From Halorubrum rubrum (GTDB lineage Archaea > Halobacteriota > Halobacteria > Halobacteriales > Haloferacaceae), in the NCBI RefSeq assembly GCF_024494685.1, contig NZ_JANHDM010000006.1:124001-188000 (forward strand): a stretch of 64,000 bases of DNA. The letters are read 5' to 3'. Numbering within the stretch: the first letter of the stretch is position 1; the number at the start of each line of letters is the position of its first letter. The translations under genes were made by a program, and so were the position numbers. Positions 1-64,000 of the stretch are shown one piece after another. The notes beneath the pieces are model-generated. The model was not told the DNA's origin, ran no database searches, and saw only the letters and a program-made list of their open reading frames with translations.

Positions 1-341
1 TTCATGTCGGCGCTCCCCCGGCCGTAGAGCCGACCGTCCTCGATCGTGCCCGCGTAGGGGTCGGCCGTCCACGCCTCGGGGTCGCCCGCGGGAACCACGT
101 CGAGGTGCCCGTTCAACACCACCGTCGGCCCCCCCTCGCCCACGCGGGCTCCGACCTGCTGACGGTCCGGATCCGGCTCCTCGAGCAGCGTCGCCTCGAT
201 CCCCTGCTCGCGGAACCAGTCGTACACGAACTCGGCGGCTGCCCCCTCGTTTCCGGGCGGGTTCTCCGTGGGGATCCGAACGAGATCGCGGGCGAGTTCG
301 GCGAGTTCCGTCGAGAACTCCGACACCGACTCCTCACTCAC
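1..341 (-). CDS. M20 family metallopeptidase (ArgE/DapE type), N-terminal part
   Basis: Partial gene running off the left edge; the 113 N-terminal residues are visible. M20 enzymes are di-zinc amidohydrolases such as acetylornithine deacetylase, succinyl-diaminopimelate desuccinylase and dipeptidases. The sequence shows the family signature NGHLDVVPAGD (first zinc ligand His and the following Asp), then a W-x-x-DPYAGTIEDGRLYGRG segment leading to SADMK, the conserved start of the metal-bridging motif. The N-terminal LVRIPTENPPGNE stretch is also typical. The start is taken as a GTG at 341, giving VSEESVSEF; no ATG fits upstream in this frame. A second, complete M20 gene lies at 26285-27610, so the two are probably paralogues. 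The substrate cannot be told from this fragment. Confidence 0.88.
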   Translation of the reverse strand, partial: MSEESVSEFSTELAELARDLVRIPTENPPGNEGAAAEFVYDWFREQGIEATLLEEPDPDRQQVGARVGEGGPTVVLNGHLDVVPAGDPEAWTADPYAGTIEDGRLYGRGSADM

Positions 342-625
342 GGGCCACCACCCGAGCGGACGTCGTCGCGGTCGGCAGAGAGGATCGATCGTCGTCACCG
401 TGGGTCGGCGGATCGCGTGCGGTCATCGTCTCCCACTCGCGAGCGCCGATCGATAAACCCCTCGGCGGCGTGCCGGGATCCGACTGAGTCGTTCGACGGT
501 ATCGCGTCGACGCGGTCCGCCGCGCGTGCGCCGTCGGGACGGGTCGATCGTTTAAGTGGGTGCGCACAGAGACGGGTAGACATGCGTCTTCCTCGCTCGA
601 ACGGTGACACGACCCGGAGGCTGCG
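342..625. other. Divergent intergenic region
   Basis: This region separates the divergently transcribed M20 peptidase and the CBS-domain membrane protein. A TATA-like GTTTAAGT at about 549-556 would place a plus-strand start near 578-582, leaving a leader of roughly 45 bases with a GGAGG element at 614-619 before the ATG at 626. No convincing gene was found here: the open frames on either strand show no family resemblance. Confidence 0.4.
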
Positions 626-1954
626 ATGGTAGATCTCGTCGTCTCCGGGTCGCGGCTCCTGCTCGCGTTGGTGTTGGTCGCGCTGAACGGCTTCTTCGTC
701 GCCTCGGAGTTCGCGTTCGTCCGGATCCGCTCGACGTCGGTCGAACAGCTCGCCGAGGAGGGGCGTCCGGGCGCGGACACCCTCGAGGAGGTGATGGCGA
801 ACCTCGACAACTACCTCGCGGTGACCCAACTCGGGATCACCCTCGCGTCGCTCGGCCTCGGGTGGGCCGGCGAGCCCGCCGTCGCCTCGCTCATCGAGCC
901 CCTCCTGGAGTCGGTCCTCCCGGCGAACCTCATCCACCTCGTCGCGTTCGCGATCGGGTTCAGCTTCATCACCTTCCTCCACGTCGTCTTCGGGGAACTC
1001 GCGCCGAAGACGATCGCCATCGCGCAGGCCGAGCGGCTCTCGCTTTTCGTCGCGCCACCGATGAAGCTCTGTTATCTGCTGTTTTACCCCGGACTCGTCG
1101 TGTTCAACGGGACCGCGAACGCGTTCACAAGCCTGATCGGCGTCCCGCCGGCCTCCGAAACCGACGAGACGCTCGACGAACGGGAGATCCGTCGGGTGTT
1201 GGCCCGAGCGGGCGAGGCGGGTCACCTCGAGGAGTCGGAAGTGGAGATGATAGAGCGCGTCTTCGAGACGGACGATATCCCGGTCACGACGGTCATGGTT
1301 CCGGGTCCCGACGTGGTGAGCGTCCCGACGGACGCGACCGTCCCGGAGCTTCGGGAGACGGTACGTGAGGCGGGCCACACGCGCTACCCGGTCGTCACGG
1401 CCGACGACGGGGGACGAGTCGTCGGCTTCCTCGACGTGAAGGACCTCCTCGAGGCGATCGGTCCCGACGAGGACGCCACGACCGCCGACGACCTCGCTCG
1501 CGAGGTACTCGTCGTCCCGGAGACGACGACGGTCGCGGAGTTGCTCGTGCGGTTCCAGGACGAATCCCGGCAGCTGGCGGTCGTGATAGACGAGTGGGGC
1601 GCGTTCGAGGGACTCGTCACCATCGAGGACGCAGTCGAGACCATCGTCGGCGAGCTCCGCGACGGGTTCGACATCCCCGGTCGGGAGCCCTCGATCCGAC
1701 GGTCCAGCGATGACGGGTACGAGATCGACGGCGGCGTCCCGCTGTCGGCGGTCAACGACGCGCTCGGCGTCGACTTCGACGGTGCGGGCTTCGAGACCCT
1801 CGGCGGGCTGGTGTTGGACCGGCTCGGTCGCCCGCCCGAGGTCGGCGACGCCGTCTCCGAGGGCGACTACGCGATCGAGGTGTCGGCGGTCGACGGCGCA
1901 CGCGTCTCTACGGTCCGGATCCGCAAGGAGGAGTCGTCGGGCGGGGAGACGTAA
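626..1954 (+). CDS. CNNM/CorC (hemolysin C-like) membrane protein with CBS pair
   Basis: Integral membrane protein of 442 residues, a family linked to Mg2+/Co2+ transport or efflux. The N-terminal DUF21 region (about 1-190) has four hydrophobic segments and the conserved GELAPKTIAI motif. Two CBS domains follow at about 205-330 (TTVMVPGPDVVSV, then VVGFLDVKDLL, then VVIDEWGAFEGLVTIED), which in relatives bind adenine nucleotides. A C-terminal CorC/HlyC domain occupies about 350-435 (YEIDGGVPLSAVNDALG, then GLVLDRLGRPPEVGD). All three modules are in the usual order and the length is normal. The start ATG is preceded by GGAGG at about 614-618. The transported ion is not deducible. Confidence 0.9.
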   Translation: MVDLVVSGSRLLLALVLVALNGFFVASEFAFVRIRSTSVEQLAEEGRPGADTLEEVMANLDNYLAVTQLGITLASLGLGWAGEPAVASLIEPLLESVLPANLIHLVAFAIGFSFITFLHVVFGELAPKTIAIAQAERLSLFVAPPMKLCYLLFYPGLVVFNGTANAFTSLIGVPPASETDETLDEREIRRVLARAGEAGHLEESEVEMIERVFETDDIPVTTVMVPGPDVVSVPTDATVPELRETVREAGHTRYPVVTADDGGRVVGFLDVKDLLEAIGPDEDATTADDLAREVLVVPETTTVAELLVRFQDESRQLAVVIDEWGAFEGLVTIEDAVETIVGELRDGFDIPGREPSIRRSSDDGYEIDGGVPLSAVNDALGVDFDGAGFETLGGLVLDRLGRPPEVGDAVSEGDYAIEVSAVDGARVSTVRIRKEESSGGET

Positions 1955-2054
1955 CGTCTCGCGATCTGTCGGCACGACGACCGCGCGGGACGGTGCCACG
2001 CCCGATCGTGAGTCGTAACGGTTATCAGTCGAAACGGGATACGTGAGGGTGCGT

Positions 2055-2128
2055 GTCCGGGTTAGGGTAGTGGACTATCCTTCAGCCTTGTGGAGGCTGA
2101 GACGCGGGTTCGATTCTCGCACCCGGAC
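2055..2128 (+). tRNA. tRNA-His (GTG)
   Basis: Folds as a full cloverleaf. The acceptor is eight pairs, GTCCGGGT with ACCCGGAC, so the extra G at position -1 opposite C73 that marks tRNA-His is encoded. The D stem is GGGT/ATCC. The anticodon stem is CAGCC/GGCTG with loop TTGTGGA, giving anticodon GTG. The T-arm is GCGGG, loop TTCGATT, CTCGC. No CCA is encoded, as usual in haloarchaea, and there is no intron. The gene lies between the CBS membrane protein gene and aspS. Confidence 0.95.
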
Positions 2129-2163
2129 TTTCTGAGGAACGTAGTGACGAAGAAAGCTGGAAG

Positions 2164-2230
2164 GCGAGATCGAACCACGCGAGACGAGCGTTAGCGAGTC
2201 TCGCAATCGGGTTCGATTCTCGACCCGGAC
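2164..2230. repeat. Inverted and direct partial copies of the tRNA-His 3' part
   Basis: At 2164-2176 lies a reverse-complement copy of the tRNA-His T-arm (GCGAGATCGAACC, one base shorter than the exact complement). At 2205-2230 lies a direct copy of the T-arm 3' side and acceptor strand ending in ACCCGGAC, identical to the tRNA 3' end apart from small changes. Between them sits GACGAGCGTTAGCGAG (2183-2198). The same arrangement follows tRNA-Pro at 17460-17570. It may be an integration scar, a structured tRNA trailer or a repeat family; the sequence alone does not decide. Confidence 0.7.
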
Positions 2231-2327
2231 CTACACGGCGGAGCGGTGTTGCGTTTTCACCGGTTCTCAACACAACGAGAACCATCTGTCTCAGTTGACC
2301 GGAATCGGAGTGGGAGCGTTCCGGGCC

Positions 2328-3632
2328 TTACGGCTCCAGCCGGTTCGGGTCGCGCGGGAACATGATCGCCTCCTTGATGTTTTCGAGGTCGGCGACCTGC
2401 TGGACGAGCCGGTCGATCCCGAGCCCGTACCCGCCGTGCGGGGGCGTCCCGAAGCTCAGCGCCTCGATGTAGAACTCGAAGTTCGCCTGCTCGACGCCCT
2501 CTTCCTCCATGACCTCGACCATGCGATCCACGTCGTGTTCGCGCTGGCCGCCCGAGGAGAGCTCCTGCCCCTCGTAAATGAGGTCGAACTTCCGGGAGGC
2601 GATCTCGTCGCCCTCCACGTCCTGCATGTAGTAGAACTTCTCCTCGGGGTATCCGACGACGAAGAACGCGGGGTGGCCCCGCTCGGCGAAGTGCTCGCCG
2701 AGCAGCTTCTCGCCCTTGGTGTCGAGGTCGGTCGGGTCCTCCGGGAAGTGGCCGAACTCCGTCTCGAGGAGGTCGAGCGCCTCGTCGAAGGTGATCCGCG
2801 GGAACTCCTCCTCGGGAACCGTCAGGTCGACGTCGAGGAGGTCGAGTTCGCGCTCCGCGTTCTCGACGACGGCCCGGATCGCGTACCGGAGCGACTCCTC
2901 CTGGACGTCCATCACGTCGTGGTGGTCGTCGATGTAGGCCAGCTCGACGTCGAACATCGCGATCTCGGAAACGTGTCGGGAGGTCGCGAAGTCCTCGGCG
3001 CGGAACGCGGTGCCGGTCTCGTAGACGGCCTCGTAGCCGGCCGCCATCAGGATCTGCTTGTACAGCTGCGGGCTCTGGGAGAGGAACGCGTCGCGGTCGT
3101 AGTAGAGGATCGGGAACAGCTCCGCGCCGCCCTCCGCGCCGCCCTTCGAGATCAGCGGCGTCTTGATGTCGACGAATCCCTCCTCGTCGAACCACTCCTC
3201 CATCGCGGTCATCAGCTTCGAGCGCAGCGAGAACACCGCGAGCGTCTCGGGCTTGCGGAGGTCCAGTGCGCGGTTGTCGAGCCGCGTGGAGAGGTCGACG
3301 TCCACGTCCTTCGATATCTCGAGCGGAAGCGGCGAGTCGGCCTCGTCGAGCACCTCGTAGGCCGTCGGCGCGAGTTCGACCCCGCCGGGTGCCTGGTCGC
3401 TCTCGAGCGGCTCGCCGACGACCCGGACGACGTCCTCGGAACCCGCGTCCTGAACGGCCTCGAACAGCTCCGGCTCCCGCTCCTCCTTGAAGACGACCTG
3501 GATGAGTCCCTCGCGGTCGCGCACGATGAGGAACACCAGTCCGCCGAGGTCCCGGATCTCGTGGACGTGGCCCGCGATCGCGACCTCGTCCGCCTCCGGG
3601 TCGACCTCCGACGTGTGAATGCGCTCGATCAT
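2328..3632 (-). CDS. aspS: Aspartyl-tRNA synthetase (archaeal type)
   Basis: Class IIb aminoacyl-tRNA synthetase of 434 residues that charges tRNA-Asp. In archaea lacking AsnRS it may also charge tRNA-Asn for later amidation; whether this one is non-discriminating cannot be read from the sequence. The N-terminal OB fold (about 1-100) binds the anticodon ([21 protein letters not shown]). The catalytic domain shows class II motif 2 around [15 protein letters not shown] and motif 3 in [19 protein letters not shown], with the usual archaeal ending [12 protein letters not shown]. The length matches archaeal AspRS, without the bacterial GAD insertion. The start at 3632 gives [17 protein letters not shown], the expected N-terminus. 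Confidence 0.96.
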
Positions 3633-3753
3633 AGGGTAGCTTACCTCCGAGTGGCCGGGCGTCGGTCATAGGCCTGTCGTCTTCGCGTCGGCGGTCCGGC
3701 GTCATCGCGTCGATGAACGGTCGTACGCGCGGATCCGGGGCGGCCGCTTCGGC

Positions 3754-5283
3754 TCACTCGTCCGCGCCGCCGTCGGCGAGTTCGTCGCGGACGCGCGACT
3801 CCGCCCGGCGGAGCACCTCGCGGACGGGGAGGTTCGTCTCGGCGGCGACCGTTTCCGCCTCGTCGTACTCGGCGCTCACGTCGTAGACGTCGCCGTCGGC
3901 AGTCGAGGCCACCTTCACCGACACCTCGTGGTCGATCCCGTCGACCGAGACGATCGCGGTCTCGAAGGCGCGCTCGGCGATCCAGCGGTGGCTCGCGCCC
4001 GCCTGTCGCACGCCGAGCGTGCCGGTCTCCCGAGCGAGCCGCTCCGCGACCGCCGCCGCGTCCGTCGGCTTACAGATCACCTTCACGAGGTGGCCCGGCC
4101 GCGACTTCTTCATCGTCGTCGGCACGATCGTCACGTCGAGAGCGCCGGTCGCCGCGAGCGATTCCTGGAGCCCGCCGAGCACCTCCGGCGCGGCGTCGTC
4201 GAGGTTGGTCTCCAGCACCGCGACGTCGTCGCCGACGAGCCCTCCGGATCCGGAGCCGTGTGCGTGGGCGTCCTCCGCCGTCTCTTCGTCGCCGGCTTTC
4301 CCGCTCTCCTCGCCGCCGTCGCCGACGATCGCCCGGAGCACGTTCGGGTGGCGGTCGAAGGTCGCGTCGCCCGCGCCGTACCCCGCACCGTCGACGCGGA
4401 GCGCCGGCAACGCGTCGACGCCATCGGCGACGGCACCGAGGATCGCCGCGCCGGTCGGCGTCAGCAGCTCGCGATCGATCGGACCGCCGACGAGCGTGAG
4501 GCCGGCGCGCTCCGCGATCCCGACCACCGCCGGGGCCGGGACCGGATAGACGCCGTGAGCCATTTCGACCTCGCCGCCGCCCGCCGCAAGCGGCGTGGTG
4601 ACGACCCGATCGACGTCGAGGTCGTCCAAGAGCAGCATCGCGCCGACGATGTCGGCGACGGCGTCGTCCGCGCCCACCTCGTGGAATGCCGTCTCCTCGA
4701 GGTCGGTCCCGTGAGTCGACGCCTCGGCCCGGCCGAGCAGTTCGAAGGCCTCGAGCGCGGTCGCCTCGACCGCCGCGGGCAGGTCCATCGACTCGACGAC
4801 CTCGACGACCTCCGGGTAGGTTCGATGGACGCCGGCTCCCTCAGCGTGGGTGTGCCCGTGGCCGTGTTCGTGGGTGTGGCCGTGGTCGTGGGTGTGGTCG
4901 TGGTCGTGAGTGTGGTCGTGATCGTCGGAATGGTCGTGGGTGTGGTCGTGGCCGTGATCGTGGTCGTGGCCGTGGTCGTGGTCGTGGCCGTGGTCGTGGT
5001 CGTGGCCGTGGTCGTGGTCGTGGCCGTGGTCGTGGTCGTGGCCGTGGTCGTGGTCGTGAGTGTGGGCGTCGACGTCGGGATCGTCCCGCTCGTCCTCCTC
5101 GAGGAGTATGTCGACGCTGGTCGCTCGAATTCCGTTTTTCATCGTCTCGCCGACCTCGTAGCGGACGGGAAGCCGCTCCTCGACCGGGTCGAGCACCGCG
5201 GCGTCGGCACCGGCCGCGATCAGCGCGGCACAGATCATGTCGCCGGCCGCGCCGGTCCGACCGTCGAAAGCGAGCGTGCGCAT
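3754..5283 (-). CDS. larC: LarC-type nickel insertion protein (DUF111) with very long His tract
   Basis: LarC inserts nickel into the pincer cofactor of lactate racemase and related enzymes. The 509-residue product starts MRTLAFDGRTGAAGDM, the conserved LarC N-terminus. The core motifs include EVGADDAVADIVGA, LTPTGAAILG and the C-terminal VLETNLDDAAPEVLGGL. Residues about 73-150 form a low-complexity tract of Asp-His-Gly-His repeats, far longer than the short His loop of most family members and suited to nickel storage. I placed the start at 5283 rather than at a longer upstream option because a TATA-like element (5305-5311 on the opposite strand reading) lies about 25 bases ahead, which suggests a leaderless mRNA. 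No larB or larE is visible nearby. Confidence 0.9.
   Translation of the reverse strand: MRTLAFDGRTGAAGDMICAALIAAGADAAVLDPVEERLPVRYEVGETMKNGIRATSVDILLEEDERDDPDVDAHTHDHDHGHDHDHGHDHDHGHDHDHGHDHDHGHDHDHGHDHTHDHSDDHDHTHDHDHTHDHGHTHEHGHGHTHAEGAGVHRTYPEVVEVVESMDLPAAVEATALEAFELLGRAEASTHGTDLEETAFHEVGADDAVADIVGAMLLLDDLDVDRVVTTPLAAGGGEVEMAHGVYPVPAPAVVGIAERAGLTLVGGPIDRELLTPTGAAILGAVADGVDALPALRVDGAGYGAGDATFDRHPNVLRAIVGDGGEESGKAGDEETAEDAHAHGSGSGGLVGDDVAVLETNLDDAAPEVLGGLQESLAATGALDVTIVPTTMKKSRPGHLVKVICKPTDAAAVAERLARETGTLGVRQAGASHRWIAERAFETAIVSVDGIDHEVSVKVASTADGDVYDVSAEYDEAETVAAETNLPVREVLRRAESRVRDELADGGADE
4842..5072 (-). repeat. 18-bp tandem repeat encoding the His tract of LarC
   Basis: Inside larC the plus strand repeats the 18-mer GTGGTCGTGGTCGTGGCC about five to six times almost perfectly between about 4958 and 5056. 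Degenerate copies extend the tract on both sides. On the coding strand each unit reads Gly-His-Asp-His-Asp-His. Near-perfect nucleotide identity between units indicates recent expansion, and the copy number probably varies between strains. Confidence 0.85.
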
Positions 5284-5583
5284 GCGAACACGCACGCGGC
5301 CGACCAATAAAGAGCCGTCCCACTCGGCGAGGGAGCCGTTCCGCCCGACGCGTCCGCCCCACAGCTCCCCGACCGCGGGTCGTCGGCTCGGGAGTCGGCA
5401 CGGATCGGCGGCCACTACACGGGGTATCAATCAGATGCCGAGAACGATCCGGGAGGAGCGAACGCCGCCGACACGCCGGGAGGCGTCGCTCTCGGCGCGC
5501 CCGTCTGTCAGGGACGTTCAGTATGTCCGATCGCTGTGGTTTCCGAACACCTAAGCCCGAAGTGGCCGAGTCGGGAAGTAACG
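5284..5583. promoter_or_regulatory. Divergent promoter region larC / amylase
   Basis: The minus-strand TATA-like TCTTTATTGG near 5305-5313 lies the right distance from the larC ATG for a leaderless transcript. Toward the amylase gene, a short CACCTAAGCC at about 5548 is the only weak TATA-like candidate close to the ATG at 5584. No gene-like reading frame was found in this region. Confidence 0.4.
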
Positions 5584-7572
5584 ATGGACCACCCAGGCCC
5601 GCCGCAGTTCGTCGCCGTCGGCGACGCGGTACAGTTAGCGCCACGCGACCCCGATCCCGAGGCCACCTACCGGTGGACGGTCACCGAGGCACCGATCGCG
5701 AGCGAGGCGACCGTCGACGACGGGGCGGTCGAGGAGTTCGTTCCCGACGTACCCGGCCGCTACCGGCTCACGCTCGAAACCCCCGAGGGACGACACCACC
5801 TGACGGTCCGGGTCTTTCCGGGCGACCACAGGCCCACCGGCGAGGGAGCCGGCGGAGCCGGAGCCGCCGGCCGGAGCGGATACAGCGGGAAGAGCGGGTA
5901 CAGCGGACGGAGCGGCTCCGCCCGCGGGAGCGGCGGGAAGAGCGGTCCCGTCTCGGGATCCGGCTCGGGTGCGCGAGAGCAGCCGCCGGAACACGAGGAC
6001 GGCCGGCCGCGGGTCAGGCTCAACGCCGAGATCGAGGCCGACGAGGCGGTCGTCCGCGCGACGCCGACCCCGCATCCGGACTCGTCGCGGGACCCGAGCG
6101 ACCTCGACGTGGAGTTCCTCCTCGACGACCGCGACGGCGTGACTCGCGGCGACGTGACGGTCGACGACCGCGAGCTTCGCGTCCCGCTCGCGGCGATCGA
6201 CGAGCGGGTCCGGGTCCACGGGGTCGCCGTCGGCGCGAGCTACAGCGTCGCCGACGCGGTGAGCGTCGACCGGCTCGGCGACGGCGACGACGTCGGGGTC
6301 ACGCGACTCAACGACCCGCCGGCGTGGGCCACGGACGCCACGCTGTACGAGATCTACGTCCGGGGGTACGCGGCCGACGACGACGAGGCCGAGACCACCT
6401 TCGAGGCGCTCGAGAAGCGGCTCGACTACCTCGAGGAGCTCGGCGTGGACACGCTGTGGCTCACGCCGGTGCTCCAACACGACGGCGCGCCCCACGGCTA
6501 CAACATCACGGACTTCTTCTCCATCGCCGACGATCTCGGCGACCGCGAGGACTACGAGGCGTTCGTCGACGCGGCCCACGACCGGGGCATGAGGGTGCTC
6601 TTCGACCTCGTGTTGAACCACTCCGCGCGCGATCACGAGTGGTTCCGGGACGCCTACCGGAACCCCGACTCGCCGTACCGCGACCGATACGAGTGGCAGG
6701 AGTCGGGCGAGCCGGGCACCTACTTCGACTGGGAGCTCATCGCCAACTTCGATTTCACCAGCCTCGAGGTCCGCCGGCACCTCCTCGAAGCCGCCGACAC
6801 GTGGGCCGCGGTCGCGGACGGGTTCCGGTGTGACATGGCGTGGGCGGTGCCGGAGTCGTTCTGGAAGGAACTCAGGGAGCGACTCAAGGCCGAGGATCCG
6901 GAGTTCCTGCTGCTCGACGAAACGATCCCGTACATCGCCGACTTCCACGAGGGGATGTTCGACGTCCACTTCGACACCACGCTGTATTTCGCCCTCCGGC
7001 AGGTCGGCCGCGGCCACGAGCCGGCCGACTCCCTGCTCGAGGCGGTCGAGGGCCGGGCGCGCTCCGGCTTCCCGGACCACGCCGCGTTCATGCTCTACTT
7101 AGAGAACCACGACGAGACGCGGTACCTCGTCGAGTGCGGCGACGACGCCGCGAAGGCCGCCGCCGGCGCGCTGTTCACCCTCCCAGGGGTCCCGATGCTC
7201 TACGGCGGCCAGGAGCTCGGCCAGCGGGGCAACCGCGACCCGCTCGCGTGGGATCACGCCCGCGAGGACGTCCGTGCGCACTACGACGACCTGCTCGCGC
7301 TCCGGGAGGCGCATCCGGTCCTCGGGTCCGCCGGCGATCTCGCTCGCGTCGACCACGAGACGGCGGGGTCGGCCGACCCCGACGACGTCGTGGCCTTCGC
7401 CCGCGAGGGGGAGGCGGCGAGCTACGTCGTGCTGCTCAACTTCGGTCCCGAAACCGCCGTCGTCGGGATCGACGAGGCGGTCGACGCGACCGACCTCGTC
7501 TCCGGCGAGTCGCGGGCGGCGGCGGAGGGACTGACCGTCGAGGACGTCGCGGTCTTCGAAGTCGCGGACTGA
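5584..7572 (+). CDS. GH13 alpha-amylase family glycosidase
   Basis: A 662-residue alpha-glucan-acting enzyme, without an evident signal peptide and therefore probably cytoplasmic. The four GH13 regions are present: DLVLNH (region I), GFRCDMAW with the nucleophile Asp (II), LLLDETIP with the acid/base Glu (III) and LENHDE with the transition-state Asp (IV). The N-terminal 80 residues look like a beta-sandwich module (YRWTVTEAPIASEA to YRLTLETPEGRHHLTV). They are joined by an unusual Gly/Ser/Arg-rich linker (about residues 80-135, repeats such as YSGKSGYSGRSGS) to a second module and then the catalytic barrel from about residue 255. The start at 5584 was preferred over one 48 bases upstream because the protein then begins MDHPGPPQF. 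Substrate specificity is not determined. Confidence 0.9.
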   Translation: MDHPGPPQFVAVGDAVQLAPRDPDPEATYRWTVTEAPIASEATVDDGAVEEFVPDVPGRYRLTLETPEGRHHLTVRVFPGDHRPTGEGAGGAGAAGRSGYSGKSGYSGRSGSARGSGGKSGPVSGSGSGAREQPPEHEDGRPRVRLNAEIEADEAVVRATPTPHPDSSRDPSDLDVEFLLDDRDGVTRGDVTVDDRELRVPLAAIDERVRVHGVAVGASYSVADAVSVDRLGDGDDVGVTRLNDPPAWATDATLYEIYVRGYAADDDEAETTFEALEKRLDYLEELGVDTLWLTPVLQHDGAPHGYNITDFFSIADDLGDREDYEAFVDAAHDRGMRVLFDLVLNHSARDHEWFRDAYRNPDSPYRDRYEWQESGEPGTYFDWELIANFDFTSLEVRRHLLEAADTWAAVADGFRCDMAWAVPESFWKELRERLKAEDPEFLLLDETIPYIADFHEGMFDVHFDTTLYFALRQVGRGHEPADSLLEAVEGRARSGFPDHAAFMLYLENHDETRYLVECGDDAAKAAAGALFTLPGVPMLYGGQELGQRGNRDPLAWDHAREDVRAHYDDLLALREAHPVLGSAGDLARVDHETAGSADPDDVVAFAREGEAASYVVLLNFGPETAVVGIDEAVDATDLVSGESRAAAEGLTVEDVAVFEVAD

Positions 7573-7800
7573 CCGAGACCTGCCGGCGGTCGTCGACTCA
7601 CCGATCGACCGCCCTCCCGGCTCCCCGGCGAAAACGCACGGTGACGACGGGGTTTTAAACACGGAGGCAGTACCATGTGATAAGATGACATACCACAGCA
7701 CGGACGGACCACTGACCGTCCGATCGGCGGGCGAGACCCCTCGGAGCAACAGGCTTATTCCCGAACCGGGTGCAGGTACGGCTATCCCCCGCGAGGAATC
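7573..7800. other. Intergenic region upstream of cdc48
   Basis: A TATA-like GGCTTATTCC at about 7749-7758 would place the cdc48 transcript start near 7780. A second A/T-rich element, GGTTTTAAAC, lies at about 7652. A 39-codon frame from 7685 ends just inside the cdc48 start, but it lacks any family resemblance and is not called as a gene. Confidence 0.4.
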
Positions 7801-10023
7801 ATGAACGAAGTCCAACTCGAAGTGGCGAAGGCGTACCCGAACGACTCGGGGCGCGGTATCGCGCGGCTCGACCCCGACACGCTGTTACACCTCAAGCTCT
7901 CGCCCGGCGACATCATCGAGATCGAGGGCGCGGAGACGACCGCCGCGAAGGTCTGGCGCGCCGACCGACAGGACTGGAACACCGACACGGTCCGGGTCGA
8001 CGGCTTCACCCGCCAGAACGCCGACGTCGGCATCGGCGAGCGCGTCACGATCCGGAAGGCGGAAGCGGAGAAGGCCGACAAGCTCGTGTTGGCCCCGCCC
8101 GAGGAGGCGTCCGTCCAGTTCGGCTCGGACGCCGCCGGCATGGTGAAACGCCAGATCCTCAAGCGCCCGGTCGTCGAGCGCGACATCGTCCCCGTGATGT
8201 CCTCGACGAACCACCCGTTCATGCGCTCGCCGGGCCAGGCGATACCGCTCATCGCGGTCGAGACCGAGCCGGACGGCGTCTGTCTCATCACCGAGGACAC
8301 GGAGGTCGAACTCCGCGAGGAGCCGATCTCCGGGTTCGAGAAGACCGGAAGCGGGATCACCTACGAGGACATCGGCGGGCTCCAAAGCGAGATCCAGCGC
8401 GTCCGCGAGATGGTCGAGCTCCCGATGAAACACCCGCAGATCTTCTCGAAGCTCGGGATCGAGCCCCCGCAGGGCGTGCTCCTTCACGGTCCGCCGGGTA
8501 CAGGGAAGACCCTGCTCGCGAAGGCGGTCGCCAACGAGACGAGCGCGTCGTTCTTCTCGATCGCCGGCCCGGAGATCATCTCGAAGTACTACGGCGAGTC
8601 CGAACAGCAGCTCCGGGAGATCTTCGAGGACGCCAAGGAGGAGTCGCCCTCGATCGTCTTCATCGACGAGCTCGACTCCATCGCGCCGAAACGCGAGGAC
8701 GTGACGGGCGAGGTCGAGCGCCGCGTCGTCGCCCAACTGTTGACGATGATGGACGGGCTCGAGACCCGCGGACAGGTGGTCGTCATCGGCGCGACCAACC
8801 GCGTCGACAGCGTCGACCCGGCGCTCCGCCGCCCCGGCCGATTCGACCGCGAGATCGAGATCGGCGTCCCCGACGAAATCGGCCGCAAGGAGATACTCCA
8901 GATCCACACCCGCGGCATGCCGCTCTCCGACGACGTCTCCTTAGACCACCTCGCCGACGAGACCCATGGCTTCGTCGGCGCGGACGTCGAGAGCCTCACC
9001 AAGGAGGCCGCGATGAAGGCGCTCCGGCGGTACCTCCCCGAGATCGACCTGGACGAGGAGGAGGTCCCGCCGAGCCTCATCGACCGGATGATCGTCAAAC
9101 GCGACGACTTCGCGGGCGCGCTCACGGAGGTCGAACCCTCCGCGATGCGGGAGGTACTCGTCGAGCTGCCGAAGGTCTCCTGGGAGGACGTCGGCGGGTT
9201 GACCGACGCGAAACAGCAGGTACAGGAGTCCGTCGAGTGGCCGCTCACGACCCCCGAGAAGTTCGAGCGGATGGGCGTGGAAGCGCCCAAGGGCGTGCTG
9301 TTGTACGGCCCACCGGGGACCGGGAAGACGCTGATGGCGAAGGCGGTCGCCAACGAGACGAACGCGAACTTCATCTCGGTACGCGGCCCGCAGTTGCTCT
9401 CGAAGTGGGTCGGAGAGTCGGAGAAGGCGATCCGCCAGACCTTCCGGAAGGCCCGGCAGGTGAGCCCGACGGTGATCTTCTTCGACGAGCTCGACAGCCT
9501 CGCGCCCTCGCGAGGCCAGGAGATGGGGAACAACGTCTCCGAGCGGGTCGTCAACCAGCTGCTGACGGAGCTCGACGGGTTGGAAGAGATGGGCGACGTG
9601 ATGGTGATCGGCGCGACCAACCGGCCGGACATGATCGACCCCGCGCTGATCCGCTCCGGTCGGTTCGACCGGCTCGTGATGATCGGCCAGCCCGACCAGG
9701 AGGGTCGCGAGCGGATCCTCGAGATTCACACCGCCGACACTCCGCTCGCGCCCGACGTCAGCCTGCGGGAGGTGGCGGAGATCACCGACGGCTACGTCGG
9801 CTCCGACCTCGAGGGCATCGCCCGCGAGGCCGCCATCGAGGCGCTGCGCGACGACGACGACGCCGAGGAGGTGGAGATGAAACACTTCCGGCGGGCGATG
9901 GAGTCGGTTCGACCGACCATCACCGAGGACATCATGTCCTACTACGAGGAGGTCGAACGCGAGTTCAAGGGCGGCGGCCGCGACGCGCTCCGGGACACCG
10001 GCGGCCGCGTCGGCTTCCAGTAG
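7801..10023 (+). CDS. cdc48: Cdc48/VAT-type AAA+ ATPase
   Basis: A 740-residue double-ring AAA+ unfoldase, the archaeal relative of Cdc48/p97 (VAT), which extracts and unfolds proteins for degradation by the proteasome. The N-domain (about 1-190) has the double-psi barrel ([19 protein letters not shown]). D1 carries Walker A GPPGTGKT near residue 230 and Walker B IVFIDELD near 287. D2 carries a second GPPGTGKT near 504 and VIFFDELDS near 559. The arginine-finger segments [11 protein letters not shown] and [11 protein letters not shown] follow each. The length and order are normal for the family. A proteasome alpha gene lies in the same window (36981), but not in an operon with it. Confidence 0.96.
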
Positions 10024-10139
10024 CGATCCACGCGATCACGCGACCGCGTCGCCGTATCGTCGTCGCCGTATCGTCGCCGCGTCGCCGCTATCCGGTCCGC
10101 TTCCGCGCCTTTTAACCGACGCAACGGCCAAGACGGGAC

Positions 10140-10673
10140 ATGGCCCAGCCGCGCGTTCCCGGCGACGACGACCACGCGCTCGAACTCCCCTGTGGCCAGA
10201 CCGTCGGCCTCGGCGAGTTGGACCTCGGGATGCGGGAGTTCGAGTGCGGCTGCGGCGAGACGCACGCGGTCGTGATGGACGTCCACCCGCCGGAGCGCTT
10301 CCTCCCCGAGTTCCTCGTCGACGTCCTCCGGGAGGCGATAGAGACGACGAGCGAGGAGATGCCCGAGTTCGACACGCCGCACCTCCTCGGCGTCGTGTTG
10401 GAGGAGTTTCCCGAGTCGGTCGTCACACACGACGCCAGTGGCGACGGCGAGGTCGGCTACGCCATGGTGTGGGTGGCCGACTTCGACTCCCGCCGGCTCC
10501 ACGAGGTGATCGTCGAACTCGTCGTCGAGCTGATGGAACACGCGGTGAGTCACGCCGAGGACGACGACGCCCTCTCGGAGTTCGAGCGGGAGATGATGGA
10601 GTTCGACGTCGCCGAGTTCGTCGAGCAGTACCGCGCGGAACGCGACCTCGAAGCCGACGATCCGTACGCGTGA
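10140..10673 (+). CDS. Conserved haloarchaeal protein (DUF5815-like)
   Basis: An acidic 177-residue cytoplasmic protein without membrane segments. Near the N-terminus there is a CGQTVGLGELDLGMREFECGCGETH region whose Cys and His residues could form a small zinc site. The rest is predicted helical and very rich in Glu and Asp. I recall a haloarchaeal family of this form (DUF5815), but the assignment is from memory. A CTTTTAACC element at 10108-10116 lies about 27 bases before the ATG, supporting a leaderless mRNA and this start. Function unknown. Confidence 0.75.
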   Translation: MAQPRVPGDDDHALELPCGQTVGLGELDLGMREFECGCGETHAVVMDVHPPERFLPEFLVDVLREAIETTSEEMPEFDTPHLLGVVLEEFPESVVTHDASGDGEVGYAMVWVADFDSRRLHEVIVELVVELMEHAVSHAEDDDALSEFEREMMEFDVAEFVEQYRAERDLEADDPYA

Positions 10674-10725
10674 TCGAGTCCGAACCCGGCGATAGCGGAC
10701 GCCGCGGATCCGACGGTAGCGGGTC

Positions 10726-10742
10726 CGTGTGTCCGACACACG
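10726..10742. promoter_or_regulatory. Perfect inverted repeat upstream of a winged-helix gene
   Basis: CGTGTGT-CCG-ACACACG is a perfect 7-bp inverted repeat with a 3-base spacer. It ends 24 bases ahead of a TATA element (CCTATA, about 10765-10770) that is itself about 27 bases before the ATG of the small winged-helix gene at 10796. The position fits a regulator-binding site next to a leaderless promoter. Autoregulation is an inference. Confidence 0.5.
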
Positions 10743-10795
10743 TCCGACTCCTGTCTCACTGAAGCCTATACCTTCGGCGTTCGTACGTAAGACAC

Positions 10796-11002
10796 ATGCA
10801 CACCCACGAATACGAGCGGATCCGCGGTGTGCTCGCCGACGCCGAGGAGCCGCTGACGGCGCGGGAGATCCTGGCGCTCTTGGAGGAGACCGACGGGATC
10901 GACAGCCCGCATCGCGTCGCGACCGTGTTGGGACGGTGGGCGAAACGCGGTGAGGTGGACGTGATAGCCGGACGGCCGTACCGCTACGAGTTGAACGCGT
11001 AG
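10796..11002 (+). CDS. Small winged-helix DNA-binding protein
   Basis: A 68-residue protein with the pattern of a minimal winged helix-turn-helix: a helix (YERIRGVLADAEEPLTAREILALLEET), a recognition helix (DSPHRVATVLGRWAKRGEV) and a short wing (VIAGRPYRYEL). It probably binds DNA. The TATA box about 27 bases upstream fixes the start as a leaderless ATG. The last five codons including the stop are duplicated in tandem (10989-11003 and 11004-11018), so readthrough of the first TAG would add only QLNA before a second stop. carB follows on the same strand after 176 bases with its own promoter-like elements. Confidence 0.7.
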   Translation: MHTHEYERIRGVLADAEEPLTAREILALLEETDGIDSPHRVATVLGRWAKRGEVDVIAGRPYRYELNA

Positions 11003-11018
11003 CAGTTGAACGCGTAGC
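10989..11018. repeat. 15-bp perfect tandem duplication over a stop codon
   Basis: AGTTGAACGCGTAGC occurs twice head to tail. The first copy contains the stop codon of the winged-helix gene and the second gives a back-up stop in the same frame. It is a simple slippage-type duplication. Confidence 0.85.
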
Positions 11019-11100
11019 GGTCGTCCCGCTCTCGCCGGCGGTCCCGGATGACGTCTCGACACCGACCGGGGCGATACCATGGATCGTGTGGACGAGTGTC

Positions 11101-11115
11101 TTGCGAAAATCGCAA
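11101..11115. promoter_or_regulatory. Palindromic operator-like site before carB
   Basis: TTGCGA-AAA-TCGCAA is a perfect inverted repeat. It is followed by a further half-site-like TTGCCTGCGAGATT and then by TATA-like TACTTTATCG at about 11131-11140. It lies 64-78 bases before the carB ATG. The geometry suits a transcription factor of the Lrp or TrmB kind, but the protein is unknown. Confidence 0.5.
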
Positions 11116-11178
11116 ATTGCCTGCGAGATTCGTACTTTATCGTCGACCTTATTACGATGAGCGTACTCGGTCGCGGTA

Positions 11179-14100
11179 ATGAGCGAGGACCGGACCATAC
11201 TGCTCATCGGTAGCGGACCGATCCAGATCGGACAGGCGGCGGAGTTCGACTACTCCGGGGCGCAGGCGTGTCGCGCGCTCCAAGAGGAAGGTGCGCGAGT
11301 CGTCCTCGTGAACTCGAACCCGGCGACGATCATGACCGATCCCGAGACCGCAGACCGGGTGTACATCGAACCGATCACGCCCGAGGCGATCGCGGAGGTC
11401 GTCCGGATCGAAGAGCCGGACGGCGTCATCGCCGGACTCGGCGGGCAGACCGGCCTCAACGTCACCGCCGAGCTCGCAGAACAGGGCATTCTGGAGGAAC
11501 ACGACGTCGAGGTGATGGGCACGCCGCTGGACACCATCTACGCGACGGAGGACCGCGACCTCTTCCGTCGGCGGATGGAGGACCTCGGCCAGCCCGTCCC
11601 GAAGTCGACGACCATCTCGCTCGACGAGGGCGAGTCGGTGGCCGCGCTGACCGAGGCGGACCTCGTCGACCGTGTTCGGGAGTCGGTCGACGCGGTTGGC
11701 GGCCTTCCCGTTATCGCCCGGACCACGTACACCCTCGGCGGCTCCGGCTCCGGAGTCGTCGACGACTTCGACGAGCTCGTCGAGCGCGTCCGCAAAGGGC
11801 TCCGGCTCTCGCGGAACAGCGAGGTGCTCATCACCGAGTCGATCTCCGGCTGGGTCGAGCTGGAGTACGAGGTGATGCGCGACGCCGACGACTCGTGTAT
11901 CATCATCTGTAACATGGAGAACATCGACCCGATGGGGATCCACACCGGCGAGTCCACCGTCGTCACCCCCTCGCAGGTGATCCCGGACGACGGCCACCAG
12001 GAGATGCGGGACGCGGCGCTCGAGGTCATCCGCGACCTCGGCATCCAGGGCGGCTGTAACATCCAGTTCGCGTGGCACGACGACGGCACGCCCGGCGGCG
12101 AGTACCGCGTCGTCGAGGTGAACCCGCGCGTCTCCCGCTCCTCCGCGCTGGCCTCGAAGGCGACCGGCTACCCGATCGCCCGCGTCACCGCGAAGGTCGC
12201 GCTCGGCAAGCGGCTCCACGAGATCGACAACGAGATCACGGGCGAGACGACGGCCGCGTTCGAGCCCGCCATCGACTACGTGGTGACGAAGGTGCCGCGC
12301 TGGCCCATCGACAAGTTCGACGACGTCGACTTCGAGCTCGGGACGGCGATGAAGTCGACCGGCGAGGCGATGTCGATCGGTCGGACGTTCGAGGAGAGCC
12401 TCACGAAGGCGCTCCGCTCCTCGGAGTACGATCCCGCCGTCGACTTCGCGGAGATCTCCGACGCGACGCTCGAAACGGAGTACCTCGAACGGCCGAGCCC
12501 CGACCGCCCGTACGCGATGTTCGAGGCCTTCGACCGCGGCTACAGCGTCGACGACGTGGTCGAGCTCACCGACATCCACCGGTGGTACGTCGAGCGCTTC
12601 GAGAACGTCGCCGACGCGACCGCGGCGGCCGCGGAGGGCGATTTCACCGCGGCCGCGATGGCCGGTCGGACGAACGCCGAGATCGCCGCGGTCGCGGGCG
12701 ACGGCGGGACGACCACTGAGGTCGGCGACGTCGAATCGACGGTCCCCGATCGAACGTTCAAGCAGGTCGACACCTGCGCGGGCGAGTTCGAGGCGTCGAC
12801 GCCGTACTACTACTCGGCCCGGCTCCCCGAGTTCCTCGCCGGGGCGGACACGGCCGGCGCGGCGAACGAGGTCCGCGTCGACCCCGACGTCGAGAGCGTC
12901 GTCGTCGTCGGCGGCGGTCCGATCCGGATCGGACAGGGCGTGGAGTTCGACTACTGCGCGGTCCACGCCGTTCGGGCGCTCCGCGAGCTCGGAATCGACG
13001 CCCACGTCGTCAACAACAACCCGGAGACCGTCTCGACGGACTACGACACCTCCGACGGGCTCTTCTTCGAGCCCATCTCCGCCGAGGAGATCGCGGACGT
13101 GATCGAGACGACGGGCGCGGACGGCGTGATGGTCCAGTTCGGCGGCCAGACCTCCGTGAACGTGGGCGAACCTCTTAAAGAAGAGATCGAGCGCCGCGGG
13201 CTCGACTGTTCGATCCTGGGCACGAGCGTCGAGGCGATGGACTTAGCCGAGGACCGCGACCGCTTCAACGTCCTGATGGACGAGATCGGCGTCACCCAGC
13301 CGGACGGCGGGACCGCGACGAGCCGCGAGGAGGCGCTCGATCTGGCCCATCGGATCGGCTACCCCGTCCTCGTGCGCCCCTCCTACGTGCTCGGCGGCCG
13401 CGCGATGCGGGTCGTCGACGACGACGCGGAGCTGGAGGAGTACATCGAGGAGGCGGTCCGCGTCTCCCCCGACAAGCCGATCCTGATCGATCAGTTCCTC
13501 GACGACGCGGTCGAACTCGACGTCGACGCCGTGGCCGACGGCGAGGACGTGCTGATCGGCGGCGTAATGGAGCACGTCGAGAGCGCGGGCGTCCACTCCG
13601 GCGACTCCGCGTGTATGATCCCGCCGCGCTCTCTCGGGGACGCGACGCTCGAACGGGTTCGAGAGGTGACCGAGGACATCGCCCGCGCGCTCGACACCGT
13701 CGGGCTGCTCAACGTCCAGCTCGCGGTGACGGGCGTTCACGACCCCGAATCGGACGCCGAGGTGTACGTCCTCGAGGCGAACCCTCGCTCCTCGCGGACG
13801 GTGCCGTTCGTCTCGAAGGCGACGGGCGTCCCGATCGCCAAGCTCGCGGCGAAGGTGATGACCGACGACGTGACCCTCGCCGACCTCGACGTCGACGAGC
13901 AGATCCCGGAGCACCTGAGCGTGAAGGAGGTCGTCCTACCGTTCGACCGCCTGCCGGGCTCGGACCCGCGGCTCGGTCCCGAGATGAAATCGACCGGCGA
14001 GGTGATGGGCACCGCGCGCTCGTTCGGGAAGGCGTACGACAAGGCGCAGGACTCGACCGGCAAGCCGATCCCCGAGTCGGGCACCGCCGTCGTCGACCTC

Positions 14101-14403
14101 TCCGCCGAGGAATTCCCCGATCCGGACACGTCGGAGGGGGAAGCGCTCGTCGAGGGCTTCTCGGAGCACTTCGAGCTGTCGACTGCGACCGACCTCATCG
14201 AGGCGGCGCGTCGCGGCGAGATCGACCTCATCGTCTCCCGCCAGCGGGAGCTGTTGGAGGTGGCAGTCGAGGAAGAGATAACCTACTTCTCGACGCACGC
14301 GAGCGCGAAGGCGGCGCTCGAGGCGATCGATCACGCGGGCGACGACCTCGACGTGATGGCGGTGTCGGACCGGCCGAAGCGCGTGGAGAACTGGGGGGAG
14401 TAG
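11179..14403 (+). CDS. carB: Carbamoyl-phosphate synthase large subunit
   Basis: The large (ammonia-using) subunit of carbamoyl-phosphate synthase, the first step shared by pyrimidine and arginine synthesis. At 1074 residues it has the full family length. There are two homologous halves, each with an ATP-grasp domain. The first half opens LLIGSGPIQIGQAAEFDYSG with FAWHDDGTPGGEYRVVEVNPR. The second opens VVVGGGPIRIGQGVEFDY with VYVLEANPRSSRTVPFVSK. A C-terminal MGS-like regulatory domain follows (about 930-1074). The small subunit gene carA is not adjacent in this window, whereas pyrF lies downstream after the repeat region. Expression may be controlled from the palindrome at 11101-11115. Confidence 0.97.
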   Translation: MSEDRTILLIGSGPIQIGQAAEFDYSGAQACRALQEEGARVVLVNSNPATIMTDPETADRVYIEPITPEAIAEVVRIEEPDGVIAGLGGQTGLNVTAELAEQGILEEHDVEVMGTPLDTIYATEDRDLFRRRMEDLGQPVPKSTTISLDEGESVAALTEADLVDRVRESVDAVGGLPVIARTTYTLGGSGSGVVDDFDELVERVRKGLRLSRNSEVLITESISGWVELEYEVMRDADDSCIIICNMENIDPMGIHTGESTVVTPSQVIPDDGHQEMRDAALEVIRDLGIQGGCNIQFAWHDDGTPGGEYRVVEVNPRVSRSSALASKATGYPIARVTAKVALGKRLHEIDNEITGETTAAFEPAIDYVVTKVPRWPIDKFDDVDFELGTAMKSTGEAMSIGRTFEESLTKALRSSEYDPAVDFAEISDATLETEYLERPSPDRPYAMFEAFDRGYSVDDVVELTDIHRWYVERFENVADATAAAAEGDFTAAAMAGRTNAEIAAVAGDGGTTTEVGDVESTVPDRTFKQVDTCAGEFEASTPYYYSARLPEFLAGADTAGAANEVRVDPDVESVVVVGGGPIRIGQGVEFDYCAVHAVRALRELGIDAHVVNNNPETVSTDYDTSDGLFFEPISAEEIADVIETTGADGVMVQFGGQTSVNVGEPLKEEIERRGLDCSILGTSVEAMDLAEDRDRFNVLMDEIGVTQPDGGTATSREEALDLAHRIGYPVLVRPSYVLGGRAMRVVDDDAELEEYIEEAVRVSPDKPILIDQFLDDAVELDVDAVADGEDVLIGGVMEHVESAGVHSGDSACMIPPRSLGDATLERVREVTEDIARALDTVGLLNVQLAVTGVHDPESDAEVYVLEANPRSSRTVPFVSKATGVPIAKLAAKVMTDDVTLADLDVDEQIPEHLSVKEVVLPFDRLPGSDPRLGPEMKSTGEVMGTARSFGKAYDKAQDSTGKPIPESGTAVVDLSAEEFPDPDTSEGEALVEGFSEHFELSTATDLIEAARRGEIDLIVSRQRELLEVAVEEEITYFSTHASAKAALEAIDHAGDDLDVMAVSDRPKRVENWGE

Positions 14404-15163
14404 CGTCGCTGGCGCGGCGAGGAACCGTTTGGCGAACAGGCGGCGCGGCTCCGATCCCGCGGCGGGTCGCCACACACCCGTCTCGGACGCCGCGGAGCGG
14501 CTCTCAGGTCACGTCGGGTGTGAGGCGTCATCCGGCTTCAATCGTCGTCTCGTTTTCCATCGATCGGACCCGATTGAGAGCCCCTCGGGTCCGGGTTCTT
14601 CTGAAACGGCCCTTGTATGCCTCGCATGCTTGTAGTACGGGTGTTTCAGTAGAGATCGGGGTGATGAGAACGGGATCGGTATTGGGATGATGAACATCTC
14701 CAAAGCCCCAGTCGCGAGGACTCGTGCGACTCGCTGTGCGCTTCGGTCGCTCGCGGTGCTCGCTCCCTCAGTGCGTGCTTCGTCGGACTTCGCCCTCGCG
14801 ACTGCCCCTTTGAGCCCCGCCCGACCGCACCACCGGAAGACGGTCCTGCTCGCTCACTTCGTTCGCTGCGCGGGCTGCGACTTCCATGCTCCCGCTCGTT
14901 CCACTCGCGGGAACGCACCCGCACCTCACGCCTCCCCAGCCTCGCCGCTCGCGCTTTCAGCGCTCGCGGCATCCCTCGCGGGCGGTTCGCGCCCGTCGGG
15001 CGCTCACCGGCGCGCCACCGCACCGCGAATCTCTCGCTTCTTCACCTGTACTGAGCGTTCCGAGAGTCCCACATAGAGGTCGATCGGCGGCTTCGTCGGA
15101 AGCCCTCCTAACGTCTCCGGCACGGAACACAACGTTTAGTCGGGGTCCCGTCGCACATCGGGT
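14404..15163. other. Intergenic region carB-pyrF, largely a dispersed repeat
   Basis: The first 280 bases hold no gene that I can support. From about 14690 to 15045 the region is a structured repeat (see next entry). The last hundred bases carry the pyrF promoter region. Long frames on both strands in the repeat are compositional artefacts: they lack family resemblance and run through hairpins. Confidence 0.6.
14690..15045 (-). repeat. Structured dispersed repeat, long copy
   Basis: This segment shares with 59869-59975 a conserved 27-base block (14918-14944 here, reverse complement; 59917-59943 there) and the preceding GGTGCGGTGGCG. It contains strong inverted repeats: CAGTCGCGAGG at 14709-14719 pairs perfectly with CCTCGCGACTG at 14794-14804, and GCGCCCG/CGGGCGC at 14989-15003 is a hairpin with a one-base loop. 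The conserved blocks are separated by hairpins that differ between copies. Reading orientation is taken as minus because the conserved block there matches the plus-strand copy at 59917. It could be a mobile non-coding element or a transcribed structured RNA; I have not identified it. Confidence 0.65.
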
Positions 15164-15994
15164 ATGCGCTTCTTCGAGCGGCTCGCGGACCGGATCGAAC
15201 GGACCGACAGCGTCGTCTCGGTCGGCCTCGATCCGGACCCGGACCGGATCCCGTCGTTCCTCGCGGACGCCGACCTCCCGCGGTGGGCGTTCAACCGACG
15301 TATCATCGACGCGACCCACGAGCACGCGGCCTGTTACAAGCCGAACGCGGCCTTCTACGAGGACGCCGACGGCTGGCGCGCGCTCAGAGAGACCGCCGCG
15401 TACGCGGCCGGCAAGGACGTGCCGGTGTTACTCGACGCCAAGCGCGCCGACATCGGCAACACCACGCGGCAGTACGCCGAGGTGTTGGAGTGGGTCGACG
15501 CGATCACCGTGAACCCGTACATGGGCCGCGACTCGCTCCAACCGTTCCTCGACCGCGAGGAGAAGGGCGTGTTCGTGCTCTGTCGAACGTCGAACCCCGG
15601 CGGGAGCGACCTCCAGGATCTCGAACTCGACTCGGGCGAGCCGCTGTACGAGCGCGTCGCCGCGCTCGCGGACGTCTGGAACGCGAACGGAAACGTCGGC
15701 CTCGTCGTCGGCGCGACGACGCCCGACGAGCTCGCGGAGGTCAGGGGTATCGTCCCGGAGGTCCCGTTCCTCGTCCCCGGCGTCGGCGCGCAGGGCGGCG
15801 ACGCGGAGGCGGCGGTCGACCACGGTCTCGCGGCGTATCCGGGGGTCGACGTCGACGTCGGGCTCGTCAACTCCTCGCGGGGGATCGTCTTCGCCGGCGA
15901 GGAGTCGGCCCGACCGGACGAGGAGGCGACGTACTTCGGAGCCGCCGGGGACGCGGCGAAACGGCTCAGGAAACGGCTGAACCGCCACCGGTAG
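15164..15994 (+). CDS. pyrF: Orotidine 5'-phosphate decarboxylase
   Basis: Converts OMP to UMP, the last step of UMP synthesis. The 276-residue product belongs to the longer type 2 PyrF subfamily. It shows the Lys-Asp catalytic array in VLLDAKRADIGNTTRQYAE and an N-terminal substrate segment SVVSVGLDPDPDRIPSFL. The phosphate-binding region is FLVPGVGAQGGDAEAAVDHG, followed by LVNSSRGIVFAG. The length is normal. It shares the pyrimidine pathway with carB upstream on the same strand, but about 760 bases and a repeat separate them, so it probably has its own promoter. Confidence 0.95.
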   Translation: MRFFERLADRIERTDSVVSVGLDPDPDRIPSFLADADLPRWAFNRRIIDATHEHAACYKPNAAFYEDADGWRALRETAAYAAGKDVPVLLDAKRADIGNTTRQYAEVLEWVDAITVNPYMGRDSLQPFLDREEKGVFVLCRTSNPGGSDLQDLELDSGEPLYERVAALADVWNANGNVGLVVGATTPDELAEVRGIVPEVPFLVPGVGAQGGDAEAAVDHGLAAYPGVDVDVGLVNSSRGIVFAGEESARPDEEATYFGAAGDAAKRLRKRLNRHR

Positions 15995-16034
15995 TCGACC
16001 GAGCGGCTCGGCGCGCCCGTCCGGGGTGCTCGTC

Positions 16035-16256
16035 TCAGTCGATCCGGAACCGGTCGGGTCGGTCGTCGCTGCCGTCGCCGTCGGATCGGTCGCCAGCCGA
16101 CCGGTCGCCGTCACCGACGCCCGACGTCTCCGCACAGGGGGTACACGCGCCCACTCGCTCGTTCCAGTGGTCTCGGCAGACCTGCCGTCCGCAGTACCGA
16201 CAGGTGTGCCGGGCCGGGGCGTTCTCACAGATCTGACAGAGTCCGGTGACGCTCAT
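16035..16256 (-). CDS. Small HIT-type zinc-finger protein
   Basis: A 73-residue protein. Residues 7-42 hold CQICENAPARHTCRYCGRQVC and then CRDHW and CTPC, eight possible Cys/His ligands in a treble-clef arrangement like the zf-HIT family. The C-terminal third is an acidic, Ser/Gly/Asp-rich tail ending DRPDRFRID. The start at 16256 gives MSVTGLCQIC; longer upstream frames in the same phase are Arg-rich and not credible. It is divergent from trmY, with 50 bases between the starts. Function unknown. Confidence 0.75.
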   Translation of the reverse strand: MSVTGLCQICENAPARHTCRYCGRQVCRDHWNERVGACTPCAETSGVGDGDRSAGDRSDGDGSDDRPDRFRID

Positions 16257-16306
16257 GGTCGACCGTCGGCCGGGTCGCTTATCACGGTTCGGGCGGACCG
16301 ACGCGT

Positions 16307-16903
16307 ATGCGCCAGTTCGTCGTCGTCGGCCACGACGTCCCCACCGACCCGAACGCGATCTCGCTCTCGGACATCCCCGGTGCGGGTCGGCTCGACCTCC
16401 TCTGTCGGTGCGTGTCGACCGGCGTCTTCCTCTCACACGGCATCCGCGAGGAGTCGCAAGTCCACCTCGTCTGTGCCGACGAGCTCACCGTCACGTTCGA
16501 CGCTGCGACTCTCCGAAACCTCCATCCCGACGAGCGGAACGTCGCCGCTCGGGTCCGCGACGCGCTCGCCGCTCGCGAGAACGCGATCGGCCACATGCCG
16601 GCGGACGTCTCTCCCGGCGTGGAGCTGCGTCGGATGGGACTGGAGGCGACGCTCGAACGGCTGGCCGACGACGGAACGCTCTTCCAGCTCCACGAGGCGG
16701 GCGACCCGCTCGTCGACGCGGAGCCGCCGGCCGACCCGGTGTTCGTCCTCTCGGACCACCACGACTTCTCGGAGGCGGAGTCGAGACTGCTCGCGGCGGC
16801 GTGCGACCGGCGGCTCCGCGTCGGCCCCGAGCGACTCCACGCCGACCACACCGTCTCGGTCGTCCACAACTGGCTCGACACCGACGGCTACACCGCGTAC
16901 TGA
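16307..16903 (+). CDS. trmY: tRNA (pseudouridine-54 N1)-methyltransferase TrmY
   Basis: A SPOUT-class S-adenosylmethionine methyltransferase that makes 1-methylpseudouridine at position 54 in the T-loop of archaeal tRNAs. The 198-residue product starts MRQFVVVGHDVPTDP and continues LSDIPGAGRLDLLCRC, the family N-terminus. The knot region is FVLSDHHDFSEAESRLL. The length matches characterised TrmY proteins. A CHY zinc-finger gene follows 19 bases downstream on the same strand and may be co-transcribed. Confidence 0.92.
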   Translation: MRQFVVVGHDVPTDPNAISLSDIPGAGRLDLLCRCVSTGVFLSHGIREESQVHLVCADELTVTFDAATLRNLHPDERNVAARVRDALAARENAIGHMPADVSPGVELRRMGLEATLERLADDGTLFQLHEAGDPLVDAEPPADPVFVLSDHHDFSEAESRLLAAACDRRLRVGPERLHADHTVSVVHNWLDTDGYTAY

Positions 16904-16922
16904 ACCGGGGTCGGGTGACGAG

Positions 16923-17297
16923 ATGAGCGACGCCGACGCGACGCGGACGACGCACGCCCCCGCGGTCGACGATCGATTCCCCGTCCCCCTCCGCGGGGTG
17001 GCGGTCGACCTCCGGACCCGGTGTACCCACTGGGACTCCGCGGTCGACGTGGTCGCCCTGCGGTTCGGCTGCTGTGGAACGTACTATCCGTGTGCGAGCT
17101 GTCACGACGAGACGGCGGACCACGGCGCGGAGCCGTGGCCCCGCGACCGGTTCGACGAACCCGCGGCGTTCTGCGGGCGCTGTCGCGGGCGGCTGAGCGC
17201 CCGCGAGTACCTCGACCGCGACGACGCCTGCCCGCGCTGCGGGGCCGCGTTCAACCCCGGCTGTCGGTCACACCGGGATCGGTACTTCGAACCGTGA
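16923..17297 (+). CDS. CHY zinc-finger protein
   Basis: A 124-residue protein with the CHY-type zinc-binding pattern: RCTHWDSAVDVVALRFGCC, then YYPCASCHDE, CGRCRGRLSAREYL, CPRCGAAFNPGC and RSHRDRYF. The many Cys and His residues would bind about three zinc ions. CHY fingers occur in eukaryotic RCHY1 and in stand-alone archaeal and bacterial proteins; the role of the stand-alone form is not established. It follows trmY by 19 bases. The start ATG at 16923 is the nearest to the conserved region and avoids overlap with trmY. Confidence 0.88.
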   Translation: MSDADATRTTHAPAVDDRFPVPLRGVAVDLRTRCTHWDSAVDVVALRFGCCGTYYPCASCHDETADHGAEPWPRDRFDEPAAFCGRCRGRLSAREYLDRDDACPRCGAAFNPGCRSHRDRYFEP

Positions 17298-17366
17298 ACG
17301 GCCGTCATCCCCGACCGCCCCCGTTTTCGGAAGGATTAAAAGAACGAACGGCCTCCGTTGGGATGC

Positions 17367-17439
17367 GGGCCGGTGGGGTAGCTTGGTATCCTTCGGCCTT
17401 CGGGTGGCCGTAACCACGATTCAAATTCGTGCCGGCCCA
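17367..17439 (+). tRNA. tRNA-Pro (CGG)
   Basis: Full cloverleaf: the acceptor is GGGCCGG with CCGGCCC and discriminator A. The D stem is GGGT/ATCC. The anticodon stem is CGGCC/GGCCG with loop TTCGGGT, giving anticodon CGG and G at position 37. The T-arm is CACGA, loop TTCAAAT, TCGTG. No CCA is encoded and no intron is seen. It marks the left border of the lower-GC accessory stretch. Confidence 0.95.
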
Positions 17440-17459
17440 TTTTCACCCCACTTCGCAAC

Positions 17460-17570
17460 GACGAGCGCTAGCGAGGAGTCCGTAGCGGGCGTGAAACTGT
17501 CGCCGGGCGAATTTGAATCAGGGAGCAAATCTTCGATTTGCGACCGTGATTCAATATTCGTGCCGGCCCA
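17460..17570. repeat. Inverted and direct partial copies of the tRNA-Pro 3' part
   Basis: Downstream of tRNA-Pro, GACGAGCGCTAGCGAG (17460-17475) matches the element behind tRNA-His at 15 of 16 positions. CGAATTTGAATC (17508-17519) is the exact reverse complement of the T-arm core. A hairpin GCAAATC-TTC-GATTTGC lies at 17525-17541. A direct copy of the T-arm plus acceptor 3' strand, ending TGCCGGCCCA, lies at 17548-17570 with one inserted base. This parallels the arrangement behind tRNA-His. Confidence 0.75.
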
Positions 17571-17639
17571 TAGGATACATATACCGTTTCCACCTTTTTC
17601 GTACACGTAGCGACGCTCTCGCGCCGCCTCGGGAGGCGG

Positions 17640-17757
17640 AGAACTGAGCAGCGTCAGCTTCGCGATCCCCGACGGACACAGCCACAGCTGATCTCTCGTG
17701 TCCGATAGCGTTCTGTATGAGATTCTCCAGAAGACGCCGAAGCCGATCGCTATCCGC
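17640..17757 (-). pseudogene. Relic of a histidine-kinase ATP-binding domain (N-box)
   Basis: Just after the stop of the sensor gene at 17750, another minus-strand frame encodes RADSDRLRRLLENLIQNAIG, followed by AVAVSVGDRE. This is the N-box region of a HATPase_c domain as found in haloarchaeal PAS-histidine kinases. The HisKA region that should precede it and the G boxes that should follow it are absent. The relic is one frame off the upstream sensor gene. It looks like what remains after a deletion that removed the dimerisation/His region and most of the kinase domain. Confidence 0.7.
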
Positions 17758-19816
17758 CCGAACCGTTCGATCCGTCTCGATTGTCGATGTCCTGCTCGTA
17801 CTCCATCCGCTCTGTGATATCGCGGCCAAGCGCGATGAATCGCTCTTCATCTTTGAATTCGAATTTCGTAGCCCAGACCTCGACCGGGAACGTAGACCCG
17901 TCCTTACGTCGGTGTTCGCCCTCAACTTTGATGCGCTCCCCCGGATCGAGACTCGTCCAGAGGTTCTGTAACTCGTCACGCGAGTGGCCGATTTCATAGT
18001 CAGCGACATTCATCGAGCACAACTCCTCGCGCGAATACCCGAGGGTCTCGACGTTCTGCTCGTTCACCTCGATGATGTCTCCATTCACATCGTGGACGGC
18101 AATCGCGTCCGGCGAGCTCTCGAACAGCGCGCGCCAGCGATCCCGGCTCCGATCGAGTTCCCTCTCTCGGTCTTTCCGCTCAGTGATGTCCACGTTGACC
18201 GCGACGAAGCGTTCGATCTCGCCGGATTCGTCTTCGACCGGTGCGATCGTCTGGTCAACCACGTACCGCTCGCCTGACTTCGACTGGTTCACGAGTTCGT
18301 TCCGCCAGACTTCGCCCGCTAGAATCGTCTCCCACATCTCCTCATAGAATTCCACATCCTGTTCCCCCGACTGGAGGATGCGCGGGTTCTCGCCGATCGC
18401 CTCGTCGGCCGTATACCCTGTCGTCTCTTCGAACGCAGAGTTGACGTATCTGATAGTGCCGTCTGTATCAGTGAAATAGATGGAATGACCGGCCGTTTCG
18501 ACGGCGTTCTGGAAGACACGGAGTTGTCGCTCGCGCTCCTTGCGCTTCGTGACGTCTTTGATAATTCCGTCAAAGTATATCTCGTCGTCTTCTTCGGTAC
18601 ACATCGCGGTGACCGCCACCCAAATATCGTTACCAGTGACCGTCACCTGGCGTAATTCCATCTCTCGAACGATACACTCCTCTCGGAGTTGCTGACTCAG
18701 CTCGACCCGTTCTTCGGGATCGGCGTAGAACTCCGTCACCTCTCGCCCGACCATCTCGTCGGGTGACTCGGCGCCGAACATCTCGGCAAGAGCGGGATTC
18801 GCGTCGAGAATTCGGCCGGCTGCTCCGGGTGTTGCCCGATAGATACCAACGGGGAGGTTCTCGATGACACGTTCGTAGCGACGCTGGTCGGCACGGGTCT
18901 CGGCGTGTGAGATCGCGTGAGAAATATCTCCAGCAAGTTCGTCAAGTAACTCCTGTTCCCGGTCGTCGAATGCGTACGTCCGCTCGGCATAGACGTTCAA
19001 CACGCCGTACTGTGTGTCACCATAGACGAGCGGAATCGCAGCACTCGACTGGTACCCGCGTTCGAGCGCGTCCTCGCGCCACGGCTCGTACTCGTCGTTT
19101 TCCCGAATGTTCTGTACGACTGTGAGTTCGCGGGTACGAACGGCATGGCCGGTGGGTCTTTCTCCCGTCACGCTCTCGTCGATCGTTATGTCGATGGCGT
19201 CGAGATACCCCTCTTCGATACCAGCAGTGGCCCGTGGCTGGACGGTTTGCGAGTCCGGGTCGTACTCACCGATCCACGCGAATCGATACGGGTCGGCCTT
19301 GCTGATGATCTCACAGACGCTCGATTCGATTTCGTCGCGGGTTTCCACTCGGACGAGCGCTTGATTCACATCCCGGAGAACACGACGTACCCGTTCGAGA
19401 TTCTCTGCGCGCCGTGTTGCTCGATGTTGCTGGACGGCGTTCAGGACGCGGTTCGCCAAGAGGTCATACTGCCCGGTACCGGATTCTTTCTGGAGGTAAT
19501 CGGTGACGCCCCGAGCGATCGCTTCGCTGGCCACTTCTTCGCTGCCCTTGCCAGTATACAGGATGAACGGAAGGTCGTCGTACTCCTCGCGGACGGCATC
19601 AAGGAAGTCGAGACCGTCCCGCTTCGGCATGTCGTAGTCAGAGATGACGCAGTCGAAGTTTCCCTCCCGGAGACGGTCTACGCCCTCGGTTGCGCTCGTC
19701 GTTGTTTCGACGCGGAGACGGTCGTCACTCCGTTCGAGAAAATTCGCGGTCAGCTCGGCGAGATCCGGTTCATCATCAACGTGGAGGACCCGGACCGATC
19801 CATGCCGGTCGCTCAT
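17750..19816 (-). CDS. Receiver-GAF-PAS3 sensor protein, kinase lost
   Basis: A 688-residue signal-transduction protein. The receiver domain (about 7-120) has the acidic pair in VDDEPD, phospho-acceptor Asp60 in CVISDYDMP, and the Lys in YLQKES. A GAF domain follows at about 150-300 (FAWIGEYDPDSQTV, then IPLVYGDTQYGVLNVYAE). Three PAS domains then occupy about 313-430, 436-555 and 562-670, each ending in a DITER or DVTKR PAC signature. The protein stops ITERMEYEQDIDNRDGSNGSGG without HisKA or HATPase domains, and the relic at 17640-17757 shows where they were. It may be a non-catalytic sensor or an inactive remnant. The GC content is lower than in core genes. Confidence 0.85.
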   Translation of the reverse strand: MSDRHGSVRVLHVDDEPDLAELTANFLERSDDRLRVETTTSATEGVDRLREGNFDCVISDYDMPKRDGLDFLDAVREEYDDLPFILYTGKGSEEVASEAIARGVTDYLQKESGTGQYDLLANRVLNAVQQHRATRRAENLERVRRVLRDVNQALVRVETRDEIESSVCEIISKADPYRFAWIGEYDPDSQTVQPRATAGIEEGYLDAIDITIDESVTGERPTGHAVRTRELTVVQNIRENDEYEPWREDALERGYQSSAAIPLVYGDTQYGVLNVYAERTYAFDDREQELLDELAGDISHAISHAETRADQRRYERVIENLPVGIYRATPGAAGRILDANPALAEMFGAESPDEMVGREVTEFYADPEERVELSQQLREECIVREMELRQVTVTGNDIWVAVTAMCTEEDDEIYFDGIIKDVTKRKERERQLRVFQNAVETAGHSIYFTDTDGTIRYVNSAFEETTGYTADEAIGENPRILQSGEQDVEFYEEMWETILAGEVWRNELVNQSKSGERYVVDQTIAPVEDESGEIERFVAVNVDITERKDRERELDRSRDRWRALFESSPDAIAVHDVNGDIIEVNEQNVETLGYSREELCSMNVADYEIGHSRDELQNLWTSLDPGERIKVEGEHRRKDGSTFPVEVWATKFEFKDEERFIALGRDITERMEYEQDIDNRDGSNGSGG

Positions 19817-20031
19817 CGTGGGACTCGCGAGAAATTGTGAGAACTCCCCTGAGTTCGCCTCTCTCGAAGCGATTCCGTACTGATGCCGTCCTGATTTCCG
19901 CGGAGACCGTCAGGGCTGGCGATCGCGTCACCTATCTGTGAGTGACGTTCACCGAGCTGCTTCTGAATTGCTTCAAACGGGGACTGGTATCCCCACGTTC
20001 GTCCCAAAGTATGTTTCGTTCCCATGTGGTA

Positions 20032-20379
20032 TTATGTCAGTAGTGTAATGGTGACGTGTGTCGCATCGGAGACGACAACGCGATACCCAGCATACGAGAA
20101 CGAGACGGAGAGATCATCGTACGCAGTCTTCGATGACGACGTAAACAGCGTATCCAGACTCTCCGGGTCGAGTTGCTCTCCGAGTGGGTCGAGTTCACGT
20201 GGATCGGTGTGGGTTATTGCTGCGATCGCCTCTACGATCGCGGCTGACAGGCAGTGATAACTGTCCGATTCGATTTCGACACGGTATGTTTCGTCCGTTT
20301 CGTCGGTCGACACTGGCTTGATCGACAGCGCCGAGTAAACCGAAGTGAGTTCATCACGGGGACCGGTTTCCGGCGGCAT
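20032..20379 (-). CDS. HalOD1 output-domain protein
   Basis: A 115-residue cytoplasmic protein whose C-terminal two thirds match the haloarchaeal HalOD1 output-domain pattern: CLSAAIVEAIAAITHTDPRELDPL, then LDPESLDTLF and VSFSYAGYRVVVSDATHVTI. HalOD1 domains occur alone or fused to receivers and are thought to act in haloarchaeal signalling; no molecular function is established. It is divergent from the large PAS/GAF/Bat-type regulator, with only 67 AT-rich bases between the starts, and lies beside the kinase-less sensor. It may share regulation with them. Confidence 0.8.
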   Translation of the reverse strand: MPPETGPRDELTSVYSALSIKPVSTDETDETYRVEIESDSYHCLSAAIVEAIAAITHTDPRELDPLGEQLDPESLDTLFTSSSKTAYDDLSVSFSYAGYRVVVSDATHVTITLLT

Positions 20380-20446
20380 GTTCCGTCTCCGAGTTGAGAG
20401 GCATGTTCTATCAAACCCACCTATATTATAATAACCATTATCAACA
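20380..20446. promoter_or_regulatory. AT-rich divergent promoter region
   Basis: This short region separates the HalOD1 gene and the Bat-type regulator. It contains CCTATATTATAATAACC (about 20421-20437), which can serve as a TATA element for the plus-strand gene at a distance suited to a nearly leaderless mRNA. No clear operator was recognised. Confidence 0.45.
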
Positions 20447-23308
20447 ATGTCGACTTATATGAATAGTAGCGACGGCGGAGGTACGTCACGAGACAACAGC
20501 CTCCGAAGCCGCCATCTTCAGGAGGTGGAAGCGATAGCTGATCTGGGTAGTTGGTACACTGATCTTGAGCGAGGCGAAACTGACTGGTCGCAGATGGCGC
20601 GTGAGATATTCGGTGTCTCACCTGCCGAAGGCTCGTTCGGTCACGAAGACGTGCCTGTACTGGTTGCCTCTCGACACGAGGATGTCGTCAGACAGAAGCG
20701 GAACGCGGTTTCCAAAGGCGAACCGTTCGACATCGAGTATCAGATCGAAGTCGATGGGTCAACGAAGTGGATCCACGAGCGTGCGGAACTCAAGCGTGAC
20801 GACGACGGCGTTCCAGTTGAGGCCATCGGAGTCCTCCGAGACGTGACCGACCGCAAAGACCGCGAACGAGACCGTGACTTGTTCCGCAACTTGATCGATG
20901 AGGCGTCTGATGGGATCTTCGTGATAGATTCGCATACCAGCGCCATTCTCGACGTGAACGAGACGGCCTGTCAACTTCTCGGGTACGACCGCGAAGAGCT
21001 ATCGTCCCTGTCGGTGCCGGACATCAATCCAGATTTTTCGGCGGAGATGTGGAACAGTTTCGCTGCGACTGTGAGAGAGAACGGAACCGACGTCATCGAG
21101 GGCGAACATCGACGCAAGGACGGGTCTACGTTCCCAGTCGAGATACGCATCTCACACGTCGATTTGAACCAAGCGTATCACGTCGCGACCGTCCGCGACA
21201 TCACCGAGCGCAAGGAACGTGAACGGCAACTCAAAGCGACACGCAAGCGATATCAGACGCTGATCGACGACGCGCCGGTCCCGATCTTCGTCGCGGATGC
21301 CGATACCGGCGAACTCGTTGAGGCAAATGCTGCTGCAGCAGAACTCCGGAATCAGCCACGGGATGAAATCATCGGCCTCCATCAGACGGCACTCCACCCC
21401 GACGAGGAGGCAAAACGGTACCAGGAGTTATTCGAATATCACGTCGAAAATCAGGAAACGATCAAAGAATTCGAGGACGGCACGCCCGTGTCTCTCACCA
21501 CGGTTGGCGGGGATCGAATTCCAGTCGCGATCAGTACTTCGATCGTGTCACTCGACGGCCGCACGCTCATACACGGGATTTTCCGGGAGATCTCCGAACA
21601 ACGTCGATACGAGAACGCACTCACCGGGATCAACACGGCAGCACGGGACCTCTTACAGGCCGAAACCGCCGCGGGAATCGCACAGATCGTCGTCGATGCC
21701 TCAACGGACGTGCTTGACGCGTCGGGAAGTGGTGTCTGTCTCTACGACGACCACGCCGGGCAGTTGGTTCCGACGGCGTATTCCGAAAGCCTCGACGATA
21801 TCCTCGATGACATCCCGCGTTTCTCGCCGGGAGACAGCGTCGCATGGCGCGTCTTCACGGACCAGGAACAGGTACGGCTTGACGACGTTCGCACCACTGA
21901 GGATGTGTACAACGCTGGGACGCCGATTCGGAGCGAACTGCTCATTCCACTTGGAGAACACGGCGTCTTTCTCATCGGTGATACGTCGATCGGCGCGTTC
22001 GACGAGATGACCGAAGAGATCGCGGGGACGCTCGCTTCTACGGCCGAAGCCGCCCTTGACCGGGCCGATCGAACCCAGACACTCCGAGAGCGGGAGCGAG
22101 AGTCACGGATACAGGCTGAGCGCCTCGAACGAGTCAACCAACTCAACGACGAGATCCGGACGATCACGCAGGCACTGATACGGGTCCGGTCACGCGACGC
22201 GATCACTCAACGTGTATGCGATTCGCTCACCTCTCTCGATCGGTTCACATACGCGTGGATCGGAGACCCCGATCCCGCAGCGAGTGAGATGCGTGCCTCC
22301 ACACAGGCCGGATCACCGCGACACCACCTTGACACAGTCTCACTGAACTTTGAGCCGAGCAACACGCTCCCGTCGGTTCGAGCGGCCAGAGAGAGAACGA
22401 CGGTTACGGAACCCCGGATCGCAGCGGCGCCCCATCAGACTGAGTGGCGAGACGTAGCACTACAGCACGGGTTCCAGTCTGTTATCAGCGTTCCACTGGT
22501 CTACGACGGGTTTTTGTACGGTGTCATGGCGATTTACAGCGAGCAGGCTGACGCGTTCGACGACAGGACGAAGTCCGTGTTAACAGAACTCGGCGAACTC
22601 GTGGGGTATGCTCTAAATACGAGCGACCAACGCAACGCACTCCTCGGAGGGGGAACAGTTGACGTGACGTTCGATCTGACGGGTACGACAGATCTCTTTA
22701 TCCAATTGGCAGATCACGTCTCGGCAGACATCCGGATTCTCAACATCACGCCCCGCTCGGAAGAGACGTATCTCGTTCACTTCGTGTGTGAGGACGCCGA
22801 AGACGAGAAAGTCCAGACGGTCGCCGACGGTCTCTCGTCCATCGACGAACTCCGGGTGATATCCGAGGCGGACCAGACGATGTTTGAGGCCGTCGTCATC
22901 GGGGACTGTCTCGTGACGACGCTCGCAACGGTCGGTGTAAACATTCGGTCAGTCGTGGCCGCGGGAACACACTGTAGAGTCACGGGCTCACTCCCCGAAG
23001 GACGAGCGCACCAAACGCTCGTTCAACAACTCAAAGACGAGTATCCGGATATCGATGTAGCGATCCACCAACGTGGCACCTCTTCGCCGGCTCTCCCGTG
23101 GATGGGATTGTTGAATGACGCGTTGACGGAGCGACAACGGGACATTCTCGCAACGACGTATTACAGTGGGTACTTTGACCAGCAACGCAAGCGAACCGGT
23201 ACGGAAATCGCGGACTTGCTCGGCATCTCACAACCTGCGTTTTCCACACAGCTCAGAGCGGCACAACGAAACCTTCTCTCTCCGATTTTCGATCACGAGT
23301 CAGGATAG
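20447..23308 (+). CDS. Multi-PAS/GAF transcriptional regulator of the bacterio-opsin activator (Bat) type
   Basis: A 953-residue cytoplasmic sensor-regulator. Three PAS domains occupy about residues 25-140, 140-260 and 265-385, each with PAC-like ends (GVLRDVTDRK, VATVRDITERK, GIFREISEQR). GAF domains lie at about 395-530 and 560-720 (the second with ISVPLVYDGFLYGVMAIYSE). The bacterio-opsin-activator linker domain then occupies about 725-880. The C-terminal HTH_10 motif at about 890-945 reads LNDALTERQRDILATTYYSG, then TEIADLLGISQPAFSTQLRAAQ. This architecture is shared with Bat, which responds to light or oxygen and activates opsin genes; the target here is unknown. It is complete, with lower GC and less biased codon use than core genes. 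Confidence 0.88.
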   Translation: MSTYMNSSDGGGTSRDNSLRSRHLQEVEAIADLGSWYTDLERGETDWSQMAREIFGVSPAEGSFGHEDVPVLVASRHEDVVRQKRNAVSKGEPFDIEYQIEVDGSTKWIHERAELKRDDDGVPVEAIGVLRDVTDRKDRERDRDLFRNLIDEASDGIFVIDSHTSAILDVNETACQLLGYDREELSSLSVPDINPDFSAEMWNSFAATVRENGTDVIEGEHRRKDGSTFPVEIRISHVDLNQAYHVATVRDITERKERERQLKATRKRYQTLIDDAPVPIFVADADTGELVEANAAAAELRNQPRDEIIGLHQTALHPDEEAKRYQELFEYHVENQETIKEFEDGTPVSLTTVGGDRIPVAISTSIVSLDGRTLIHGIFREISEQRRYENALTGINTAARDLLQAETAAGIAQIVVDASTDVLDASGSGVCLYDDHAGQLVPTAYSESLDDILDDIPRFSPGDSVAWRVFTDQEQVRLDDVRTTEDVYNAGTPIRSELLIPLGEHGVFLIGDTSIGAFDEMTEEIAGTLASTAEAALDRADRTQTLRERERESRIQAERLERVNQLNDEIRTITQALIRVRSRDAITQRVCDSLTSLDRFTYAWIGDPDPAASEMRASTQAGSPRHHLDTVSLNFEPSNTLPSVRAARERTTVTEPRIAAAPHQTEWRDVALQHGFQSVISVPLVYDGFLYGVMAIYSEQADAFDDRTKSVLTELGELVGYALNTSDQRNALLGGGTVDVTFDLTGTTDLFIQLADHVSADIRILNITPRSEETYLVHFVCEDAEDEKVQTVADGLSSIDELRVISEADQTMFEAVVIGDCLVTTLATVGVNIRSVVAAGTHCRVTGSLPEGRAHQTLVQQLKDEYPDIDVAIHQRGTSSPALPWMGLLNDALTERQRDILATTYYSGYFDQQRKRTGTEIADLLGISQPAFSTQLRAAQRNLLSPIFDHESG

Positions 23309-23395
23309 CCGATCAGCTGAATTGAGGCGCTAAGCCCCCTTCCTCAGCGAGCGCCGACCGAACGGGAGGCGCGAGCAGGGAGTGGATACAGCGTT

Positions 23396-23443
23396 CACAA
23401 GAGCAGAGCTCTTGTGCGCGGACGAGACGCTGCGTGTCTCGTC
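23396..23443. repeat. Two adjacent perfect hairpins
   Basis: CACAAGAGC-AGA-GCTCTTGTG (23396-23416) and GACGAGAC-(7)-GTCTCGTC (23421-23443) are perfect inverted repeats four bases apart, downstream of the Bat-type regulator. They could act as a terminator-like structure or be part of a dispersed repeat. The remainder of 23309-23562 shows no gene. Confidence 0.7.
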
Positions 23444-23562
23444 AACGCCGCACAGTTCTCATACACGATTCGGTGCACGCTCACAGGCCCACGTAATCAC
23501 AAGAATTTTTGAGTAGGGTATTATTTTCGAAGCGCGAAATGATCGCACTCGCGACGGCCAAC

Positions 23563-24114
23563 CTACGTAAGCAGTACCGTGTTCCCCATGCCGTGGCGTT
23601 TCCGTTCGGCGAGGTTTTTCGCCTCTAAACTATCGAGCGTACGGCTGACTGTCGCTTTTGAGAGATCCGTTCGGTCGACTATCTCGCTCTGTGGGAGGAC
23701 GCCGTCGGCTTCGAGGACCATCTGATAAACCAGCTCTTCGTTGCTCGTGAGCCGTTCTGAAACGGTTTCCCACTCCTCTCGGCGGGCCTGTAGTAGCTCG
23801 TTACTGGACTCGTCGGTAGACTGCTGTGCGGACGGATCCGTTCGCTCGGTGTCCGCGACGGTCGACGACGTCGACTCTGCCCCGTTGAGGAGTGCTATCG
23901 TGCTTCCACCGGCGGCATACGATGAAATAGCAATGAGGGCCGCGTCGCGGAGCGTGAACTGCCATCCGAGACTCCCGATTCGCGTACTCTCGTCGCCAAC
24001 CGCGACGGCAGCTGGCGTCGCGGTTATGAACTGCGTGACGAGGACCGTTATCGCAGCGACAAAGATACCGATCGCGAGGAGTTCAGAGCGCGGTCGGGAA
24101 GGTATCCGTATCAT
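23563..24114 (-). CDS. Membrane-anchored winged-helix (MarR-like) regulator
   Basis: A 183-residue protein. Two hydrophobic segments lie at about 10-33 (LLAIGIFVAAITVLVTQFIT) and 48-70 (DAALIAISSYAAGGSTIALL). A polar linker rich in Ser, Thr, Asp and Glu follows. The C-terminal winged helix (about 115-183) reads EELVYQMVLEADGVLPQSEI, then DRTDLSKATVSRTLDSLEAK and NLAERKRHGMGNTVLL. The HTH would lie in the cytoplasm with the outer loop sensing something at the membrane; this is an inference from the layout. The start at 24114 was chosen so that MIRIPSRPRSE immediately precedes the first membrane helix. It lies downstream of the exported-protein gene at 24245-24901 on the same strand, with 130 bases between, so the two may form one unit. 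Confidence 0.8.
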   Translation of the reverse strand: MIRIPSRPRSELLAIGIFVAAITVLVTQFITATPAAVAVGDESTRIGSLGWQFTLRDAALIAISSYAAGGSTIALLNGAESTSSTVADTERTDPSAQQSTDESSNELLQARREEWETVSERLTSNEELVYQMVLEADGVLPQSEIVDRTDLSKATVSRTLDSLEAKNLAERKRHGMGNTVLLT

Positions 24115-24244
24115 CTCGTTTCGCCGATGTGACCGTTGGTCGACCAGTCCCTCCCGCACTCCGGGAGTTCGACTCGGCCGGTAGCGAAGAGGGACGGTGC
24201 CTGACCACGGATAGCAGTCCGGTGATGGGGAAGGCGAATATCCC

Positions 24245-24901
24245 TCATCGGTCACCTCCGTCGAGTCGAACGAGTGATTCGATGGTCTCGGTGCGGAGAT
24301 TAACCACAGCACTGTACCGTGTTCCGGGCTCGTTCGACGTCACGACGACGAGCATTCGGTCGACGCTCCACCACGATTCACGCCGCTCGAAAACGATACT
24401 GCCGTCGTCTTGTCGGACGGTGAACGCGGAGGCGTTAGGGGATATCACCGTCTGTAGGGATTCGTTCGACGTTGCTCCGATGACCGCCGCACGGTCGCTG
24501 GAGAGGCGCGACGGGACCCGACGGACAGCATACGCTGTACCGTTCGCCGATGGGATATCACCGCCGACGATCTCGGCGGACGTGATGATCTGCCGTACAC
24601 GCAGGCGCATCTGCGCGTCGACCGGCGGTGGGCCGTGGTCGACTGTTTGGACGAGGTAGCGGCTGTCCTCATGGCTGATCTCGATTCGATCGATCGTGTG
24701 AGCGTCCTCGACCAGCACGTGCTGGCCACTACCGGTTGTAGCGACGACCGCACCGTCCTCAACAGTGAACTCGTGGGTTTCGTCGGGAGCGATTCCAGTA
24801 ACGCTGCCGAACACCGCAACACTGCTTGCGAGGACGGCCAGCGAGAGGACCAGCACCACTCGGGAACGGGGGACCTGGGACATGGGTAGTTTTCGAAACA
24901 T
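24245..24901 (-). CDS. Exported or membrane-anchored protein, unknown function
   Basis: A 218-residue protein with an N-terminal hydrophobic helix (RVVLVLSLAVLASSVAVFGSV, about 14-34) and a large polar region predicted to be extracellular. The polar part contains YLVQTVDHGPPPVDAQMRLR, a central SNESLQTVISPNASAFTVRQ and a C-terminal RYSAVVNLRTETIESLVRL. No catalytic motif was seen. Similar N-terminal modules occur in haloarchaeal proteins paired with or fused to membrane winged-helix regulators, so it may be the sensing partner of the downstream gene. The start is uncertain: 24901 is used, with 24883 and a GTG at 24940 as alternatives. The perfect palindrome at 24953-24966 lies just upstream. 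Confidence 0.65.
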   Translation of the reverse strand: MFRKLPMSQVPRSRVVLVLSLAVLASSVAVFGSVTGIAPDETHEFTVEDGAVVATTGSGQHVLVEDAHTIDRIEISHEDSRYLVQTVDHGPPPVDAQMRLRVRQIITSAEIVGGDIPSANGTAYAVRRVPSRLSSDRAAVIGATSNESLQTVISPNASAFTVRQDDGSIVFERRESWWSVDRMLVVVTSNEPGTRYSAVVNLRTETIESLVRLDGGDR

Positions 24902-24941
24902 CGGCAGTATGAATCTGATGATTTTCAGCGTTTTCAACACC

Positions 24942-24966
24942 TGAAACGCCTGTGAAACGCGTTTCA
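24942..24966. promoter_or_regulatory. TGAAACGC half-site array with 14-bp palindrome
   Basis: TGAAACGCGTTTCA (24953-24966) is a perfect palindrome built from two TGAAACGC half-sites that overlap at the centre. A third identical half-site lies at 24942-24949 in direct orientation, spaced by one helical turn. The array sits between two divergent exported-protein genes, near the start of the minus-strand gene. TATA-like ATTTATATGC and CTTATAAGCG follow at about 24997-25020 on the other side. It is a strong operator candidate for the nearby winged-helix regulator or another factor. Confidence 0.6.
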
Positions 24967-25162
24967 GACGTGTTCAATAGCCGTTTCCAACCGTGATTTA
25001 TATGCACTTTCTTATAAGCGAGACGTGACGCAGTCGGACGACCGCCCGCAATCGGCCGGGGGACCGTCTCAACGGTACCCGTGGCCGTCCCGTCGGTCCC
25101 CGCCCGGCTGTCGTCGGACCAACCAATGACACGACACGAGCGGTGTGAAGGAAGCAAGAACC

Positions 25163-26149
25163 ATGCAACGTGACTACAGACTCGCGATATACGCCCTCAG
25201 TATCGCGACCGTACTGCTCGCTGCCAGTGGTATCGCCGTCATCGCAGGTGCTACCCTGTCCCCGGAAGCGACGGACGGTCCCGCAGATGAAGACGACGTA
25301 GCGCAACTGAACGGAGACCAAAAGCAGTTCGACGAACCAGTAACTCGGACTGACGGAGACGAGTACACCTTACACCAGGCTGAACGTACGTGTGGCGGCG
25401 CTCTCCGTCTGAACAGTACGGAGCGAAACGGAACCAGCCATCGGGTCGAAGACGTGACCGTCACCCTGGTTTCCCATCATAACGGTTCGGTCGTCGACGA
25501 GATCGGTCGCCAACGGCTTGCCGAACTCGTCGTTGAACGGACCGGCGATCGCGTCGGGCTTAGCGAGTACAGCCAGCTGGAGGTGCGAGTTAATCAGTAC
25601 TACGAGTCCACGGCACGCGAGGAGCCGCTGGATACCGCCGGGATCCGCGTCCGACCCACCGACGACTGCCTTCCGTTGGTTCGAGGAACGGCGAATCGGA
25701 CCAACGAGGCGATCACGGTCCGGGCTGCGCGTCCGGACCTCGACGCGGTGGAGTTGACCTACAACGACGACGTCGGTGTGTTGGACCGCGACGACCGGGA
25801 GCTGATAGAACGTCTCGTCGTGACCGACGAGCAGACCAGCTACAACGTTCGGACGCACCTGGACGCGACAGAGTTGGAGGCAACGGTCGTGGAGGCGACT
25901 GCCGACGATCACGTCGATATCAGACTTCAGCGTCCGGACGGGAGCGGAAGTACGGTCATGCTGACCGCCGACCTCGATGCGGAGACCGTCGCTCACACGT
26001 GGGTGGAGATGCGGATCGACGAATCAACCGTCGAAACGATCGACGAAAACGGGTCAGCCGACACGTCCAACGCGACCGGACAGACCGAGAGCGTCGCGAT
26101 CGATCTCAACGAGTCGAACATCACAGTGGTGAACGAAACGAGCGGTTGA
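25163..26149 (+). CDS. Exported or membrane-anchored protein, unknown function
   Basis: A 328-residue protein with a single N-terminal hydrophobic helix (LAIYALSIATVLLAASGIAVIAG, about 7-29). An acidic extracellular region follows, rich in Asp, Glu, Thr and Asn, with several N-x-S/T sequons (such as LNSTERNGTS and ELNESNITVVNETS-like stretches). No cofactor or catalytic motif was recognised. It is divergent from the exported-protein gene at 24245-24901 across the palindromic array and probably belongs to the same system. The start ATG at 25163 directly precedes the hydrophobic helix. An IS200/IS605-like end begins within its stop codon region, so its original C-terminus may have been changed. 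Confidence 0.65.
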   Translation: MQRDYRLAIYALSIATVLLAASGIAVIAGATLSPEATDGPADEDDVAQLNGDQKQFDEPVTRTDGDEYTLHQAERTCGGALRLNSTERNGTSHRVEDVTVTLVSHHNGSVVDEIGRQRLAELVVERTGDRVGLSEYSQLEVRVNQYYESTAREEPLDTAGIRVRPTDDCLPLVRGTANRTNEAITVRAARPDLDAVELTYNDDVGVLDRDDRELIERLVVTDEQTSYNVRTHLDATELEATVVEATADDHVDIRLQRPDGSGSTVMLTADLDAETVAHTWVEMRIDESTVETIDENGSADTSNATGQTESVAIDLNESNITVVNETSG

Positions 26150-26180
26150 CATCCTCCCCGCCCTGAAGGGCGAGGGTTTA
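26146..26180. mobile_element. IS200/IS605-like subterminal hairpin (end remnant)
   Basis: The sequence starting TTGACATCCTCCCCGCC contains the hairpin CGCCCT-GA-AGGGCG (26159-26172) followed by AGGG. This form is familiar from the ends of haloarchaeal IS200/IS605 elements and of non-autonomous derivatives (PATE-type elements described in Haloquadratum). No tnpA or tnpB is present nearby, so it is an isolated end. A second, very similar end is found at 49078-49107. Both overlap the stop codon of a gene. Confidence 0.6.
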
Positions 26181-26284
26181 GCCTTGAATCTCCCATAACC
26201 GCCACTGCCGTTCGGAAGAGGATTCGTCTCGTTGCTCGTGTAGAATGTATCGCCGGCGGAGGAGTTCAACGGAGCCGTTCTATG

Positions 26285-27610
26285 TCACGCGGAGCCGTAC
26301 TCTCGAATCACCGTCGAAAGCGTGTCGGTCCCGAACGCGATGGCCTCGGCGGGAACACGCTCGTTCGCGGCGTGGACCAGCGCCTCGAACTCGAACGTCG
26401 GGGGAAGCTTCAGCGGGGTGTACCCGTAGGGCTGGATATCCAGCTGTTCGAAGAAACGCCCGTCGGTCGCGCCGGTGAGCAGGAACGGGACCGGGACGGC
26501 GTCGGGGTGGTTCTCCGTCAGAGAGTCGCTCAGCAGATCGAACAGTCCCATGTCGACGCGGTTGCCCTCGCCGCCGTCGAACCGTACGACCTCGAACTCG
26601 ACGTCCTCGACGTCACCGACGACCTCCCGGACCTCCTCGAGGAACTCCTCGGGCGTCGCGCCGGGGAGGAGCCGTGCGTCGAGTCGGAGGTCGACTTCCG
26701 CCGGGTGGACGTTCACCTTCCCGCCGCCGTCGACGACCGTCGGGCTCACCGTGTTGTGAAGCATCGGGTCCAACCGCTCGGCGACGGGGCCGAGTTCGTC
26801 CAGGATCTCGTCGGTGCGTTCGGGGTCAAGCAGTCCCCGCAACTGTTCGGCTCGCTCGGGTTCGGCCTCGGCGGCGAGCGCCTCGACGAACTCCCGGGCA
26901 GGCGGCGTGATGCGGACGGGCAGGCGCTGTTCGGTCAGTCGAGTGAGCAGCTCCCCGAGCGCGTGCATCGCGCCGTCGCGCTGTGGCCGGGAGGCGTGGC
27001 CGCCGCGACCGGTCACCGTCGCCTCGAGCCAGCAGACCCGCTTTTCGGCCACCTGGATCGGGTAGAACTCCGTCCCGTCGATGCGCAGCGGGAAGCCGCC
27101 GAACTCGCCGATCGCGTACTCCACGTCCGCGAAGCGCTCGGGATGGTTCTCGACCAGATACCTCGCGCCGACGTCGCCGCCCGTCTCCTCGTCGGAGAGC
27201 ACCGTCAACAGTACGTCGCCCGCGGGTTCGACCCCTTCCTCGGCGGCCCGAAGCATCGCCGCGACCATCATCGCGACACCCCCCTTCATGTCCAGCGCGC
27301 CGCGGCCCCAGACGAACCCGTCCTTCCGTGTCCCCGAAAACGGCGGCTCGTCCCACTCTTGGCCTTCCGTCGGGACCACGTCGACGTGGCCCTGCATCAG
27401 CAGCGGCGGCGCGTCACCGCCCGGCAGGCGGGCGAGCAGGTTCGGTCGCTCGGACTCAGCGGCCAACGTCTCGGTCGCTATCCCCGCCTCTGTCAGAAGG
27501 CCGTCGATGTACTCGATACAGGCACGTTCTTCGCCCGGCGGGTTCACGGTTTCAAATCGAACGAGTTCCGAGAGCAGGTCGCCCGGCCGCTCGTGAATCG
27601 GTGTGGTCAT
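26285..27610 (-). CDS. M20 family metallopeptidase (ArgE/DapE type)
   Basis: A complete 441-residue di-zinc amidohydrolase. It shows the first His in LLMQGHVDVVPTEG, the bridging Asp in GALDMKGGVAMM, the catalytic Glu pair in VLSDEETGGDVGARY, and later ligands in YAIGEFGG and the C-terminal region around YGYTPLKL. The dimerisation domain is inserted at about 190-330 (TGRGGHASRPQRDGAMHAL). M20 members deacylate acetylornithine, succinyl-DAP or peptides; the substrate is not clear here and no arg or dap genes adjoin. The start at 27610 (MTTPIHERPGDLLSELV) is the standard position. It is a paralogue of the partial gene at the left edge. Confidence 0.92.
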   Translation of the reverse strand: MTTPIHERPGDLLSELVRFETVNPPGEERACIEYIDGLLTEAGIATETLAAESERPNLLARLPGGDAPPLLMQGHVDVVPTEGQEWDEPPFSGTRKDGFVWGRGALDMKGGVAMMVAAMLRAAEEGVEPAGDVLLTVLSDEETGGDVGARYLVENHPERFADVEYAIGEFGGFPLRIDGTEFYPIQVAEKRVCWLEATVTGRGGHASRPQRDGAMHALGELLTRLTEQRLPVRITPPAREFVEALAAEAEPERAEQLRGLLDPERTDEILDELGPVAERLDPMLHNTVSPTVVDGGGKVNVHPAEVDLRLDARLLPGATPEEFLEEVREVVGDVEDVEFEVVRFDGGEGNRVDMGLFDLLSDSLTENHPDAVPVPFLLTGATDGRFFEQLDIQPYGYTPLKLPPTFEFEALVHAANERVPAEAIAFGTDTLSTVIREYGSA

Positions 27611-27819
27611 AGGTGCCAATACCCGTCGGGGCATATAGCCCCACGGATCGGGCTGACCGACCCCATCACGACCGACGAGGCGTCTCCGTTCGGCCGTCTG
27701 CCGCTGATTCCTCGTCGTCGAGGAGCCGCGCCCCGACGGTGCGTCGTCCCGCCTCTCCGGTCCCCGCAATCGCTGCCCGTAAACAGTAGTTATTAATCGT
27801 GTACATTCAACGATCGGGC

Positions 27820-28071
27820 ATGGCCGAGATAGCCATCGAGTACGCCTCCGGGAACCGCCTCCGTTCTGAGGCCGAGACGGCAAGACGCCTGATCGACGCC
27901 TACCTCGGCGACCGGCCGGACGTCGACGACGTGACCATCTCGCCGTCCTCGGAGTCGGTGTTCTGCGTCAGCGTCGAGGGCGACCGGGTCTGGTGTACGG
28001 ACACCCGCGAGTGGATCGACGCGATGGAGGCGGTCGCGGCCGCCCGCAGTCGGCTCTCCGAACTCCACTGA
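27820..28071 (+). CDS. Small conserved protein, weakly Rdx (SelW)-like
   Basis: An 83-residue protein: a beta-strand start (AEIAIEYASGNRL), a helix (AETARRLIDAYLG), two strands (DDVTISPSSESVFCVSVEGDRVWCT) and a C-terminal helix. The order and the VSVEGDRVW pattern resemble the thioredoxin-like Rdx/SelW family. However, the usual CxxC after the first strand is replaced here by ASGN, so a redox role like that of SelW is doubtful. The TATA element TTATTAA at 27790-27796 lies about 27 bases ahead of the ATG and supports this start. It sits between the M20 peptidase and agmatinase genes, convergent with the latter. Function unknown. Confidence 0.6.
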   Translation: MAEIAIEYASGNRLRSEAETARRLIDAYLGDRPDVDDVTISPSSESVFCVSVEGDRVWCTDTREWIDAMEAVAAARSRLSELH

Positions 28072-28120
28072 GAGACGAACCACGGAACGCGCGACTCCGC
28101 CTGCCGTCGACCGTCGGACG

Positions 28121-28945
28121 CTACGCCGACGAGCCCGCGGCGTGTGAGTGAACGAATTCCCGGAGCAGCTTCCCGCCGAGGGCCGCGGCCTGGCCGTCGT
28201 CGCGGTCGTTCACCTCGACGACGTCGAAGCCGTCTGCGTGCGGCGCGACCGTGCGCACGAGGTCGCGAACCTCGCGCGGATGGAGTCCGAACGGCTCCAT
28301 GGTCCCGGTGCCGGGTGCGAACCCCGGATCGACCCCGTCGACGTCGACGGAGAGGTACGTCGACCCGTCGGCGAACCGGTTCGGATCGAGGTCGTCGAGC
28401 CAGGCGCGGGCGTCCTCGGGCGCGACGACCGCCACGTCGTCCGCCGCGGCGCGATCCCACTCCTCCGAGGAGCCGGTTCGCGCGCCGACGATCACCGCGC
28501 GGTCGACGACGTCGAGCGCGTGGCGGGTGACGCAGGCGTGGTTCCACGGGTTGCCTGCGTACTCCGCCCGGAGGTCGAGGTGCGCGTCGACGACGACGAG
28601 CGTGTCCGGGGCGACCGCCTCGACGCCGGCGTAGGTGACGGTGTGTTCCCCGCCGAGCCCGATCGGGATCGCGCCGTCGAGGACGACGCTCCGGAGTTCG
28701 GCGGCGAGGTGATCGAGGTACTCGCGCGTGTCGTCCCAGGGGACGACGTCGCCCGCGTCGTGGACGCCGAGCGCGGAGAAGTGGCTATCCGTCCTGTCGT
28801 CGTAGTCGTCGTAGCTCTCGGAGAAGCGCCGGACCCGGTCGGGCCCGAATCGGGTGCCGGGTTGGAACGTGGTCGTGGCGTCGAGGGGAGCGCCGACGAC
28901 CACGTACGAGGCCGCGTCGCGGTCGGCGGTCGCTCCGGGGAACAT
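28121..28945 (-). CDS. speB: Agmatinase / arginase family ureohydrolase
   Basis: A 274-residue Mn-dependent ureohydrolase. The manganese ligands are seen in GLGGEHTVTY (His), VVDAHLDLR (DxHxD) and SVDVDGVDPGFAPGTGT (DxDxxDP). Agmatinase makes putrescine from agmatine. In haloarchaea, an agmatinase-like enzyme next to the aIF5A gene has been linked to deoxyhypusine formation through agmatine, and this gene lies 4 bases downstream of aIF5A on the same strand. This strongly suggests the same role. The length and start (MFPGATADRDAASYVVVGAP) are normal for the family. Confidence 0.93.
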   Translation of the reverse strand: MFPGATADRDAASYVVVGAPLDATTTFQPGTRFGPDRVRRFSESYDDYDDRTDSHFSALGVHDAGDVVPWDDTREYLDHLAAELRSVVLDGAIPIGLGGEHTVTYAGVEAVAPDTLVVVDAHLDLRAEYAGNPWNHACVTRHALDVVDRAVIVGARTGSSEEWDRAAADDVAVVAPEDARAWLDDLDPNRFADGSTYLSVDVDGVDPGFAPGTGTMEPFGLHPREVRDLVRTVAPHADGFDVVEVNDRDDGQAAALGGKLLREFVHSHAAGSSA

Positions 28946-28949
28946 CCGA

Positions 28950-29327
28950 TTACCCGACGACCTTGCGCTGGCCCTCGTACTCCAGGTACTCGATGGTGTC
29001 GTCCGAGGAGAAGTCCTCGCCCTCGGGGATCCGCATCGTGAACGTCTCGTAGGTGTCGAGGTCCATGACCTGCGCGTCGTCGCCGGAGACGGAGACGACC
29101 TGACCCTGTTTCCGCTCGATGATCGGTACCCACACCTTCGCGTCGACCGGCTGCGAGAGCGATCGTTTCTTCTCGTCGAAGACGCCCTTCCCCTCGACGC
29201 GGGCCTTGGCGCTCCCGTGTTTACCGGGCTTGGCGGTGCTGTAGTGGTTGATCTTGCAGGGCGAGCTGTCCATCATGACGTAGCTCCCCTCCTGGAGTTC
29301 TCGAACCTGCTTCTGCTCTCGCGGCAT
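28950..29327 (-). CDS. eif5A: Translation initiation factor aIF5A
   Basis: The archaeal orthologue of eIF5A/EF-P, which helps ribosomes through difficult peptide sequences. The 125-residue product has the KOW-like N-terminal domain and the modification loop [11 protein letters not shown], with Lys36 as the residue that carries deoxyhypusine or hypusine. The C-terminal OB fold ([20 protein letters not shown] onward) has the normal length. Its neighbour downstream is the agmatinase gene at a 4-base distance, so they are almost certainly co-transcribed and functionally linked through the modification. Confidence 0.96.
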
Positions 29328-29413
29328 ACACCGGCTTACCCCCGGCGCGGGTATAAACGGTTTGGAACGCCGCGAGTGCGGTGTGGAGCGTCGCGCCCCA
29401 CGATCGCGGCGGG

Positions 29414-29671
29414 CTACGGACGGAGCTCCTCCTCGTCGTCCTCGTCCGGCGGGACGAGGTGCCCAGTGAGGAGGTAGCTGGCGACGAACAGCGCGAGGAA
29501 CCCCACGCCGACCGCGGCGGTCGTCCGCACCACGAACGGGAAGTCGATCCAGACGAAGTACCGGTCGGCGATCGCGATGGCGACGATCGCGACCAGGATC
29601 GCCTTCTGCTCGTCGGTCGGATTCCTGACGAGCCCGACGAGGTCGTCTTTGAGGTCACCGACGAGCCCCAT
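29414..29671 (-). CDS. Small membrane protein, unknown
   Basis: An 85-residue protein with two hydrophobic segments (about 23-40, [18 protein letters not shown], and 48-68, [20 protein letters not shown]). It has an acidic C-terminal tail ([12 protein letters not shown]) and an amphipathic N-terminus ([17 protein letters not shown]). The ATG directly follows the TGA of the upstream aminotransferase gene without spacing, implying translational coupling. The family is conserved in haloarchaea as far as I recall, but no function is known. Confidence 0.7.
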
Positions 29672-30826
29672 TCAGCGGCTCCCTCCGTCCGGAATCGCGT
29701 CCTCGGCCGTCTCGGCGCCGTCCTCCACGTGTGACTCGATAACCGCGCTCACCCGGCCGAGCCCCTCCTCGAGCACCTTCCGACGGTGCCCGAAGCCGAC
29801 GCGGAAGCGGTTCGGGAACCCGAAGAGGTCACCCGGTGCGAGCACGACGCCCGCCTCCTCGACGACGGTTCGACAGAACTCACGGGCGTCCGCGAATCCC
29901 TCCGGAACCGTCGGGAAGGCGTTGACGGAGGCGGGTTCGTGCCACTCCAGCCCGTGACGGTCCACCCACGCCGCGATCCGTTCGCGGTTCCCGTCGGCCA
30001 GCTCGCGGTTCTCCGCCAGGATCCGCTCCTCGCGACGGCCGAGCGCCTGCTTCGCGACGTGCTGGCCGAAGATGCTCGGCGAGATGGTGGTGTAGTCCTT
30101 CCACCGCCAGGCGCGCTCGATGACGGGTTCCGGGCCGGCGATCCAGCCGAACCGCAGGCCGGAGAGCCCGTACGCCTTCGTCAGGCTCGTCGTCGAGATC
30201 CCGTGCGCGCCGAAGCTCGCCACCGGGTCCTGCGGCGACGACGCGAGCAGCCGGTACACCTCGTCACACAGCAGGTAGGCGTCGTTCTCGACGGCGACGT
30301 CGTACACCTCCCGCACGCGCTCGGCGTCGTGGTAGCGCCCGGTCGGGTTGTTCGGGTTGTTCACGACGACGACCGCGGTGTCCTCGCGGACCGCGTCCGC
30401 GACCGCGTCGGGGTCCAACTCCCACTCCGGCGGGGAGAGCTCGACGCGGGTGACCTCGCCGAACGCCTCGGGGACGGCGTGGAGCGCCTGGTAGGTCGGC
30501 GTGACGACGACGGCGTGCGACCCGGACCCGATCCCGCCGTCGCCGACCGGATCGGTCGAGGCGACGAGCGAGAGGAACGTCAGGAAGTTCGCCTCCTGGG
30601 TGCCGCAGGTGAAGAGGACCTCGTCGGCGCCGCGCCCGTACCGATCGCCGACGCGGGCACGGAACTCCGGGTCGCCGTTCGTCGGGATCACGTACCCCAC
30701 CTCTCCGGGGTCGAGGTCGAACCGGTCCGCCTTGAGCGACCGGATCCCGCTCTCGGCGAGCATGACGTCCGCCTCGTGTTCGTACTTCGCGAACCACCGT
30801 TCGAGCCCGAACGGGTCGATGTCCAT
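29672..30826 (-). CDS. PLP-dependent aminotransferase class I/II
   Basis: A 384-residue fold-type I aminotransferase. PLP-binding features: GTQEANFL (phosphate-binding start), NNPNNPTGRYH, LLCDEVYRLL with the Asp that contacts the pyridine nitrogen, and the Schiff-base Lys in TTSLTKAYGLSGLRFGW. The C-terminal Arg region FRVGFGHRR binds the substrate carboxylate. Related archaeal enzymes use aspartate, aromatic or branched-chain amino acids; the substrate is not clear. A small membrane-protein gene follows directly. The gene is divergent from thyA, with 156 bases between the starts. Confidence 0.9.
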   Translation of the reverse strand: MDIDPFGLERWFAKYEHEADVMLAESGIRSLKADRFDLDPGEVGYVIPTNGDPEFRARVGDRYGRGADEVLFTCGTQEANFLTFLSLVASTDPVGDGGIGSGSHAVVVTPTYQALHAVPEAFGEVTRVELSPPEWELDPDAVADAVREDTAVVVVNNPNNPTGRYHDAERVREVYDVAVENDAYLLCDEVYRLLASSPQDPVASFGAHGISTTSLTKAYGLSGLRFGWIAGPEPVIERAWRWKDYTTISPSIFGQHVAKQALGRREERILAENRELADGNRERIAAWVDRHGLEWHEPASVNAFPTVPEGFADAREFCRTVVEEAGVVLAPGDLFGFPNRFRVGFGHRRKVLEEGLGRVSAVIESHVEDGAETAEDAIPDGGSR

Positions 30827-30982
30827 GCGGCCCACTCGGTGCGGCGTGAGGTTAGGTGCTACGGTCGGGTGAACGCGTCCCAAAGGGCGCATGTTTATGT
30901 CGCGCGACGCGTGGATTTCGACAGACCGATCGCGCCGACGCCACGGTGCGCCGGAGCGACGTCCCCCACGACACCCACCACG

Positions 30983-32011
30983 ATGCAACAGTACCTCGAC
31001 CTCGTCGACGACGCGCTCTCGACGGGCACGTACAAGCCGAACCGGACCGGCGTGGACACGATCGCGACGTTCAGCGCCGGCTACACCGTCGACCTCGCGG
31101 AGGGGTTCCCGCTCCTCACCACGAAACGGATGGACGGCTACCGTTGGAACTCGCTCATCCACGAGGTGATCTGGTACCTCTCCGGGGAGGAACACATCGA
31201 GAACCTCCGCGAGGAGACGAAGATCTGGGACGCGTGGGCGGACGAGGAGGGACGCCTCGACACGGCGTACGGCCGATTCTGGCGGCGGTACCCGGTGCCG
31301 GACGGCTCCGACGCGCTCCCCGGCGAGACGTGGCCCGAGGACGGCCACCGCTGGGTGACCGTCGAGGAGGCCGCGGACGGCACGACGCGGCGTACCTTCG
31401 ACCAGATCGCCTACGTGCTCGACACGCTCGAGGAGAACCCGAACTCCCGCCGGATGGTCGTGAACGCGTGGCACCCCGCGAACGCGACCGTCTCGACGCT
31501 GCCGCCGTGTCACTACACCTTCGTCGTCAACGTCCAGGGCGGGAGGCTCAACCTCCACCTCACCCAGCGGTCGGGCGACATCGCGCTCGGCGTCCCGTTC
31601 AACGTCGCGGCGTACGCGCTGCTCGCGAACGCGCTCGCCCAGCGAACGGGGTTCGAGGTCGGCGAGTTCGGCCACACGATCGTCGACGCGCACGCCTACT
31701 GCGGCCGGGGCGACCGCGGGGCGTGGTACGGCGATACCCTCCCCGCGCTCCAGGATCGGCTCGCGGACGCGGAGGAGAAGGCCGACTACCGCGGGGTCAA
31801 GGCGTGGCTCGAGGACGCGGCCCCCGCGGAGGCCGACGGCGAGGAGGGGTACGACCACGTCCCCGGCCTCCTCGAACAGCTCTCGCGTGAGCCCCGCGAG
31901 CGCCCCCGGATCGAGATCGCGGACGTGCCGCTCGACGAGTTGCGCTACGACGACGTCGAGGTCGTCGACTACGACTGCGCCGAGGGGATCTCGTTCGCGG
32001 TCGCGGAGTGA
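30983..32011 (+). CDS. thyA: Thymidylate synthase ThyA
   Basis: Makes dTMP from dUMP using methylene-tetrahydrofolate. The 342-residue product has the catalytic Cys in LPPCHYTFVVNVQ and the dUMP-binding QRSGDIALGVPFN. Further conserved motifs are the N-terminal KPNRTGVDTIATFS loop and the folate-site region DTAYGRFWRRY. It is somewhat longer than bacterial ThyA, with an insertion at about 95-130 and another acidic one near 270. Its stop overlaps the ATG of the DHFR gene (TGATG), so the two are translationally coupled and act in the same cycle. Confidence 0.96.
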   Translation: MQQYLDLVDDALSTGTYKPNRTGVDTIATFSAGYTVDLAEGFPLLTTKRMDGYRWNSLIHEVIWYLSGEEHIENLREETKIWDAWADEEGRLDTAYGRFWRRYPVPDGSDALPGETWPEDGHRWVTVEEAADGTTRRTFDQIAYVLDTLEENPNSRRMVVNAWHPANATVSTLPPCHYTFVVNVQGGRLNLHLTQRSGDIALGVPFNVAAYALLANALAQRTGFEVGEFGHTIVDAHAYCGRGDRGAWYGDTLPALQDRLADAEEKADYRGVKAWLEDAAPAEADGEEGYDHVPGLLEQLSREPRERPRIEIADVPLDELRYDDVEVVDYDCAEGISFAVAE

Positions 32012-32559
32012 TGGCGGGTTCGGAATCCGACGACGCGGTGGATCCAGCCCCCGACGACGCGTCGTTCGTCCTCGTCGCGGCCGTCGCGGCGAACGGCGTC
32101 ATCGGCGCGGACGGCGGGATGCCGTGGCACTACCCGGCGGACCTCGCGCACTTCAAGCGGCTGACGACCGGTCACCCCGTGGTCCTCGGGCGCGTCACCT
32201 ACGAGAGCATCGCCGATCGGATCGGCGGCCCGCTCCCGGACCGGACGAGCGTCGTGTTGACGACTCGCGATCCGGACCTCCCCGAGGAGGTCGTCGTCGC
32301 CGGCGGCGTCGAGGAGGCGGCGGCGCGGGCGCGGGCGGCCGCGGCCGAGTGCGGCGTCGAGGAGATCTACGTGATCGGCGGCGCGAGCGTCTACGAGGCG
32401 TTCCTCCCGCTCGCCGACCGGATGGTCCTCACGGAGGTCCCGGAGTCCCCCGACGGCGACACGCGCTTCCCGGCGTGGGACCCCGACGAGTGGGTCGAGG
32501 TCGACAGAGAGCGCGAGGGCGACCTCGCGTTCGTCACCTACGAGCGGGTCGAGGAGTGA
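32011..32559 (+). CDS. folA: Dihydrofolate reductase
   Basis: Regenerates tetrahydrofolate from the dihydrofolate released by thymidylate synthase. The 182-residue product has an acidic N-terminal extension of about 18 residues. The DHFR core then follows: VAAVAANGVIGADGGMPWHY with the Trp of the substrate loop, the Asp in PADLAHFKRLT, the NADPH-binding GHPVVLGRVTYESI and VYVIGGASVYEAFL, and TRFPAWDPDEW near the end. ATG 32011 overlaps the thyA stop. A GTG 3 bases earlier is possible but would only add one residue. Confidence 0.95.
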   Translation: MAGSESDDAVDPAPDDASFVLVAAVAANGVIGADGGMPWHYPADLAHFKRLTTGHPVVLGRVTYESIADRIGGPLPDRTSVVLTTRDPDLPEEVVVAGGVEEAAARARAAAAECGVEEIYVIGGASVYEAFLPLADRMVLTEVPESPDGDTRFPAWDPDEWVEVDREREGDLAFVTYERVEE

Positions 32560-32625
32560 GCGATCCTCCCGGCACACCGCCAGCGTGGAACGGCTTATGT
32601 CCCCGCCGGTCGGAGGGCGGGTAGG

Positions 32626-33441
32626 ATGGAAGTCGCGTTGATCACGGTCGGCGACGAGCTGTTGTCCGGCGACACGGTGAACACGAACGCCAACTGGCTC
32701 GCGGCGCGGCTGGCCGAGCGCGGCGTCTCGGTGACGCGGATCCTCTCGGTCCCGGACGACCGGGAGACGATCGCCGAACGGGTCGCGACCTACGGCGACG
32801 CCTTCGACCGGGTCGTCGTCACCGGCGGGATCGGCGGGACGCCGGACGACGTGACGGTGGAGGCGGTCGCGGACGCGTTCGGGCGCGACCTCGCCGTCTC
32901 GGAGCTGGCCCGCGCCGACGTCGAGGAGCGGCTGGCCGAGATCGCGACCCGGATCCCGGACCGCGACCTCGACGTGGACGTCGATCGGGAGGCCGCGCTC
33001 CCGGCGGCGAGTCGGCCGCTGCCGAACGAGGCGGGGCTCGCGCCCGGCTGCGTGCTCGAGAACGTGTACGTCCTGCCGGGGATCCCCGAGGAGCTGAAGA
33101 CGATGTTCGAGTCCGTCGCCGACGAGTTCGCGGGCGAACGACGGTCGCGGTTCCTCTACACGGTCGAGCCCGAGGCGAACATCGTCCCCGCCCTCGAGGA
33201 GGCGATGAACCGGTTCGACGTCACCGTCGGCTGCTATCCCGACCGCGAGGCGGGCCACAACCGGCTGAAGCTCGTCGGCACCGACGACGAGGAGCTGGCC
33301 GCCGGGAGCGACTGGCTACTCGGGGCCATCAACGTCAGCGAGACGCCCGTCTCCCGCGACTGGGGCGAGGAGGGGGCCGAGGATCGCGACGAGAGATCGA
33401 GCGACCGGGACGACGGGGAGCGTCCGGAGTCAGCTCCGTAG
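32626..33441 (+). CDS. Molybdopterin-binding (MoCF) domain protein, CinA N-terminal type
   Basis: A 271-residue protein with the MoCF fold at about 1-165: ALITVGDELLSGDTVNTNAN, then TGGIGGTPDDVT and LPNEAGLAPGCVLENVYVLPG. This matches the N-terminal half of CinA (COG1058). In complete CinA this part has ADP-ribose pyrophosphatase-like activity, whereas molybdenum-cofactor enzymes share only the fold. The C-terminal CinA nicotinamide-deamidase half is encoded separately at 38800-39369. The tail after about residue 240 is acidic and low in complexity. The last 12 bases overlap the convergent permease gene. Confidence 0.88.
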   Translation: MEVALITVGDELLSGDTVNTNANWLAARLAERGVSVTRILSVPDDRETIAERVATYGDAFDRVVVTGGIGGTPDDVTVEAVADAFGRDLAVSELARADVEERLAEIATRIPDRDLDVDVDREAALPAASRPLPNEAGLAPGCVLENVYVLPGIPEELKTMFESVADEFAGERRSRFLYTVEPEANIVPALEEAMNRFDVTVGCYPDREAGHNRLKLVGTDDEELAAGSDWLLGAINVSETPVSRDWGEEGAEDRDERSSDRDDGERPESAP

Positions 33442-34566
33442 CGCCTCGACGGGGCGCTCGTTCGCGGCCTTCCAGGCGGGGTACGCGCCGCTCACCAGTC
33501 CGACGCCGACGCCGAACCCGAGCGCGAGAAGCAGGTAGTACCCGTTCGTCGGATCGAGGGCGATCGCGGTGTCGACGGCGGGCGTCGAGACGACGAGGCC
33601 GGCGACGACCGCGACGGTCGCCGCCGTTCCGATGATCGCGCCGAGCGCGCCGATGAGTCCGGCCTCCGCGAGCAGGACGCGGAGGACGTCCCGACGGGTC
33701 ACGCCGACAGCGCGCATCACTCCGATCTCCTGGCGGCGCTCGACCGTGCTCATGAGCATGACGTTGAGGATCGAGACGCCGGCGACGACGAGCGAGATCC
33801 CGCCGAGCCCGAGCAGGAACGTCCCGAGGAGGTCGAAGAACTCGTTGATCTCGTCGACGACGGCCGCCAGCTCGAAGACGTCGACGCGGTCCTCGCGGGC
33901 GTTCACCGATTCCCGAACCGCGTCGGCGGCCGCCCGCGCTTCCGTACCCGACCCCGAGACTATCAAGACCTGGGTGTAGCCGTCGGCCGCGAACGCCGAC
34001 TCCGGGAGGAAGACCGCGTCGTCGGGTGCGACCGGGCTGAACGTCCGGCTCTCCGCCAACACGGCGACCACGCGAGTCTGCGCGCCCGCGACCTCGAGGC
34101 GGTCGCCGACGCCCACGTCGAGGTCCTCGGCGATCCCCGCGCCGACGATCGCGCCGTCGCGGTGACGCTCCGGAAGCGACCCGTCCGCGGCCGAGAACGC
34201 CGCCCCCGGACGTTCGACCCCGTACACCGTCGCGAACTGTTGGTCCGTCGGCCCGGCGACGATGGCGCCGTCGGCGTACAGCGGGACGACGGCCGGCTCG
34301 CCGACCGCACGGCGGATCGCGGCGACGTCGGCCGCCGAGAGCGACTCCACGCCCGCGTCGGCGTTCGGGGAGATGACGACCTGCGTGCCGATGTCGCCGA
34401 TGGCGTCGTCCGCCCCGAGCGCGAGGACGTTCCCGAACACCCCGAGCGTCGCGACGGCGAACACGCCGATGGCGACGCCGAGAACGGCCAGAACCGTTCG
34501 GACCCGATTCCGCCGGAGGTTCCGCGCGGCCATCGCAACCGACTGCCGCCACGCGACGAGGGTCAT
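33430..34566 (-). CDS. ABC transporter permease, MacB/FtsX type
   Basis: A 378-residue permease with the topology of the MacB/LolC/FtsX family: one helix near the N-terminus (RTVLAVLGVAIGVFAVATLG), a large external domain at about 50-245, and three helices at the C-terminus (LLGTFLLGLGGISLVVAGVS, AEAGLIGALGAIIGTAATVA, YLLLALGFGVGVGLVSG). The ending PAWKAANERPVEALRS is a family hallmark. It overlaps the ATPase gene by four bases and forms an operon with it and the CARDB protein gene. These transporters drive efflux or mechanotransmission; the cargo is unknown. The 3' end overlaps the convergent MoCF gene by 12 bases. Confidence 0.92.
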   Translation of the reverse strand: MTLVAWRQSVAMAARNLRRNRVRTVLAVLGVAIGVFAVATLGVFGNVLALGADDAIGDIGTQVVISPNADAGVESLSAADVAAIRRAVGEPAVVPLYADGAIVAGPTDQQFATVYGVERPGAAFSAADGSLPERHRDGAIVGAGIAEDLDVGVGDRLEVAGAQTRVVAVLAESRTFSPVAPDDAVFLPESAFAADGYTQVLIVSGSGTEARAAADAVRESVNAREDRVDVFELAAVVDEINEFFDLLGTFLLGLGGISLVVAGVSILNVMLMSTVERRQEIGVMRAVGVTRRDVLRVLLAEAGLIGALGAIIGTAATVAVVAGLVVSTPAVDTAIALDPTNGYYLLLALGFGVGVGLVSGAYPAWKAANERPVEALRS

Positions 34567-35447
34567 CGTCCCTCCCCACCCCCCTCAGGGCCGTCCGTGC
34601 CCCGCCCGGAGCCGCCGGCCGCGGGACCGGGGTCGCCGCCGGAACCGCCGAACAGGTCCCGAAGCGGTTCCCCGTCTCCGGGGGATCGCTCGCGCTCCGG
34701 CGGTTCGTCGCCTCCGGCCGTGTGGAGGGATCGCCCCGCCGTCCCGGCGTCGTCCGTGGCGTCGCCGGACGCGCTCGCCGCCTCGCCGCCCACGAGGACG
34801 CCGTCGGTGAGTTCGACGACTCGGTCCGCGAACCGCTCGACGAGCGGGTCGTGGGTGACGGCGACCACGGCGACCCCCTCCCGTTTGACTCGCTCGAACT
34901 CCGCGAGGATCGCCTCGCCCGTCTCCGTGTCGAGGTTGCCGGTCGGCTCGTCCGCGAGCAACACCGCCGGCTCGTTTATCAGCGACCGGGCGATCGCGAC
35001 CCGCTGTTTCTGCCCACCTGAGAGCTCGGCCGGCTCGTGGTCGAGGCGGTCGCCGAGCCCGAACCGTTCGAGCAGGCTCGCGGCCCGGTCGCTCGCGTCG
35101 TCCGGGTCGAAGGCGGTCGGCAGGGTGACGTTCTCGACGGCGGTGAGCGTCGGAAGCAGATGGAAGTCCTGGAAGACGAAGCCGATCGAGTCCTTTCTGG
35201 CCGCGGTGCGCTCGGCGACGGAGAGGCTCGTCACGTCCGTCCCGGAGAGGAGCCGCCGCCCACCGGTCGGGTCGTCGAGCAGCCCGAGCACGTTGAGCAG
35301 CGTCGACTTCCCCGATCCGCTCGGGCCGACGACGGCGACGAACTCCCCCGGCTCGACCGCGAAGTCGACGTCGTCGAGCGCGACGACCGGGTCCGAACCC
35401 CCGCCGGGGTATCGCTTTCTCACGCCGCGGAGCTCGACGCTATACAT
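34563..35447 (-). CDS. ABC transporter ATP-binding protein, MacB/LolD type
   Basis: A 294-residue ATPase: Walker A GPSGSGKST, Q-loop FVFQDFHLL, signature LSGGQKQRVAIARSL, Walker B VLLADEPTGNLD, and the switch His in VAVTHDPLV. It is the LolD/MacB-type ATPase that pairs with FtsX-like permeases. A C-terminal extension of about 65 residues (Gly, Glu, Arg-rich) is unusual and of unknown use. The start overlaps the CARDB gene by 8 bases and the end overlaps the permease by 4 bases, so all three are translationally coupled. Confidence 0.94.
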   Translation of the reverse strand: MYSVELRGVRKRYPGGGSDPVVALDDVDFAVEPGEFVAVVGPSGSGKSTLLNVLGLLDDPTGGRRLLSGTDVTSLSVAERTAARKDSIGFVFQDFHLLPTLTAVENVTLPTAFDPDDASDRAASLLERFGLGDRLDHEPAELSGGQKQRVAIARSLINEPAVLLADEPTGNLDTETGEAILAEFERVKREGVAVVAVTHDPLVERFADRVVELTDGVLVGGEAASASGDATDDAGTAGRSLHTAGGDEPPERERSPGDGEPLRDLFGGSGGDPGPAAGGSGRGTDGPEGGGEGR

Positions 35448-36873
35448 CCCGACGATACCGGAGGGCCGCGCCGCCGGCCACGAACCCGAACGCGACGACG
35501 ACAGCGAGCCCCCCGAGGCGGAGGCGATCGCCGCCGATCCCGCCGAGCACGCTCACGGTTCCCCCGGCCGACTCGTCCTCCCCGCCACCGGACGCCTCCG
35601 GCATCTCGAGTTCGACGGTCTCGGCGTACCGGATGCCTCGGTCGGTGTACGCGATCCGAACTGGGACCGTCTCGGCGACCGTCGCGTTCGCGGTCGTCCG
35701 GATCTCCAGGGGGACGAAGTCGTCGGAGGCGACGCTGCCGACGAAGTACCCCTCGCCAGCCGGCGTTGCCTCGACCCCTGGCGCGTCGAGGACGGAAACG
35801 ACGACGCCCGAGAGCTCGGCGTCGCCGGCGTTCCCCACGTTGGCGTCGACGACGACCTCGCCGCCGCCGGCTCGCGTCACGTTCGCGCCGGTGAGGACCG
35901 GCCGTCCCTCGTGGGGTGGGTACGAGAGCCGGGCCGTGGCGGTGCGTGAAGCCCCGGTGTCGTCCGGCGGTCCGACGCTCGATCGGAACGTCGCGGTGAA
36001 CGTCACGGTGGCGCGCCGGTCGATCGATCCGAGGTCGACGACGACCCGCCGCTCCTCGCCCGGCGCGACGTCCTCGACGACGAACGGGCCCGCCTCGATC
36101 GACGAGCTCTCCGTGCTCGAGGCGTTCACGCTCACGCGGTCTGCGGCGACGGTTCCGGTGTTCACCACGGTCACGGCCACCGGCGCGTCCATCGTGGCGG
36201 CGGGGTCGGACTCCCCCTCGGCGACGTCGAGGCCGCCACCGCCGCCCAACAGGCCGTCGACGTCGTCCACGCCGCCGACTTGGACGCCCTCGTCGTCGCC
36301 GTCCGTCTCCAGGTCCGCCGGTGAAAGGGCTCGGGCCCGCAGATCGACGACGCTCACCGTCGGTTCGACGTCGACGACCACGTCGCGTTCCACCCGAACC
36401 ACGGGCGGATCGGCCGCCTCGCCGTCGGTCTCCGCTCCGTCGTCCCCGTCGGCTTCGTCCGGGACTGGCTCCGTCGCGACGACCTCGACCGTGAGCCGGT
36501 GCTCGCCCGGCTCCTGGAACCGGGTCCACAGCTCGGTGTCGAGGGCGTCGCCGGGCGACAACGCGCCCGGAGCGGTCGACACGTCCAGGAGGGTCCCGTC
36601 CTCGTCGAGGAGACGCACCTCGCTCACGTTCGCGGCGTCCGGGCTCCCCGCGGAGTTCGCGACGGAGACGTTCAGTCGCGTTCGTTCGACGACGACGGGA
36701 TCGCCGGGCGTCACGCCCACGTCATCGACGGTGATGCGTGCATCCGGCACGGCCGCTCCCCCGCCGACGACCGCGAGCCCGCCCGCGACGACGAGCCCGG
36801 CGAGGCAGGTCACGAGGAGGGCCGGAGTTCGATCAGGTGACAAGGATGTCAGAGGTACGGGCTCGGGAGGCAT
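35440..36873 (-). CDS. Exported CARDB-domain protein of the ABC operon
   Basis: A 477-residue secreted, membrane-tethered protein. It has a signal-like N-terminal helix (ALLVTCLAGLVVAGGLAVVGG, about 17-37), and then three Ig-like CARDB/COG1361 modules (for example NVSVANSAGSPDAANVSEV, VAVTVVNTGTVAADRVSVNA and VVVDANVGNAGDAELSGVVV). A C-terminal membrane helix precedes a short basic tail (LGGLAVVVAFGFVAGGAAL, then RYRRDV). Being first in an operon with a MacB-type ATPase and permease, it likely takes the place of a periplasmic adaptor and presents or receives the cargo outside. The start at 36873 was chosen because it precedes the signal helix. Confidence 0.82.
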   Translation of the reverse strand: MPPEPVPLTSLSPDRTPALLVTCLAGLVVAGGLAVVGGGAAVPDARITVDDVGVTPGDPVVVERTRLNVSVANSAGSPDAANVSEVRLLDEDGTLLDVSTAPGALSPGDALDTELWTRFQEPGEHRLTVEVVATEPVPDEADGDDGAETDGEAADPPVVRVERDVVVDVEPTVSVVDLRARALSPADLETDGDDEGVQVGGVDDVDGLLGGGGGLDVAEGESDPAATMDAPVAVTVVNTGTVAADRVSVNASSTESSSIEAGPFVVEDVAPGEERRVVVDLGSIDRRATVTFTATFRSSVGPPDDTGASRTATARLSYPPHEGRPVLTGANVTRAGGGEVVVDANVGNAGDAELSGVVVSVLDAPGVEATPAGEGYFVGSVASDDFVPLEIRTTANATVAETVPVRIAYTDRGIRYAETVELEMPEASGGGEDESAGGTVSVLGGIGGDRLRLGGLAVVVAFGFVAGGAALRYRRDV

Positions 36874-36980
36874 ATACTCATCGCGGGGCTCGAGCGTACC
36901 GGTTAAGGAGGGTTTTTCAACCGTCCGGCGTAATAAAGGGTAATGAGCGAGCACGTCACCGCGCGAGCGGGTGAGAAGCG
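36874..36980. promoter_or_regulatory. Divergent promoter region CARDB operon / psmA
   Basis: The AT-rich GCGTAATAAAGGGTAATG at about 36928-36945 can act as TATA for either strand. For psmA it would give a start near 36960, about 20 bases before the ATG. For the CARDB operon the reverse reading TTTATTACGC lies about 55 bases before the ATG. Confidence 0.4.
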
Positions 36981-37778
36981 ATGATGGGCGGCAACGACCA
37001 GCAGGCGTACGACCGCGGGACGTCGCTGTTCTCGCCCGACGGGCGCATCTATCAGGTCGAGTACGCCCGCGAGGCGGTCTCGCGCGGCGCACCGAGCCTC
37101 GGCGTCCGGACGGCTGACGGGGTCGTCTTCGTCGCGATGTCGCGGGCGACCTCGACGCTGATGGAGGCCGAGAGCATCGAGAAGCTCCACAAGCTCGACG
37201 ACCACCTCGGCACCGCGAGCGCCGGACACGTCGCCGACGCGCGACAGCTCATCGACCTCGCGCGCCGGCAGTCGCAGGGCAACCGCCTCCGGTACGGCGA
37301 GGCCGTCGGCGTCGAGACGCTGACGAAGTTCGTCACCGACCACATCCAGGAGAACACCCAGCGCGGCGGCACGCGGCCGTACGGCGCGGCGCTGCTCATC
37401 GGCGGCATCGAGAACGGCGAGCCCCGCCTCTTCGCGGCCGACCCCTCGGGGACCCCCAACGAGTGGAAGGCGACCGTCATCGGCGGCGGGAGACAGGAGA
37501 TACAGGGCGTCCTCGAGGAGGAGTGGGAGGAGGACCTCTCGCTCGTCGAGGGCATCGAACTCGGCCTCCGCGCGCTCGCGGCCCACGAGGAGGAGTTCGT
37601 CCCCGGCGACCTCGCGGTCGCGACGGTCACGGAGGCGGACGGGTACCGCACCGTCCCCGAGAGCGAGGTGAGCGAGGCGTTCGAGGCCGCGGGACTCGTC
37701 GCCGGCGACGACGACGCCGACGGAACGGCCGCCGACGATGTCGATGCCGCCGACGATACCGGCGACGACGAGGAGTAA
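36981..37778 (+). CDS. psmA: Proteasome alpha subunit
   Basis: Alpha subunit of the archaeal 20S proteasome, which forms the gating outer rings. The 265-residue product has the conserved N-terminal segment YDRGTSLFSPDGRIYQVEYA, the pore-gating and H0 helix. It also has SRGAPSLGVRTADGVVFVAM and GGTRPYGAALLIGGIENGEP, with the Lys and Gly of the pocket for the C-terminal tails of the regulatory ATPases. A long acidic tail (from about 235) is typical for haloarchaea. The beta subunit is not in the window. Start 36981 or 36984 cannot be separated. Confidence 0.95.
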   Translation: MMGGNDQQAYDRGTSLFSPDGRIYQVEYAREAVSRGAPSLGVRTADGVVFVAMSRATSTLMEAESIEKLHKLDDHLGTASAGHVADARQLIDLARRQSQGNRLRYGEAVGVETLTKFVTDHIQENTQRGGTRPYGAALLIGGIENGEPRLFAADPSGTPNEWKATVIGGGRQEIQGVLEEEWEEDLSLVEGIELGLRALAAHEEEFVPGDLAVATVTEADGYRTVPESEVSEAFEAAGLVAGDDDADGTAADDVDAADDTGDDEE

Positions 37779-37841
37779 CGCGACCCGCGGCGCAGTGCGG
37801 GCCACGGTCACTCTTTTGGTTCGGTCCGTCGAACGACGCGT

Positions 37842-38732
37842 ATGACACGACTCGGCGGACTCCTCGCGTATCCCATGAAATCGCTCGACTGCGTCGCCGT
37901 CGATCGCGCAGAGATCGGTCCGCGCGGCGCGCTCCGGGGCGACCGATCGTACGCGTTCGTCGAGGCCGGCGTCGATCCCGAGGCCGCGTCGGTCGGGAGC
38001 GGCGGCGGGTACGTGAACGGGAAGAGCGAGCCGGCGATCCAGCGCCTGCGGGCGAGCTACGAGCTCGCCGGTCCGGCGGACGCGACGCCGACGGCGGTGA
38101 CGCTGGAGCGGCCGGCACGGGAGGGGGTGAGAGCCGACGAGCGGACGTTCGCGCTGCCGGAGGAGGGGGAGGCGCTGGCGGCGTGGGTCGGCGAGTACCT
38201 CGGGTACGAAGTCGACCTGGTCCGCGATCCGACGAGTGGGTTTCCGGACGACCGTGCGGCCCCCGGTCCGACCGTGATCTCGACGGGGACGCTCGAGACG
38301 GTCGCCTCGTGGTTCGACGGGATCGCGGACGCGACGGAGGCTCGCCGACGGTTCAGACCGAACGTCGTGCTCGGGGGCTGTCCCCCCTTCTTCGAGGATC
38401 GGCTGTTCGACGACCACGGAACGGGGATCCGGTTCTCGATCGGCGGGGCGGACCTCGTCGGCGTCAACCCGTGTCAGCGGTGCGTCGTCCCGTCGCGACA
38501 CCCGGACACCGCGGCCGAGATCGACGGGTTTCGGGAGACGTTCCTCCGGAAGCGTCGGGAGACGCTGCCCGAGTGGACCGAGAGCGACCGGTTCGACCAC
38601 GACTTCCGGCTGATGGTGAACACGGTCGTCCCGGAGGAGTCGTGGGAGTCGGTCGTCGCGGTCGGCGACGCGGTCGAGATCGACGGGCCCGTCGAGGTGG
38701 CGGAGACCGACGACGGGGTCGCGATCGTGTGA
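37842..38732 (+). CDS. MOSC domain-containing protein
   Basis: A 296-residue protein with an N-terminal beta-barrel MOSC_N domain (LAYPMKSLDCVAVDRAEIGP, GALRGDRSYAFVE). The MOSC domain at about 130-280 reads VVLGGCPPFFEDRLFDDHGT, then GVNPCQRCVVPSRHPDT. The conserved Cys in NPCQRCVVPSR is the family's sulfur-handling or molybdenum-binding residue. Relatives include mARC and YcbX, which use molybdenum cofactor to reduce N-hydroxylated compounds, usually with a ferredoxin domain that is not fused here. The start at 37842 is 63 bases after psmA. Confidence 0.87.
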   Translation: MTRLGGLLAYPMKSLDCVAVDRAEIGPRGALRGDRSYAFVEAGVDPEAASVGSGGGYVNGKSEPAIQRLRASYELAGPADATPTAVTLERPAREGVRADERTFALPEEGEALAAWVGEYLGYEVDLVRDPTSGFPDDRAAPGPTVISTGTLETVASWFDGIADATEARRRFRPNVVLGGCPPFFEDRLFDDHGTGIRFSIGGADLVGVNPCQRCVVPSRHPDTAAEIDGFRETFLRKRRETLPEWTESDRFDHDFRLMVNTVVPEESWESVVAVGDAVEIDGPVEVAETDDGVAIV

Positions 38733-38799
38733 GCGGCGGCGTGGCGCTCGTGCGCGCCGCCGACGTCTCGACCGCGTGTGCTGACGCCGCGTCCCGGAC

Positions 38800-39369
38800 T
38801 CAGTCCGGGTCTTCGAGCCCGCGGATCGCCCGGACGAGTTCGTCGAGCGCGCGCTCGACGCTCGCCCGTTTCACCGCGTCGCGGTCGCCCGCGAACTCCG
38901 CGCGGACGCTGCGCGTGAACGACTCGCCGCTCCCCCACGGCGCGGCGTAGGCCACCCCGACGTACACCAAGCCCACCGGCTTCTCCCCCGTTCCGCCGCC
39001 GGGACCGGCGACCCCCGTGGTCGAGACGCCCCACGTCGCGTCGGCGTGGTCACGCGCGCCGGCGGCCATCTCGCGGGCGACCGGGCCGCTGACCGCGCCG
39101 TGCTCGTCCAGCGTCTCGCGGGCGACGCCCAGCTCTTCGCGTTTGGCGTCGTACGCGTAGGTCACGTACCCCCGATCGAAGTAGGCGCTCGACCCCGGCA
39201 CGTCGGTCACCGTCGACCCGACGAGCCCGCCCGTCAGCGACTCGGCGGTCGCGAGCGTCTCCTCCCGATCGGTCAACAGTTCGCCGAGAACTGCCTCCGG
39301 CGACTGGTCTCGCGTCTCCGACGGATCGTCCCGCGGGCGGTCTCGATCCGTCTCCTGATCGTCGGTCAT
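38800..39369 (-). CDS. pncC: CinA C-terminal type nicotinamide-nucleotide amidohydrolase
   Basis: A 189-residue protein homologous to the C-terminal domain of CinA. It has the catalytic Ser and Lys region in ATAESLTGGLVGSTVTDVPG, then FDRGYVTYAYDAKREELGV and GVSTTGVAGPGGGTGEKPVG. Relatives hydrolyse nicotinamide mononucleotide to nicotinate mononucleotide in NAD recycling. The N-terminal 27 residues are a charged, disordered-looking extension. The MoCF half of CinA is encoded separately at 32626-33441. It is divergent from the methyltransferase gene, with 81 bases between the starts. Confidence 0.9.
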   Translation of the reverse strand: MTDDQETDRDRPRDDPSETRDQSPEAVLGELLTDREETLATAESLTGGLVGSTVTDVPGSSAYFDRGYVTYAYDAKREELGVARETLDEHGAVSGPVAREMAAGARDHADATWGVSTTGVAGPGGGTGEKPVGLVYVGVAYAAPWGSGESFTRSVRAEFAGDRDAVKRASVERALDELVRAIRGLEDPD

Positions 39370-39450
39370 GGGTGTGGCTCCGACCGCGCCGTGCTTGAAA
39401 CGTCCGGCACGAGGGGTACCTTCATCTCTCGGGGACGAGTATCCGCGAAC

Positions 39451-40080
39451 GTGACTGACGACGCCGCGCCGACCGACTGGGACGAACGGTTCGCGACCGG
39501 CGAGTACCCTCGAGAGCCGGAACCCTCTCCCGTCTTGTGCTCCTACGAGCCCTCGATCCCCGACGGGCGGGCGCTCGATCTGGCGACGGGGACCGGGCGG
39601 AACGCGCTGTTCCTCGCGGCGGCCGGCTACGACGTCGACGCGCTCGACGCCTCGAGCGAGGGACTCCGGATCGTCCGGGAGCGGGCGGCCGAGCGTGGGC
39701 TCGAGGAGCGGATCGACACGATTCACGCCGACGCCACGGAGTACGACGTTCCGGCGGGTCGGTACGACCTGGTCACGGTGAGCTTCTATCACACGCTCGA
39801 CCGATTCGTCGACCTGTGTGAATCGCTGGTAGAGGGCGGCTACCTCTTCGTCGAGGGGCACCTCCGGTCGGCCGAGGCGTCGCCGTCCGGACCGAGCACC
39901 GACCGCTACCGGTTCGGGGCGAACGAACTCCTGCGGGCGGGTCTCGGGCTCACGGTTCTTCACTACGACGAGGCGACCGAGGAGCGACCCGGCGATCGTC
40001 GGCGAGCGACCGCGCGGCTTCTCGCACGGCGATCGCACGGTCCGCGTCAGTCGTACCCGAACCGACCGGACGGCCAGTGA
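39451..40080 (+). CDS. Class I SAM-dependent methyltransferase
   Basis: A 209-residue Rossmann-fold methyltransferase. Motif I is ALDLATGTGRNALFLAAAGY, the acidic strand-2 end is DALDASSEGL, motif II is IDTIHADATEYDVPAGRYDL and motif IV is VTVSFYHTL. It resembles tellurite-resistance/SAM methyltransferases that act on small molecules; the acceptor is unknown. The start is a GTG at 39451 (VTDDAAPTDWDERF), which begins just before the conserved W-DERF motif; no ATG suits. Its neighbour on the minus strand is pncC. Confidence 0.85.
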   Translation: MTDDAAPTDWDERFATGEYPREPEPSPVLCSYEPSIPDGRALDLATGTGRNALFLAAAGYDVDALDASSEGLRIVRERAAERGLEERIDTIHADATEYDVPAGRYDLVTVSFYHTLDRFVDLCESLVEGGYLFVEGHLRSAEASPSGPSTDRYRFGANELLRAGLGLTVLHYDEATEERPGDRRRATARLLARRSHGPRQSYPNRPDGQ

Positions 40081-40319
40081 ACGCGGGGCGGAAGGGCAGC
40101 GAATGCGAGCCGCACGGGTAGCGAGCGCGGACCGTACCGGTCTGGTGTCCGTGTGCAAGGCGTCCGGTACCGAACTCCCATCAACTAGCGATCATGACTC
40201 TCCGGCGGGACGTCCGCCGCCCGCCAGGTGGGTGAACGTCCTCCATACCTGGGATCGACAGTACGTGTGGAGATGTTGACAGGGATATACTTATCAAAGT
40301 GGACGCTATATGAGTGGAT
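40081..40319. promoter_or_regulatory. Upstream region of the livJ-like gene
   Basis: No gene is seen. A TATA-like GATATACTTATC at about 40284-40295 lies about 25-35 bases before the ATG at 40320, implying an mRNA with little or no leader. Confidence 0.5.
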
Positions 40320-41636
40320 ATGTCATACCACAAGAGACGGCGTGACGTGCTGAAGGGGATCGGCGTTGCCGGCGCGGTCAGCGTCGCCGGCTGTTCGGGC
40401 GGTGGCGGTGGCGACGGAGGCGGGGGCGGCAGCGGGCCGGATCTCCTCACCGTCATCGGCTACCCGGAAAGCGGCATTCAGCTCTTCCGTGACTACTACA
40501 GCGCGTCCGACGGGGCGGAGGAAATCCTCATCCCCGACGGCCTCCAGGACCCCGCGTTACCCGGCCAGGTCGGCAACGACATGAACAACGTCACCGGCAC
40601 CGCGCCGGCGGCGGGCGGGCCGAACCAGGAGGCGTTCGAGAGCCTGTATCAGGACGCCTACGACGAGTCGCCCGGCGTGTTCACCTCGCAGTCGTACGAC
40701 TCGGCCGCCGCGTTGATCCTCGCGAACGTCGCCGCGGGCGAGAACGACGGTACCGCGATCCGCGACCAGCTCCGACGCATCGCGAATCCGGGTGGCACCG
40801 AGTACGGTCCGGAGGGCTTCCTCGACGCGGTCGAGGCGGTCGCGAACGGCGAGGACATCAACTACCAGGGCGCATCGAGCGCGGTCAACTTCGACGAAAA
40901 CGGCGATCCGGCGTCCGCGGCCTACTCCATCTGGGAGTTCGCCGGGCAGGACGCGGACTCCGTGGACGTCGCCGAGACCCAGAACTTCGAGGGGTCGAAC
41001 CCCGACGGCACGGGTCCCTCCGCCGACTCCTCGCCCGGCGGGCTCGGCCGCGAAGTGAGCGTCGGGATCCTGCTTCCCGAGACGGGCGACTTGGCGTCGA
41101 CGGGTCAGCCGATGATCCGTGCCGCCGAACTTCCGGCCCAGCAGGTCAACGACTCCGACCTCGACCTCACCGTGAACGCCCAGTTCGAGGACACCAACAC
41201 CTCCCCCGACCAGGGGGTCAGCGGCGCCGAGTCGCTGATCAGTTCGGGCGTCCCGGCGGTGTGCGGAACCGCCTCCTCCGGCGTGAACGTCCCGGTGTGT
41301 CAGGAGACGCTCATCCCGAACGAGGTCGTCGGCTGTTCGCCGTCCAGCACCGCGCTGTCGGTGACGAACCTCGAGGACGACGACTACATCTTCCGGACCG
41401 CCCCGAGCGACCAGCTCCAGGGACGGGTGATGGCGCAGGTCGCCTCCGAGCGGCTCGAAGCCGAGACCGCCGCGACGCTGTACGTGAACAACGACTACGG
41501 ACAGCAGCTCTCGGAGCGGTTCAGCGAGGTCTTCGAGGACGAGTTCGACGGCGAGGTGTACGACCAGATCAGCTTCAACATCGGTGAGTCCTCGTACTCC
41601 AACGTCATCGAACAGGCGCTCTCGAGCGGGAACTGA
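40320..41636 (+). CDS. livJ: Branched-chain amino-acid ABC transporter binding protein, lobes in permuted order
   Basis: A 438-residue Tat-exported lipoprotein: RRRDVLKG twin-arginine motif, hydrophobic stretch, lipobox SVAGC with Cys25, then a Gly-rich spacer. In family members the mature protein starts with the N-lobe (VSVGILLPETGDLASTG) and continues to the C-lobe (PDLLTVIGYPESG onward to NFEG). Here the order is reversed: the C-lobe occupies about residues 40-225, followed by a linker SNPDGTGPSADSSPG, and the N-lobe occupies about 242-438. The protein stops right after VIEQALSSGN, the place where the C-lobe normally follows. Both lobes look intact. It is convergent with livFGMH. The family call is firm; the permutation should be confirmed against relatives and reads. 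Confidence 0.88.
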   Translation: MSYHKRRRDVLKGIGVAGAVSVAGCSGGGGGDGGGGGSGPDLLTVIGYPESGIQLFRDYYSASDGAEEILIPDGLQDPALPGQVGNDMNNVTGTAPAAGGPNQEAFESLYQDAYDESPGVFTSQSYDSAAALILANVAAGENDGTAIRDQLRRIANPGGTEYGPEGFLDAVEAVANGEDINYQGASSAVNFDENGDPASAAYSIWEFAGQDADSVDVAETQNFEGSNPDGTGPSADSSPGGLGREVSVGILLPETGDLASTGQPMIRAAELPAQQVNDSDLDLTVNAQFEDTNTSPDQGVSGAESLISSGVPAVCGTASSGVNVPVCQETLIPNEVVGCSPSSTALSVTNLEDDDYIFRTAPSDQLQGRVMAQVASERLEAETAATLYVNNDYGQQLSERFSEVFEDEFDGEVYDQISFNIGESSYSNVIEQALSSGN

Positions 41637-41669
41637 TCGTCCGGACCGCCGGCTCTCGCCGGCGCCGCG

Positions 41670-41681
41670 TTTTGGGTTTTT
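41670..41681 (+). terminator. T-rich terminator between livJ and livF
   Basis: TTTTGGGTTTTT directly follows a GC-rich stretch with GCCGGC repeats, 34 bases after the livJ stop. Two T-runs in this position are typical of archaeal termination. The remainder of the region to livF shows no gene. Confidence 0.5.
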
Positions 41682-41775
41682 GACGGCTCCGACGACCGAC
41701 GTGAGCGGCGGCTCCAGCGGGTCGATCTCGGACCGGAGAAGCGTCAATACGACCCGACCGACCGGCTCAGGGGAG

Positions 41776-42480
41776 TTAGCCCCCGAGGAACTCCCGGCGG
41801 ACCTCCTCGTCGTTCAACAGCGCGGTCCCCTCGTCCTCGTACCGGTTCTGGCCGTTCGATAGCACGTATCCGCGGTCACAGCGTCTGAGCGCCTCCATCG
41901 CGTTCTGTTCGACCATCAGGACCGCGGTGCCCGTTCCGTTGATCTCGTCGACCTTGTCGAACATCTCGTCGACCAGGTCGGGCGCGAGCCCCGCGCTGGG
42001 TTCGTCGAGGAGCAGGAGTTCGGGATCGAGCATCAACGCCCGCCCCATCGCGAGCATCTGTCGCTGGCCGCCGCTCATCGTTCCCGCGCGCTGTTCTCTC
42101 CGCTCTTCGAGGATCGGGAACCGGTCGTACACCATCCGGAGCGCGTCCTGTGGCACCTCATCGAGGATGTACGCGCCCATCTCGAGGTTCTCCTCGACCG
42201 AGAGCTCCGCGAAGACGTTCTCGTTTTGCGGGACGTACCCCAGTCCCTTGTGGATGACGTCCTCGGGTTTGGTGCCGCTTATGTCCTCGCCGTTGAACGT
42301 CACCGTGCCGCCCATGTGGGTCGTCAGCCCGAACACCGACTTCATCACGGTCGATTTGCCGGCCCCGTTCGGACCGACGATGGTGACGTACTCCCCGTCG
42401 TCGACGTCCAGATCGACGTCGGTGAGGATCTGGAGGTCGCCGTAGCCGGCGTCCAACTCGCGAACCTCGAGGAGGCTCAT
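41776..42480 (-). CDS. livF: Branched-chain amino-acid ABC transporter ATPase LivF
   Basis: A 234-residue ATPase with Walker A VGPNGAGKST, the short Q-loop region YVPQNENVFAELSVEENL, signature TMSGGQRQMLAMGRAL, Walker B LLLDEPSAGL and a switch region VLMVEQNAMEAL. Both the length and LEVRELDAGYGDLQIL at the N-terminus are LivF-like. It is the last gene of livHMGF, overlapping livG by four bases. It drives uptake of branched-chain amino acids or a related substrate. Confidence 0.93.
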   Translation of the reverse strand: MSLLEVRELDAGYGDLQILTDVDLDVDDGEYVTIVGPNGAGKSTVMKSVFGLTTHMGGTVTFNGEDISGTKPEDVIHKGLGYVPQNENVFAELSVEENLEMGAYILDEVPQDALRMVYDRFPILEERREQRAGTMSGGQRQMLAMGRALMLDPELLLLDEPSAGLAPDLVDEMFDKVDEINGTGTAVLMVEQNAMEALRRCDRGYVLSNGQNRYEDEGTALLNDEEVRREFLGG

Positions 42481-43457
42481 ACCTCACCCCCGAGGTACGC
42501 CTCGATGACCTCCTCGCTCTCCTTGATCTCCGCCGGGGTCCCGTCCTTCAGGATCCGGCCTTGGTGCATGACGATGACCCGCTCGCAGTTGTTCATGATG
42601 AGGTCCATGTCGTGTTCCACGATGAGGAACGTGTACCCGCGGTCGCGCAGCTCGTGGATGTGTTCGAGCAGCCGCTTCTCGAGCGTCGGGTTGACGCCCG
42701 CGAACGGCTCGTCGAGGAGCAGCACGTCGGGGTCGGTCAACAGCGCACGCGCCAGCTCCAGCAGCTTCCGCTGGCCGCCCGAGAGGTTCCCCGCGTACTC
42801 GTCGGCGAGGTGGTCGATCTCGAAGAAGTCGAGCACCTCCCAGACGCGTTCGAGCTGGTCGGTCTCCTGTTTGCGCACGTCTCCGCGAGTGACCGGCAGC
42901 ACCGACCGCCACAGCGACTCGCCGGCCTGACCCTTCGGCGCGAGCATCATGTTCTCGAGGACGGTCATCTCCTCGAGTTCGCGGGCGATCTGGAACGTCC
43001 GGACGAGCCCCCGGTTGGCTATCTCGTGGGGTTGGTAGCCGGTTATCTCCTCGCCGTTGAACCGGACCGTCCCGGCGTCGGGCTCCAACATCCCGGTGAT
43101 GAGGTTGAAGGTCGTCGACTTGCCGGCCCCGTTCGGGCCGATGAGCCCCGTGAGCGTCCCCCGTTCGACGTCGAAGCTGACGTCGTCGACGGCGACGATG
43201 CCGCCGAACGTCCGCCGGAGCCCCTCGACCTCCAGGGGCGTCGAATCGACCGACACGCCGGCGTCCTCCGGCGCGTGGACCGTTCGATCCGGCGTCTCCG
43301 CGTCGGTCGGTGCGTCCGCGTCCCCGTCCGATTCCTCCGTGACGGCCGACGGCGAGCCGTCCTCGGTCGGCACGTCCTCCGCCGGCATCGAGTCGTCCTC
43401 GATCGGTTCCTCGGTCGGCGTCGATCCGTCCGTGACGGAGTCGTCGGTGCCGCTCAT
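42477..43457 (-). CDS. livG: Branched-chain amino-acid ABC transporter ATPase LivG
   Basis: A 326-residue ATPase. The first 72 residues are a low-complexity acidic tail (Asp, Glu, Ser, Thr, Pro) not found in bacterial LivG. The ATPase domain begins about residue 73 (STPLEVEGLRRTFGG) with Walker A IGPNGAGKST, RTFQIARELEEMTV, signature LSGGQRKLLELARAL, Walker B VLLLDEPFAGVNP and EHDMDLIMNNCERVIV. It overlaps livF and livM by four bases each. A later start would remove the acidic tail, but the tight overlap with livM supports 43457. Confidence 0.92.
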   Translation of the reverse strand: MSGTDDSVTDGSTPTEEPIEDDSMPAEDVPTEDGSPSAVTEESDGDADAPTDAETPDRTVHAPEDAGVSVDSTPLEVEGLRRTFGGIVAVDDVSFDVERGTLTGLIGPNGAGKSTTFNLITGMLEPDAGTVRFNGEEITGYQPHEIANRGLVRTFQIARELEEMTVLENMMLAPKGQAGESLWRSVLPVTRGDVRKQETDQLERVWEVLDFFEIDHLADEYAGNLSGGQRKLLELARALLTDPDVLLLDEPFAGVNPTLEKRLLEHIHELRDRGYTFLIVEHDMDLIMNNCERVIVMHQGRILKDGTPAEIKESEEVIEAYLGGEV

Positions 43458-44845
43458 CGCGTCTCACCACCGTCTGCCGCGGCCGGATTCCCGCTCGACC
43501 CGTCGTCTCCCGGCCGCGAGAGGTCGACGCTGGAGGCGGTCTCCTTGCGGTGGCCGAGCAGCCCCTCGGGCCGGTTGTGCATCAGCCAGATCAACACTAC
43601 GCCCATGATCACGAGCCGCAGCTGGCTCACGCTGTCGAGGGTGTAGACGAGGAACGGAACGGGATCGAGCGAGGCCAGCGGCGCGACCGCCTCGCCGAAG
43701 TTCCGCGGCGCGTCGCCCAGCTCGAAGGCGGCCTCGACCAGGTTCTTCACGTACCGCGGCCCCTCGTACAACACCCCGGCGAAGATCGCCCCGCCGAGGA
43801 AGCTGCCGGTGTTCGAGCCCGCGCCGCCGATGATGAGCGCGATCCACACGAAGAAGGTGATGTTCGGCCGGAACGAGGGCGGCGTGATGCTCCCGCGACC
43901 GGAGTACCAGAGGATCCCGCCGAGCCCCATCAGCGCCGCGCCGAGCACGAACGCCGTGAGCTTGAAGCGGTCGGTGTCCTTCCCCAGGGCGTTCGCGACG
44001 TCCTCGTCCTCGCGGATGGCCTTCAACACCCGGCCGAACGGCGACTTTCCGGTCCGCGAGAGCAACAGGTAGAACAGCCCCACGCAGACGAGGAGGACGA
44101 TCCCGTAGACGACCCCGTCTATCACCGGCTTCGGGTTGTTCGGGATGAAGTTCCGCTCGACGAACGCGACGAAGCCGAGGTACGGCTCCCAGAGGAACAG
44201 GAGCCGAAGCAGCGCCTCCAGCGGGTCCGTGTAGTTCAGGATGAGCCCGCCCCCGCCGCCGAGGCCGATCGTGTCGGCGGCCGGGTCGAAGCTGAACAGT
44301 CGGACCCCGGCGACGGTGAGGTCGATCGTGTCCGGAACGGTGGCCTCCTGGAACGTCCGGGACATCATCGTGAACCGAACGATCTCCGAGAACGCCACCG
44401 TGACGATCGCGAGGTAGTCGGCCCGGAGCCGGAGCGCGGGCAGCGCGACCAGGAGGCCGAACAGCGCGGCCACGGCGACGCCGGCGACGACGCCGACGAC
44501 GAGCGGGAGGCCGAGCCCGCCGACCTGTGCGGCACCGCCCTCCGCCACCGGCGGCTTCGAGACGAGCGCGGTGACGTAGACGCCGATACCCATGAAGCCG
44601 ACGATGCCGATGTTGAAGAGGCCGGTGTACCCCCAGTGGAGGTTCAACGCCAGCGCGAGCATGCCGAACGCGCCGATGTAGAAGGTGAGGTTCGCGATCG
44701 AGTTCAGCTGACCGCGGAGGCCGTAGCCGAACGCGACGCCGGCGAGGACGTACGCCAGGTAGATCGCGCCGAGAACCGCGAGCACGAGCGTCACGTCGCG
44801 CTCGAAGAGTCCGTCGAGCCGACCGCGAACGTCGTCCACGCTCAT
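43454..44845 (-). CDS. livM: Branched-chain amino-acid ABC transporter permease LivM
   Basis: A 463-residue polytopic permease with about nine to ten helices. The LivM core is recognisable in FNIGIVGFMGIGVYVTALVS, ADYLAIVTVAFSEIVRFTM, the cytoplasmic coupling loop SPFGRVLKAIREDEDVANAL and LMGLGGILWYSGRGSI. It is longer than bacterial LivM through a loop insertion at about 180-260. The C-terminal tail (RPEGLLGHRKE onward) is hydrophilic. It is encoded between livH and livG with four-base overlaps. Confidence 0.92.
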   Translation of the reverse strand: MSVDDVRGRLDGLFERDVTLVLAVLGAIYLAYVLAGVAFGYGLRGQLNSIANLTFYIGAFGMLALALNLHWGYTGLFNIGIVGFMGIGVYVTALVSKPPVAEGGAAQVGGLGLPLVVGVVAGVAVAALFGLLVALPALRLRADYLAIVTVAFSEIVRFTMMSRTFQEATVPDTIDLTVAGVRLFSFDPAADTIGLGGGGGLILNYTDPLEALLRLLFLWEPYLGFVAFVERNFIPNNPKPVIDGVVYGIVLLVCVGLFYLLLSRTGKSPFGRVLKAIREDEDVANALGKDTDRFKLTAFVLGAALMGLGGILWYSGRGSITPPSFRPNITFFVWIALIIGGAGSNTGSFLGGAIFAGVLYEGPRYVKNLVEAAFELGDAPRNFGEAVAPLASLDPVPFLVYTLDSVSQLRLVIMGVVLIWLMHNRPEGLLGHRKETASSVDLSRPGDDGSSGNPAAADGGETR

Positions 44846-45954
44846 GCCGTGGTCCTCCCGCTGAAGATGCCTTCAGGCTTGAACAACAGGATCACGATCA
44901 TCACCATGAACGCGGCCGCCCGTCCGAACTCCGAGGGGATCCAGATCACGGACACCGAAGCGGTCAGCCCGATGACGATGCCGCCGCCGATCGCCCCGTA
45001 GATCGACCCGATGCCGCCGAGGATGACCGCGGCGAACACCAACAACAACAGGAGCCAGCCGTCGTTGAATCCAAGCGTCCCCTTCCAGAGGACGAACATG
45101 TATCCCGCGACGCCGGTGAGCCCGGCGCCGACGATCCACGTCGTGCGAATGACTCGCTCGGTCGGGATCCCCGTGATTCGCGCGAGGTCCTCGTTGTCGG
45201 ACATCGCGCGCATCGCCTTTCCGAGTTTGGTCCGCTGTAAGAGCAGGTGGACGCCGAGCATCAGTCCGGCCGCGACGAGGATGAGGGTGACGTCGTGGGC
45301 GGTGACCCGGAAGGTCCCGTCGAACGCGGGTACGTCCACGCGGGGCACGGACCCAGACGCGGTCGTCCCGCGCACGCCGGCCCCGAAGACGAACTGGATG
45401 AGGTACCGGAGCGCGAACGCGACGCCGATGCTCGTGATGAGCAGCGCGATGCCGCTCTCGTCCCGGATCGGCTTGTACACGAACCGGTCGATGAAAAGCG
45501 CCAGCGCGATCGTCAACCCGCCGGCGACGAGCGCGCCGAGGACGACCGCGGCCGGCGACGTGGTGACGCCGATCCCGAGCGCGCCGCCGAACACCGAGCC
45601 GCCGGCACCGACGAGCAACAGCGCGCCGACGCTGTTCTCGCCGATCCCCGCGACGAGGTAGCTGGTGGCCATCCCGGCGAACGCCCCGCTCGTGAGGTAG
45701 TCGCCGTGCGCGAAGTTCGCGAAGTTGAGAATACTGTACGTCATCGAGAGTCCGATTCCAGCCAGGCCGATGATCAGCCCCCGAAGCAACCCGTCCCAGA
45801 CGAGCGAGGCGAGGCTGCTGATCCGGATCCCCCCCGTCGCGAGTCCGCTCGCGAGGGACCAGGCCATCCACAGGGCCACGAGAACGACCCCGATGGCGAG
45901 GGGTTCCTCGCTGAGGGTTCGGCGGTATCGGACGTACGTTTCAGAGATACTCAC
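44842..45954 (-). CDS. livH: Branched-chain amino-acid ABC transporter permease LivH
   Basis: A 370-residue polytopic permease, first gene of the livHMGF operon. LivH motifs: GLIIGLAGIGLSMTYSILNF, ANFAHGDYLTSGAFAGM, the coupling loop LGKAMRAMSDNEDLARITGI and VILGGIGSIYGAIGGGIVIG. The start is a GTG at 45954 (VSISETYVRYRR). Upstream in-frame sequence is unlike the family, and a minus-strand TATA (CTTATAC, about 45992-45998) lies about 40 bases ahead. The last four bases overlap livM. Confidence 0.9.
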   Translation of the reverse strand: MSISETYVRYRRTLSEEPLAIGVVLVALWMAWSLASGLATGGIRISSLASLVWDGLLRGLIIGLAGIGLSMTYSILNFANFAHGDYLTSGAFAGMATSYLVAGIGENSVGALLLVGAGGSVFGGALGIGVTTSPAAVVLGALVAGGLTIALALFIDRFVYKPIRDESGIALLITSIGVAFALRYLIQFVFGAGVRGTTASGSVPRVDVPAFDGTFRVTAHDVTLILVAAGLMLGVHLLLQRTKLGKAMRAMSDNEDLARITGIPTERVIRTTWIVGAGLTGVAGYMFVLWKGTLGFNDGWLLLLLVFAAVILGGIGSIYGAIGGGIVIGLTASVSVIWIPSEFGRAAAFMVMIVILLFKPEGIFSGRTTA

Positions 45955-46334
45955 GTGATAACACTCCTCAGACGATCCTGTGAAATCAACGTATAAGACG
46001 TTTTCTACCTCCCAGCCGGGGCGACGGGGGCGGCGTCCGGCATATTTGTCCACGTCGGACCCACGAAGACGGAGACACGCCGGGAGGGACGCTCGAGCGG
46101 CGACCGCCCGACGTGACTCACCGCCGCGGTCCACGAGACGTACAAGGCGACGCGCCGGGTCAACGAGAGAGAGGGACACGCCGCGGCGCTCGTCACGTAC
46201 TGGACGCGTCTCAACGACGGGGAGGACCGGTTCGCCCCCGCGTCGGAGTCGACGAGTCTCGACCACCGATCCGAGCCGGGAGGCGACGAGCCCGCCGGAC
46301 GTAGCTATTAGTCGACCGGGACCGATCGGCCGGT
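45955..46334. other. Region between livH and an alpha/beta hydrolase
   Basis: The left part holds the livH promoter. The right part contains a short coding-like stretch (see 46113-46311). Other open frames on either strand are not supported. Confidence 0.4.
46113..46311 (+). pseudogene. Possible short frameshifted gene
   Basis: From 46117 to the TAG at 46309-46311 one frame reads TAAVHETYKATRRVNEREG, then AAALVTYWTRLNDGEDRF, with very high GC at third positions as in real genes here. The frame has a TGA at 46114 and no start codon. A GTG at 46113 lies one frame off; deleting one C in the CACCG run near 46121 would join it to give MTHAAVHETYKAT. This looks like a small gene broken by a one-base insertion, or a sequencing error. 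No family is recognised. Confidence 0.35.
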
Positions 46335-47303
46335 ATGGCCGACGGCACGGTGGACGATGCGACTGAGGCGACCCCTGACGACGAGGCTCCGGTCGACGAG
46401 GTCCCGGCCGACGAGATCCCGGAGGGGATTCCCGGAACGTCCCGGTTCGTCGAGACGAACGGCGTCCGCCTCCACGTCGTCGAGGCGGGTCCCGAAGACG
46501 GGAAGCTGCTCGTCCTGCTCCACGGCTTCCCGGAGTTCTGGTACGGCTGGCACGAGACGATCGCCGCGCTCGCGAACGACGGCTACCGCGTCGTCGTGCC
46601 CGACCAGCGCGGGTACAACCTCTCGGAGAAGCCCCCGGACGTCGCGGACTACCGGATCGGGGAGCTCGCCCGCGACGTCGTCGGACTGATCGACGCGTAC
46701 GGGCGGGAGACGGCGGCGGTCGCCGGCCACGACTGGGGAGCCGCCGTCGGCTGGTGGCTCGCGATCCACCACGCCGACCGGCTCTCCGAACTGGTCGCCG
46801 TCAACGTCCCGCACCCGACCGTCTTCGAGCGAGCGCTCCGGACCTCCTGGCGGCAGCGCCGGAAGAGCTGGTACGTGCTCGCCTTCCAGCTTCCCCGGCT
46901 GCCCGAGTCGATCGCGCGCGCCGGGAACTGGCGGATCGGCGTGCGGGCCTTGCGCGAGACGAGCGATCCGGGGACGTTCGGCGAGGAGGACTTCCGACGG
47001 TACCGGCGCGCGTGGGACCGCGACGGCGCGTTCGAGGCGATGGTGAACTGGTACCGGGCCATCGTCCGCGAGCGTCCTAAACCGGACACGCCGCGCGTCG
47101 AGGTCCCGACGCTCGTGATATGGGGAGCGAACGACCCGTTTCTCGAGAAACGGCTGGCCGGCGAGAGCCTCGAACACTGCGCCGACGGGCGACTCCTCAC
47201 GATCGACGACGCGACCCACTGGGTGATCCACGAGGACCCTCATCGCGTCGCGAAGGCGGTCGCCGACCACGCCGACCCGCTGCCGCCGGGCGCGCGGGAG
47301 TGA
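46335..47303 (+). CDS. Alpha/beta hydrolase, epoxide-hydrolase type
   Basis: A 322-residue cytoplasmic hydrolase. The oxyanion segment is LLHGFPEFWYGWHETI, the nucleophile elbow AGHDWGAAVGWWLA carries Asp instead of Ser, and the catalytic His lies in IDDATHWVIHEDP. The HGFPEFW plus Asp-nucleophile combination is typical of epoxide hydrolases and some haloalkane dehalogenases. The lid Tyr residues expected for epoxide opening are plausible in KSWYVLAFQLPRLP and MVNWYRAIV. The N-terminal 35 residues are an acidic tail. The substrate is unknown. Confidence 0.88.
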   Translation: MADGTVDDATEATPDDEAPVDEVPADEIPEGIPGTSRFVETNGVRLHVVEAGPEDGKLLVLLHGFPEFWYGWHETIAALANDGYRVVVPDQRGYNLSEKPPDVADYRIGELARDVVGLIDAYGRETAAVAGHDWGAAVGWWLAIHHADRLSELVAVNVPHPTVFERALRTSWRQRRKSWYVLAFQLPRLPESIARAGNWRIGVRALRETSDPGTFGEEDFRRYRRAWDRDGAFEAMVNWYRAIVRERPKPDTPRVEVPTLVIWGANDPFLEKRLAGESLEHCADGRLLTIDDATHWVIHEDPHRVAKAVADHADPLPPGARE

Positions 47304-47434
47304 GCGGAGGGAACGGACGGGACGAGGATCGCGAAACGAGCGGGACGAGGACCGCGAAACGGGCGGGACGGGGAGCGGGTCTCGACGCCCTCCCCGCCGA
47401 CGCGTTTTAACCCCCGCGGCCCGACCCCTCGGGT

Positions 47435-47761
47435 ATGACGCTCGACCGATACGCCGACGCGGTCGACGACCTCGATCCCGACGACGGCGAGGTCGCCACC
47501 GCCGAACTCGTCGTCGACGACGACGTGCTCGTGAAGGCGTTCGTTCTCGCTCCAGACGGCGAGATCGACCCGCACGAGCACGCGGACGCGACGAACGTCT
47601 TCCACGTCCTCGAGGGGGAACCGACCGTGATCCGTGACGGCGAGTCAGAACGCCTCGCCGCGCCGGCGGTCGTCCACAACGCCCGCGGGGACGTCCACGG
47701 AGCCCGAAACGATACCGACGCGCGCGCCGTGCTCACGGCGAGCCTCTGCCCGCTCCCCTGA
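47435..47761 (+). CDS. Cupin domain protein
   Basis: A 108-residue single-domain cupin. Motif 1 (DGEIDPHEHADATNVFHVLEG) has two His and one Glu-like ligand positions for a metal. Motif 2 is AAPAVVHNARGDVHGARN. The function may be as a small metalloenzyme or a binding protein; nothing points to a substrate. Its TGA overlaps the ATG of the rhodanese gene, so the two are co-translated. Confidence 0.82.
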   Translation: MTLDRYADAVDDLDPDDGEVATAELVVDDDVLVKAFVLAPDGEIDPHEHADATNVFHVLEGEPTVIRDGESERLAAPAVVHNARGDVHGARNDTDARAVLTASLCPLP

Positions 47762-48168
47762 TGGACGGCGAGATCGACCCGGCGGCGCTGGCCGCGCTGC
47801 TGGAGGACGGCGAGGACGTTCGGATCGTCGACATCCGCGACCAGCGGGCGTTCGACCGGGGTCACCTCCCCGACAGCGAGTCGATCCCGTTCCCGGAACT
47901 CACGACCCGCGTCGCCGAGCTGGAGGGCGCGGACCGGATCGTGACGGTCTGTCCCCACGGGATCGCGAGCCGGCAGGCCGCCCAGCTGATCGGCAGCTAC
48001 CAGGGGACCACCGACGCCCGCGTAGAGAGCCTCCGCGGCGGCGTGGAGGCGTGGCAGGAGGGCGGTCACGAGATGGAGACGTCGTCCGACGAGGGTGCCG
48101 GAGACGACGAGCGTTCGGACGGCGAGCGCGGCGACGGCGCGGAGGAGGGCCCGGACGCGCCGTTCTGA
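47761..48168 (+). CDS. Rhodanese-like protein
   Basis: A 135-residue single rhodanese domain: VRIVDIRDQRAFDRGHLPDS, a family start, and the active loop VTVCPHGIASRQAAQLIGSY with Cys in the CPHGIAS position. This could carry a persulfide. The last 35 residues are an acidic tail. It overlaps the cupin gene by one base. Rhodaneses move sulfur or act as regulators; no partner is indicated beyond the coupled cupin. Confidence 0.88.
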   Translation: MDGEIDPAALAALLEDGEDVRIVDIRDQRAFDRGHLPDSESIPFPELTTRVAELEGADRIVTVCPHGIASRQAAQLIGSYQGTTDARVESLRGGVEAWQEGGHEMETSSDEGAGDDERSDGERGDGAEEGPDAPF

Positions 48169-48244
48169 TCGGGACCGGTTTCGGGACGTCCGCGATCGGC
48201 GTGGTCGCCGGAACGTATTTGCCGGTCGCTTCCGGCCTGCCGGT

Positions 48245-49081
48245 ATGGACCTCCGCATCGATCACGTCACGGTCGCGGGGCGGGACCTTGACCGGCTCGT
48301 CGAGGCGTTCGCCGCGGCGGGCTTCCCGGTCGAGTACGGGGGTCGGCACTCGAACGGCGTCACGCACATGTCGATCGTCGGGTTCCGCGACGGGAGTTAT
48401 CTCGAACTCATCTCGACGCTGGAGCCCGACGCCGACTCCCCGTGGTGGGACGCTCCCATCCGCGGGGACGGCGGCCCCTGTGCGTGGGCGGTCGACGCCC
48501 AGGACATCGACGCCGCGAGCGCCGACCTCCGCGACCGCGGCGTCCGCGTCGAGGGGCCCTCGGGACACGAGCGAACCCGCGAGAACGGGACCCTCGTCGC
48601 GTGGGACCTCGCCTACCTGGGGGAGGGCGACCCCGGCTCGACGCTCCCGTTCCTCATCAGCGACCGAACTCCGCGGGAGCGACGGGTTCGACCGACCGGC
48701 GATCTGGCGTCGTCGCCGGTCGTCGGGGTTGACACGGTCGTGCTCGCCGTTCCCGACCTCGACGCCGCGGTCGAGACGTTCGAGGCCGCGTTCGACGCCG
48801 GCGACCCGGACGTCGGGGAGAGCCACGCGCTGGACGCGGAGACGGCGTCGTTTCCGGATCTGCCGGTCGTGCTCGCGACACCGCGCGGGGACGGCCCGCT
48901 CGCCGACCGGCTCGACGAGTTCGGCCCGCGTCCGGTCGCGTACCTGATCGGATACGAGGGCGACCGTCCCGGATTCACCGGCCTCGAGCCGGGATCGATC
49001 GGGGACCGCTCGGTCGAGTGGGCCCCGGTGACGTACCCTGTCGGTCGTCGCTATCTCGGGTTCGTCGAGGTCGACCCTTGA
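48245..49081 (+). CDS. VOC superfamily (glyoxalase-like) protein
   Basis: A 278-residue protein with two related halves of the VOC fold: LRIDHVTVAGRDLDRLVEAF at the start and VDTVVLAVPDLDAAVETFEA in the middle. The stretch FRDGSYLELISTLEPDADSPW resembles the glyoxalase-like family PF13468. The metal-ligand His and Glu are visible in the first half (DHVTV, YLELI), but the second half is degenerate. An IS200/IS605-like end overlaps the stop codon, so the C-terminus may have been altered. Function unknown. Confidence 0.8.
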   Translation: MDLRIDHVTVAGRDLDRLVEAFAAAGFPVEYGGRHSNGVTHMSIVGFRDGSYLELISTLEPDADSPWWDAPIRGDGGPCAWAVDAQDIDAASADLRDRGVRVEGPSGHERTRENGTLVAWDLAYLGEGDPGSTLPFLISDRTPRERRVRPTGDLASSPVVGVDTVVLAVPDLDAAVETFEAAFDAGDPDVGESHALDAETASFPDLPVVLATPRGDGPLADRLDEFGPRPVAYLIGYEGDRPGFTGLEPGSIGDRSVEWAPVTYPVGRRYLGFVEVDP

Positions 49082-49107
49082 CGTCCTCTCCGCGCTGAAG
49101 CGCGAGG
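49078..49107. mobile_element. IS200/IS605-like subterminal hairpin (end remnant)
   Basis: The sequence from TTGACGTCCTCTCCGC carries the hairpin CGCGCT-GA-AGCGCG (49091-49104) followed by AGG. It matches the element at 26146-26180 in layout and most bases. It too begins in the stop codon of the gene before it (TTGA). No transposase is adjacent. Confidence 0.55.
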
Positions 49108-49183
49108 CGTTCTCCGTGGGTCTCCGTAAGTTGGGTAGTTCACAGCGCGTCCCTGCCGAGGGGGTCACCGAGGTCGCCGACCG

Positions 49184-50080
49184 CTAGTCGCCGCCGATCG
49201 CCGTCGATCTCTCGGCCGCGGCGTCGGAGCCCCGGAGCACCCACGCCGCGCCGGCGGCGAGCGCGAACGCGAGTGCGAGCGTGACGAGGTTCACCCGCTG
49301 CCACGTCGTGGTGTACAACACCAGGTCGCGACCCAGAAGCAGGGTGACGACGAGCGCCGCCATGGCCCCGGCCGCAAGCCGGCGAACCGTCCGGGCGGCC
49401 GAGGGCGCGAGCCCGGAGACCCCGCCGTCGATCGCGTCGGTCGCGGCCACGAGGGTCGCGACGAGTCCGAGATGTGCGCTCAGGCCGGCGACGTAGAACG
49501 CCCCCTGCGCGCCCGGCGAGTAGGTGAGGAACGGCACCGCTCGCGAGAAGACGGCGCTCGCGAGGACCCCCGCGATCGCGACGCCGAGCGCGAGCCGCAG
49601 GAGCCGGGCGGACCCGGCGCGCTCGCCGCCCCACATCGTCGCCAAGCCGAGCAGCGTGAAGATGCACAGCGCGACGATCAGGTGGGCGGCGTGCGTCGAC
49701 ACCGTGTATCCGCCGGGGACGAGCCCGCCGATCGTGACCGTGATCGCGCCGACCGCGATCTGGACCGGGAGGATCGCGACCGCGAGCGTCGTCGCGAGCC
49801 GCGTCTGCCGGTCGAACGAACCGATCCAGCTCCACCCGGCCACGCCGATGATCAGGAAGCCCGTCACCATGGCCCACACGCGGTGGAACCACTCGATGAA
49901 GTCAGGGTTGATCGTCATCGCGGGGATGAGCTGGTCCGAACAGAGCGGCCACTGGGCCTGACACGCCAGTCCGGAGCCCGTCGCCGCGGTGTAGACGCCG
50001 AGCGCGAACAGCGTCAGCGTCATCCCCGTCGTCGCCGCCGCGTACCGCCGGAACGTAAGCCACGCGGGCCGAAGACTCAT
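49184..50080 (-). CDS. ctaA: Heme A synthase (CtaA/COX15 family)
   Basis: A 298-residue polytopic enzyme that oxidises heme O to heme A for aa3-type terminal oxidases. About eight membrane helices are visible. The family His ligands lie in FIEWFHRVWAMVTGFLIIG, VSTHAAHLIVALCIF and GLSAHLGLVATLVAATDAI. A Cys pair in the first external loop (GLACQAQWPLCSDQLIP) matches the loop cysteines of bacterial CtaA. The length is typical of archaeal/Gram-positive forms. The start at 50080 precedes RPAWLTFRRYAAAT. No oxidase genes are nearby in the window. Confidence 0.92.
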   Translation of the reverse strand: MSLRPAWLTFRRYAAATTGMTLTLFALGVYTAATGSGLACQAQWPLCSDQLIPAMTINPDFIEWFHRVWAMVTGFLIIGVAGWSWIGSFDRQTRLATTLAVAILPVQIAVGAITVTIGGLVPGGYTVSTHAAHLIVALCIFTLLGLATMWGGERAGSARLLRLALGVAIAGVLASAVFSRAVPFLTYSPGAQGAFYVAGLSAHLGLVATLVAATDAIDGGVSGLAPSAARTVRRLAAGAMAALVVTLLLGRDLVLYTTTWQRVNLVTLALAFALAAGAAWVLRGSDAAAERSTAIGGD

Positions 50081-50189
50081 TGTCCGGGATCGGGCTCGCG
50101 CGTACTTAGACCGTTCGACCGATCCGGACCGCTGGGAAGGGATCGGCGGTCGTCCCGACCGACTCGGGCGAGGCGATCAGCCGAAGCGA

Positions 50190-50645
50190 TCAGCCGGAGA
50201 GCTGATCGCGGGCGCGCCGCGCCTTCGCCGACATCTCCTCGTTGCCCTCGACGTCCGCCAGGGTCTCGACGGCCTCCAGCTTCCTGACCGCGTCGTCGAG
50301 GAACGACCGCACGTCGCCGGCGTACGCGTACACCATGTAGTCGTCGGTCATCACGTCGACGATCGCGCCGGGACCGAGCCCCTGTGCGCGAAGCTCAAGC
50401 ACGTACCGGATGAACTTCCGCTCGGCACAGCCGCAGTAGGGGTTCGACTGGCAGTCGCAGTCGAGGAAGTCCTCGGCGAAATCCAAGATCCGGTCGCGGG
50501 TGGTCGAGTCGAGCTTCGAGAGCCCGTCGCCGGTGAACAGCATGTCGAGCGTCGCGCCCGCGAACGCGCCCTTGGGGACGTTCGTCTCCAGCTGGGAGGC
50601 GAGCTGGCGGTGGTTCTTCACGTAGATCTTGTCGGTGAACGCCAC
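50190..50645 (-). CDS. Conserved archaeal protein (DUF5814-like), Cys-rich motif
   Basis: A 151-residue soluble protein. After a helical N-terminus (DKIYVKNHRQLASQLETNVP) comes a Cys cluster FLDCDCQSNPYCGCAERKF that could bind zinc or an iron-sulfur cluster. A helical region LELRAQGLGPGAIVDVMTDDYM follows. I recall a haloarchaeal family DUF5814 with this sequence, in part found fused to helicases, but the label is from memory. Function unknown. A single gene with its start at 50645. Confidence 0.72.
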   Translation of the reverse strand: MAFTDKIYVKNHRQLASQLETNVPKGAFAGATLDMLFTGDGLSKLDSTTRDRILDFAEDFLDCDCQSNPYCGCAERKFIRYVLELRAQGLGPGAIVDVMTDDYMVYAYAGDVRSFLDDAVRKLEAVETLADVEGNEEMSAKARRARDQLSG

Positions 50646-50734
50646 GGCTTACCCACGGTAGGCGACGGGGGCTCAAAAGGGGCGTGGTCGCCCGTGCCGT
50701 GCGCTTAAGCGGCCACGACGCCAACTACGGCCGA

Positions 50735-51328
50735 ATGGCCGAGCAGCCCTCCGAGGAGCGTGGATCGGTCGAGGCGGCGGATACGGCTGGGCTGACCGAC
50801 GACGACGCCGACTCCGCCGACGCCGCCGTCGACGCGGACCTCAAGCGTCGGCTCCGGGAGGCGTACCTCAACGACGAGGAGGACGCGCTGGTCGTGACCG
50901 CGGTCCGAATGGACGGCGACGAGGTCGTCGTCGAGACCCGGCCGCCACACGGCGAGACGACCCACGTCGAGCGGTTCGACGCGCCGCGACACGGGTCGCT
51001 CGAGGAGTGTACGGAGTTCCTCGCGCTCCTCGAGGCCGCGGGCGTCTCCCCGCTCGATCTCGACGACCTCGTCGGCGCGCGCGTGCCGGCGACGTTCGAC
51101 CCCGAGACGGGGTGGCGCGTGAGGCGGGCGACCGATCGGACCGCAGCGGGTGACGCCGCAAGCGACGACTCCGACCCCGCAAACGCCCCGACTGCTCGGC
51201 GAACCGTCCGATCGGGGTGGTCGGCGACCGTCGCGTGGGTCCGCGAGTACCGCGACTGGGTGATCGCGGTCCTCTTGGTCGGCGGGGAACTGCTCTTCAT
51301 CGCGTTGATCGTCCTCCTGTTCGCGTGA
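50735..51328 (+). CDS. Tail-anchored membrane protein, unknown
   Basis: A 197-residue protein: an acidic Ala/Asp-rich N-terminus, a compact middle region at about 35-140 (LKRRLREAYLNDEEDALVVT, then FLALLEAAGVSPLDLDDLVG), a polar linker and a single C-terminal helix (WVIAVLLVGGELLFIALIVL) that ends the protein. The topology suggests a cytoplasmic domain tethered to the membrane. No motif gives a function. The ATG at 50735 is preferred over one 51 bases upstream, which would lie in the promoter region. Confidence 0.7.
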   Translation: MAEQPSEERGSVEAADTAGLTDDDADSADAAVDADLKRRLREAYLNDEEDALVVTAVRMDGDEVVVETRPPHGETTHVERFDAPRHGSLEECTEFLALLEAAGVSPLDLDDLVGARVPATFDPETGWRVRRATDRTAAGDAASDDSDPANAPTARRTVRSGWSATVAWVREYRDWVIAVLLVGGELLFIALIVLLFA

Positions 51329-51359
51329 GTCGGCGCGGGCCGCCAAGCAACCGAACGGC

Positions 51360-53204
51360 TCAGATCCCCCAGATCGCGACGATCCCGAGGGTGGTCACGA
51401 CCGAGAGCAGGAGCTGGAGCGGGCCGCCGACGCGCAGGAAGTCGGCGAACTCGTAGCCGCCGGGGCCGTACACCATCAGATTCGTCTGGTAGCCGACCGG
51501 CGTCATGAAGGAGGTCGCGGACGCGAAGGTCACGGCGAGCAGGAACGTGAATCCGTCGGCGTCGAGCCTCGCCGCCGCGTCGACCGCGATCGGGATCATC
51601 AACACGATCGTCGCCACCGGCGTGATCACGTTCGCGAGCAGGCCCGTGACGACGTAGAACAACAGCAGCACGGCCACGAGCGGGAGCACGGAGCCGGTCG
51701 CCACGAGCGCCTCGGCGAGGAGCGCGGCTCCGCCGGTCGCCTCCATCGCGAGTCCGAGCGGGATCACCCCGGCCAGGAGGAAGACGACGTTCCAAGAGAC
51801 GGCGTCGTAGGCGTCCGCCGAGGAGAGACAGCCCGTGACGACCATCGCGAACACCCCGCCGAGCGCGGCGATCACGATCGGGAGGACGTCGAGGGCGGCC
51901 AGCCCGACCACGGCGACCATGATCGCGACGGCGACGGGCGTCTCCGGCGAGAGCGGGGCGAGCGCCCCCGCGTCCGCCTCGTCGAGCCGGTCGAGCGCGT
52001 CCTCGGGGATCACGAGGAGGTCGTCGCCCTCGGCGAAGTACTCGACCGACTCCGGCGTGGTCTGAACCAGGAGCAGGTCGCCGGCCTCCAGAGGGACCTC
52101 CCCGACGCCGGTCCGGATCAGGTCGCTCCCCCGCCGGATCGCGAGCACCGTCATGCCGTGGAACGCCTCCAAGCGGGACTCGGAGAGGGTTTCGCCGAGG
52201 AACCGCGACGTCTCGGGGACGACGGCCTTCCCGAGCCGGTCTGGCGAGTCGGCGTCGGCGAACGTCTCCGCCGTGACCCCGCCGCGGTCGGCGCGCTCCA
52301 GCCCGAACCGCCGCCGCAGCCGGTTCACCGCGGTCCGCGAGCCGTTGACGACGACCACGTCGCCGGGTCGAAACCGCTGGTCGGTCTCCGCGGCGAGGAA
52401 CGTCTCCCCGTTTCGCCGGATCTGAAGCGGGGTCACGGCCGCGTCGGTCCGGTCGTCCAGCCGCTCGATCGGGCGATCGACCAGCGGCGACTCCGGGCCG
52501 ACCTCGAGTTCCGCGAGGAAGTCCTCGAGCTCGAACTCCTCGACCAGGTCCGCGTCGACCGGGATCCGCGCCGGGGTGAGCCACCGGCCGACGGTCATGA
52601 GGTACGCCAGCCCGACGACGAGCACGACCGCGCCGAGCGCGGTGAACTCGAACATCCCGATCGGTCCCCGGTCGAGCAACGTGGCGGCGAACTCGCTGGC
52701 CAGCAGGTTCGTCGAGGTGCCGATCAGCGTCAGCGTGCCGCCGAGGATCGCGGCGTATGACAGCGGCAGGAGGAGCTTCGAGGGGGAGACGCCGGTCTCG
52801 CGCGCCAGGTCGGTGATCATCGGGATGAACACCGCGACGACCGGGGTGTTGTTTATGAGCCCCGCGATCGGACCGGTAGTCCCGATCGTCGCCGCCAGCG
52901 CGCGCGTCTCGCTGCCGCGGGTGATCCGCGCGAGGTGGATCCCGAGCCGCTGGACCAGTCCCGTCCGCTGGACCCCGGCGCTCAGCATGTACATCGCCAC
53001 GATGGTGACCGTCGCGGTGTTCGCGAACCCGGAGATGGCCGCGCGCGCTCCGACGCCGGTCCACGGCTCCAAGGCCGCGAGCGCGACGACGATCCCGATC
53101 GCGGTGACGTCGTTGGGGATGACCTCGGAGACGAACAGCGCCAGCGCGACGCCGATCAGCGCGAAGACGACGAGCGCGGCGGTCGGAACGCCGGCGAGAG
53201 CCAT
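51360..53204 (-). CDS. SLC13-type permease with two TrkA-C (RCK_C) domains
   Basis: A 614-residue polytopic transporter of the DASS/ArsB-like ion-transporter superfamily. It has an N-terminal half with helices (LVVFALIGVALALFVSEVIP, YMLSAGVQRTGLVQRLG) and a central cytoplasmic insert at about 205-390 with two TrkA-C modules (VTPLQIRRNGETFLAAETDQ, FHGMTVLAIRRGSDLIRTGV). A C-terminal half of helices follows, including the hairpin-like SATSFMTPVGYQTNLMVYGP. The SNT-like motif in GTSTNLLASEF and the TPVGYQTN motif bind Na+ and carboxylate or sulfate in relatives. The substrate is not certain. Confidence 0.88.
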   Translation of the reverse strand: MALAGVPTAALVVFALIGVALALFVSEVIPNDVTAIGIVVALAALEPWTGVGARAAISGFANTATVTIVAMYMLSAGVQRTGLVQRLGIHLARITRGSETRALAATIGTTGPIAGLINNTPVVAVFIPMITDLARETGVSPSKLLLPLSYAAILGGTLTLIGTSTNLLASEFAATLLDRGPIGMFEFTALGAVVLVVGLAYLMTVGRWLTPARIPVDADLVEEFELEDFLAELEVGPESPLVDRPIERLDDRTDAAVTPLQIRRNGETFLAAETDQRFRPGDVVVVNGSRTAVNRLRRRFGLERADRGGVTAETFADADSPDRLGKAVVPETSRFLGETLSESRLEAFHGMTVLAIRRGSDLIRTGVGEVPLEAGDLLLVQTTPESVEYFAEGDDLLVIPEDALDRLDEADAGALAPLSPETPVAVAIMVAVVGLAALDVLPIVIAALGGVFAMVVTGCLSSADAYDAVSWNVVFLLAGVIPLGLAMEATGGAALLAEALVATGSVLPLVAVLLLFYVVTGLLANVITPVATIVLMIPIAVDAAARLDADGFTFLLAVTFASATSFMTPVGYQTNLMVYGPGGYEFADFLRVGGPLQLLLSVVTTLGIVAIWGI

Positions 53205-53374
53205 GACCTACCACAGTCGGACCGGCGGTATATCGTTTCGGTCGAGCGCGGCAACGCGACTGTTCGCGGCAGCACGGCTGTTGGCGGCGGAGCGGTCGCT
53301 CGGAACGGAGCTACCCTCGCGGCGAAGCGGTCGCTCGCCCCTCGGCGTGCGACTCGGAGAAGCGGCGCGTCGTA

Positions 53375-53659
53375 CTATTCGATGTGGCCTTCACGGCGGA
53401 GCTGGTCGGCCTGGTCGTCGGTGTAGCGCCACTCGACGTTGGCCTTCTCGTCCTGCCAGGACCACGGCTCCGCGAGGACGACGTCGCCCTCGTTGATCCA
53501 CGTGCGATACTTCATTCGACCGGGGATCCGCCCCAGCCGCTCCTTGCCGTCCACACACCGGAGGCGGACGTGGTTGCCGCCGAGGTGCTCGGTCACGACG
53601 GCGAACACTTCGTCATCTGAGGGCATTCGGAGGTTCCGACGCCCGGATTCTTCGCTCAC
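53375..53659 (-). CDS. eif1A: Translation initiation factor aIF1A
   Basis: A 94-residue OB-fold protein that stabilises initiator binding on the small ribosomal subunit. The family stretch is [20 protein letters not shown], then [20 protein letters not shown] and [19 protein letters not shown]. The start is a GTG at 53659 ([13 protein letters not shown]). The basic N-terminal tail belongs to the family, and a minus-strand TATA (TTATA at 53684-53688) lies about 27 bases ahead, implying a leaderless mRNA. A start at 53626 would remove that tail. Confidence 0.93.
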
Positions 53660-53788
53660 GCCGTTCGGTAGGAGGCACGTCCGTATAAGTGGTGGGAGAC
53701 GCGAGCGCGCGAGAACCATGGGTATCGGTGTCATGACACGGTGTCTGTGTCACGAGAGGCGCTGCCATGCGTTCGGGACCATCGGGAG

Positions 53789-54328
53789 TCACCCGAAAAC
53801 GACGTCGACCTGCGCGCGCGTCTCCGCCTCGTCGCCGGAGTTGTCGACGACGACCACGTCACCGTCCGTACCGCGGGCGGAGTCGTCCGCGTCGATCCGA
53901 TCGAACGTCTCCTTGAAGTGGAGGTGGACGTCGAAGTCGGCGTCGCTTATCCCGTCGCGGCGGCGGATCCGCTCCTCGACGACGGATTCCTCGCACTCGA
54001 CTTTCACGAGCGCGAACCGGTCGGCCGCGCGGTCCGCGGTCTCGCTCGCGGCGACACGGAACCGCTCGTCCGCGAACGTGGCGTCGAGGACGATCGACTC
54101 CCCCTCGGCCACGCGATCGCGGGCGCGGTCGAGGAGCTCATCGTACACCGCCTCGGTCTCCTCCTCGGCGTAGGTCGGCTCGGGAAACAGCTCCTTGCGG
54201 ATCACGTCCGTGCGCAGGACCCGTCCGTCGACGTGTTCGGCCACCCGTTCCGCGACCGTCGTCTTCCCGACGCCCGGCAGCCCGCAGACGACGACGAGAT
54301 CCCCCGTCCCGGATCCGTCCTGACTCAT
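53789..54328 (-). CDS. P-loop kinase-like ATPase (AAA_33 type)
   Basis: A 179-residue single-domain P-loop protein: Walker A VVVCGLPGVGKTTVAER, then LRTDVIRKELFPEPTY (a kinase-like substrate Asp-x-x-Arg) and IVLDATFADERFRVAASE as in the AAA_33 family. A late Arg-rich lid is EERIRRRDGISDADFDVH. Relatives phosphorylate small molecules or RNA ends; the substrate is unknown. The start at 54328 (MSQDGSGTGDL) was chosen because upstream sequence in this frame is the translated 27-bp tandem repeat. Confidence 0.82.
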   Translation of the reverse strand: MSQDGSGTGDLVVVCGLPGVGKTTVAERVAEHVDGRVLRTDVIRKELFPEPTYAEEETEAVYDELLDRARDRVAEGESIVLDATFADERFRVAASETADRAADRFALVKVECEESVVEERIRRRDGISDADFDVHLHFKETFDRIDADDSARGTDGDVVVVDNSGDEAETRAQVDVVFG

Positions 54329-54384
54329 TCGAGAGGAGGGTCCGTCGAGACGCACATGAACCTTCCCCTCGGCCGGCGGAGGCC

Positions 54385-54465
54385 GGACCGGGCGAGCCGG
54401 GGGCGGTGAGCGGACCGGGCGAGCCGGGGGCGGTGAGCGGACCGGGCGAGCCGGGGGCGGTGAGC
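54385..54465. repeat. 27-bp tandem repeat, three perfect copies
   Basis: Three identical 27-base units starting GGACCGGGCGAGCCGGGGGC follow each other at 54385-54411, 54412-54438 and 54439-54465, with a partial fourth. They lie between the divergent kinase and small membrane-protein genes. Perfect identity suggests recent slippage; the copy number is probably variable. Confidence 0.92.
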
Positions 54466-54526
54466 GGACCGAGCGACCGGGCGATCGAGCGAAGCCTTCA
54501 AATCTCGTCCGGGCGACCGCACTCTC

Positions 54527-54652
54527 ATGGACGCACTCACCTTCGAGCAGGAGACGGAGCACCTCTCGCCGATCGTCGTCGTCGCGACGATCGCGTTGAT
54601 CGCCGTCTTCGTCGTCGGGCTGATCTATCAGGCGGTCGGCCTCGCGGTATGA
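54527..54652 (+). CDS. 41-residue membrane peptide coupled to carbonic anhydrase
   Basis: A short gene: MDALTFEQETEHLSPI then a hydrophobic helix (VVVATIALIAVFVVGLIY, about 17-34) and a short end QAVGLAV. The TGA overlaps the ATG of the carbonic anhydrase gene (ATGA), which is strong evidence that the frame is translated. Codon third positions are GC-rich as in neighbouring genes. A single-pass helix with an acidic N-terminus could anchor or regulate the anhydrase, but that is inference. No family recognised. Confidence 0.65.
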   Translation: MDALTFEQETEHLSPIVVVATIALIAVFVVGLIYQAVGLAV

Positions 54653-55344
54653 GCCGCGAACTCCTCGCCGAACTGCTCGACCGCAACGACGACCACGTCG
54701 CCGCGCTCGCGAACGACGCGTTCGACGGCCAGCGCGACGCCCAGCGGCCGCCGGTCGTCTCCGTCTGTTGTTCCGACTCGCGCGTCTCCCAGGAGGGCAT
54801 GTGGGCGGTCGACCGACCGGGATTCCTCTTCACCGCCGGCAACATCGGCAACCGGGTCGGCGTGGCGGTGGACGGCGGCCACGTCCTCGACGGCAGCGTC
54901 GCGTACCCCCTTGAGTACACCGACACGGGCGTGCTCGCAGTCGTCGGCCACACCGGCTGCGGCGCGGTCGGCGCGGCGCTCGACGCGGTCCGAACCGGGG
55001 CGTATCCGGAGCAGCCGGGGGTCAGGGCGGACGTCGAGGAACTCGTCCCGATCGTCGAGGCGGGGCTCGACGACCCCGCCGTCGTCGACGGCAACGAGGA
55101 CGTCTCCGTGCGGAACCGGCTCGTCGAGCACAACGTCCACGAGCAGGTCGCCTTCGCCGTCGAGGACGCCGGCGTCGACGCCGACGTGTACGGGTTCGTC
55201 TACGACTTCCACGGGGCGTACGGCGACCGCGACGGGGCGACGTACCTGGTGAACGCGAACGGCGACCGTGAAATCGACGCGCTCCGTGAACTGGCCGGCG
55301 GGAAGCGCGCGGACCGCGTCGGGAGCCTCCTCGCCGACGACTGA
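54649..55344 (+). CDS. Beta-class carbonic anhydrase
   Basis: Interconverts CO2 and bicarbonate. The 231-residue product has the zinc and catalytic residues of the beta class: Cys and Asp-x-Arg in SVCCSDSRVSQ, and His-x-x-Cys in AVVGHTGCGAVGAAL. The dimer motif GFLFTAGNIGNRV is present. Translation probably depends on the overlapping 41-residue membrane peptide upstream. The protein itself has no membrane segment. Confidence 0.95.
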   Translation: MSRELLAELLDRNDDHVAALANDAFDGQRDAQRPPVVSVCCSDSRVSQEGMWAVDRPGFLFTAGNIGNRVGVAVDGGHVLDGSVAYPLEYTDTGVLAVVGHTGCGAVGAALDAVRTGAYPEQPGVRADVEELVPIVEAGLDDPAVVDGNEDVSVRNRLVEHNVHEQVAFAVEDAGVDADVYGFVYDFHGAYGDRDGATYLVNANGDREIDALRELAGGKRADRVGSLLADD

Positions 55345-55388
55345 GCCGGAAGCGGCGCGGATCCCTCCCGACCGCATCCGACAGTCGT

Positions 55389-56654
55389 ATGCCGCCACCG
55401 GCCGAATCACCGGTGATGGACCGCCGAGTCCTGTTCGCGATCCTGATCCTGTTCGCCGGCGGCGCGACCGGCGTCGGCGTCGCCACGTTCGCGTTCGTCG
55501 GTTTCGACGACGCGAACACCGAAGCCACGGTCGTCTGGAAGTCCGAACCCGCCGCGGGCGACGACGGTACCGGGACCGCGACCGTCGACGTCGACGGCGA
55601 GACCAGGGTCGTCCAGCCGACCGTCGAGGGCGGCGACCGCGCCGTTCGCGCCGTGACTCCGGGCGAGGGACGGGCGTGGACGACGCGGATATCTGGGGAC
55701 GCGGACGGGAGCGACGGGAACGATGGTGACCCGGTCGCCGTGAGTCGGCTCGAAACCGGCACGCTCACCGGGGATCCGGTGGTCGCACTGACGACCGCGC
55801 GCGGCGAACTCGTCGTGTTGAACGCCACCGACGGCGACGAGCGGTTCGTCGTCGATCTCGAGGGCTCCGGCGGCGTCGTTCCGACGATCGGCGATCCGAC
55901 CGGCGACGGCGCGAACCTCGTGGTCGCGACCACCACGGACGGCTCGGTGCTCGCGGTCGGCGCCGACGGCGACCAGGTCTTCGAGGCGTCGATCGACGGA
56001 CGGGTCGAACGACGGCCGCTCGTCGTCGAACCCGATCCCGACCCCGACGGGCGCGAGGACCCGATCCCCGGCGGCGTCGCGGTGTCGACGGCGGGAACGT
56101 CCCCCGGAACCGTTCACCTCCTCGACGAGTCGGGCGAGGCGCGCTGGACGGCGACCCCGACGGTGACGGCGGTCGACTGGACCGTCGCGGAGACGCGGCG
56201 CGGCCCGATCCTGTCGCTCGGCGGCTCCGACGGGACCCTTGAGGCGCTGGAGGTCGCGGACGGCTCCTCGCGGTACGAGGTCGGCCTCCAGGACCGTCCC
56301 GTCGCCGTGGGTGACGCCAACGGCGGGCAGATCCTCGTCGGCGGCGTCGGGAGCGTCTGGGCGGTCAACTTACTCGACGGCGAGGTCATCTGGAAACAAC
56401 AGTACGGCGGGCAGACCCGCGTGAACGCGCCCGGCGTCGGAGACGTCGCCGGCGACGACACGCCGGAATCCGCCGCGGTCAATCGGGAGGGCGAGGTGCT
56501 GGGGTTGACCCGCAACGGCGAGGTCGTCGTCCGTGGAGGGATCCCGGAGACGGTCGTGTACGCGGGCCCGCTTTTCGCCGACGCGAACGACGACGGGACC
56601 GACGAGATCCTCGTCGTCGACCGGAACGGCGTCGTGCGGGCGTTGTCGACGTAG
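55389..56654 (+). CDS. Exported PQQ-like beta-propeller protein
   Basis: A 421-residue protein with one N-terminal membrane helix (VLFAILILFAGGATGVGVATF, about 14-34). An external domain of repeated beta-propeller blades follows: GTLTGDPVVALTTARGELVV, LVVATTTDGSVLAVGADGDQ and GQILVGGVGSVWAVNLLDGE, with W and DG repeats of the PQQ/FG-GAP kind. The last blade reads ADANDDGTDEILVVDRNG, an FG-GAP-like Ca-binding loop. No PQQ enzyme residues were identified, so it is likely a binding or assembly protein. The start is 55389 or 55416. Confidence 0.78.
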   Translation: MPPPAESPVMDRRVLFAILILFAGGATGVGVATFAFVGFDDANTEATVVWKSEPAAGDDGTGTATVDVDGETRVVQPTVEGGDRAVRAVTPGEGRAWTTRISGDADGSDGNDGDPVAVSRLETGTLTGDPVVALTTARGELVVLNATDGDERFVVDLEGSGGVVPTIGDPTGDGANLVVATTTDGSVLAVGADGDQVFEASIDGRVERRPLVVEPDPDPDGREDPIPGGVAVSTAGTSPGTVHLLDESGEARWTATPTVTAVDWTVAETRRGPILSLGGSDGTLEALEVADGSSRYEVGLQDRPVAVGDANGGQILVGGVGSVWAVNLLDGEVIWKQQYGGQTRVNAPGVGDVAGDDTPESAAVNREGEVLGLTRNGEVVVRGGIPETVVYAGPLFADANDDGTDEILVVDRNGVVRALST

Positions 56655-56896
56655 CGGCGAGTCACGCGACGGCGCTCGGCAGATCGCGTTGCGGGTTCGC
56701 CCCGCTCACGTACGGCTTACGCGCTCGTTCATATACGCCGAGAAACGGATGATCGGATGACGACGAGGGGATGGTCGGCGTGTTTCACCGGAAACGAGGT
56801 GTGTCAACGAGGCGGGCGCTAGGCGGTCGTCGGGTGGTCCCGGCGAAGAACCGGCCGGGGTCGGCCGTCGGCAGGGTGTCGAGGTCGGCGTTCGTC

Positions 56897-57376
56897 TCAG
56901 TGATCCTCGTCTTCGTACACCCACGCCGCGGTGTCGAGGGCGTACTCGACGAGGTCGTCGTCGTCGAAGAACAGGTCGATCTCGCGTTCGTTCGCGCCCT
57001 CGTCCTCGTGGTCCGACGCGTGGATCACGTTGTGACCGAGGTCGAGCCCGAAGTCGCCGCGGATCGTGCCGGGCGCGGACTCGGCGGGGTCGGTCTCGCC
57101 GACCATCGCGCGGACCTGCCGGGTCGCGTCCGCGCCCTCCCAGACCATCGCGAAGACGGGTCCGGAGGTGATGAACTCGACGAGGCCGTCGAAAAAGGGC
57201 TTGTCGGCGTGTTCGCCGTAGTGTTCGTGGGCGAGATCCTCGTCGATGCGCATGAACTTGCCGCCGACGAGCTTCAGCCCGCGCTCCTCGAATCGGGAGA
57301 CGATCTCGCCGATGAGCCCGCGCTGGACCCCGTCGGGCTTGACCATCACGAAGGTGCGCTCGTCGTGGTGGCTCAT
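56897..57376 (-). CDS. ndk: Nucleoside-diphosphate kinase
   Basis: A 159-residue NDP kinase. The N-terminus is [20 protein letters not shown] and the phospho-His motif is [12 protein letters not shown]. Other active-site residues appear in [21 protein letters not shown] few extra residues follow at the end ([18 protein letters not shown]). It is the last gene of an operon with L7Ae, S28e and L24e, separated by no spacing, as found in many haloarchaea. Co-expression with ribosomal proteins matches its role in GTP supply. Confidence 0.96.
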
Positions 57377-57565
57377 CTACTCGCCACCCTCGTTGCGCCC
57401 CTCCTCGGTCCACTCGAGGTCGCGCGCCTCGCGGCCGAGGAAGTAGTTCTTCTCCGCCTTCGAGTCGACGAAGTGGAGGATCTGTCCGTTCGTCTTCACG
57501 AACATCGTGCCCGTGCCGGGCTCGATCTCCTCGCCGGTGTAGTCACAGGTGCGTGTCTCGACCAT
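57377..57565 (-). CDS. rpl24e: Ribosomal protein L24e
   Basis: A 62-residue zinc-binding ribosomal protein: RTCDYTGEEIEPGTGTMFVK, then ILHFVDSKAEKNYFLGREAR, in family order. Only one Cys is present in this copy where a four-Cys finger occurs in some homologues, which is common in halophiles. It is encoded between S28e and Ndk, with the stop next to the ndk ATG. Confidence 0.94.
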   Translation of the reverse strand: MVETRTCDYTGEEIEPGTGTMFVKTNGQILHFVDSKAEKNYFLGREARDLEWTEEGRNEGGE

Positions 57566-57568
57566 GGG

Positions 57569-57793
57569 TTATCGCCCTCCGATGGCGTCGGCGTCGCGCT
57601 GGGTCTCGCGCAACTGGAGTACGTCGCCCAGCCGGACGGGACCCAGGACGTTCCGCGTGATGATCCGTCCCTGGTTCGATCCCTCCTGGATGCGGCATTT
57701 GACCTGCATGGCCTCGCCGTGCATCCCGGTCTTGCCGACGACCTCGATCACCTCGGCGGTGGTCGAATCGCCGGTTCCCTCTTCTGCGCTCAT
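57569..57793 (-). CDS. rps28e: Ribosomal protein S28e
   Basis: A 74-residue small-subunit protein with the OB-fold-like family sequence [20 protein letters not shown], then [20 protein letters not shown] and the C-terminal [17 protein letters not shown]. The N-terminal dozen residues are acidic. Located six bases after L7Ae and three before L24e in the operon. Confidence 0.95.
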
Positions 57794-57799
57794 GGGTGG

Positions 57800-58162
57800 T
57801 TATCGGAGCTCCGCGACCTTCTCGCCGATGTCCTCGATGTCGTCTGCGGCGTCGCCGGCCTCGACGACGGCGGCGGCGGCGGAGCCGACCTCGAGGCCCG
57901 CGGCGTGGCCGACCTCGTCCTGGGTGTCGACGAAGACGACCGGGATCCCCTTCTCCTCGGCGAGCTCGGGGAGGTGCATCACGATCTCCTCGGGCGAGAC
58001 GTCCTCGGCGACGAGGACGAGCTTCGCGTTGCCGCGCTCGACGGACTTGGTGGTCTCGTTCGTTCCCTTCTTTACGGTACCGGTGTCTCGGGCGACCTCG
58101 AACGCCTCGAGCGATCGCTCGGCGAGGTCGGCCGGGGTGTCGTAGTCTACGTAAACTGGCAT
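57800..58162 (-). CDS. rpl7ae: Ribosomal protein L7Ae
   Basis: A 120-residue K-turn RNA-binding protein, part of the large subunit and of box C/D, H/ACA and RNase P particles. The RNA-contact motif is [20 protein letters not shown] and the core is [20 protein letters not shown]. It is the first gene of L7Ae-S28e-L24e-Ndk. The promoter candidate on the minus strand (TTTTATGC, about 58280-58286) would leave a leader of about 95 bases, unusually long here (see findings). Confidence 0.96.
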
Positions 58163-58425
58163 GTGTTGTTCACCTATGTCCTCCGTGTGGGCTCGCGTGT
58201 CCGTCCCGTGGTCGGTCCCTATCGGAACGGCACATCATCGACCCCACAGAGGGTGTACACCGGGATACTCTTGGACAGCATAAAAGCGCTTTCAAAGCGC
58301 TCGGGAGGCGTGCGAGGGCGTGACGGGGAGATTCGGATCACGGCGGGGACGGCTCGCCGCTCGCGAGTCGCCCGCGATCCGCTTGCGATCGTTTTTGTTC
58401 GCTCCCCTCGGAGGGCCGCCCACGC
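58163..58425. promoter_or_regulatory. Divergent region L7Ae operon / 5'-nucleotidase
   Basis: The left part is the probable long leader of the L7Ae operon (about 58163-58257) with its TATA at 58280-58286. Two AAAGCGCT elements flank one another at about 58284-58298. The right part precedes the nucleotidase gene with TATA-like CGTTTTTGTT at about 58390-58399. No gene is seen. Confidence 0.45.
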
Positions 58426-59817
58426 ATGGCTCGTCTCCTCCACTACTCCGACATCGAGAACGTCTTCGACGTCCCCGAACGGGCGGCCCGGCTGGCCGGC
58501 CGGATCCGCGACCTCGACGGCCCCGACGCCGCGGTCGTCGCCACCGGCGACACCACCGCGCCCGGCGTCCTCTCGCTGGTCGCGAAGGGCCGCCAGACGA
58601 TCGACTTCTACGCGGCCACCGACACCCTCCTCGACACGTTCGGCAACCACGAGTTCGACTACGGTCCCGACGCCCTCCGCGGACTCGTCGACGACGCGCC
58701 GATCGAGTTCGTCTCCGCGAACGTCCGCGACGAGGACGGCGAGCCCTTCGGCCGTCGGGAGGGGGTCGTCCCGTGGACGACCCGCGCCGTCGACGGCGCG
58801 ACCGTGGGGTTCGTGGGCGTCACCGACCCCGCGACCGACTCGCTCAACCCGATGGCCGCGCCGCTCTCGTTCGACGACCCGGTCGCGGCCGCGCGCGAGG
58901 CGCTCGACGACCTCGCACGCGAGGGGCCCGAGGTCGACCACCGGGTCGTCCTCTCACACCTCGGCGGCGGCGACGACGACCTCGCCCGCGAGCTCGACGT
59001 GGACGTGGTTCTCGGCGGCCACGTCCACAGCCGCCGGAACGACCGCGTCGACGGGACCCTCCTCGTCCGGCCGGGCGTGAACGGCGAGGCCGTCGCCGAG
59101 GTCGACCTCGGCGACCCGGCGGACCCCGACGCCCCCGCCACGGCGACGCTGTACGAGCCCGACGGAGCCGAGCCGCACGCGAACCTCGAGGGGGCGCTCG
59201 CCGAGCGGATGGGCGCGGCCGACCTCGGCGAGGTCGTCGACCGCGTCGCGGAGCCGATCGAACGGACCGGCGCGGTCGTCCACGGCGGGGAGTGCCGCGT
59301 CGGCAACTTCGTCGCCGACGCGTTCCGGTGGGCGCACGACGCCGACGTGGGGCTCTCGAACGCCGGGGGGCTCCGGCAGGGCGACCCGTGGACGGGCGAG
59401 GTGACGAAGGCGGACCTCATCAGCCTCATCCCCTTCGAGGAGCCGGTCGTGCTCACGTCGGTCACCGGCGAGGAGCTACGGGCCGTCCTCCGGGAGATGG
59501 CCGCGCCCGACGTCGACTTCGGCGAGGACGACTGGTGGCACGGCCACGTCTCGAACGCGCGGGTCGTCTGGGACGCCGCCGCGGAGGAGATAGTCGAGGC
59601 GACCGTCGACGGCGACGCGATCGACCCGGACGCCCGGTACGCCGTCGCCACCTCCGAGTACCTGCTCCACTCGGACCACGAGTACCCGACGCTCGAGGAA
59701 CGCCACCGAGTCGGCGAGGCCGACATCCAGTACGAGGTGCTCGCCGACTTCGCCCGCGAGCGCGGGATCGACCCCGAGATCGAGGGCCGGATCGAGATCC
59801 GGAACCGGGAGGAGTGA
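58426..59817 (+). CDS. 5'-nucleotidase/UshA-like metallophosphatase
   Basis: A 463-residue enzyme with the two-domain 5'-nucleotidase plan. The metallophosphatase domain (about 1-215) has VVATGDTTAPG, GNHEFDYGPD, LSHLGGGDDDL and LGGHVHSRR as metal sites. The C-terminal specificity domain (from about 240) includes the nucleoside clamp GNFVADAFRWAHDADVGLSN, then LRQGDPWTGEV. There is no signal peptide, so it is likely cytoplasmic, unlike bacterial UshA. The opening LLHYSDIENVFD replaces the usual D-x-H of the first motif with YSDIE, so that site is slightly altered. The nucleotide substrate is unknown. Confidence 0.88.
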   Translation: MARLLHYSDIENVFDVPERAARLAGRIRDLDGPDAAVVATGDTTAPGVLSLVAKGRQTIDFYAATDTLLDTFGNHEFDYGPDALRGLVDDAPIEFVSANVRDEDGEPFGRREGVVPWTTRAVDGATVGFVGVTDPATDSLNPMAAPLSFDDPVAAAREALDDLAREGPEVDHRVVLSHLGGGDDDLARELDVDVVLGGHVHSRRNDRVDGTLLVRPGVNGEAVAEVDLGDPADPDAPATATLYEPDGAEPHANLEGALAERMGAADLGEVVDRVAEPIERTGAVVHGGECRVGNFVADAFRWAHDADVGLSNAGGLRQGDPWTGEVTKADLISLIPFEEPVVLTSVTGEELRAVLREMAAPDVDFGEDDWWHGHVSNARVVWDAAAEEIVEATVDGDAIDPDARYAVATSEYLLHSDHEYPTLEERHRVGEADIQYEVLADFARERGIDPEIEGRIEIRNREE

Positions 59818-59868
59818 GCTACGGGAATCGACGATCGGTGACCGAGATACTGTCGAATTCGTTGGTGC

Positions 59869-59975
59869 GGTGGCGAGTGCCTCCGAGCACCCGGCAGGTG
59901 CGAGGAGCCCGCGCGACGAGGCTGGGGAGGCGCGAGGTGCGGGGCCGTGCGGGGCGTTCCGAGTGAGACGGGACG
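59869..59975 (+). repeat. Structured dispersed repeat, short copy
   Basis: The sequence GGTGCGGTGGCGAG followed by hairpins and the 27-base block at 59917-59943 (one mismatch to 14918-14944) belongs to the same repeat family as 14690-15045. Two alternative hairpins at about 59877-59902 (GTGC/GCAC and GCACC/GGTGC) take the place of the different hairpin in the long copy. The distal part seen in the long copy is missing or diverged here. Confidence 0.6.
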
Positions 59976-60003
59976 CAACGGGAACGCGGCCGCGACGCCA
60001 GGT

Positions 60004-60897
60004 TCAGTCCAGATCGATCGCCACGTCGTGCTGGCGGCCCGCCGCCTTCACCGTGTTGTACAGGAGCATCGCGCGGGTCATCGGCCCGACGCCGCCGGGG
60101 ACGGGCGTGATCGCGCCCGCGACCTCGCTCGCGGAGTCGTAGTCGACGTCGCCGACGAGGTCGTACCCCTTCTCCGTGTCCGCGTCGACCCGGTTTATCC
60201 CCACGTCGATCACGGTCGCGCCCGCCTTCAGCATCGAGCCGTCGACGAACTCCGGGATCCCCGCGGCGGCGACCACGAGGTCGGCGTCGGCGAGCTTCCC
60301 CTCTAGCTCCTCCGTCCGCGAGTGACAGACGGTCACGGTGGCGTTCCCCTGCGGGGCCTTCTGGATCAGGAGGTTCGCCATCGGCTTGCCGACGATGTCG
60401 GAGCGGCCGACGACGACCGCGTCGGCCCCCTCGGTCTCGACGTCGTAGGCGGCGAGCAGCTTCTGGACGCCGTGGGGCGTACACGGCTTGTACCGGGCGT
60501 CGCCCGCGACGAGCCGGCCGACGTTCTCGGGGTGGAAGCCGTCCACGTCCTTCTCGGGGTCGATCCGCCGGAGCACCTCGCGCTTCTCGACGTGGTCGGG
60601 GACGGGAAGCTGAACCAAGATTCCGTGAACGTCCGGGCGCTCGTTGAGGTCGTCGATGGTCTCGAACAGCTCGGCGGCTGGCGCGTCGGCGTCGACGTCG
60701 ACGTGGATCCCCTCGATGCCGACCTCCTCGCAGTCGCGCTGTTTCATCGAGACGTACGTCTCGCTCGCGGGGTCGTCGCTCATCAGCACGGTCGCCAGGC
60801 CGGGGGTCACGCCCGCGTCCGCGAGCGTCTCCACGCAGCCGGCCACGTCGGATCGAACGTCGGCCGCCACCGCCTCGCCGTCGATGACCTCGGTCAT
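60004..60897 (-). CDS. folD: Methylene-tetrahydrofolate dehydrogenase/cyclohydrolase FolD
   Basis: A bifunctional enzyme linking methylene-, methenyl- and formyl-tetrahydrofolate. The 297-residue product has the substrate segment YVSMKQRDCEEVGIEGIHVD with the catalytic Lys, then GILVQLPVPDH and CTPHGVQKLL. The NADP site is AVVVGRSDIVGKPMANLLIQ and the end is ITPVPGGVGPMTRAMLL. The length is normal. It supplies the folate pool used by the ThyA/DHFR pair at 30983-32559. Confidence 0.96.
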   Translation of the reverse strand: MTEVIDGEAVAADVRSDVAGCVETLADAGVTPGLATVLMSDDPASETYVSMKQRDCEEVGIEGIHVDVDADAPAAELFETIDDLNERPDVHGILVQLPVPDHVEKREVLRRIDPEKDVDGFHPENVGRLVAGDARYKPCTPHGVQKLLAAYDVETEGADAVVVGRSDIVGKPMANLLIQKAPQGNATVTVCHSRTEELEGKLADADLVVAAAGIPEFVDGSMLKAGATVIDVGINRVDADTEKGYDLVGDVDYDSASEVAGAITPVPGGVGPMTRAMLLYNTVKAAGRQHDVAIDLD

Positions 60898-60972
60898 ACC
60901 CGAACGGGGTGCCGGGAGAGATAAAAGGCATCTGGGATCGTTCGAAGGGACGGCTGGGGCCCGTGAGTGGTT

Positions 60973-61149
60973 CTACTCGTCAGGTTTTCCGGCCGGCTCG
61001 AGGATGATGTTCCCGTCGTCGTCCTCGAAGAACGCTACTTTATCACCGACATCCGTTCTATCGTCACCCCACTTTTCGCGTACCTCTTTGATCAGCTGGA
61101 TCTTGTGGCCCTGTTGAATGGTGCTGACGTTTAGGATGTATTTGCTCAT
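60973..61149 (-). CDS. AbrB/SpoVT-like small DNA-binding protein
   Basis: A 58-residue protein, MSKYILNVSTIQQGHKIQLI then KEVREKWGDDRTDVGDKVAF and FEDDDGNIILEPAGKPDE. The order strand, loop, helix, strand, with VGDKVAFFEDDDGNIIL in place, is the swapped-hairpin AbrB/MazE-type DNA-binding fold. It resembles archaeal SpoVT-AbrB proteins. It is divergent from the cytosine methyltransferase gene, with 116 AT-rich bases between the starts, and shares the AT-rich composition of the restriction-modification island. A role as controller of that system is an inference. Confidence 0.75.
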   Translation of the reverse strand: MSKYILNVSTIQQGHKIQLIKEVREKWGDDRTDVGDKVAFFEDDDGNIILEPAGKPDE

Positions 61150-61265
61150 GGAGTCGTCTTTGCCCCTATCCGGTATATTAGTAGGGTTATCAAAAACGGG
61201 GGACTAATTAGTTCTATAAGTTTTAATAAACCTTAAAAGTGGCACAAAACACAGGTTATTATAAG
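61150..61265. promoter_or_regulatory. AT-rich divergent promoter of the restriction-modification island
   Basis: It contains ACTAATTAGT (61204-61213, palindrome) and TATAAGTTTTAATAAACC (about 61216-61233). The latter serves as TATA for the methyltransferase at about 40 bases from the ATG at 61266. The sequence ACTAATT recurs in the nuclease promoter at about 63619-63625. Confidence 0.45.
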
Positions 61266-62423
61266 ATGACCATCCAAAACTACGGTAACGATCGAATGGA
61301 GACGAACGAACCCGCTGAAGACGAACTGCTATACGCTGATCTGTTTAGCGGTTGTGGGGGAATGAGCCTCGGATTCGAGCAGGCGGGTTTCCGGTGCGTC
61401 GGAGCAGTTGATCAAAACGACGATGCCGCCGAAACCTACCGGAACAACATCGGTACGGACCCTATCGTCGACGATATTACGAAATACACCGCAGACGATC
61501 TGCTGAACGAATTTGACGTCGCTCGCGGGGATCTCGACGTTCTCATCTCCTGTGCTCCATGTCAGGGGTTCTCTCAGCATCGGAACAAACACGACACGGA
61601 ACACGACGAACGGAACACGTTGGTTTCGTTCAGCGCCGAGTTGGCAGTTGCGATGGAGCCGGAGTTCTTCGTCATGGAAAACGTTCCCGAGCTCATTCAG
61701 GGCGCGAAAGAAAGATACTGGAATCGAACCTACGAGATCCTCAAAAAGAACAACTACGCAATAGCGTCCGACGTTCTGAACGCTGCCGACTATGGTGTGC
61801 CTCAGCGACGCCGTCGAGCCATCATCATCGCCCGAAAGGAGGGGCGTAAGGTCGAATTACCCCCTCCGACCGTAGACGAACACCGTACGGTAGAGGATGC
61901 GATCGGCGATCTGCCGCCGATTGAAGCCGGTGAGACTCATCCAGCCGATCCGATGCATCGAGCGCCGAATCACACTCGGCGGATCGTAGAGATGCTCGAC
62001 CTCATTCCGGATGACGGTGGATCGTGGATGGATATCCCGGAAAACCACCAGGAGGAGTACTGGCTCGATTCGATGAAGAAAAGAGCAGAAAACGGCGATC
62101 TCAAGTCCTTCTGTGATACCTACGGTCGAATGCACTGGGATAGACCCGCCGGCACGATCACTCGGAAATCGAGCACGCCGTCGTGCGGCCGGTACGTCCA
62201 TCCCGAACAGAACCGTAACGTTACCGTCAGGGAGGCGGCACGTCTACAGTCGTTCCCGGACGACTGGGAGTTCGAAGGATCGTTTATCAGCTGGTACGAA
62301 CAGAACGGGAACGCGGTCCCACCGAAGTTGGCGAACGCGATCGCCGAGCAGATCACACGCCTGATTCCGATCACAGAGAAAGGTACTCAGCAGATGACCT
62401 TCGATGCCATCGGTCCGTCATAG
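61266..62423 (+). CDS. C5-cytosine DNA methyltransferase
   Basis: A 385-residue type II methyltransferase. Motif I is YADLFSGCGGMSLGFE, motif IV is ISCAPCQGFSQH with the catalytic Cys, motif VI is VMENVPEL, motif VIII is GVPQRRRRAIII, and motif X is YEQNGNAVPPKLANAIAEQI. The target-recognition region (about 200-320) is moderate in size and specific to this enzyme; it contains GRMHWDRPAGTITRKSSTPS. The target sequence cannot be told. Start candidates are 61239 (GTG), 61266 and 61296; 61266 fits the TATA distance. It ends six bases inside the convergent nuclease gene. The AT-richer codon use indicates transfer. Confidence 0.93.
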   Translation: MTIQNYGNDRMETNEPAEDELLYADLFSGCGGMSLGFEQAGFRCVGAVDQNDDAAETYRNNIGTDPIVDDITKYTADDLLNEFDVARGDLDVLISCAPCQGFSQHRNKHDTEHDERNTLVSFSAELAVAMEPEFFVMENVPELIQGAKERYWNRTYEILKKNNYAIASDVLNAADYGVPQRRRRAIIIARKEGRKVELPPPTVDEHRTVEDAIGDLPPIEAGETHPADPMHRAPNHTRRIVEMLDLIPDDGGSWMDIPENHQEEYWLDSMKKRAENGDLKSFCDTYGRMHWDRPAGTITRKSSTPSCGRYVHPEQNRNVTVREAARLQSFPDDWEFEGSFISWYEQNGNAVPPKLANAIAEQITRLIPITEKGTQQMTFDAIGPS

Positions 62424-63578
62424 GGAAACACTCGCTACGTCGTATCCGAGTAATTGGCGGATGTAGGCACCGAAGAAGTCTCGAGAATCCTCGTCCGCGA
62501 TGATCTGGCTGATGTTAAACGGGACGTCCAACAGCCCGTCGTGAATCAGCCCCTCGATACCGACATCGTCCGCGTCGCTCCCTCGGTCACCCTCTATCAT
62601 TCGTCGGGTATAAACGGGTTGTAGTATCATCTTCTTCGCCTCCGCGTTTTTAGATTCGAAGTCTTCCAGCTTGCTCCGTATCAGCGGGAGCCACCCCTCC
62701 CATTGGTTGCTAACGTCTTTTCGGTCCTTGATCTCTCCGTAACCGGTTACGCCTCTGGGGGAGCGAACGACCATATCGGGCTCGGTCTGATCGACGTTAA
62801 CATAACCCCCGTTAGCGGCCCGCACGTCTCGAACGTCGTATGCTCCGGAAAGATCACCGAGCGCGTAGGAATCGCCGAGATCCGTAGACGAGACGGTTAT
62901 GAAGGGGTCCTGTGACGTCTGTTTCACCTCGAACGACTCCAAAACACCGTGATCGTCGAACTCCTCTACAAGTACGGAGGCAACATTAACTACGGCCTTC
63001 CGTCCTCCCGCGTTTCTCGATGACCCCTCGATCGCCGCACCCTCTGTGAGTAGTGCGCTGATAAGCGCCCGCCGTTCAGGCCGTTCATCGCCCGTCAGAC
63101 TCGAGGCCCAAGTGCTAATCAGCGAGTTGAAGAAGCGGCACAGACGGTGGACCGAGTCGGACGTTTCGGACGACTGATCCGAAGAGTCGACTTCTCTGAC
63201 GGCCGATCGGATGCTCTCCATCCCTCTGAGACGGTTCTCAGAGACTCCGGCGAGCGTCCGATAGTACTTCAGAAGGTTCGTCCGTTTCAGTGTTCGTGGA
63301 TGTGCGAAGTAACGATGGAGCCGGTCGGGAGGGACTCCGTTCGCTTGGAGGACCTCGACGGCCTGATCGGAGACCCCCAGTTCGTCCCAATCGAGCGTTT
63401 CCGGTTCGAGTTCCATGGCCCGTGAGTGCAGTGAGAGTAGTCCACGTCGTTGTAACTGCGATTCCCTGTAGGATATCTTCCAGCGGGATTCCTGTACGAG
63501 TTGTTCTTCGATGTCGCCTTCGTTCACTATGGCTGAAAGATACGTATCTAAATCAACAGAAGTCCAGACGGGATCCAT
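62418..63578 (-). CDS. Type II restriction endonuclease candidate, PD-(D/E)XK
   Basis: A 386-residue protein encoded tail to tail with the methyltransferase, overlapping it by six bases. A nuclease core is suggested by PDMVVRSPRGVTGYGEIKDRKD: Asp268, then Glu282 and Lys284 in the D, E-x-K spacing. The N-terminal half is mostly helical (EEQLVQESRWKISYRESQLQ) and probably handles DNA recognition or dimerisation. It may belong to a XamI-like family, but I am not sure. The neighbour methyltransferase makes a restriction role likely. The ATG at 63578 follows a TATA (63605-63612 on the opposite strand) by about 27 bases: leaderless. Confidence 0.75.
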   Translation of the reverse strand: MDPVWTSVDLDTYLSAIVNEGDIEEQLVQESRWKISYRESQLQRRGLLSLHSRAMELEPETLDWDELGVSDQAVEVLQANGVPPDRLHRYFAHPRTLKRTNLLKYYRTLAGVSENRLRGMESIRSAVREVDSSDQSSETSDSVHRLCRFFNSLISTWASSLTGDERPERRALISALLTEGAAIEGSSRNAGGRKAVVNVASVLVEEFDDHGVLESFEVKQTSQDPFITVSSTDLGDSYALGDLSGAYDVRDVRAANGGYVNVDQTEPDMVVRSPRGVTGYGEIKDRKDVSNQWEGWLPLIRSKLEDFESKNAEAKKMILQPVYTRRMIEGDRGSDADDVGIEGLIHDGLLDVPFNISQIIADEDSRDFFGAYIRQLLGYDVASVSL

Positions 63579-63604
63579 TATTCAGAAGTGATTACAGAGA
63601 ACCG

Positions 63605-63638
63605 TTATAAATTCTCAAACTAATTGAACGTATACGTT
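63605..63638 (-). promoter_or_regulatory. Nuclease promoter with perfect 12-bp palindrome
   Basis: On the minus strand TTTATAAC (63605-63612) is the TATA element. AACGTATACGTT (63627-63638) is a perfect palindrome 15-25 bases upstream of it, at a place where a bound protein would block or recruit the general factors. Another half-site-like AACG is close by. It may be the binding site of the AbrB-like protein or of the methyltransferase, which often act as control proteins. Confidence 0.5.
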
Positions 63639-63768
63639 TTAGAAGTTCAAAATGTTCTCGTAGATGTCGTTCAACTCGAAACAACTCACTGATATTGACA
63701 CCGAATTCCGGCTCGAACCACTGCGTCCTCGGCTGGACATGTTCTGATCGGTCGCAGAACCGGTAACT

Positions 63769-64000
63769 TCACTCCGGATACAGCTCCTCCTCCCGGTCGA
63801 CGGCGTCGATCGCGGCGATCTCTGAAGGGTCGAGTTCGAGGTCCGCGGCCGCGAGGTTCGCCCGGAGGTGCCGCTCCGTCGACGCCTTCGGGATCGCGGC
63901 CACCGGCTCCTTCGCGGTCGCCCACGCGATCGCGACCGCCTCGGGCGTCGTCCCGTGGCGCTCGGCGACCTCGCGGACCGCGTCGACCTCGCCGACCCTC
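63769..64000 (-). CDS. Aldo/keto reductase, C-terminal part
   Basis: The last 76 residues of the protein, running off the right edge. The sequence VREVAERHGTTPEAVAIAWA, then VAAIPKASTERHLRANLAAA and ELDPSEIAAIDAVDREEELY is typical of the aldo/keto reductase C-terminus. PKASTERHLRANL is the NADPH 2'-phosphate binding region. The catalytic tetrad (Asp, Tyr, Lys, His) lies outside the window. The composition returns to the high GC of core genes, marking the right border of the restriction-modification island. Confidence 0.9.
   Translation of the reverse strand, partial: RVGEVDAVREVAERHGTTPEAVAIAWATAKEPVAAIPKASTERHLRANLAAADLELDPSEIAAIDAVDREEELYPE

Follow-up and report, generated by a model that had tools for sequence, protein, structure and literature searches.

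The window, a stretch of 64,000 nucleotides from Halorubrum rubrum (contig NZ_JANHDM010000006.1, positions 124,001 to 188,000 of the forward strand), contains a tRNA-Pro gene and a tRNA-His gene, each followed by a short unit whose far end repeats the 3' end of that tRNA. The tRNA-Pro gene is absent from the Rfam tRNA search of the genome and was found by ARAGORN; it is flanked by genes for a CHY zinc-finger protein (16026-17297, + strand) and a response regulator/GAF/PAS protein (17750-19816, - strand). The features of this locus are:

17367..17439, + strand: tRNA-Pro(CGG), the gene whose 3' end is duplicated (ARAGORN)
17440..17570, + strand: tRNA-Pro unit, 131 nt, set between the 3' end of the tRNA and the DNA that follows (present or absent in congeners)
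17441..17496, + strand: hairpin 1 of the unit, with the 16-mer 17460-17475 at its tip (RNA fold)
17502..17567, + strand: hairpin 2 of the unit, closed by the antiT and the T-arm/acceptor copy (RNA and DNA fold)
17508..17519, + strand: antiT (CGAATTTGAATC), exact reverse complement of the T-arm core (sequence comparison)
17548..17570, + strand: second copy, in direct orientation, of the T-arm and 3' acceptor strand; one base inserted (sequence comparison)
17571..17655, + strand: left-end remnant of a larger integrated element, 3' of the unit (congener matches, query 548-655)

The template of the antiT is the T-arm core at 17418-17429, and the direct copy is identical at 22 of 23 positions, the inserted base being 17555. 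A sequence-only reading of this DNA had proposed an inverted and a direct T-arm copy behind tRNA-Pro, and sequence comparison confirms both, allowing for the inserted base. Hairpin 1 begins one base past the tRNA. The RNA fold of the unit (17441-17571) has an energy of -58.4 kcal/mol with a z-score of -5.25 (0 of 200 shuffles), and hairpin 2 forms the same stem when folded as DNA on both strands (z -4.80 and -4.98). An Rfam search of 17340-17620 gives no match up to E=1. The 131-nt unit is also present in three congeners (G006, G008 and G014), with a 130-nt version in a fourth (G023). Across the five genomes the unit is 93-98% identical, compared with 78-91% for the adjoining 70 nt, which points to lateral sharing or constraint.

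The tRNA-His trailer is organised like that of tRNA-Pro:

2055..2129, + strand: tRNA-His(GTG) (ARAGORN)
2130..2230, + strand: tRNA-linked unit 3' of tRNA-His (filled, empty and tandem forms in congeners)
2165..2176, + strand: antiT of tRNA-His, one base short of a perfect complement (sequence comparison)
2209..2230, + strand: second copy, in direct orientation, of the T-arm and 3' acceptor strand of tRNA-His; one base deleted (sequence comparison)
2231..2293, + strand: left-end remnant of an element with an integrase, found directly 3' of tRNA-His in G026 (congener comparison, L286)

Both units of the window adjoin left-end remnants of different larger elements, which in congeners directly follow the same tRNA.

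Units within the Halorubrum rubrum genome

The genome was surveyed at 46 tRNAs, two doubtful intron calls being left out, for direct copies of the tRNA 3' end (score of at least 13 within 400 nt) and for inverted copies before them (score of at least 8). Fifteen of the 46 tRNAs have their own 3' end directly copied within 400 nt downstream, and in 12 of these 15 an inverted copy comes first, so that the structure extends well beyond the two genes at which it was first noticed. No direct copy was found in 40 dinucleotide-shuffled sets of trailers, which excludes chance as the source of the 3' end copies. Direct copies are also absent 401-900 nt downstream (0 of 31), and the 200 nt upstream yield one match, which is a tandem tRNA-Asp gene. 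Among the 15 positives, the first tRNA-Asp is followed by a whole tandem tRNA gene rather than by a unit, and two Gly cases are degenerate. The tRNAs with copies include those for Asp, Gln, Leu(tag), Lys, Arg(gcg), Leu(taa), Phe, Val(cac), Arg(tct), Val(tac), His and Pro. Apart from these, a unit-like match lies at G000:C20:204159-204225, away from the tRNAs found by the Rfam search.

The two trailers of the window share a 16-mer, which had been suggested as a mark of the family. The sharing itself is real: GACGAGCGYTAGCGAG has exactly two exact matches in the 3.2-Mb genome, at 17460-17475 and 2183-2198. Its position differs: the tRNA-Pro unit has it in hairpin 1, ahead of the inverted copy, and the tRNA-His unit in the hairpin-2 loop, past the inverted copy. 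When two mismatches are allowed, 57 matches are found, against 40 for the reversed control. With two exact sites in non-equivalent positions, and a relaxed form near the control level, the 16-mer was rejected as a defining mark; it belongs to a common type of hairpin tip.

Anatomy of the unit and selection on its fold

The units share a layout of tRNA end, hairpin 1 and hairpin 2, and span roughly 80-180 nt (mostly 79-188 nt). In hairpin 2 the 5' arm is the complement of about nt 52-63 of the tRNA, and the 3' arm repeats nt 52-73. A profile was built from 89 distinct haloarchaeal units of 20 isoacceptors, bacterial loci being left out. Per-position agreement of the inverted arm in this profile is 0.84-0.98 over nt 52-62, apart from 0.35 at nt 53; it falls to 0.64 for nt 63 and does not rise above background past nt 65. 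The direct copy spans nt 52-73 with a per-position identity of 0.71-0.92. The unit sets were largely picked via T-arm patterns, and the pairing at the pattern positions is set by that selection. The loops of hairpin 2 fall into recurring subtypes that are found at different tRNAs.

The two arms vary together. In a hand count over 52 genomes, less biased by the choice of rows than the covariation below and with near-palindromic matches appearing on both strands, T copies GTTCAAATC stand with the matching GATTTGAA arm in at least 98 places and with the GATTCGAA arm in 12 (tRNA-Ser-internal and two unrelated matches left out), and the opposite mix of arm and copy occurs in three more places. The antiT is mismatched to the T copy at nt 57 in about 15 loci of the 52 genomes. 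Matched arms far outnumber mixed ones, which indicates that the inverted arm follows its own tRNA.

Covariation was measured on one hairpin-2 subtype, represented by 20 sequences. Its inner helix contains 26 two-sided changed cells, compared with 8.1 in shuffled alignments, and the covariation score is 0.247 against a shuffled value of 0.077 (sd 0.014), reached in 0 of 500 shuffles; slid controls give a maximum of 0.086. A second set of 12 sequences gives 0.273 against 0.108, the columns 5/63 pair being preset by the choice of rows. These compensatory changes argue that hairpin 2 is under selection as a single strand, either RNA or DNA, and covariation of this kind cannot separate RNA from single-stranded DNA. 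One explanation, possible though on the unlikely side, is that the units are kept for a function at the RNA level, as small RNAs, processing signals or tRNA-folding safeguards within the trailer, the distal copy marking a processing end and the polymorphism among genomes being secondary. The compensatory changes in hairpin 2 and the strong RNA fold of the tRNA-Pro unit speak in its favour, while the presence of identical loop families at different tRNAs is harder to fit with it.

Distribution across genomes

Of 293 genomes in the order, 185 contain the pattern GGATTCGAA-(20 to 50)-GGTTCGAATCC, and none contains its backward control. In a phylum-wide sample the same pattern occurs in 24 of 196 genomes, all of them among the 33 belonging to the same order; in the 163 genomes outside the order this T-loop pattern gave no match. 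Within the genus, 47 of 52 genomes have the TTCAAATC version, and none has a match to the control. A pattern scan of genome contigs returned at least 119 stretches, and the haloarchaeal matches again lie behind tRNAs.

It had been asked whether the structure might occur at random sites as often as at tRNAs. Thirty order-wide loci were fetched, and in 26 of them a same-strand tRNA lies within 300 nt upstream. Of the other four, two come after another unit or the 3' fragment of a tRNA, one is 2.4 kb behind a tRNA-Leu and a first unit, and one is within a gene and looks like chance. The proposal of a class of tRNA-linked elements is therefore upheld: the units occur at many isoacceptors and in most of the haloarchaeal genomes sampled, each copying its own tRNA.

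That each unit copies its own tRNA could also be accounted for by template switching at forks stalled near tRNA genes, in which the T-arm would be copied first inverted and then directly, with no element involved. A 32-nt inverted repeat of 75% identity that extends past the tRNA end at tRNA-Pro is in keeping with this. De novo switching does not, however, provide loops and hairpin families common to several tRNAs and genomes, and the tested version of the unit is confined to one order. Within the H. rubrum genome the Gln and Leu(tag) units are nearly identical in their loops, which are common to both up to the last bases before the copy, and this argues against template switching as the sole cause. 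It is regarded as the least probable of the explanations considered here.

Several further groups of matches were set aside. Bacterial matches in the contig scan were dropped, most being inside tRNA-Ser(cga). Plasmid matches were dropped since the query overlapped tRNA-Asp, and the two examined of nine are plasmid tRNA genes. Viral spread was considered and rejected: one viral contig only, with a tRNA-Glu followed by two units, was found, and the TTCAAATC form has no viral matches.

Some bacterial tRNA trailers also carry an inverted T-arm and direct 3' copies, in tandem in some cases (L118, L121, L128, L188, L198 and L202); their hosts are Lachnospiraceae, Butyricicoccus, Spirochaeta and others. 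The Rfam matches at two of these loci (L128 and L198) are limited to tRNA, SRP and weak plastid-model overlaps.

Filled and empty sites and tandem arrays

At tRNA-Pro, filled and empty sites can be compared directly. In many congeners the tRNA is followed immediately by CTTCTCCCGCA, and in G006, G008 and G014 the 131-nt unit stands between the tRNA and CTTCTCCCGCA. In five others (G018, G010, G005, G020 and G025) the tRNA is followed by TAGGATAC, which is the left end of another element; in the H. rubrum genome studied here the unit stands between the tRNA and TAGGATAC. At tRNA-His, four genomes are empty (G026, G140, G005 and G010), and the matches of the two flanks overlap by 23-24 nt, the length of one T-arm/acceptor copy. 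Comparison of these sequences indicates that units come and go among related species and are precisely present or absent. Recombination between the repeats would remove a unit just as precisely, so these sites fit gain and loss alike.

Thirty His loci were classified by eye. Seventeen have a unit with its copy, nine have hairpin-2 remnants without a copy, and four have no unit, one of these four stopping at a contig edge. The remnants at nine of 30 loci suggest that decay is common. This patchy presence at one tRNA in one genus, with its many decayed copies, is evidence against a strong conserved need for a trailer RNA there. Two of the His loci (L284 and L288) have a different loop subtype, and one genome (G018, L262) has two tandem His units.

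Tandem arrays also occur elsewhere, with four units at a spacing of 111 nt in G026, three at 106 nt and three at 102 nt in G283, and several units at tRNA-Lys in G006. At L239 two units have a common hairpin 1 and differing hairpin-2 loops, and at the tRNA-Lys locus of G006 (L252) two types of hairpin 1 are combined with three types of hairpin 2; this mixing of types indicates that arrays reassort.

The sequence-only reading had envisaged a process that repeatedly generates the structure, by recombination, reverse transcription or integrase action. The precise filled and empty sites point to recombination or insertion as such a process; reverse transcription, or integrase action on the units, stays a conjecture.

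Larger elements at the same tRNA ends

Integrase genes, which the sequence-only reading proposed to seek next to occupied sites, are found beside some units, although they belong to larger elements in their own right that are integrated at the same tRNA ends. In G023 the 130-nt Pro unit sits after an integrated 12-kb element, and at L077 of this genome an integrase gene lies at 11768-12841 (PF00589). At L258 (G053) broken integrase-like ORFs lie between two units, and at L286 (G026) there is an integrase-like start, both judged by eye; at L259 an integrase (PF00589) lies beside an attR and a unit.

Elements of this kind suggest that the units might be leftover attachment sites of proviruses, plasmids or other larger tRNA-integrated elements after internal deletion, and their position at the same tRNA ends, next to units (L077, L258 and L286), fits with this. 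The attR of L077, whose core is short (about 13-14 nt), nevertheless lacks an inverted T-arm, as does the first attR at L259, so that these elements are not evident parents of the units. Random deletion remnants would likewise not be expected to share one two-hairpin anatomy across many tRNAs or to stand in tandem. This origin is considered improbable.

Comparison with known systems

In E. coli, tRNA-linked repeats (TLRs) have been known since 1978, and in the available text of PMC8144298 their origin and function are described as unsettled. That account counts 22 genes at ten loci, with one to five per locus, whose last 18-19 bp match exactly the 3' end of the preceding tRNA or rRNA (PMC8144298). 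The rrA, rrB and rrF repeats give transcripts, which bind Hfq and CsrA in vitro, and rrB is processed to a small RNA (PMC8144298); no function beyond this sRNA work on the three repeats is given in the same portion of that source. Both this transcription and binding, and the annotated small RNA RttR that arises from the E. coli layout, favour an RNA-level function of the archaeal units.

At tyrT-tyrV of E. coli MG1655 (L292), where Rfam places three RtT units, both tRNA-Tyr flanks have an inverted T-arm/acceptor stretch (score 13) 57-60 nt past the tRNA, a structured core and a direct 3' copy. The repeat at rrnB has a direct copy but no comparable inverted copy. The available text of PMC8144298 makes no mention of an inverted T-arm/acceptor in E. 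coli TLRs.

Archaeal units and TLRs/RtT alike lie immediately 3' of a tRNA, end distally in the tRNA 3' end, and occur as one to several tandem copies per locus. The copy is 18-19 bp long in E. coli and about 21-24 nt in the archaeal units, which lack a tRNA-encoded CCA and have a shorter core and another sequence. The archaeal T copy starts from nt 52, whereas the tyrT copies begin after the T-loop, and E. coli TLRs are also found behind 5S rRNA. The RtT model (RF00391) matches 0 of 25 haloarchaeal genomes and, among 14 controls, E. coli only. The layout is thus common to both, and sequence homology is unsupported. The archaeal units have a TLR-like layout without being RtT members, and they may work in a similar way.

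Haloquadratum has PATEs and small mobile repeats, which are short and transposase-free; the PATEs, compared here together with IS605-type MITEs, have near-terminal palindromes and no target duplication (PMC3119063). The units are likewise short archaeal elements without a transposase, but are flanked on both sides by the tRNA repeat of about 21-24 nt, and tRNA targeting is not described for PATEs in the part of PMC3119063 available. Like tRNA-associated genomic islands, the units repeat the 3' part of a tRNA at their far end; unlike them, they are too short for an integrase gene, possess an inverted T-arm, and are specific to their own tRNA at many tRNAs at once. In its available part, a review of archaeal tyrosine recombinases describes tRNA attB sites and no such units (PMC8371274), and no report of such units in archaea was found in the open-licence literature.

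Interpretation

The best reading, given about an even chance of being right, is that the units are tRNA-linked repeats of archaea: they carry no gene, insert or expand precisely at tRNA 3' ends, and repeat nt 52-73 at their distal end. This reading draws on the location at tRNAs only, the own-tRNA specificity, the two hairpins, the filled and empty sites, the reassorted arrays, the shared loops, the selection on hairpin 2 and the confinement of the tested version to one order. Against it, neither an enzyme nor a circular form nor a fresh insertion came to light, the empty sites could be deletions between direct repeats, and the tandem copies could arise by unequal crossing-over. Trailer-RNA function is the main rival, and the two can coexist.

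In the attC sites of integrons and the attP of CTX-phi, two inverted core-like sites fold into an imperfect hairpin, which rebuilds a double-stranded target. Hairpin 2 of the archaeal unit is likewise an imperfect, structurally constrained hairpin of inverted core-like sites, and the units form tandem arrays at a fixed target. They differ from integrons in being gene-less and made of hairpins, in having the tRNA T-arm/acceptor as target, and in that each array fits its own tRNA.

On the insertion-unit reading, exchanging strands at the T-arm/acceptor repeat would let units move or multiply. By pairing with it, the inverted T-arm would turn the T-arm/acceptor copy of a single-stranded unit into a duplex that imitates the tRNA target, by the same folding logic as attC or attP. 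Since the inverted copy is at background beyond nt 65, such a folded site mimics the target only in part. A recombinase, if any, would act in trans. Once inserted, the unit would form the trailer of the pre-tRNA, where the hairpin may keep the second acceptor strand from competing during tRNA folding. The folding step appears supported by the covariation, and mobility by the precise polymorphism and the spread across tRNAs; we infer the enzyme and the nucleic acid of unit movement.

A bolder extension, which is unlikely, would make this a gene-less integron-like system. Folded single-stranded cassettes would counterfeit, in hairpin 2, the T-arm/acceptor of one tRNA, a trans-acting recombinase would stack them downstream of it, and retargeting to a different tRNA would swap both arms at once; tRNA 3' ends would serve as attI-like platforms across the archaeal order, with the E. 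coli TLRs as a bacterial branch.

A TLR-like layout in an archaeal order, together with natural filled and empty pairs and strong covariation, opens an old E. coli puzzle to comparison and experiment. How units come to track their own tRNA at many tRNAs is something that every proposed mechanism of spread has to account for. The units also place extra copies of common integration sites beside essential genes.

As a separate observation, two haloarchaeal megaplasmids (L256 and L257) carry dense tRNA clusters, with 9 and 13 ARAGORN tRNAs in 6 kb.

Follow-up and report, generated by a model that had tools for sequence, protein, structure and literature searches.

In the window, by which we mean the whole 64,000-nucleotide stretch of Halorubrum rubrum DNA that was analysed, positions 40320-41636 (+) hold an ORF of 438 amino acids with an ATG start, in which the two halves of the LIV-type binding domain follow one another in the order B-A and not A-B. 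The features of the locus, each with the basis of its assignment, are as follows.

40320..40394 (+), Tat signal peptide and lipobox (Cys25), residues 1-25; translation, with a weak Pfam TAT_signal match (E 0.021)
40395..40433 (+), Gly-rich spacer behind the lipid anchor, residues 26-38; very variable in length among relatives
40434..40997 (+), block B, residues 39-226, the canonical C-terminal half, now first; PDB alignments and AlphaFold model
40998..41048 (+), linker from the old C-terminus to the old N-terminus, residues 227-243, NPDGTGPSADSSPGGLG; about 18 residues
41049..41633 (+), block A, residues 244-438, the canonical N-terminal half, now last and reaching the stop; Pfam, PDB alignments and AlphaFold model
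41776..42480 (-), ABC ATPase that we take to be livF-like by sequence recognition, convergent with the binding-protein gene; ORF, same arrangement in relatives
42477..43457 (-), livG-like ABC ATPase; ORF and relatives' layout
43454..44845 (-), livM-like permease; ORF and relatives' layout
44842..46266 (-), livH-like permease, longest ORF, the true start being probably near 45900; ORF and relatives' layout

The halves of the binding domain and their order

The translation begins with the Tat motif KRRRDVLKG and the lipobox VAGC with Cys25, placed at the N-terminus as the preliminary description had it, and a twin-arginine motif together with a lipobox recurs in 131 of the 145 distinct permuted ORFs found over all fetched loci (collections partly redundant). 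The spacer behind the lipobox consists of GGD/GSD repeats of very variable length at many Halorubrum loci (e.g. L021 and L099). At one Halorussus marinus locus (L036, 4983-6308, +) the Tat motif is present with no lipobox cysteine, and the product is probably secreted free.

Strands 1-5 of the first lobe belong to block A, as do the two strand/helix units with which the second lobe begins; block B takes over at second-lobe strand 3 and continues up to and including the old C-terminus. Positions 1-190 of the 343 in Pfam Peripla_BP_6 aligned with window residues 245-437 (E 3.8e-31, in two stretches), and the N-terminal starts of the LIV-type proteins 4n0q, 3ip5 and 3td9 in the PDB aligned with residues 245-435 (best E 5.8e-15). 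The later part of 4gnr (263-315) matched window residues 102-156 in the PDB comparison, and block B searched by itself matched residues 230-323 of 3td9. These placements of the halves therefore put the swap in the window protein far beyond chance. In canonical relatives the junction reads ...ALGD-DPDVLMVVGFP..., and its two sides are found in the window protein at the C-terminus (...QALSSGN and stop) and at the start of the mature domain (GPDLLTVIGYP).

By its family profile the protein is a LIV-type (Peripla_BP_6) binding protein, but its strand order, B-A1-A2, is not the canonical one of the type I topology, and it is hence a permuted derivative and not an ordinary LIV-type member. The product of the window gene is a LIV-type binding protein that was circularly permuted in nature. 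Working from the sequence by itself, the preliminary description had proposed such a permutation, with the C-lobe segment first, the N-terminal segment running last into the stop and a new linker between the old termini; Pfam, the PDB alignments and the comparison with canonical relatives bore this out, the linker is present, and the residue boundaries given were correct to within a few residues.

The same description had suggested that the fold could survive the swapped order. AlphaFold, given the mature protein in permuted order together with 64 permuted sequences, returned a confident model (pLDDT 88.8, pTM 0.88) with the two-lobed alpha/beta fold of the solved LIV proteins, and the fold is thus predicted to be the ordinary two-lobed type I. 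In the predicted secondary structure the new ends fall in a loop of lobe 2, flanked by that lobe's second helix and third strand, and the linker bridges the old terminal strands. The top Foldseek matches were LIV-type (4n0q, 3td9 and 4gnr), aligned over ~195 columns, that is one half (TMq about 0.43), as is expected when a sequential aligner meets a permutant.

Distribution and conservation of the permuted order

A scan of genome contigs led to 77 fetched loci, 68 in the B-A order, two in a third order and seven canonical. The 68 permuted loci, at 48-99% identity, come from independent public assemblies, including several complete chromosomes, of Halorubrum, Haloferax, Halobellus, Haloquadratum, Halogeometricum, Haloplanus, Halorussus, Haladaptatus, Halostella, Haloarchaeobius and other genera, and both halves are about 50-60% identical to canonical orthologues at the same locus. 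No permuted form from outside the order appeared among the matches listed for a 247-genome phylum sample, in which the paired halves inspected were in canonical order, and no plasmid-borne permuted copy appeared among the matches listed, which are two-piece and not one continuous match. Whole-ORF omega (dN/dS) against relatives was 0.06-0.33, and invariant columns are spread over both halves.

These data bear on two readings under which the order would be of little interest. An assembly error or chimeric gene in the window genome, which the preliminary description had named as the main alternative, found no support at all and is excluded for practical purposes, since the same order stands in at least 68 independently assembled loci across many genera, several of them in complete chromosomes, with both reading frame and locus conserved. 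That the permuted gene is a non-functional rearranged relic is also very improbable: one disrupted copy among the Halorubrum genes of group 2 (see below; L145, G029) would fit it, but the low omega across the full ORF, the invariant columns throughout both halves and the confident two-lobed predicted fold all argue against it, as does the finding that no second clear copy of the orthologue exists in the window genome. The novelty that had been attached to this genome in particular was not upheld, as close relatives share the B-A order. The permuted order has long been present and conserved in a large clade of haloarchaea; what is new concerns the family, in which the locus also houses canonical orthologues, the permutation apparently arose several times independently at one cut, and one lineage was cut again.

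Some relatives showed peculiarities of their own. Haladaptatus genomes and those of code g46 carry two tandem permuted copies each (L056, L057, L058, L059; G064, G120, G138, G181, G185), and the second Haladaptatus copy is without the lipobox cysteine in the loci read. At L145 (2839-3942, +) the break falls within block A2 and a later piece follows about 1.4 kb on, possibly because of an insertion. In Halobellus captivus ZY8 (L006 versus L052) the locus and its upstream neighbours are about 84-99% identical to the Halorubrum window, unlike strain ZY21, whose copy is distant (74/71%); misnaming, contamination or transfer would account for this discrepancy.

Origins of the permuted and re-cut forms

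Before tree building the protein was divided into A1, A2 and B, and these were rearranged to the canonical order. Three groups of permuted genes emerged. Group 1, the window type, forms a single clade with the re-cut form nested inside it. Group 2, from many other Halorubrum, nests with canonical genes of Natronomonas, Natronocalculus and Natronoglomus, a placement common to the whole-protein, A-only, B-only and LivHMGF trees. Group 3 comes from genus code g19, which we presume may be Haloarcula and where, of 26 genomes tested, 24 matched over a long stretch in permuted order; it forms a third clade among canonical genes in the protein and LivHMGF trees. Whether built from the whole protein, from A alone or from B alone, the trees kept groups 1 and 2 apart, all three groups were separate in the denser protein trees and in the LivHMGF trees, and the protein tree with canonical outgroups required a minimum of three changes between permuted and canonical order, the deep branches of the trees being only partly resolved. 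The cut point is the same in all three groups, and their linkers are unlike, about NPDGAGPSADSSPGGLG, ELSDEDLNATAADPVGVDEF and AGDDIPQPEPNGSGSDSG; within group 1 the linker has 14-19 residues in nearly all members and is similar in kind.

Permuted, canonical and re-cut genes mostly occupy the same position, convergent to livF-livG-livM-livH, as the window gene does beside its LivHMGF-like neighbours. Groups 1 and 2 have the same layout relative to livFGMH in Halorubrum, and the layout of group 3 loci is identical. Since canonical orthologues stand at the equivalent place in other haloarchaea, the rearrangement most likely happened in situ, from a canonical-order gene at the orthologous locus. 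When neighbourhoods were compared within Halorubrum, the upstream neighbours of the window locus did not turn up beside group 2 loci, so the two groups may occupy different chromosomal addresses in that genus. A few loci, such as those of both Haloquadratum strains (L026, L028), show no operon inside the fetched flank, unlike nearly all others.

In AU tests on the protein, placing all permuted forms in one clade was not rejected with the first, thinner set (p=0.078) and was rejected with the denser set (p=0.014), the sampling having been widened after the first of these tests. Joining groups 1 and 2 in one clade gave p=0.021, groups 2 and 3 p=0.0046, and groups 1 and 3 a borderline p=0.057. 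The corresponding operon values were 2.8e-63 for all permuted forms, 1.3e-68 for groups 1 and 2, 0.00067 for groups 2 and 3 and 0.0021 for groups 1 and 3; they speak strongly against one permuted clade, and they concern the operon, whose history need not match that of a binding-protein gene that could move alone. All of these p-values are optimistic because the groups were named after the trees had been seen. Given the post hoc groups and the possibly distinct history of the operon, we rate multiple independent origins of the permuted form as likely and go no higher. That at least three independent same-cut permutations, and one at another cut, befell one gene at one locus within one archaeal order is probable, at slightly lower confidence.

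The competing account is one ancient permutation, the observed pattern reflecting errors in the trees, movement of genes from one lineage to another and a return of some genes to the canonical order. It would explain the identical cut in all three groups and agrees with the p-values of the first protein set and of groups 1 and 3 joined; transfer, moreover, probably occurs, as Halorubrum group 1 operons cluster with those of Halorussus and Halostella, members of other families. Against it, groups 1 and 2 separate even when each half is analysed by itself, all three separate in protein and operon trees alike, the canonical neighbours of group 2 are the same in both, and the linkers differ between groups. 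A reversion might also leave a linker behind, and none was seen at the C-terminus of the canonical genes read. We consider a single origin unlikely and favour several.

In two loci (L071 and L072, from MAGs QS_8_69_73 and QS_4_69_225) the gene at the same position reads signal - A2 - B - linker - A1 - stop (4860-6194, +, in L071). Its linker is of the group 1 kind, its protein nests in group 1 beside L060 (support 100/99 to 100/100), and its operon is likewise nested there. Lying inside group 1 and carrying its linker, the A2-B-A1 form thus represents the same closed circle opened at another point, and it derives from the group 1 arrangement by a further cut in a gene that was permuted before. 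It is known from these two closely related MAGs only (L147 and L197 are the L072 MAG again), and its AlphaFold model (pLDDT 30), computed from just two sequences, is uninformative. For the explanation as a whole, a LIV-type permutant of in-locus origin with probably at least three same-cut events and one later re-cut, we estimate a probability of roughly 0.83.

Precedents, proposed route and meaning

One natural precedent was found. TpMglB-2 (Tp0684) of Treponema pallidum is a natural circular permutant among the "Type Ic / Cluster Bc" binding proteins, in which the first three N-lobe strands only have moved to the end; its permuted part has 13% identity to the canonical one, experiment shows that it still binds and closes, and its authors raised tethering as a possible reason for the permutation (PMC4990184). 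Like the window protein, it is an ABC binding protein of type I that carries a lipid anchor and was permuted in nature. The two differ in family, TpMglB-2 being a bacterial sugar-binding MglB and the window protein archaeal and LIV-type, and in cut, which falls after the third N-lobe strand in the former and, in the latter, behind the second helix of lobe 2 and ahead of its third strand. TpMglB-2 is also one arrangement, whereas the haloarchaeal family includes canonical orthologues at the same locus and several indicated origins. As for a relationship to the glucose/galactose-binding MglB, none of the 33 PDB matches is named MglB, all being LIV-type and related receptors. Canonical LIV-type proteins (Peripla_BP_6; 4n0q, 3td9, 4gnr, E. 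coli LivJ/LivK) are homologous over both halves and likewise have adjacent transporter genes, but in the window protein the halves are exchanged and both termini and anchor lie on lobe 2. Engineered permuted halves of the Thermotoga ribose-binding protein demonstrate that type I lobes tolerate new termini, although those constructs are designed and single-lobed, whereas the window protein is natural and whole (PMC9815098). The portion of a review considered here covers duplication, or fission and fusion, as general routes to circular permutation and gives no binding-protein example (PMC3320104). A literature search among open-licence papers found no haloarchaeal or LIV-type permutants.

The permuted protein would be exported by the Tat pathway and then lipid-anchored at Cys25, and, judging from its sequence family, it most likely captures branched-chain or similar amino acids, the ligands known for the family, for the adjacent LivHMGF transporter. 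Its chain would start at second-lobe strand 3, pass the old C-terminus, the ~18-residue linker and the old N-terminus, and end just before its own start. The anchor would thereby have shifted from lobe 1 to lobe 2, and the lipid would pull on lobe 2 with the fold unaltered. A likely route is that the gene was duplicated in tandem, the copies fused and both ends were then trimmed back; this would account for the block order and for the linker, rich in Gly, Asp and Pro, whose source may be the spacer ahead of block A in canonical genes. Apart from the separate tandem copies of Haladaptatus-type loci, the flanks contained no half-genes, fused tandem intermediates or remnants of old gene parts. 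Perhaps the move of the anchor to lobe 2 drove the repeated permutation, or perhaps the same mutational route was taken more than once.

To our knowledge, most natural circular permutations on record are old, isolated pairs that lack both surviving intermediates and a closely related canonical orthologue. In culturable haloarchaea, by contrast, a single locus offers permuted and canonical genes, along with the re-cut form, at identities of roughly 50-75%, although the last of these comes so far from MAGs only. Experiments can thus address directly how the mutation proceeded, why one cut is preferred and what the position of the anchor does to transport. Caution is due with structure searches that depend on chain order, which align just half of such permutants. 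If the reading is true, the family would represent convergent evolution of chain topology and, as the trees suggest, an unusually clear case of a chain recut repeatedly while its fold survives.
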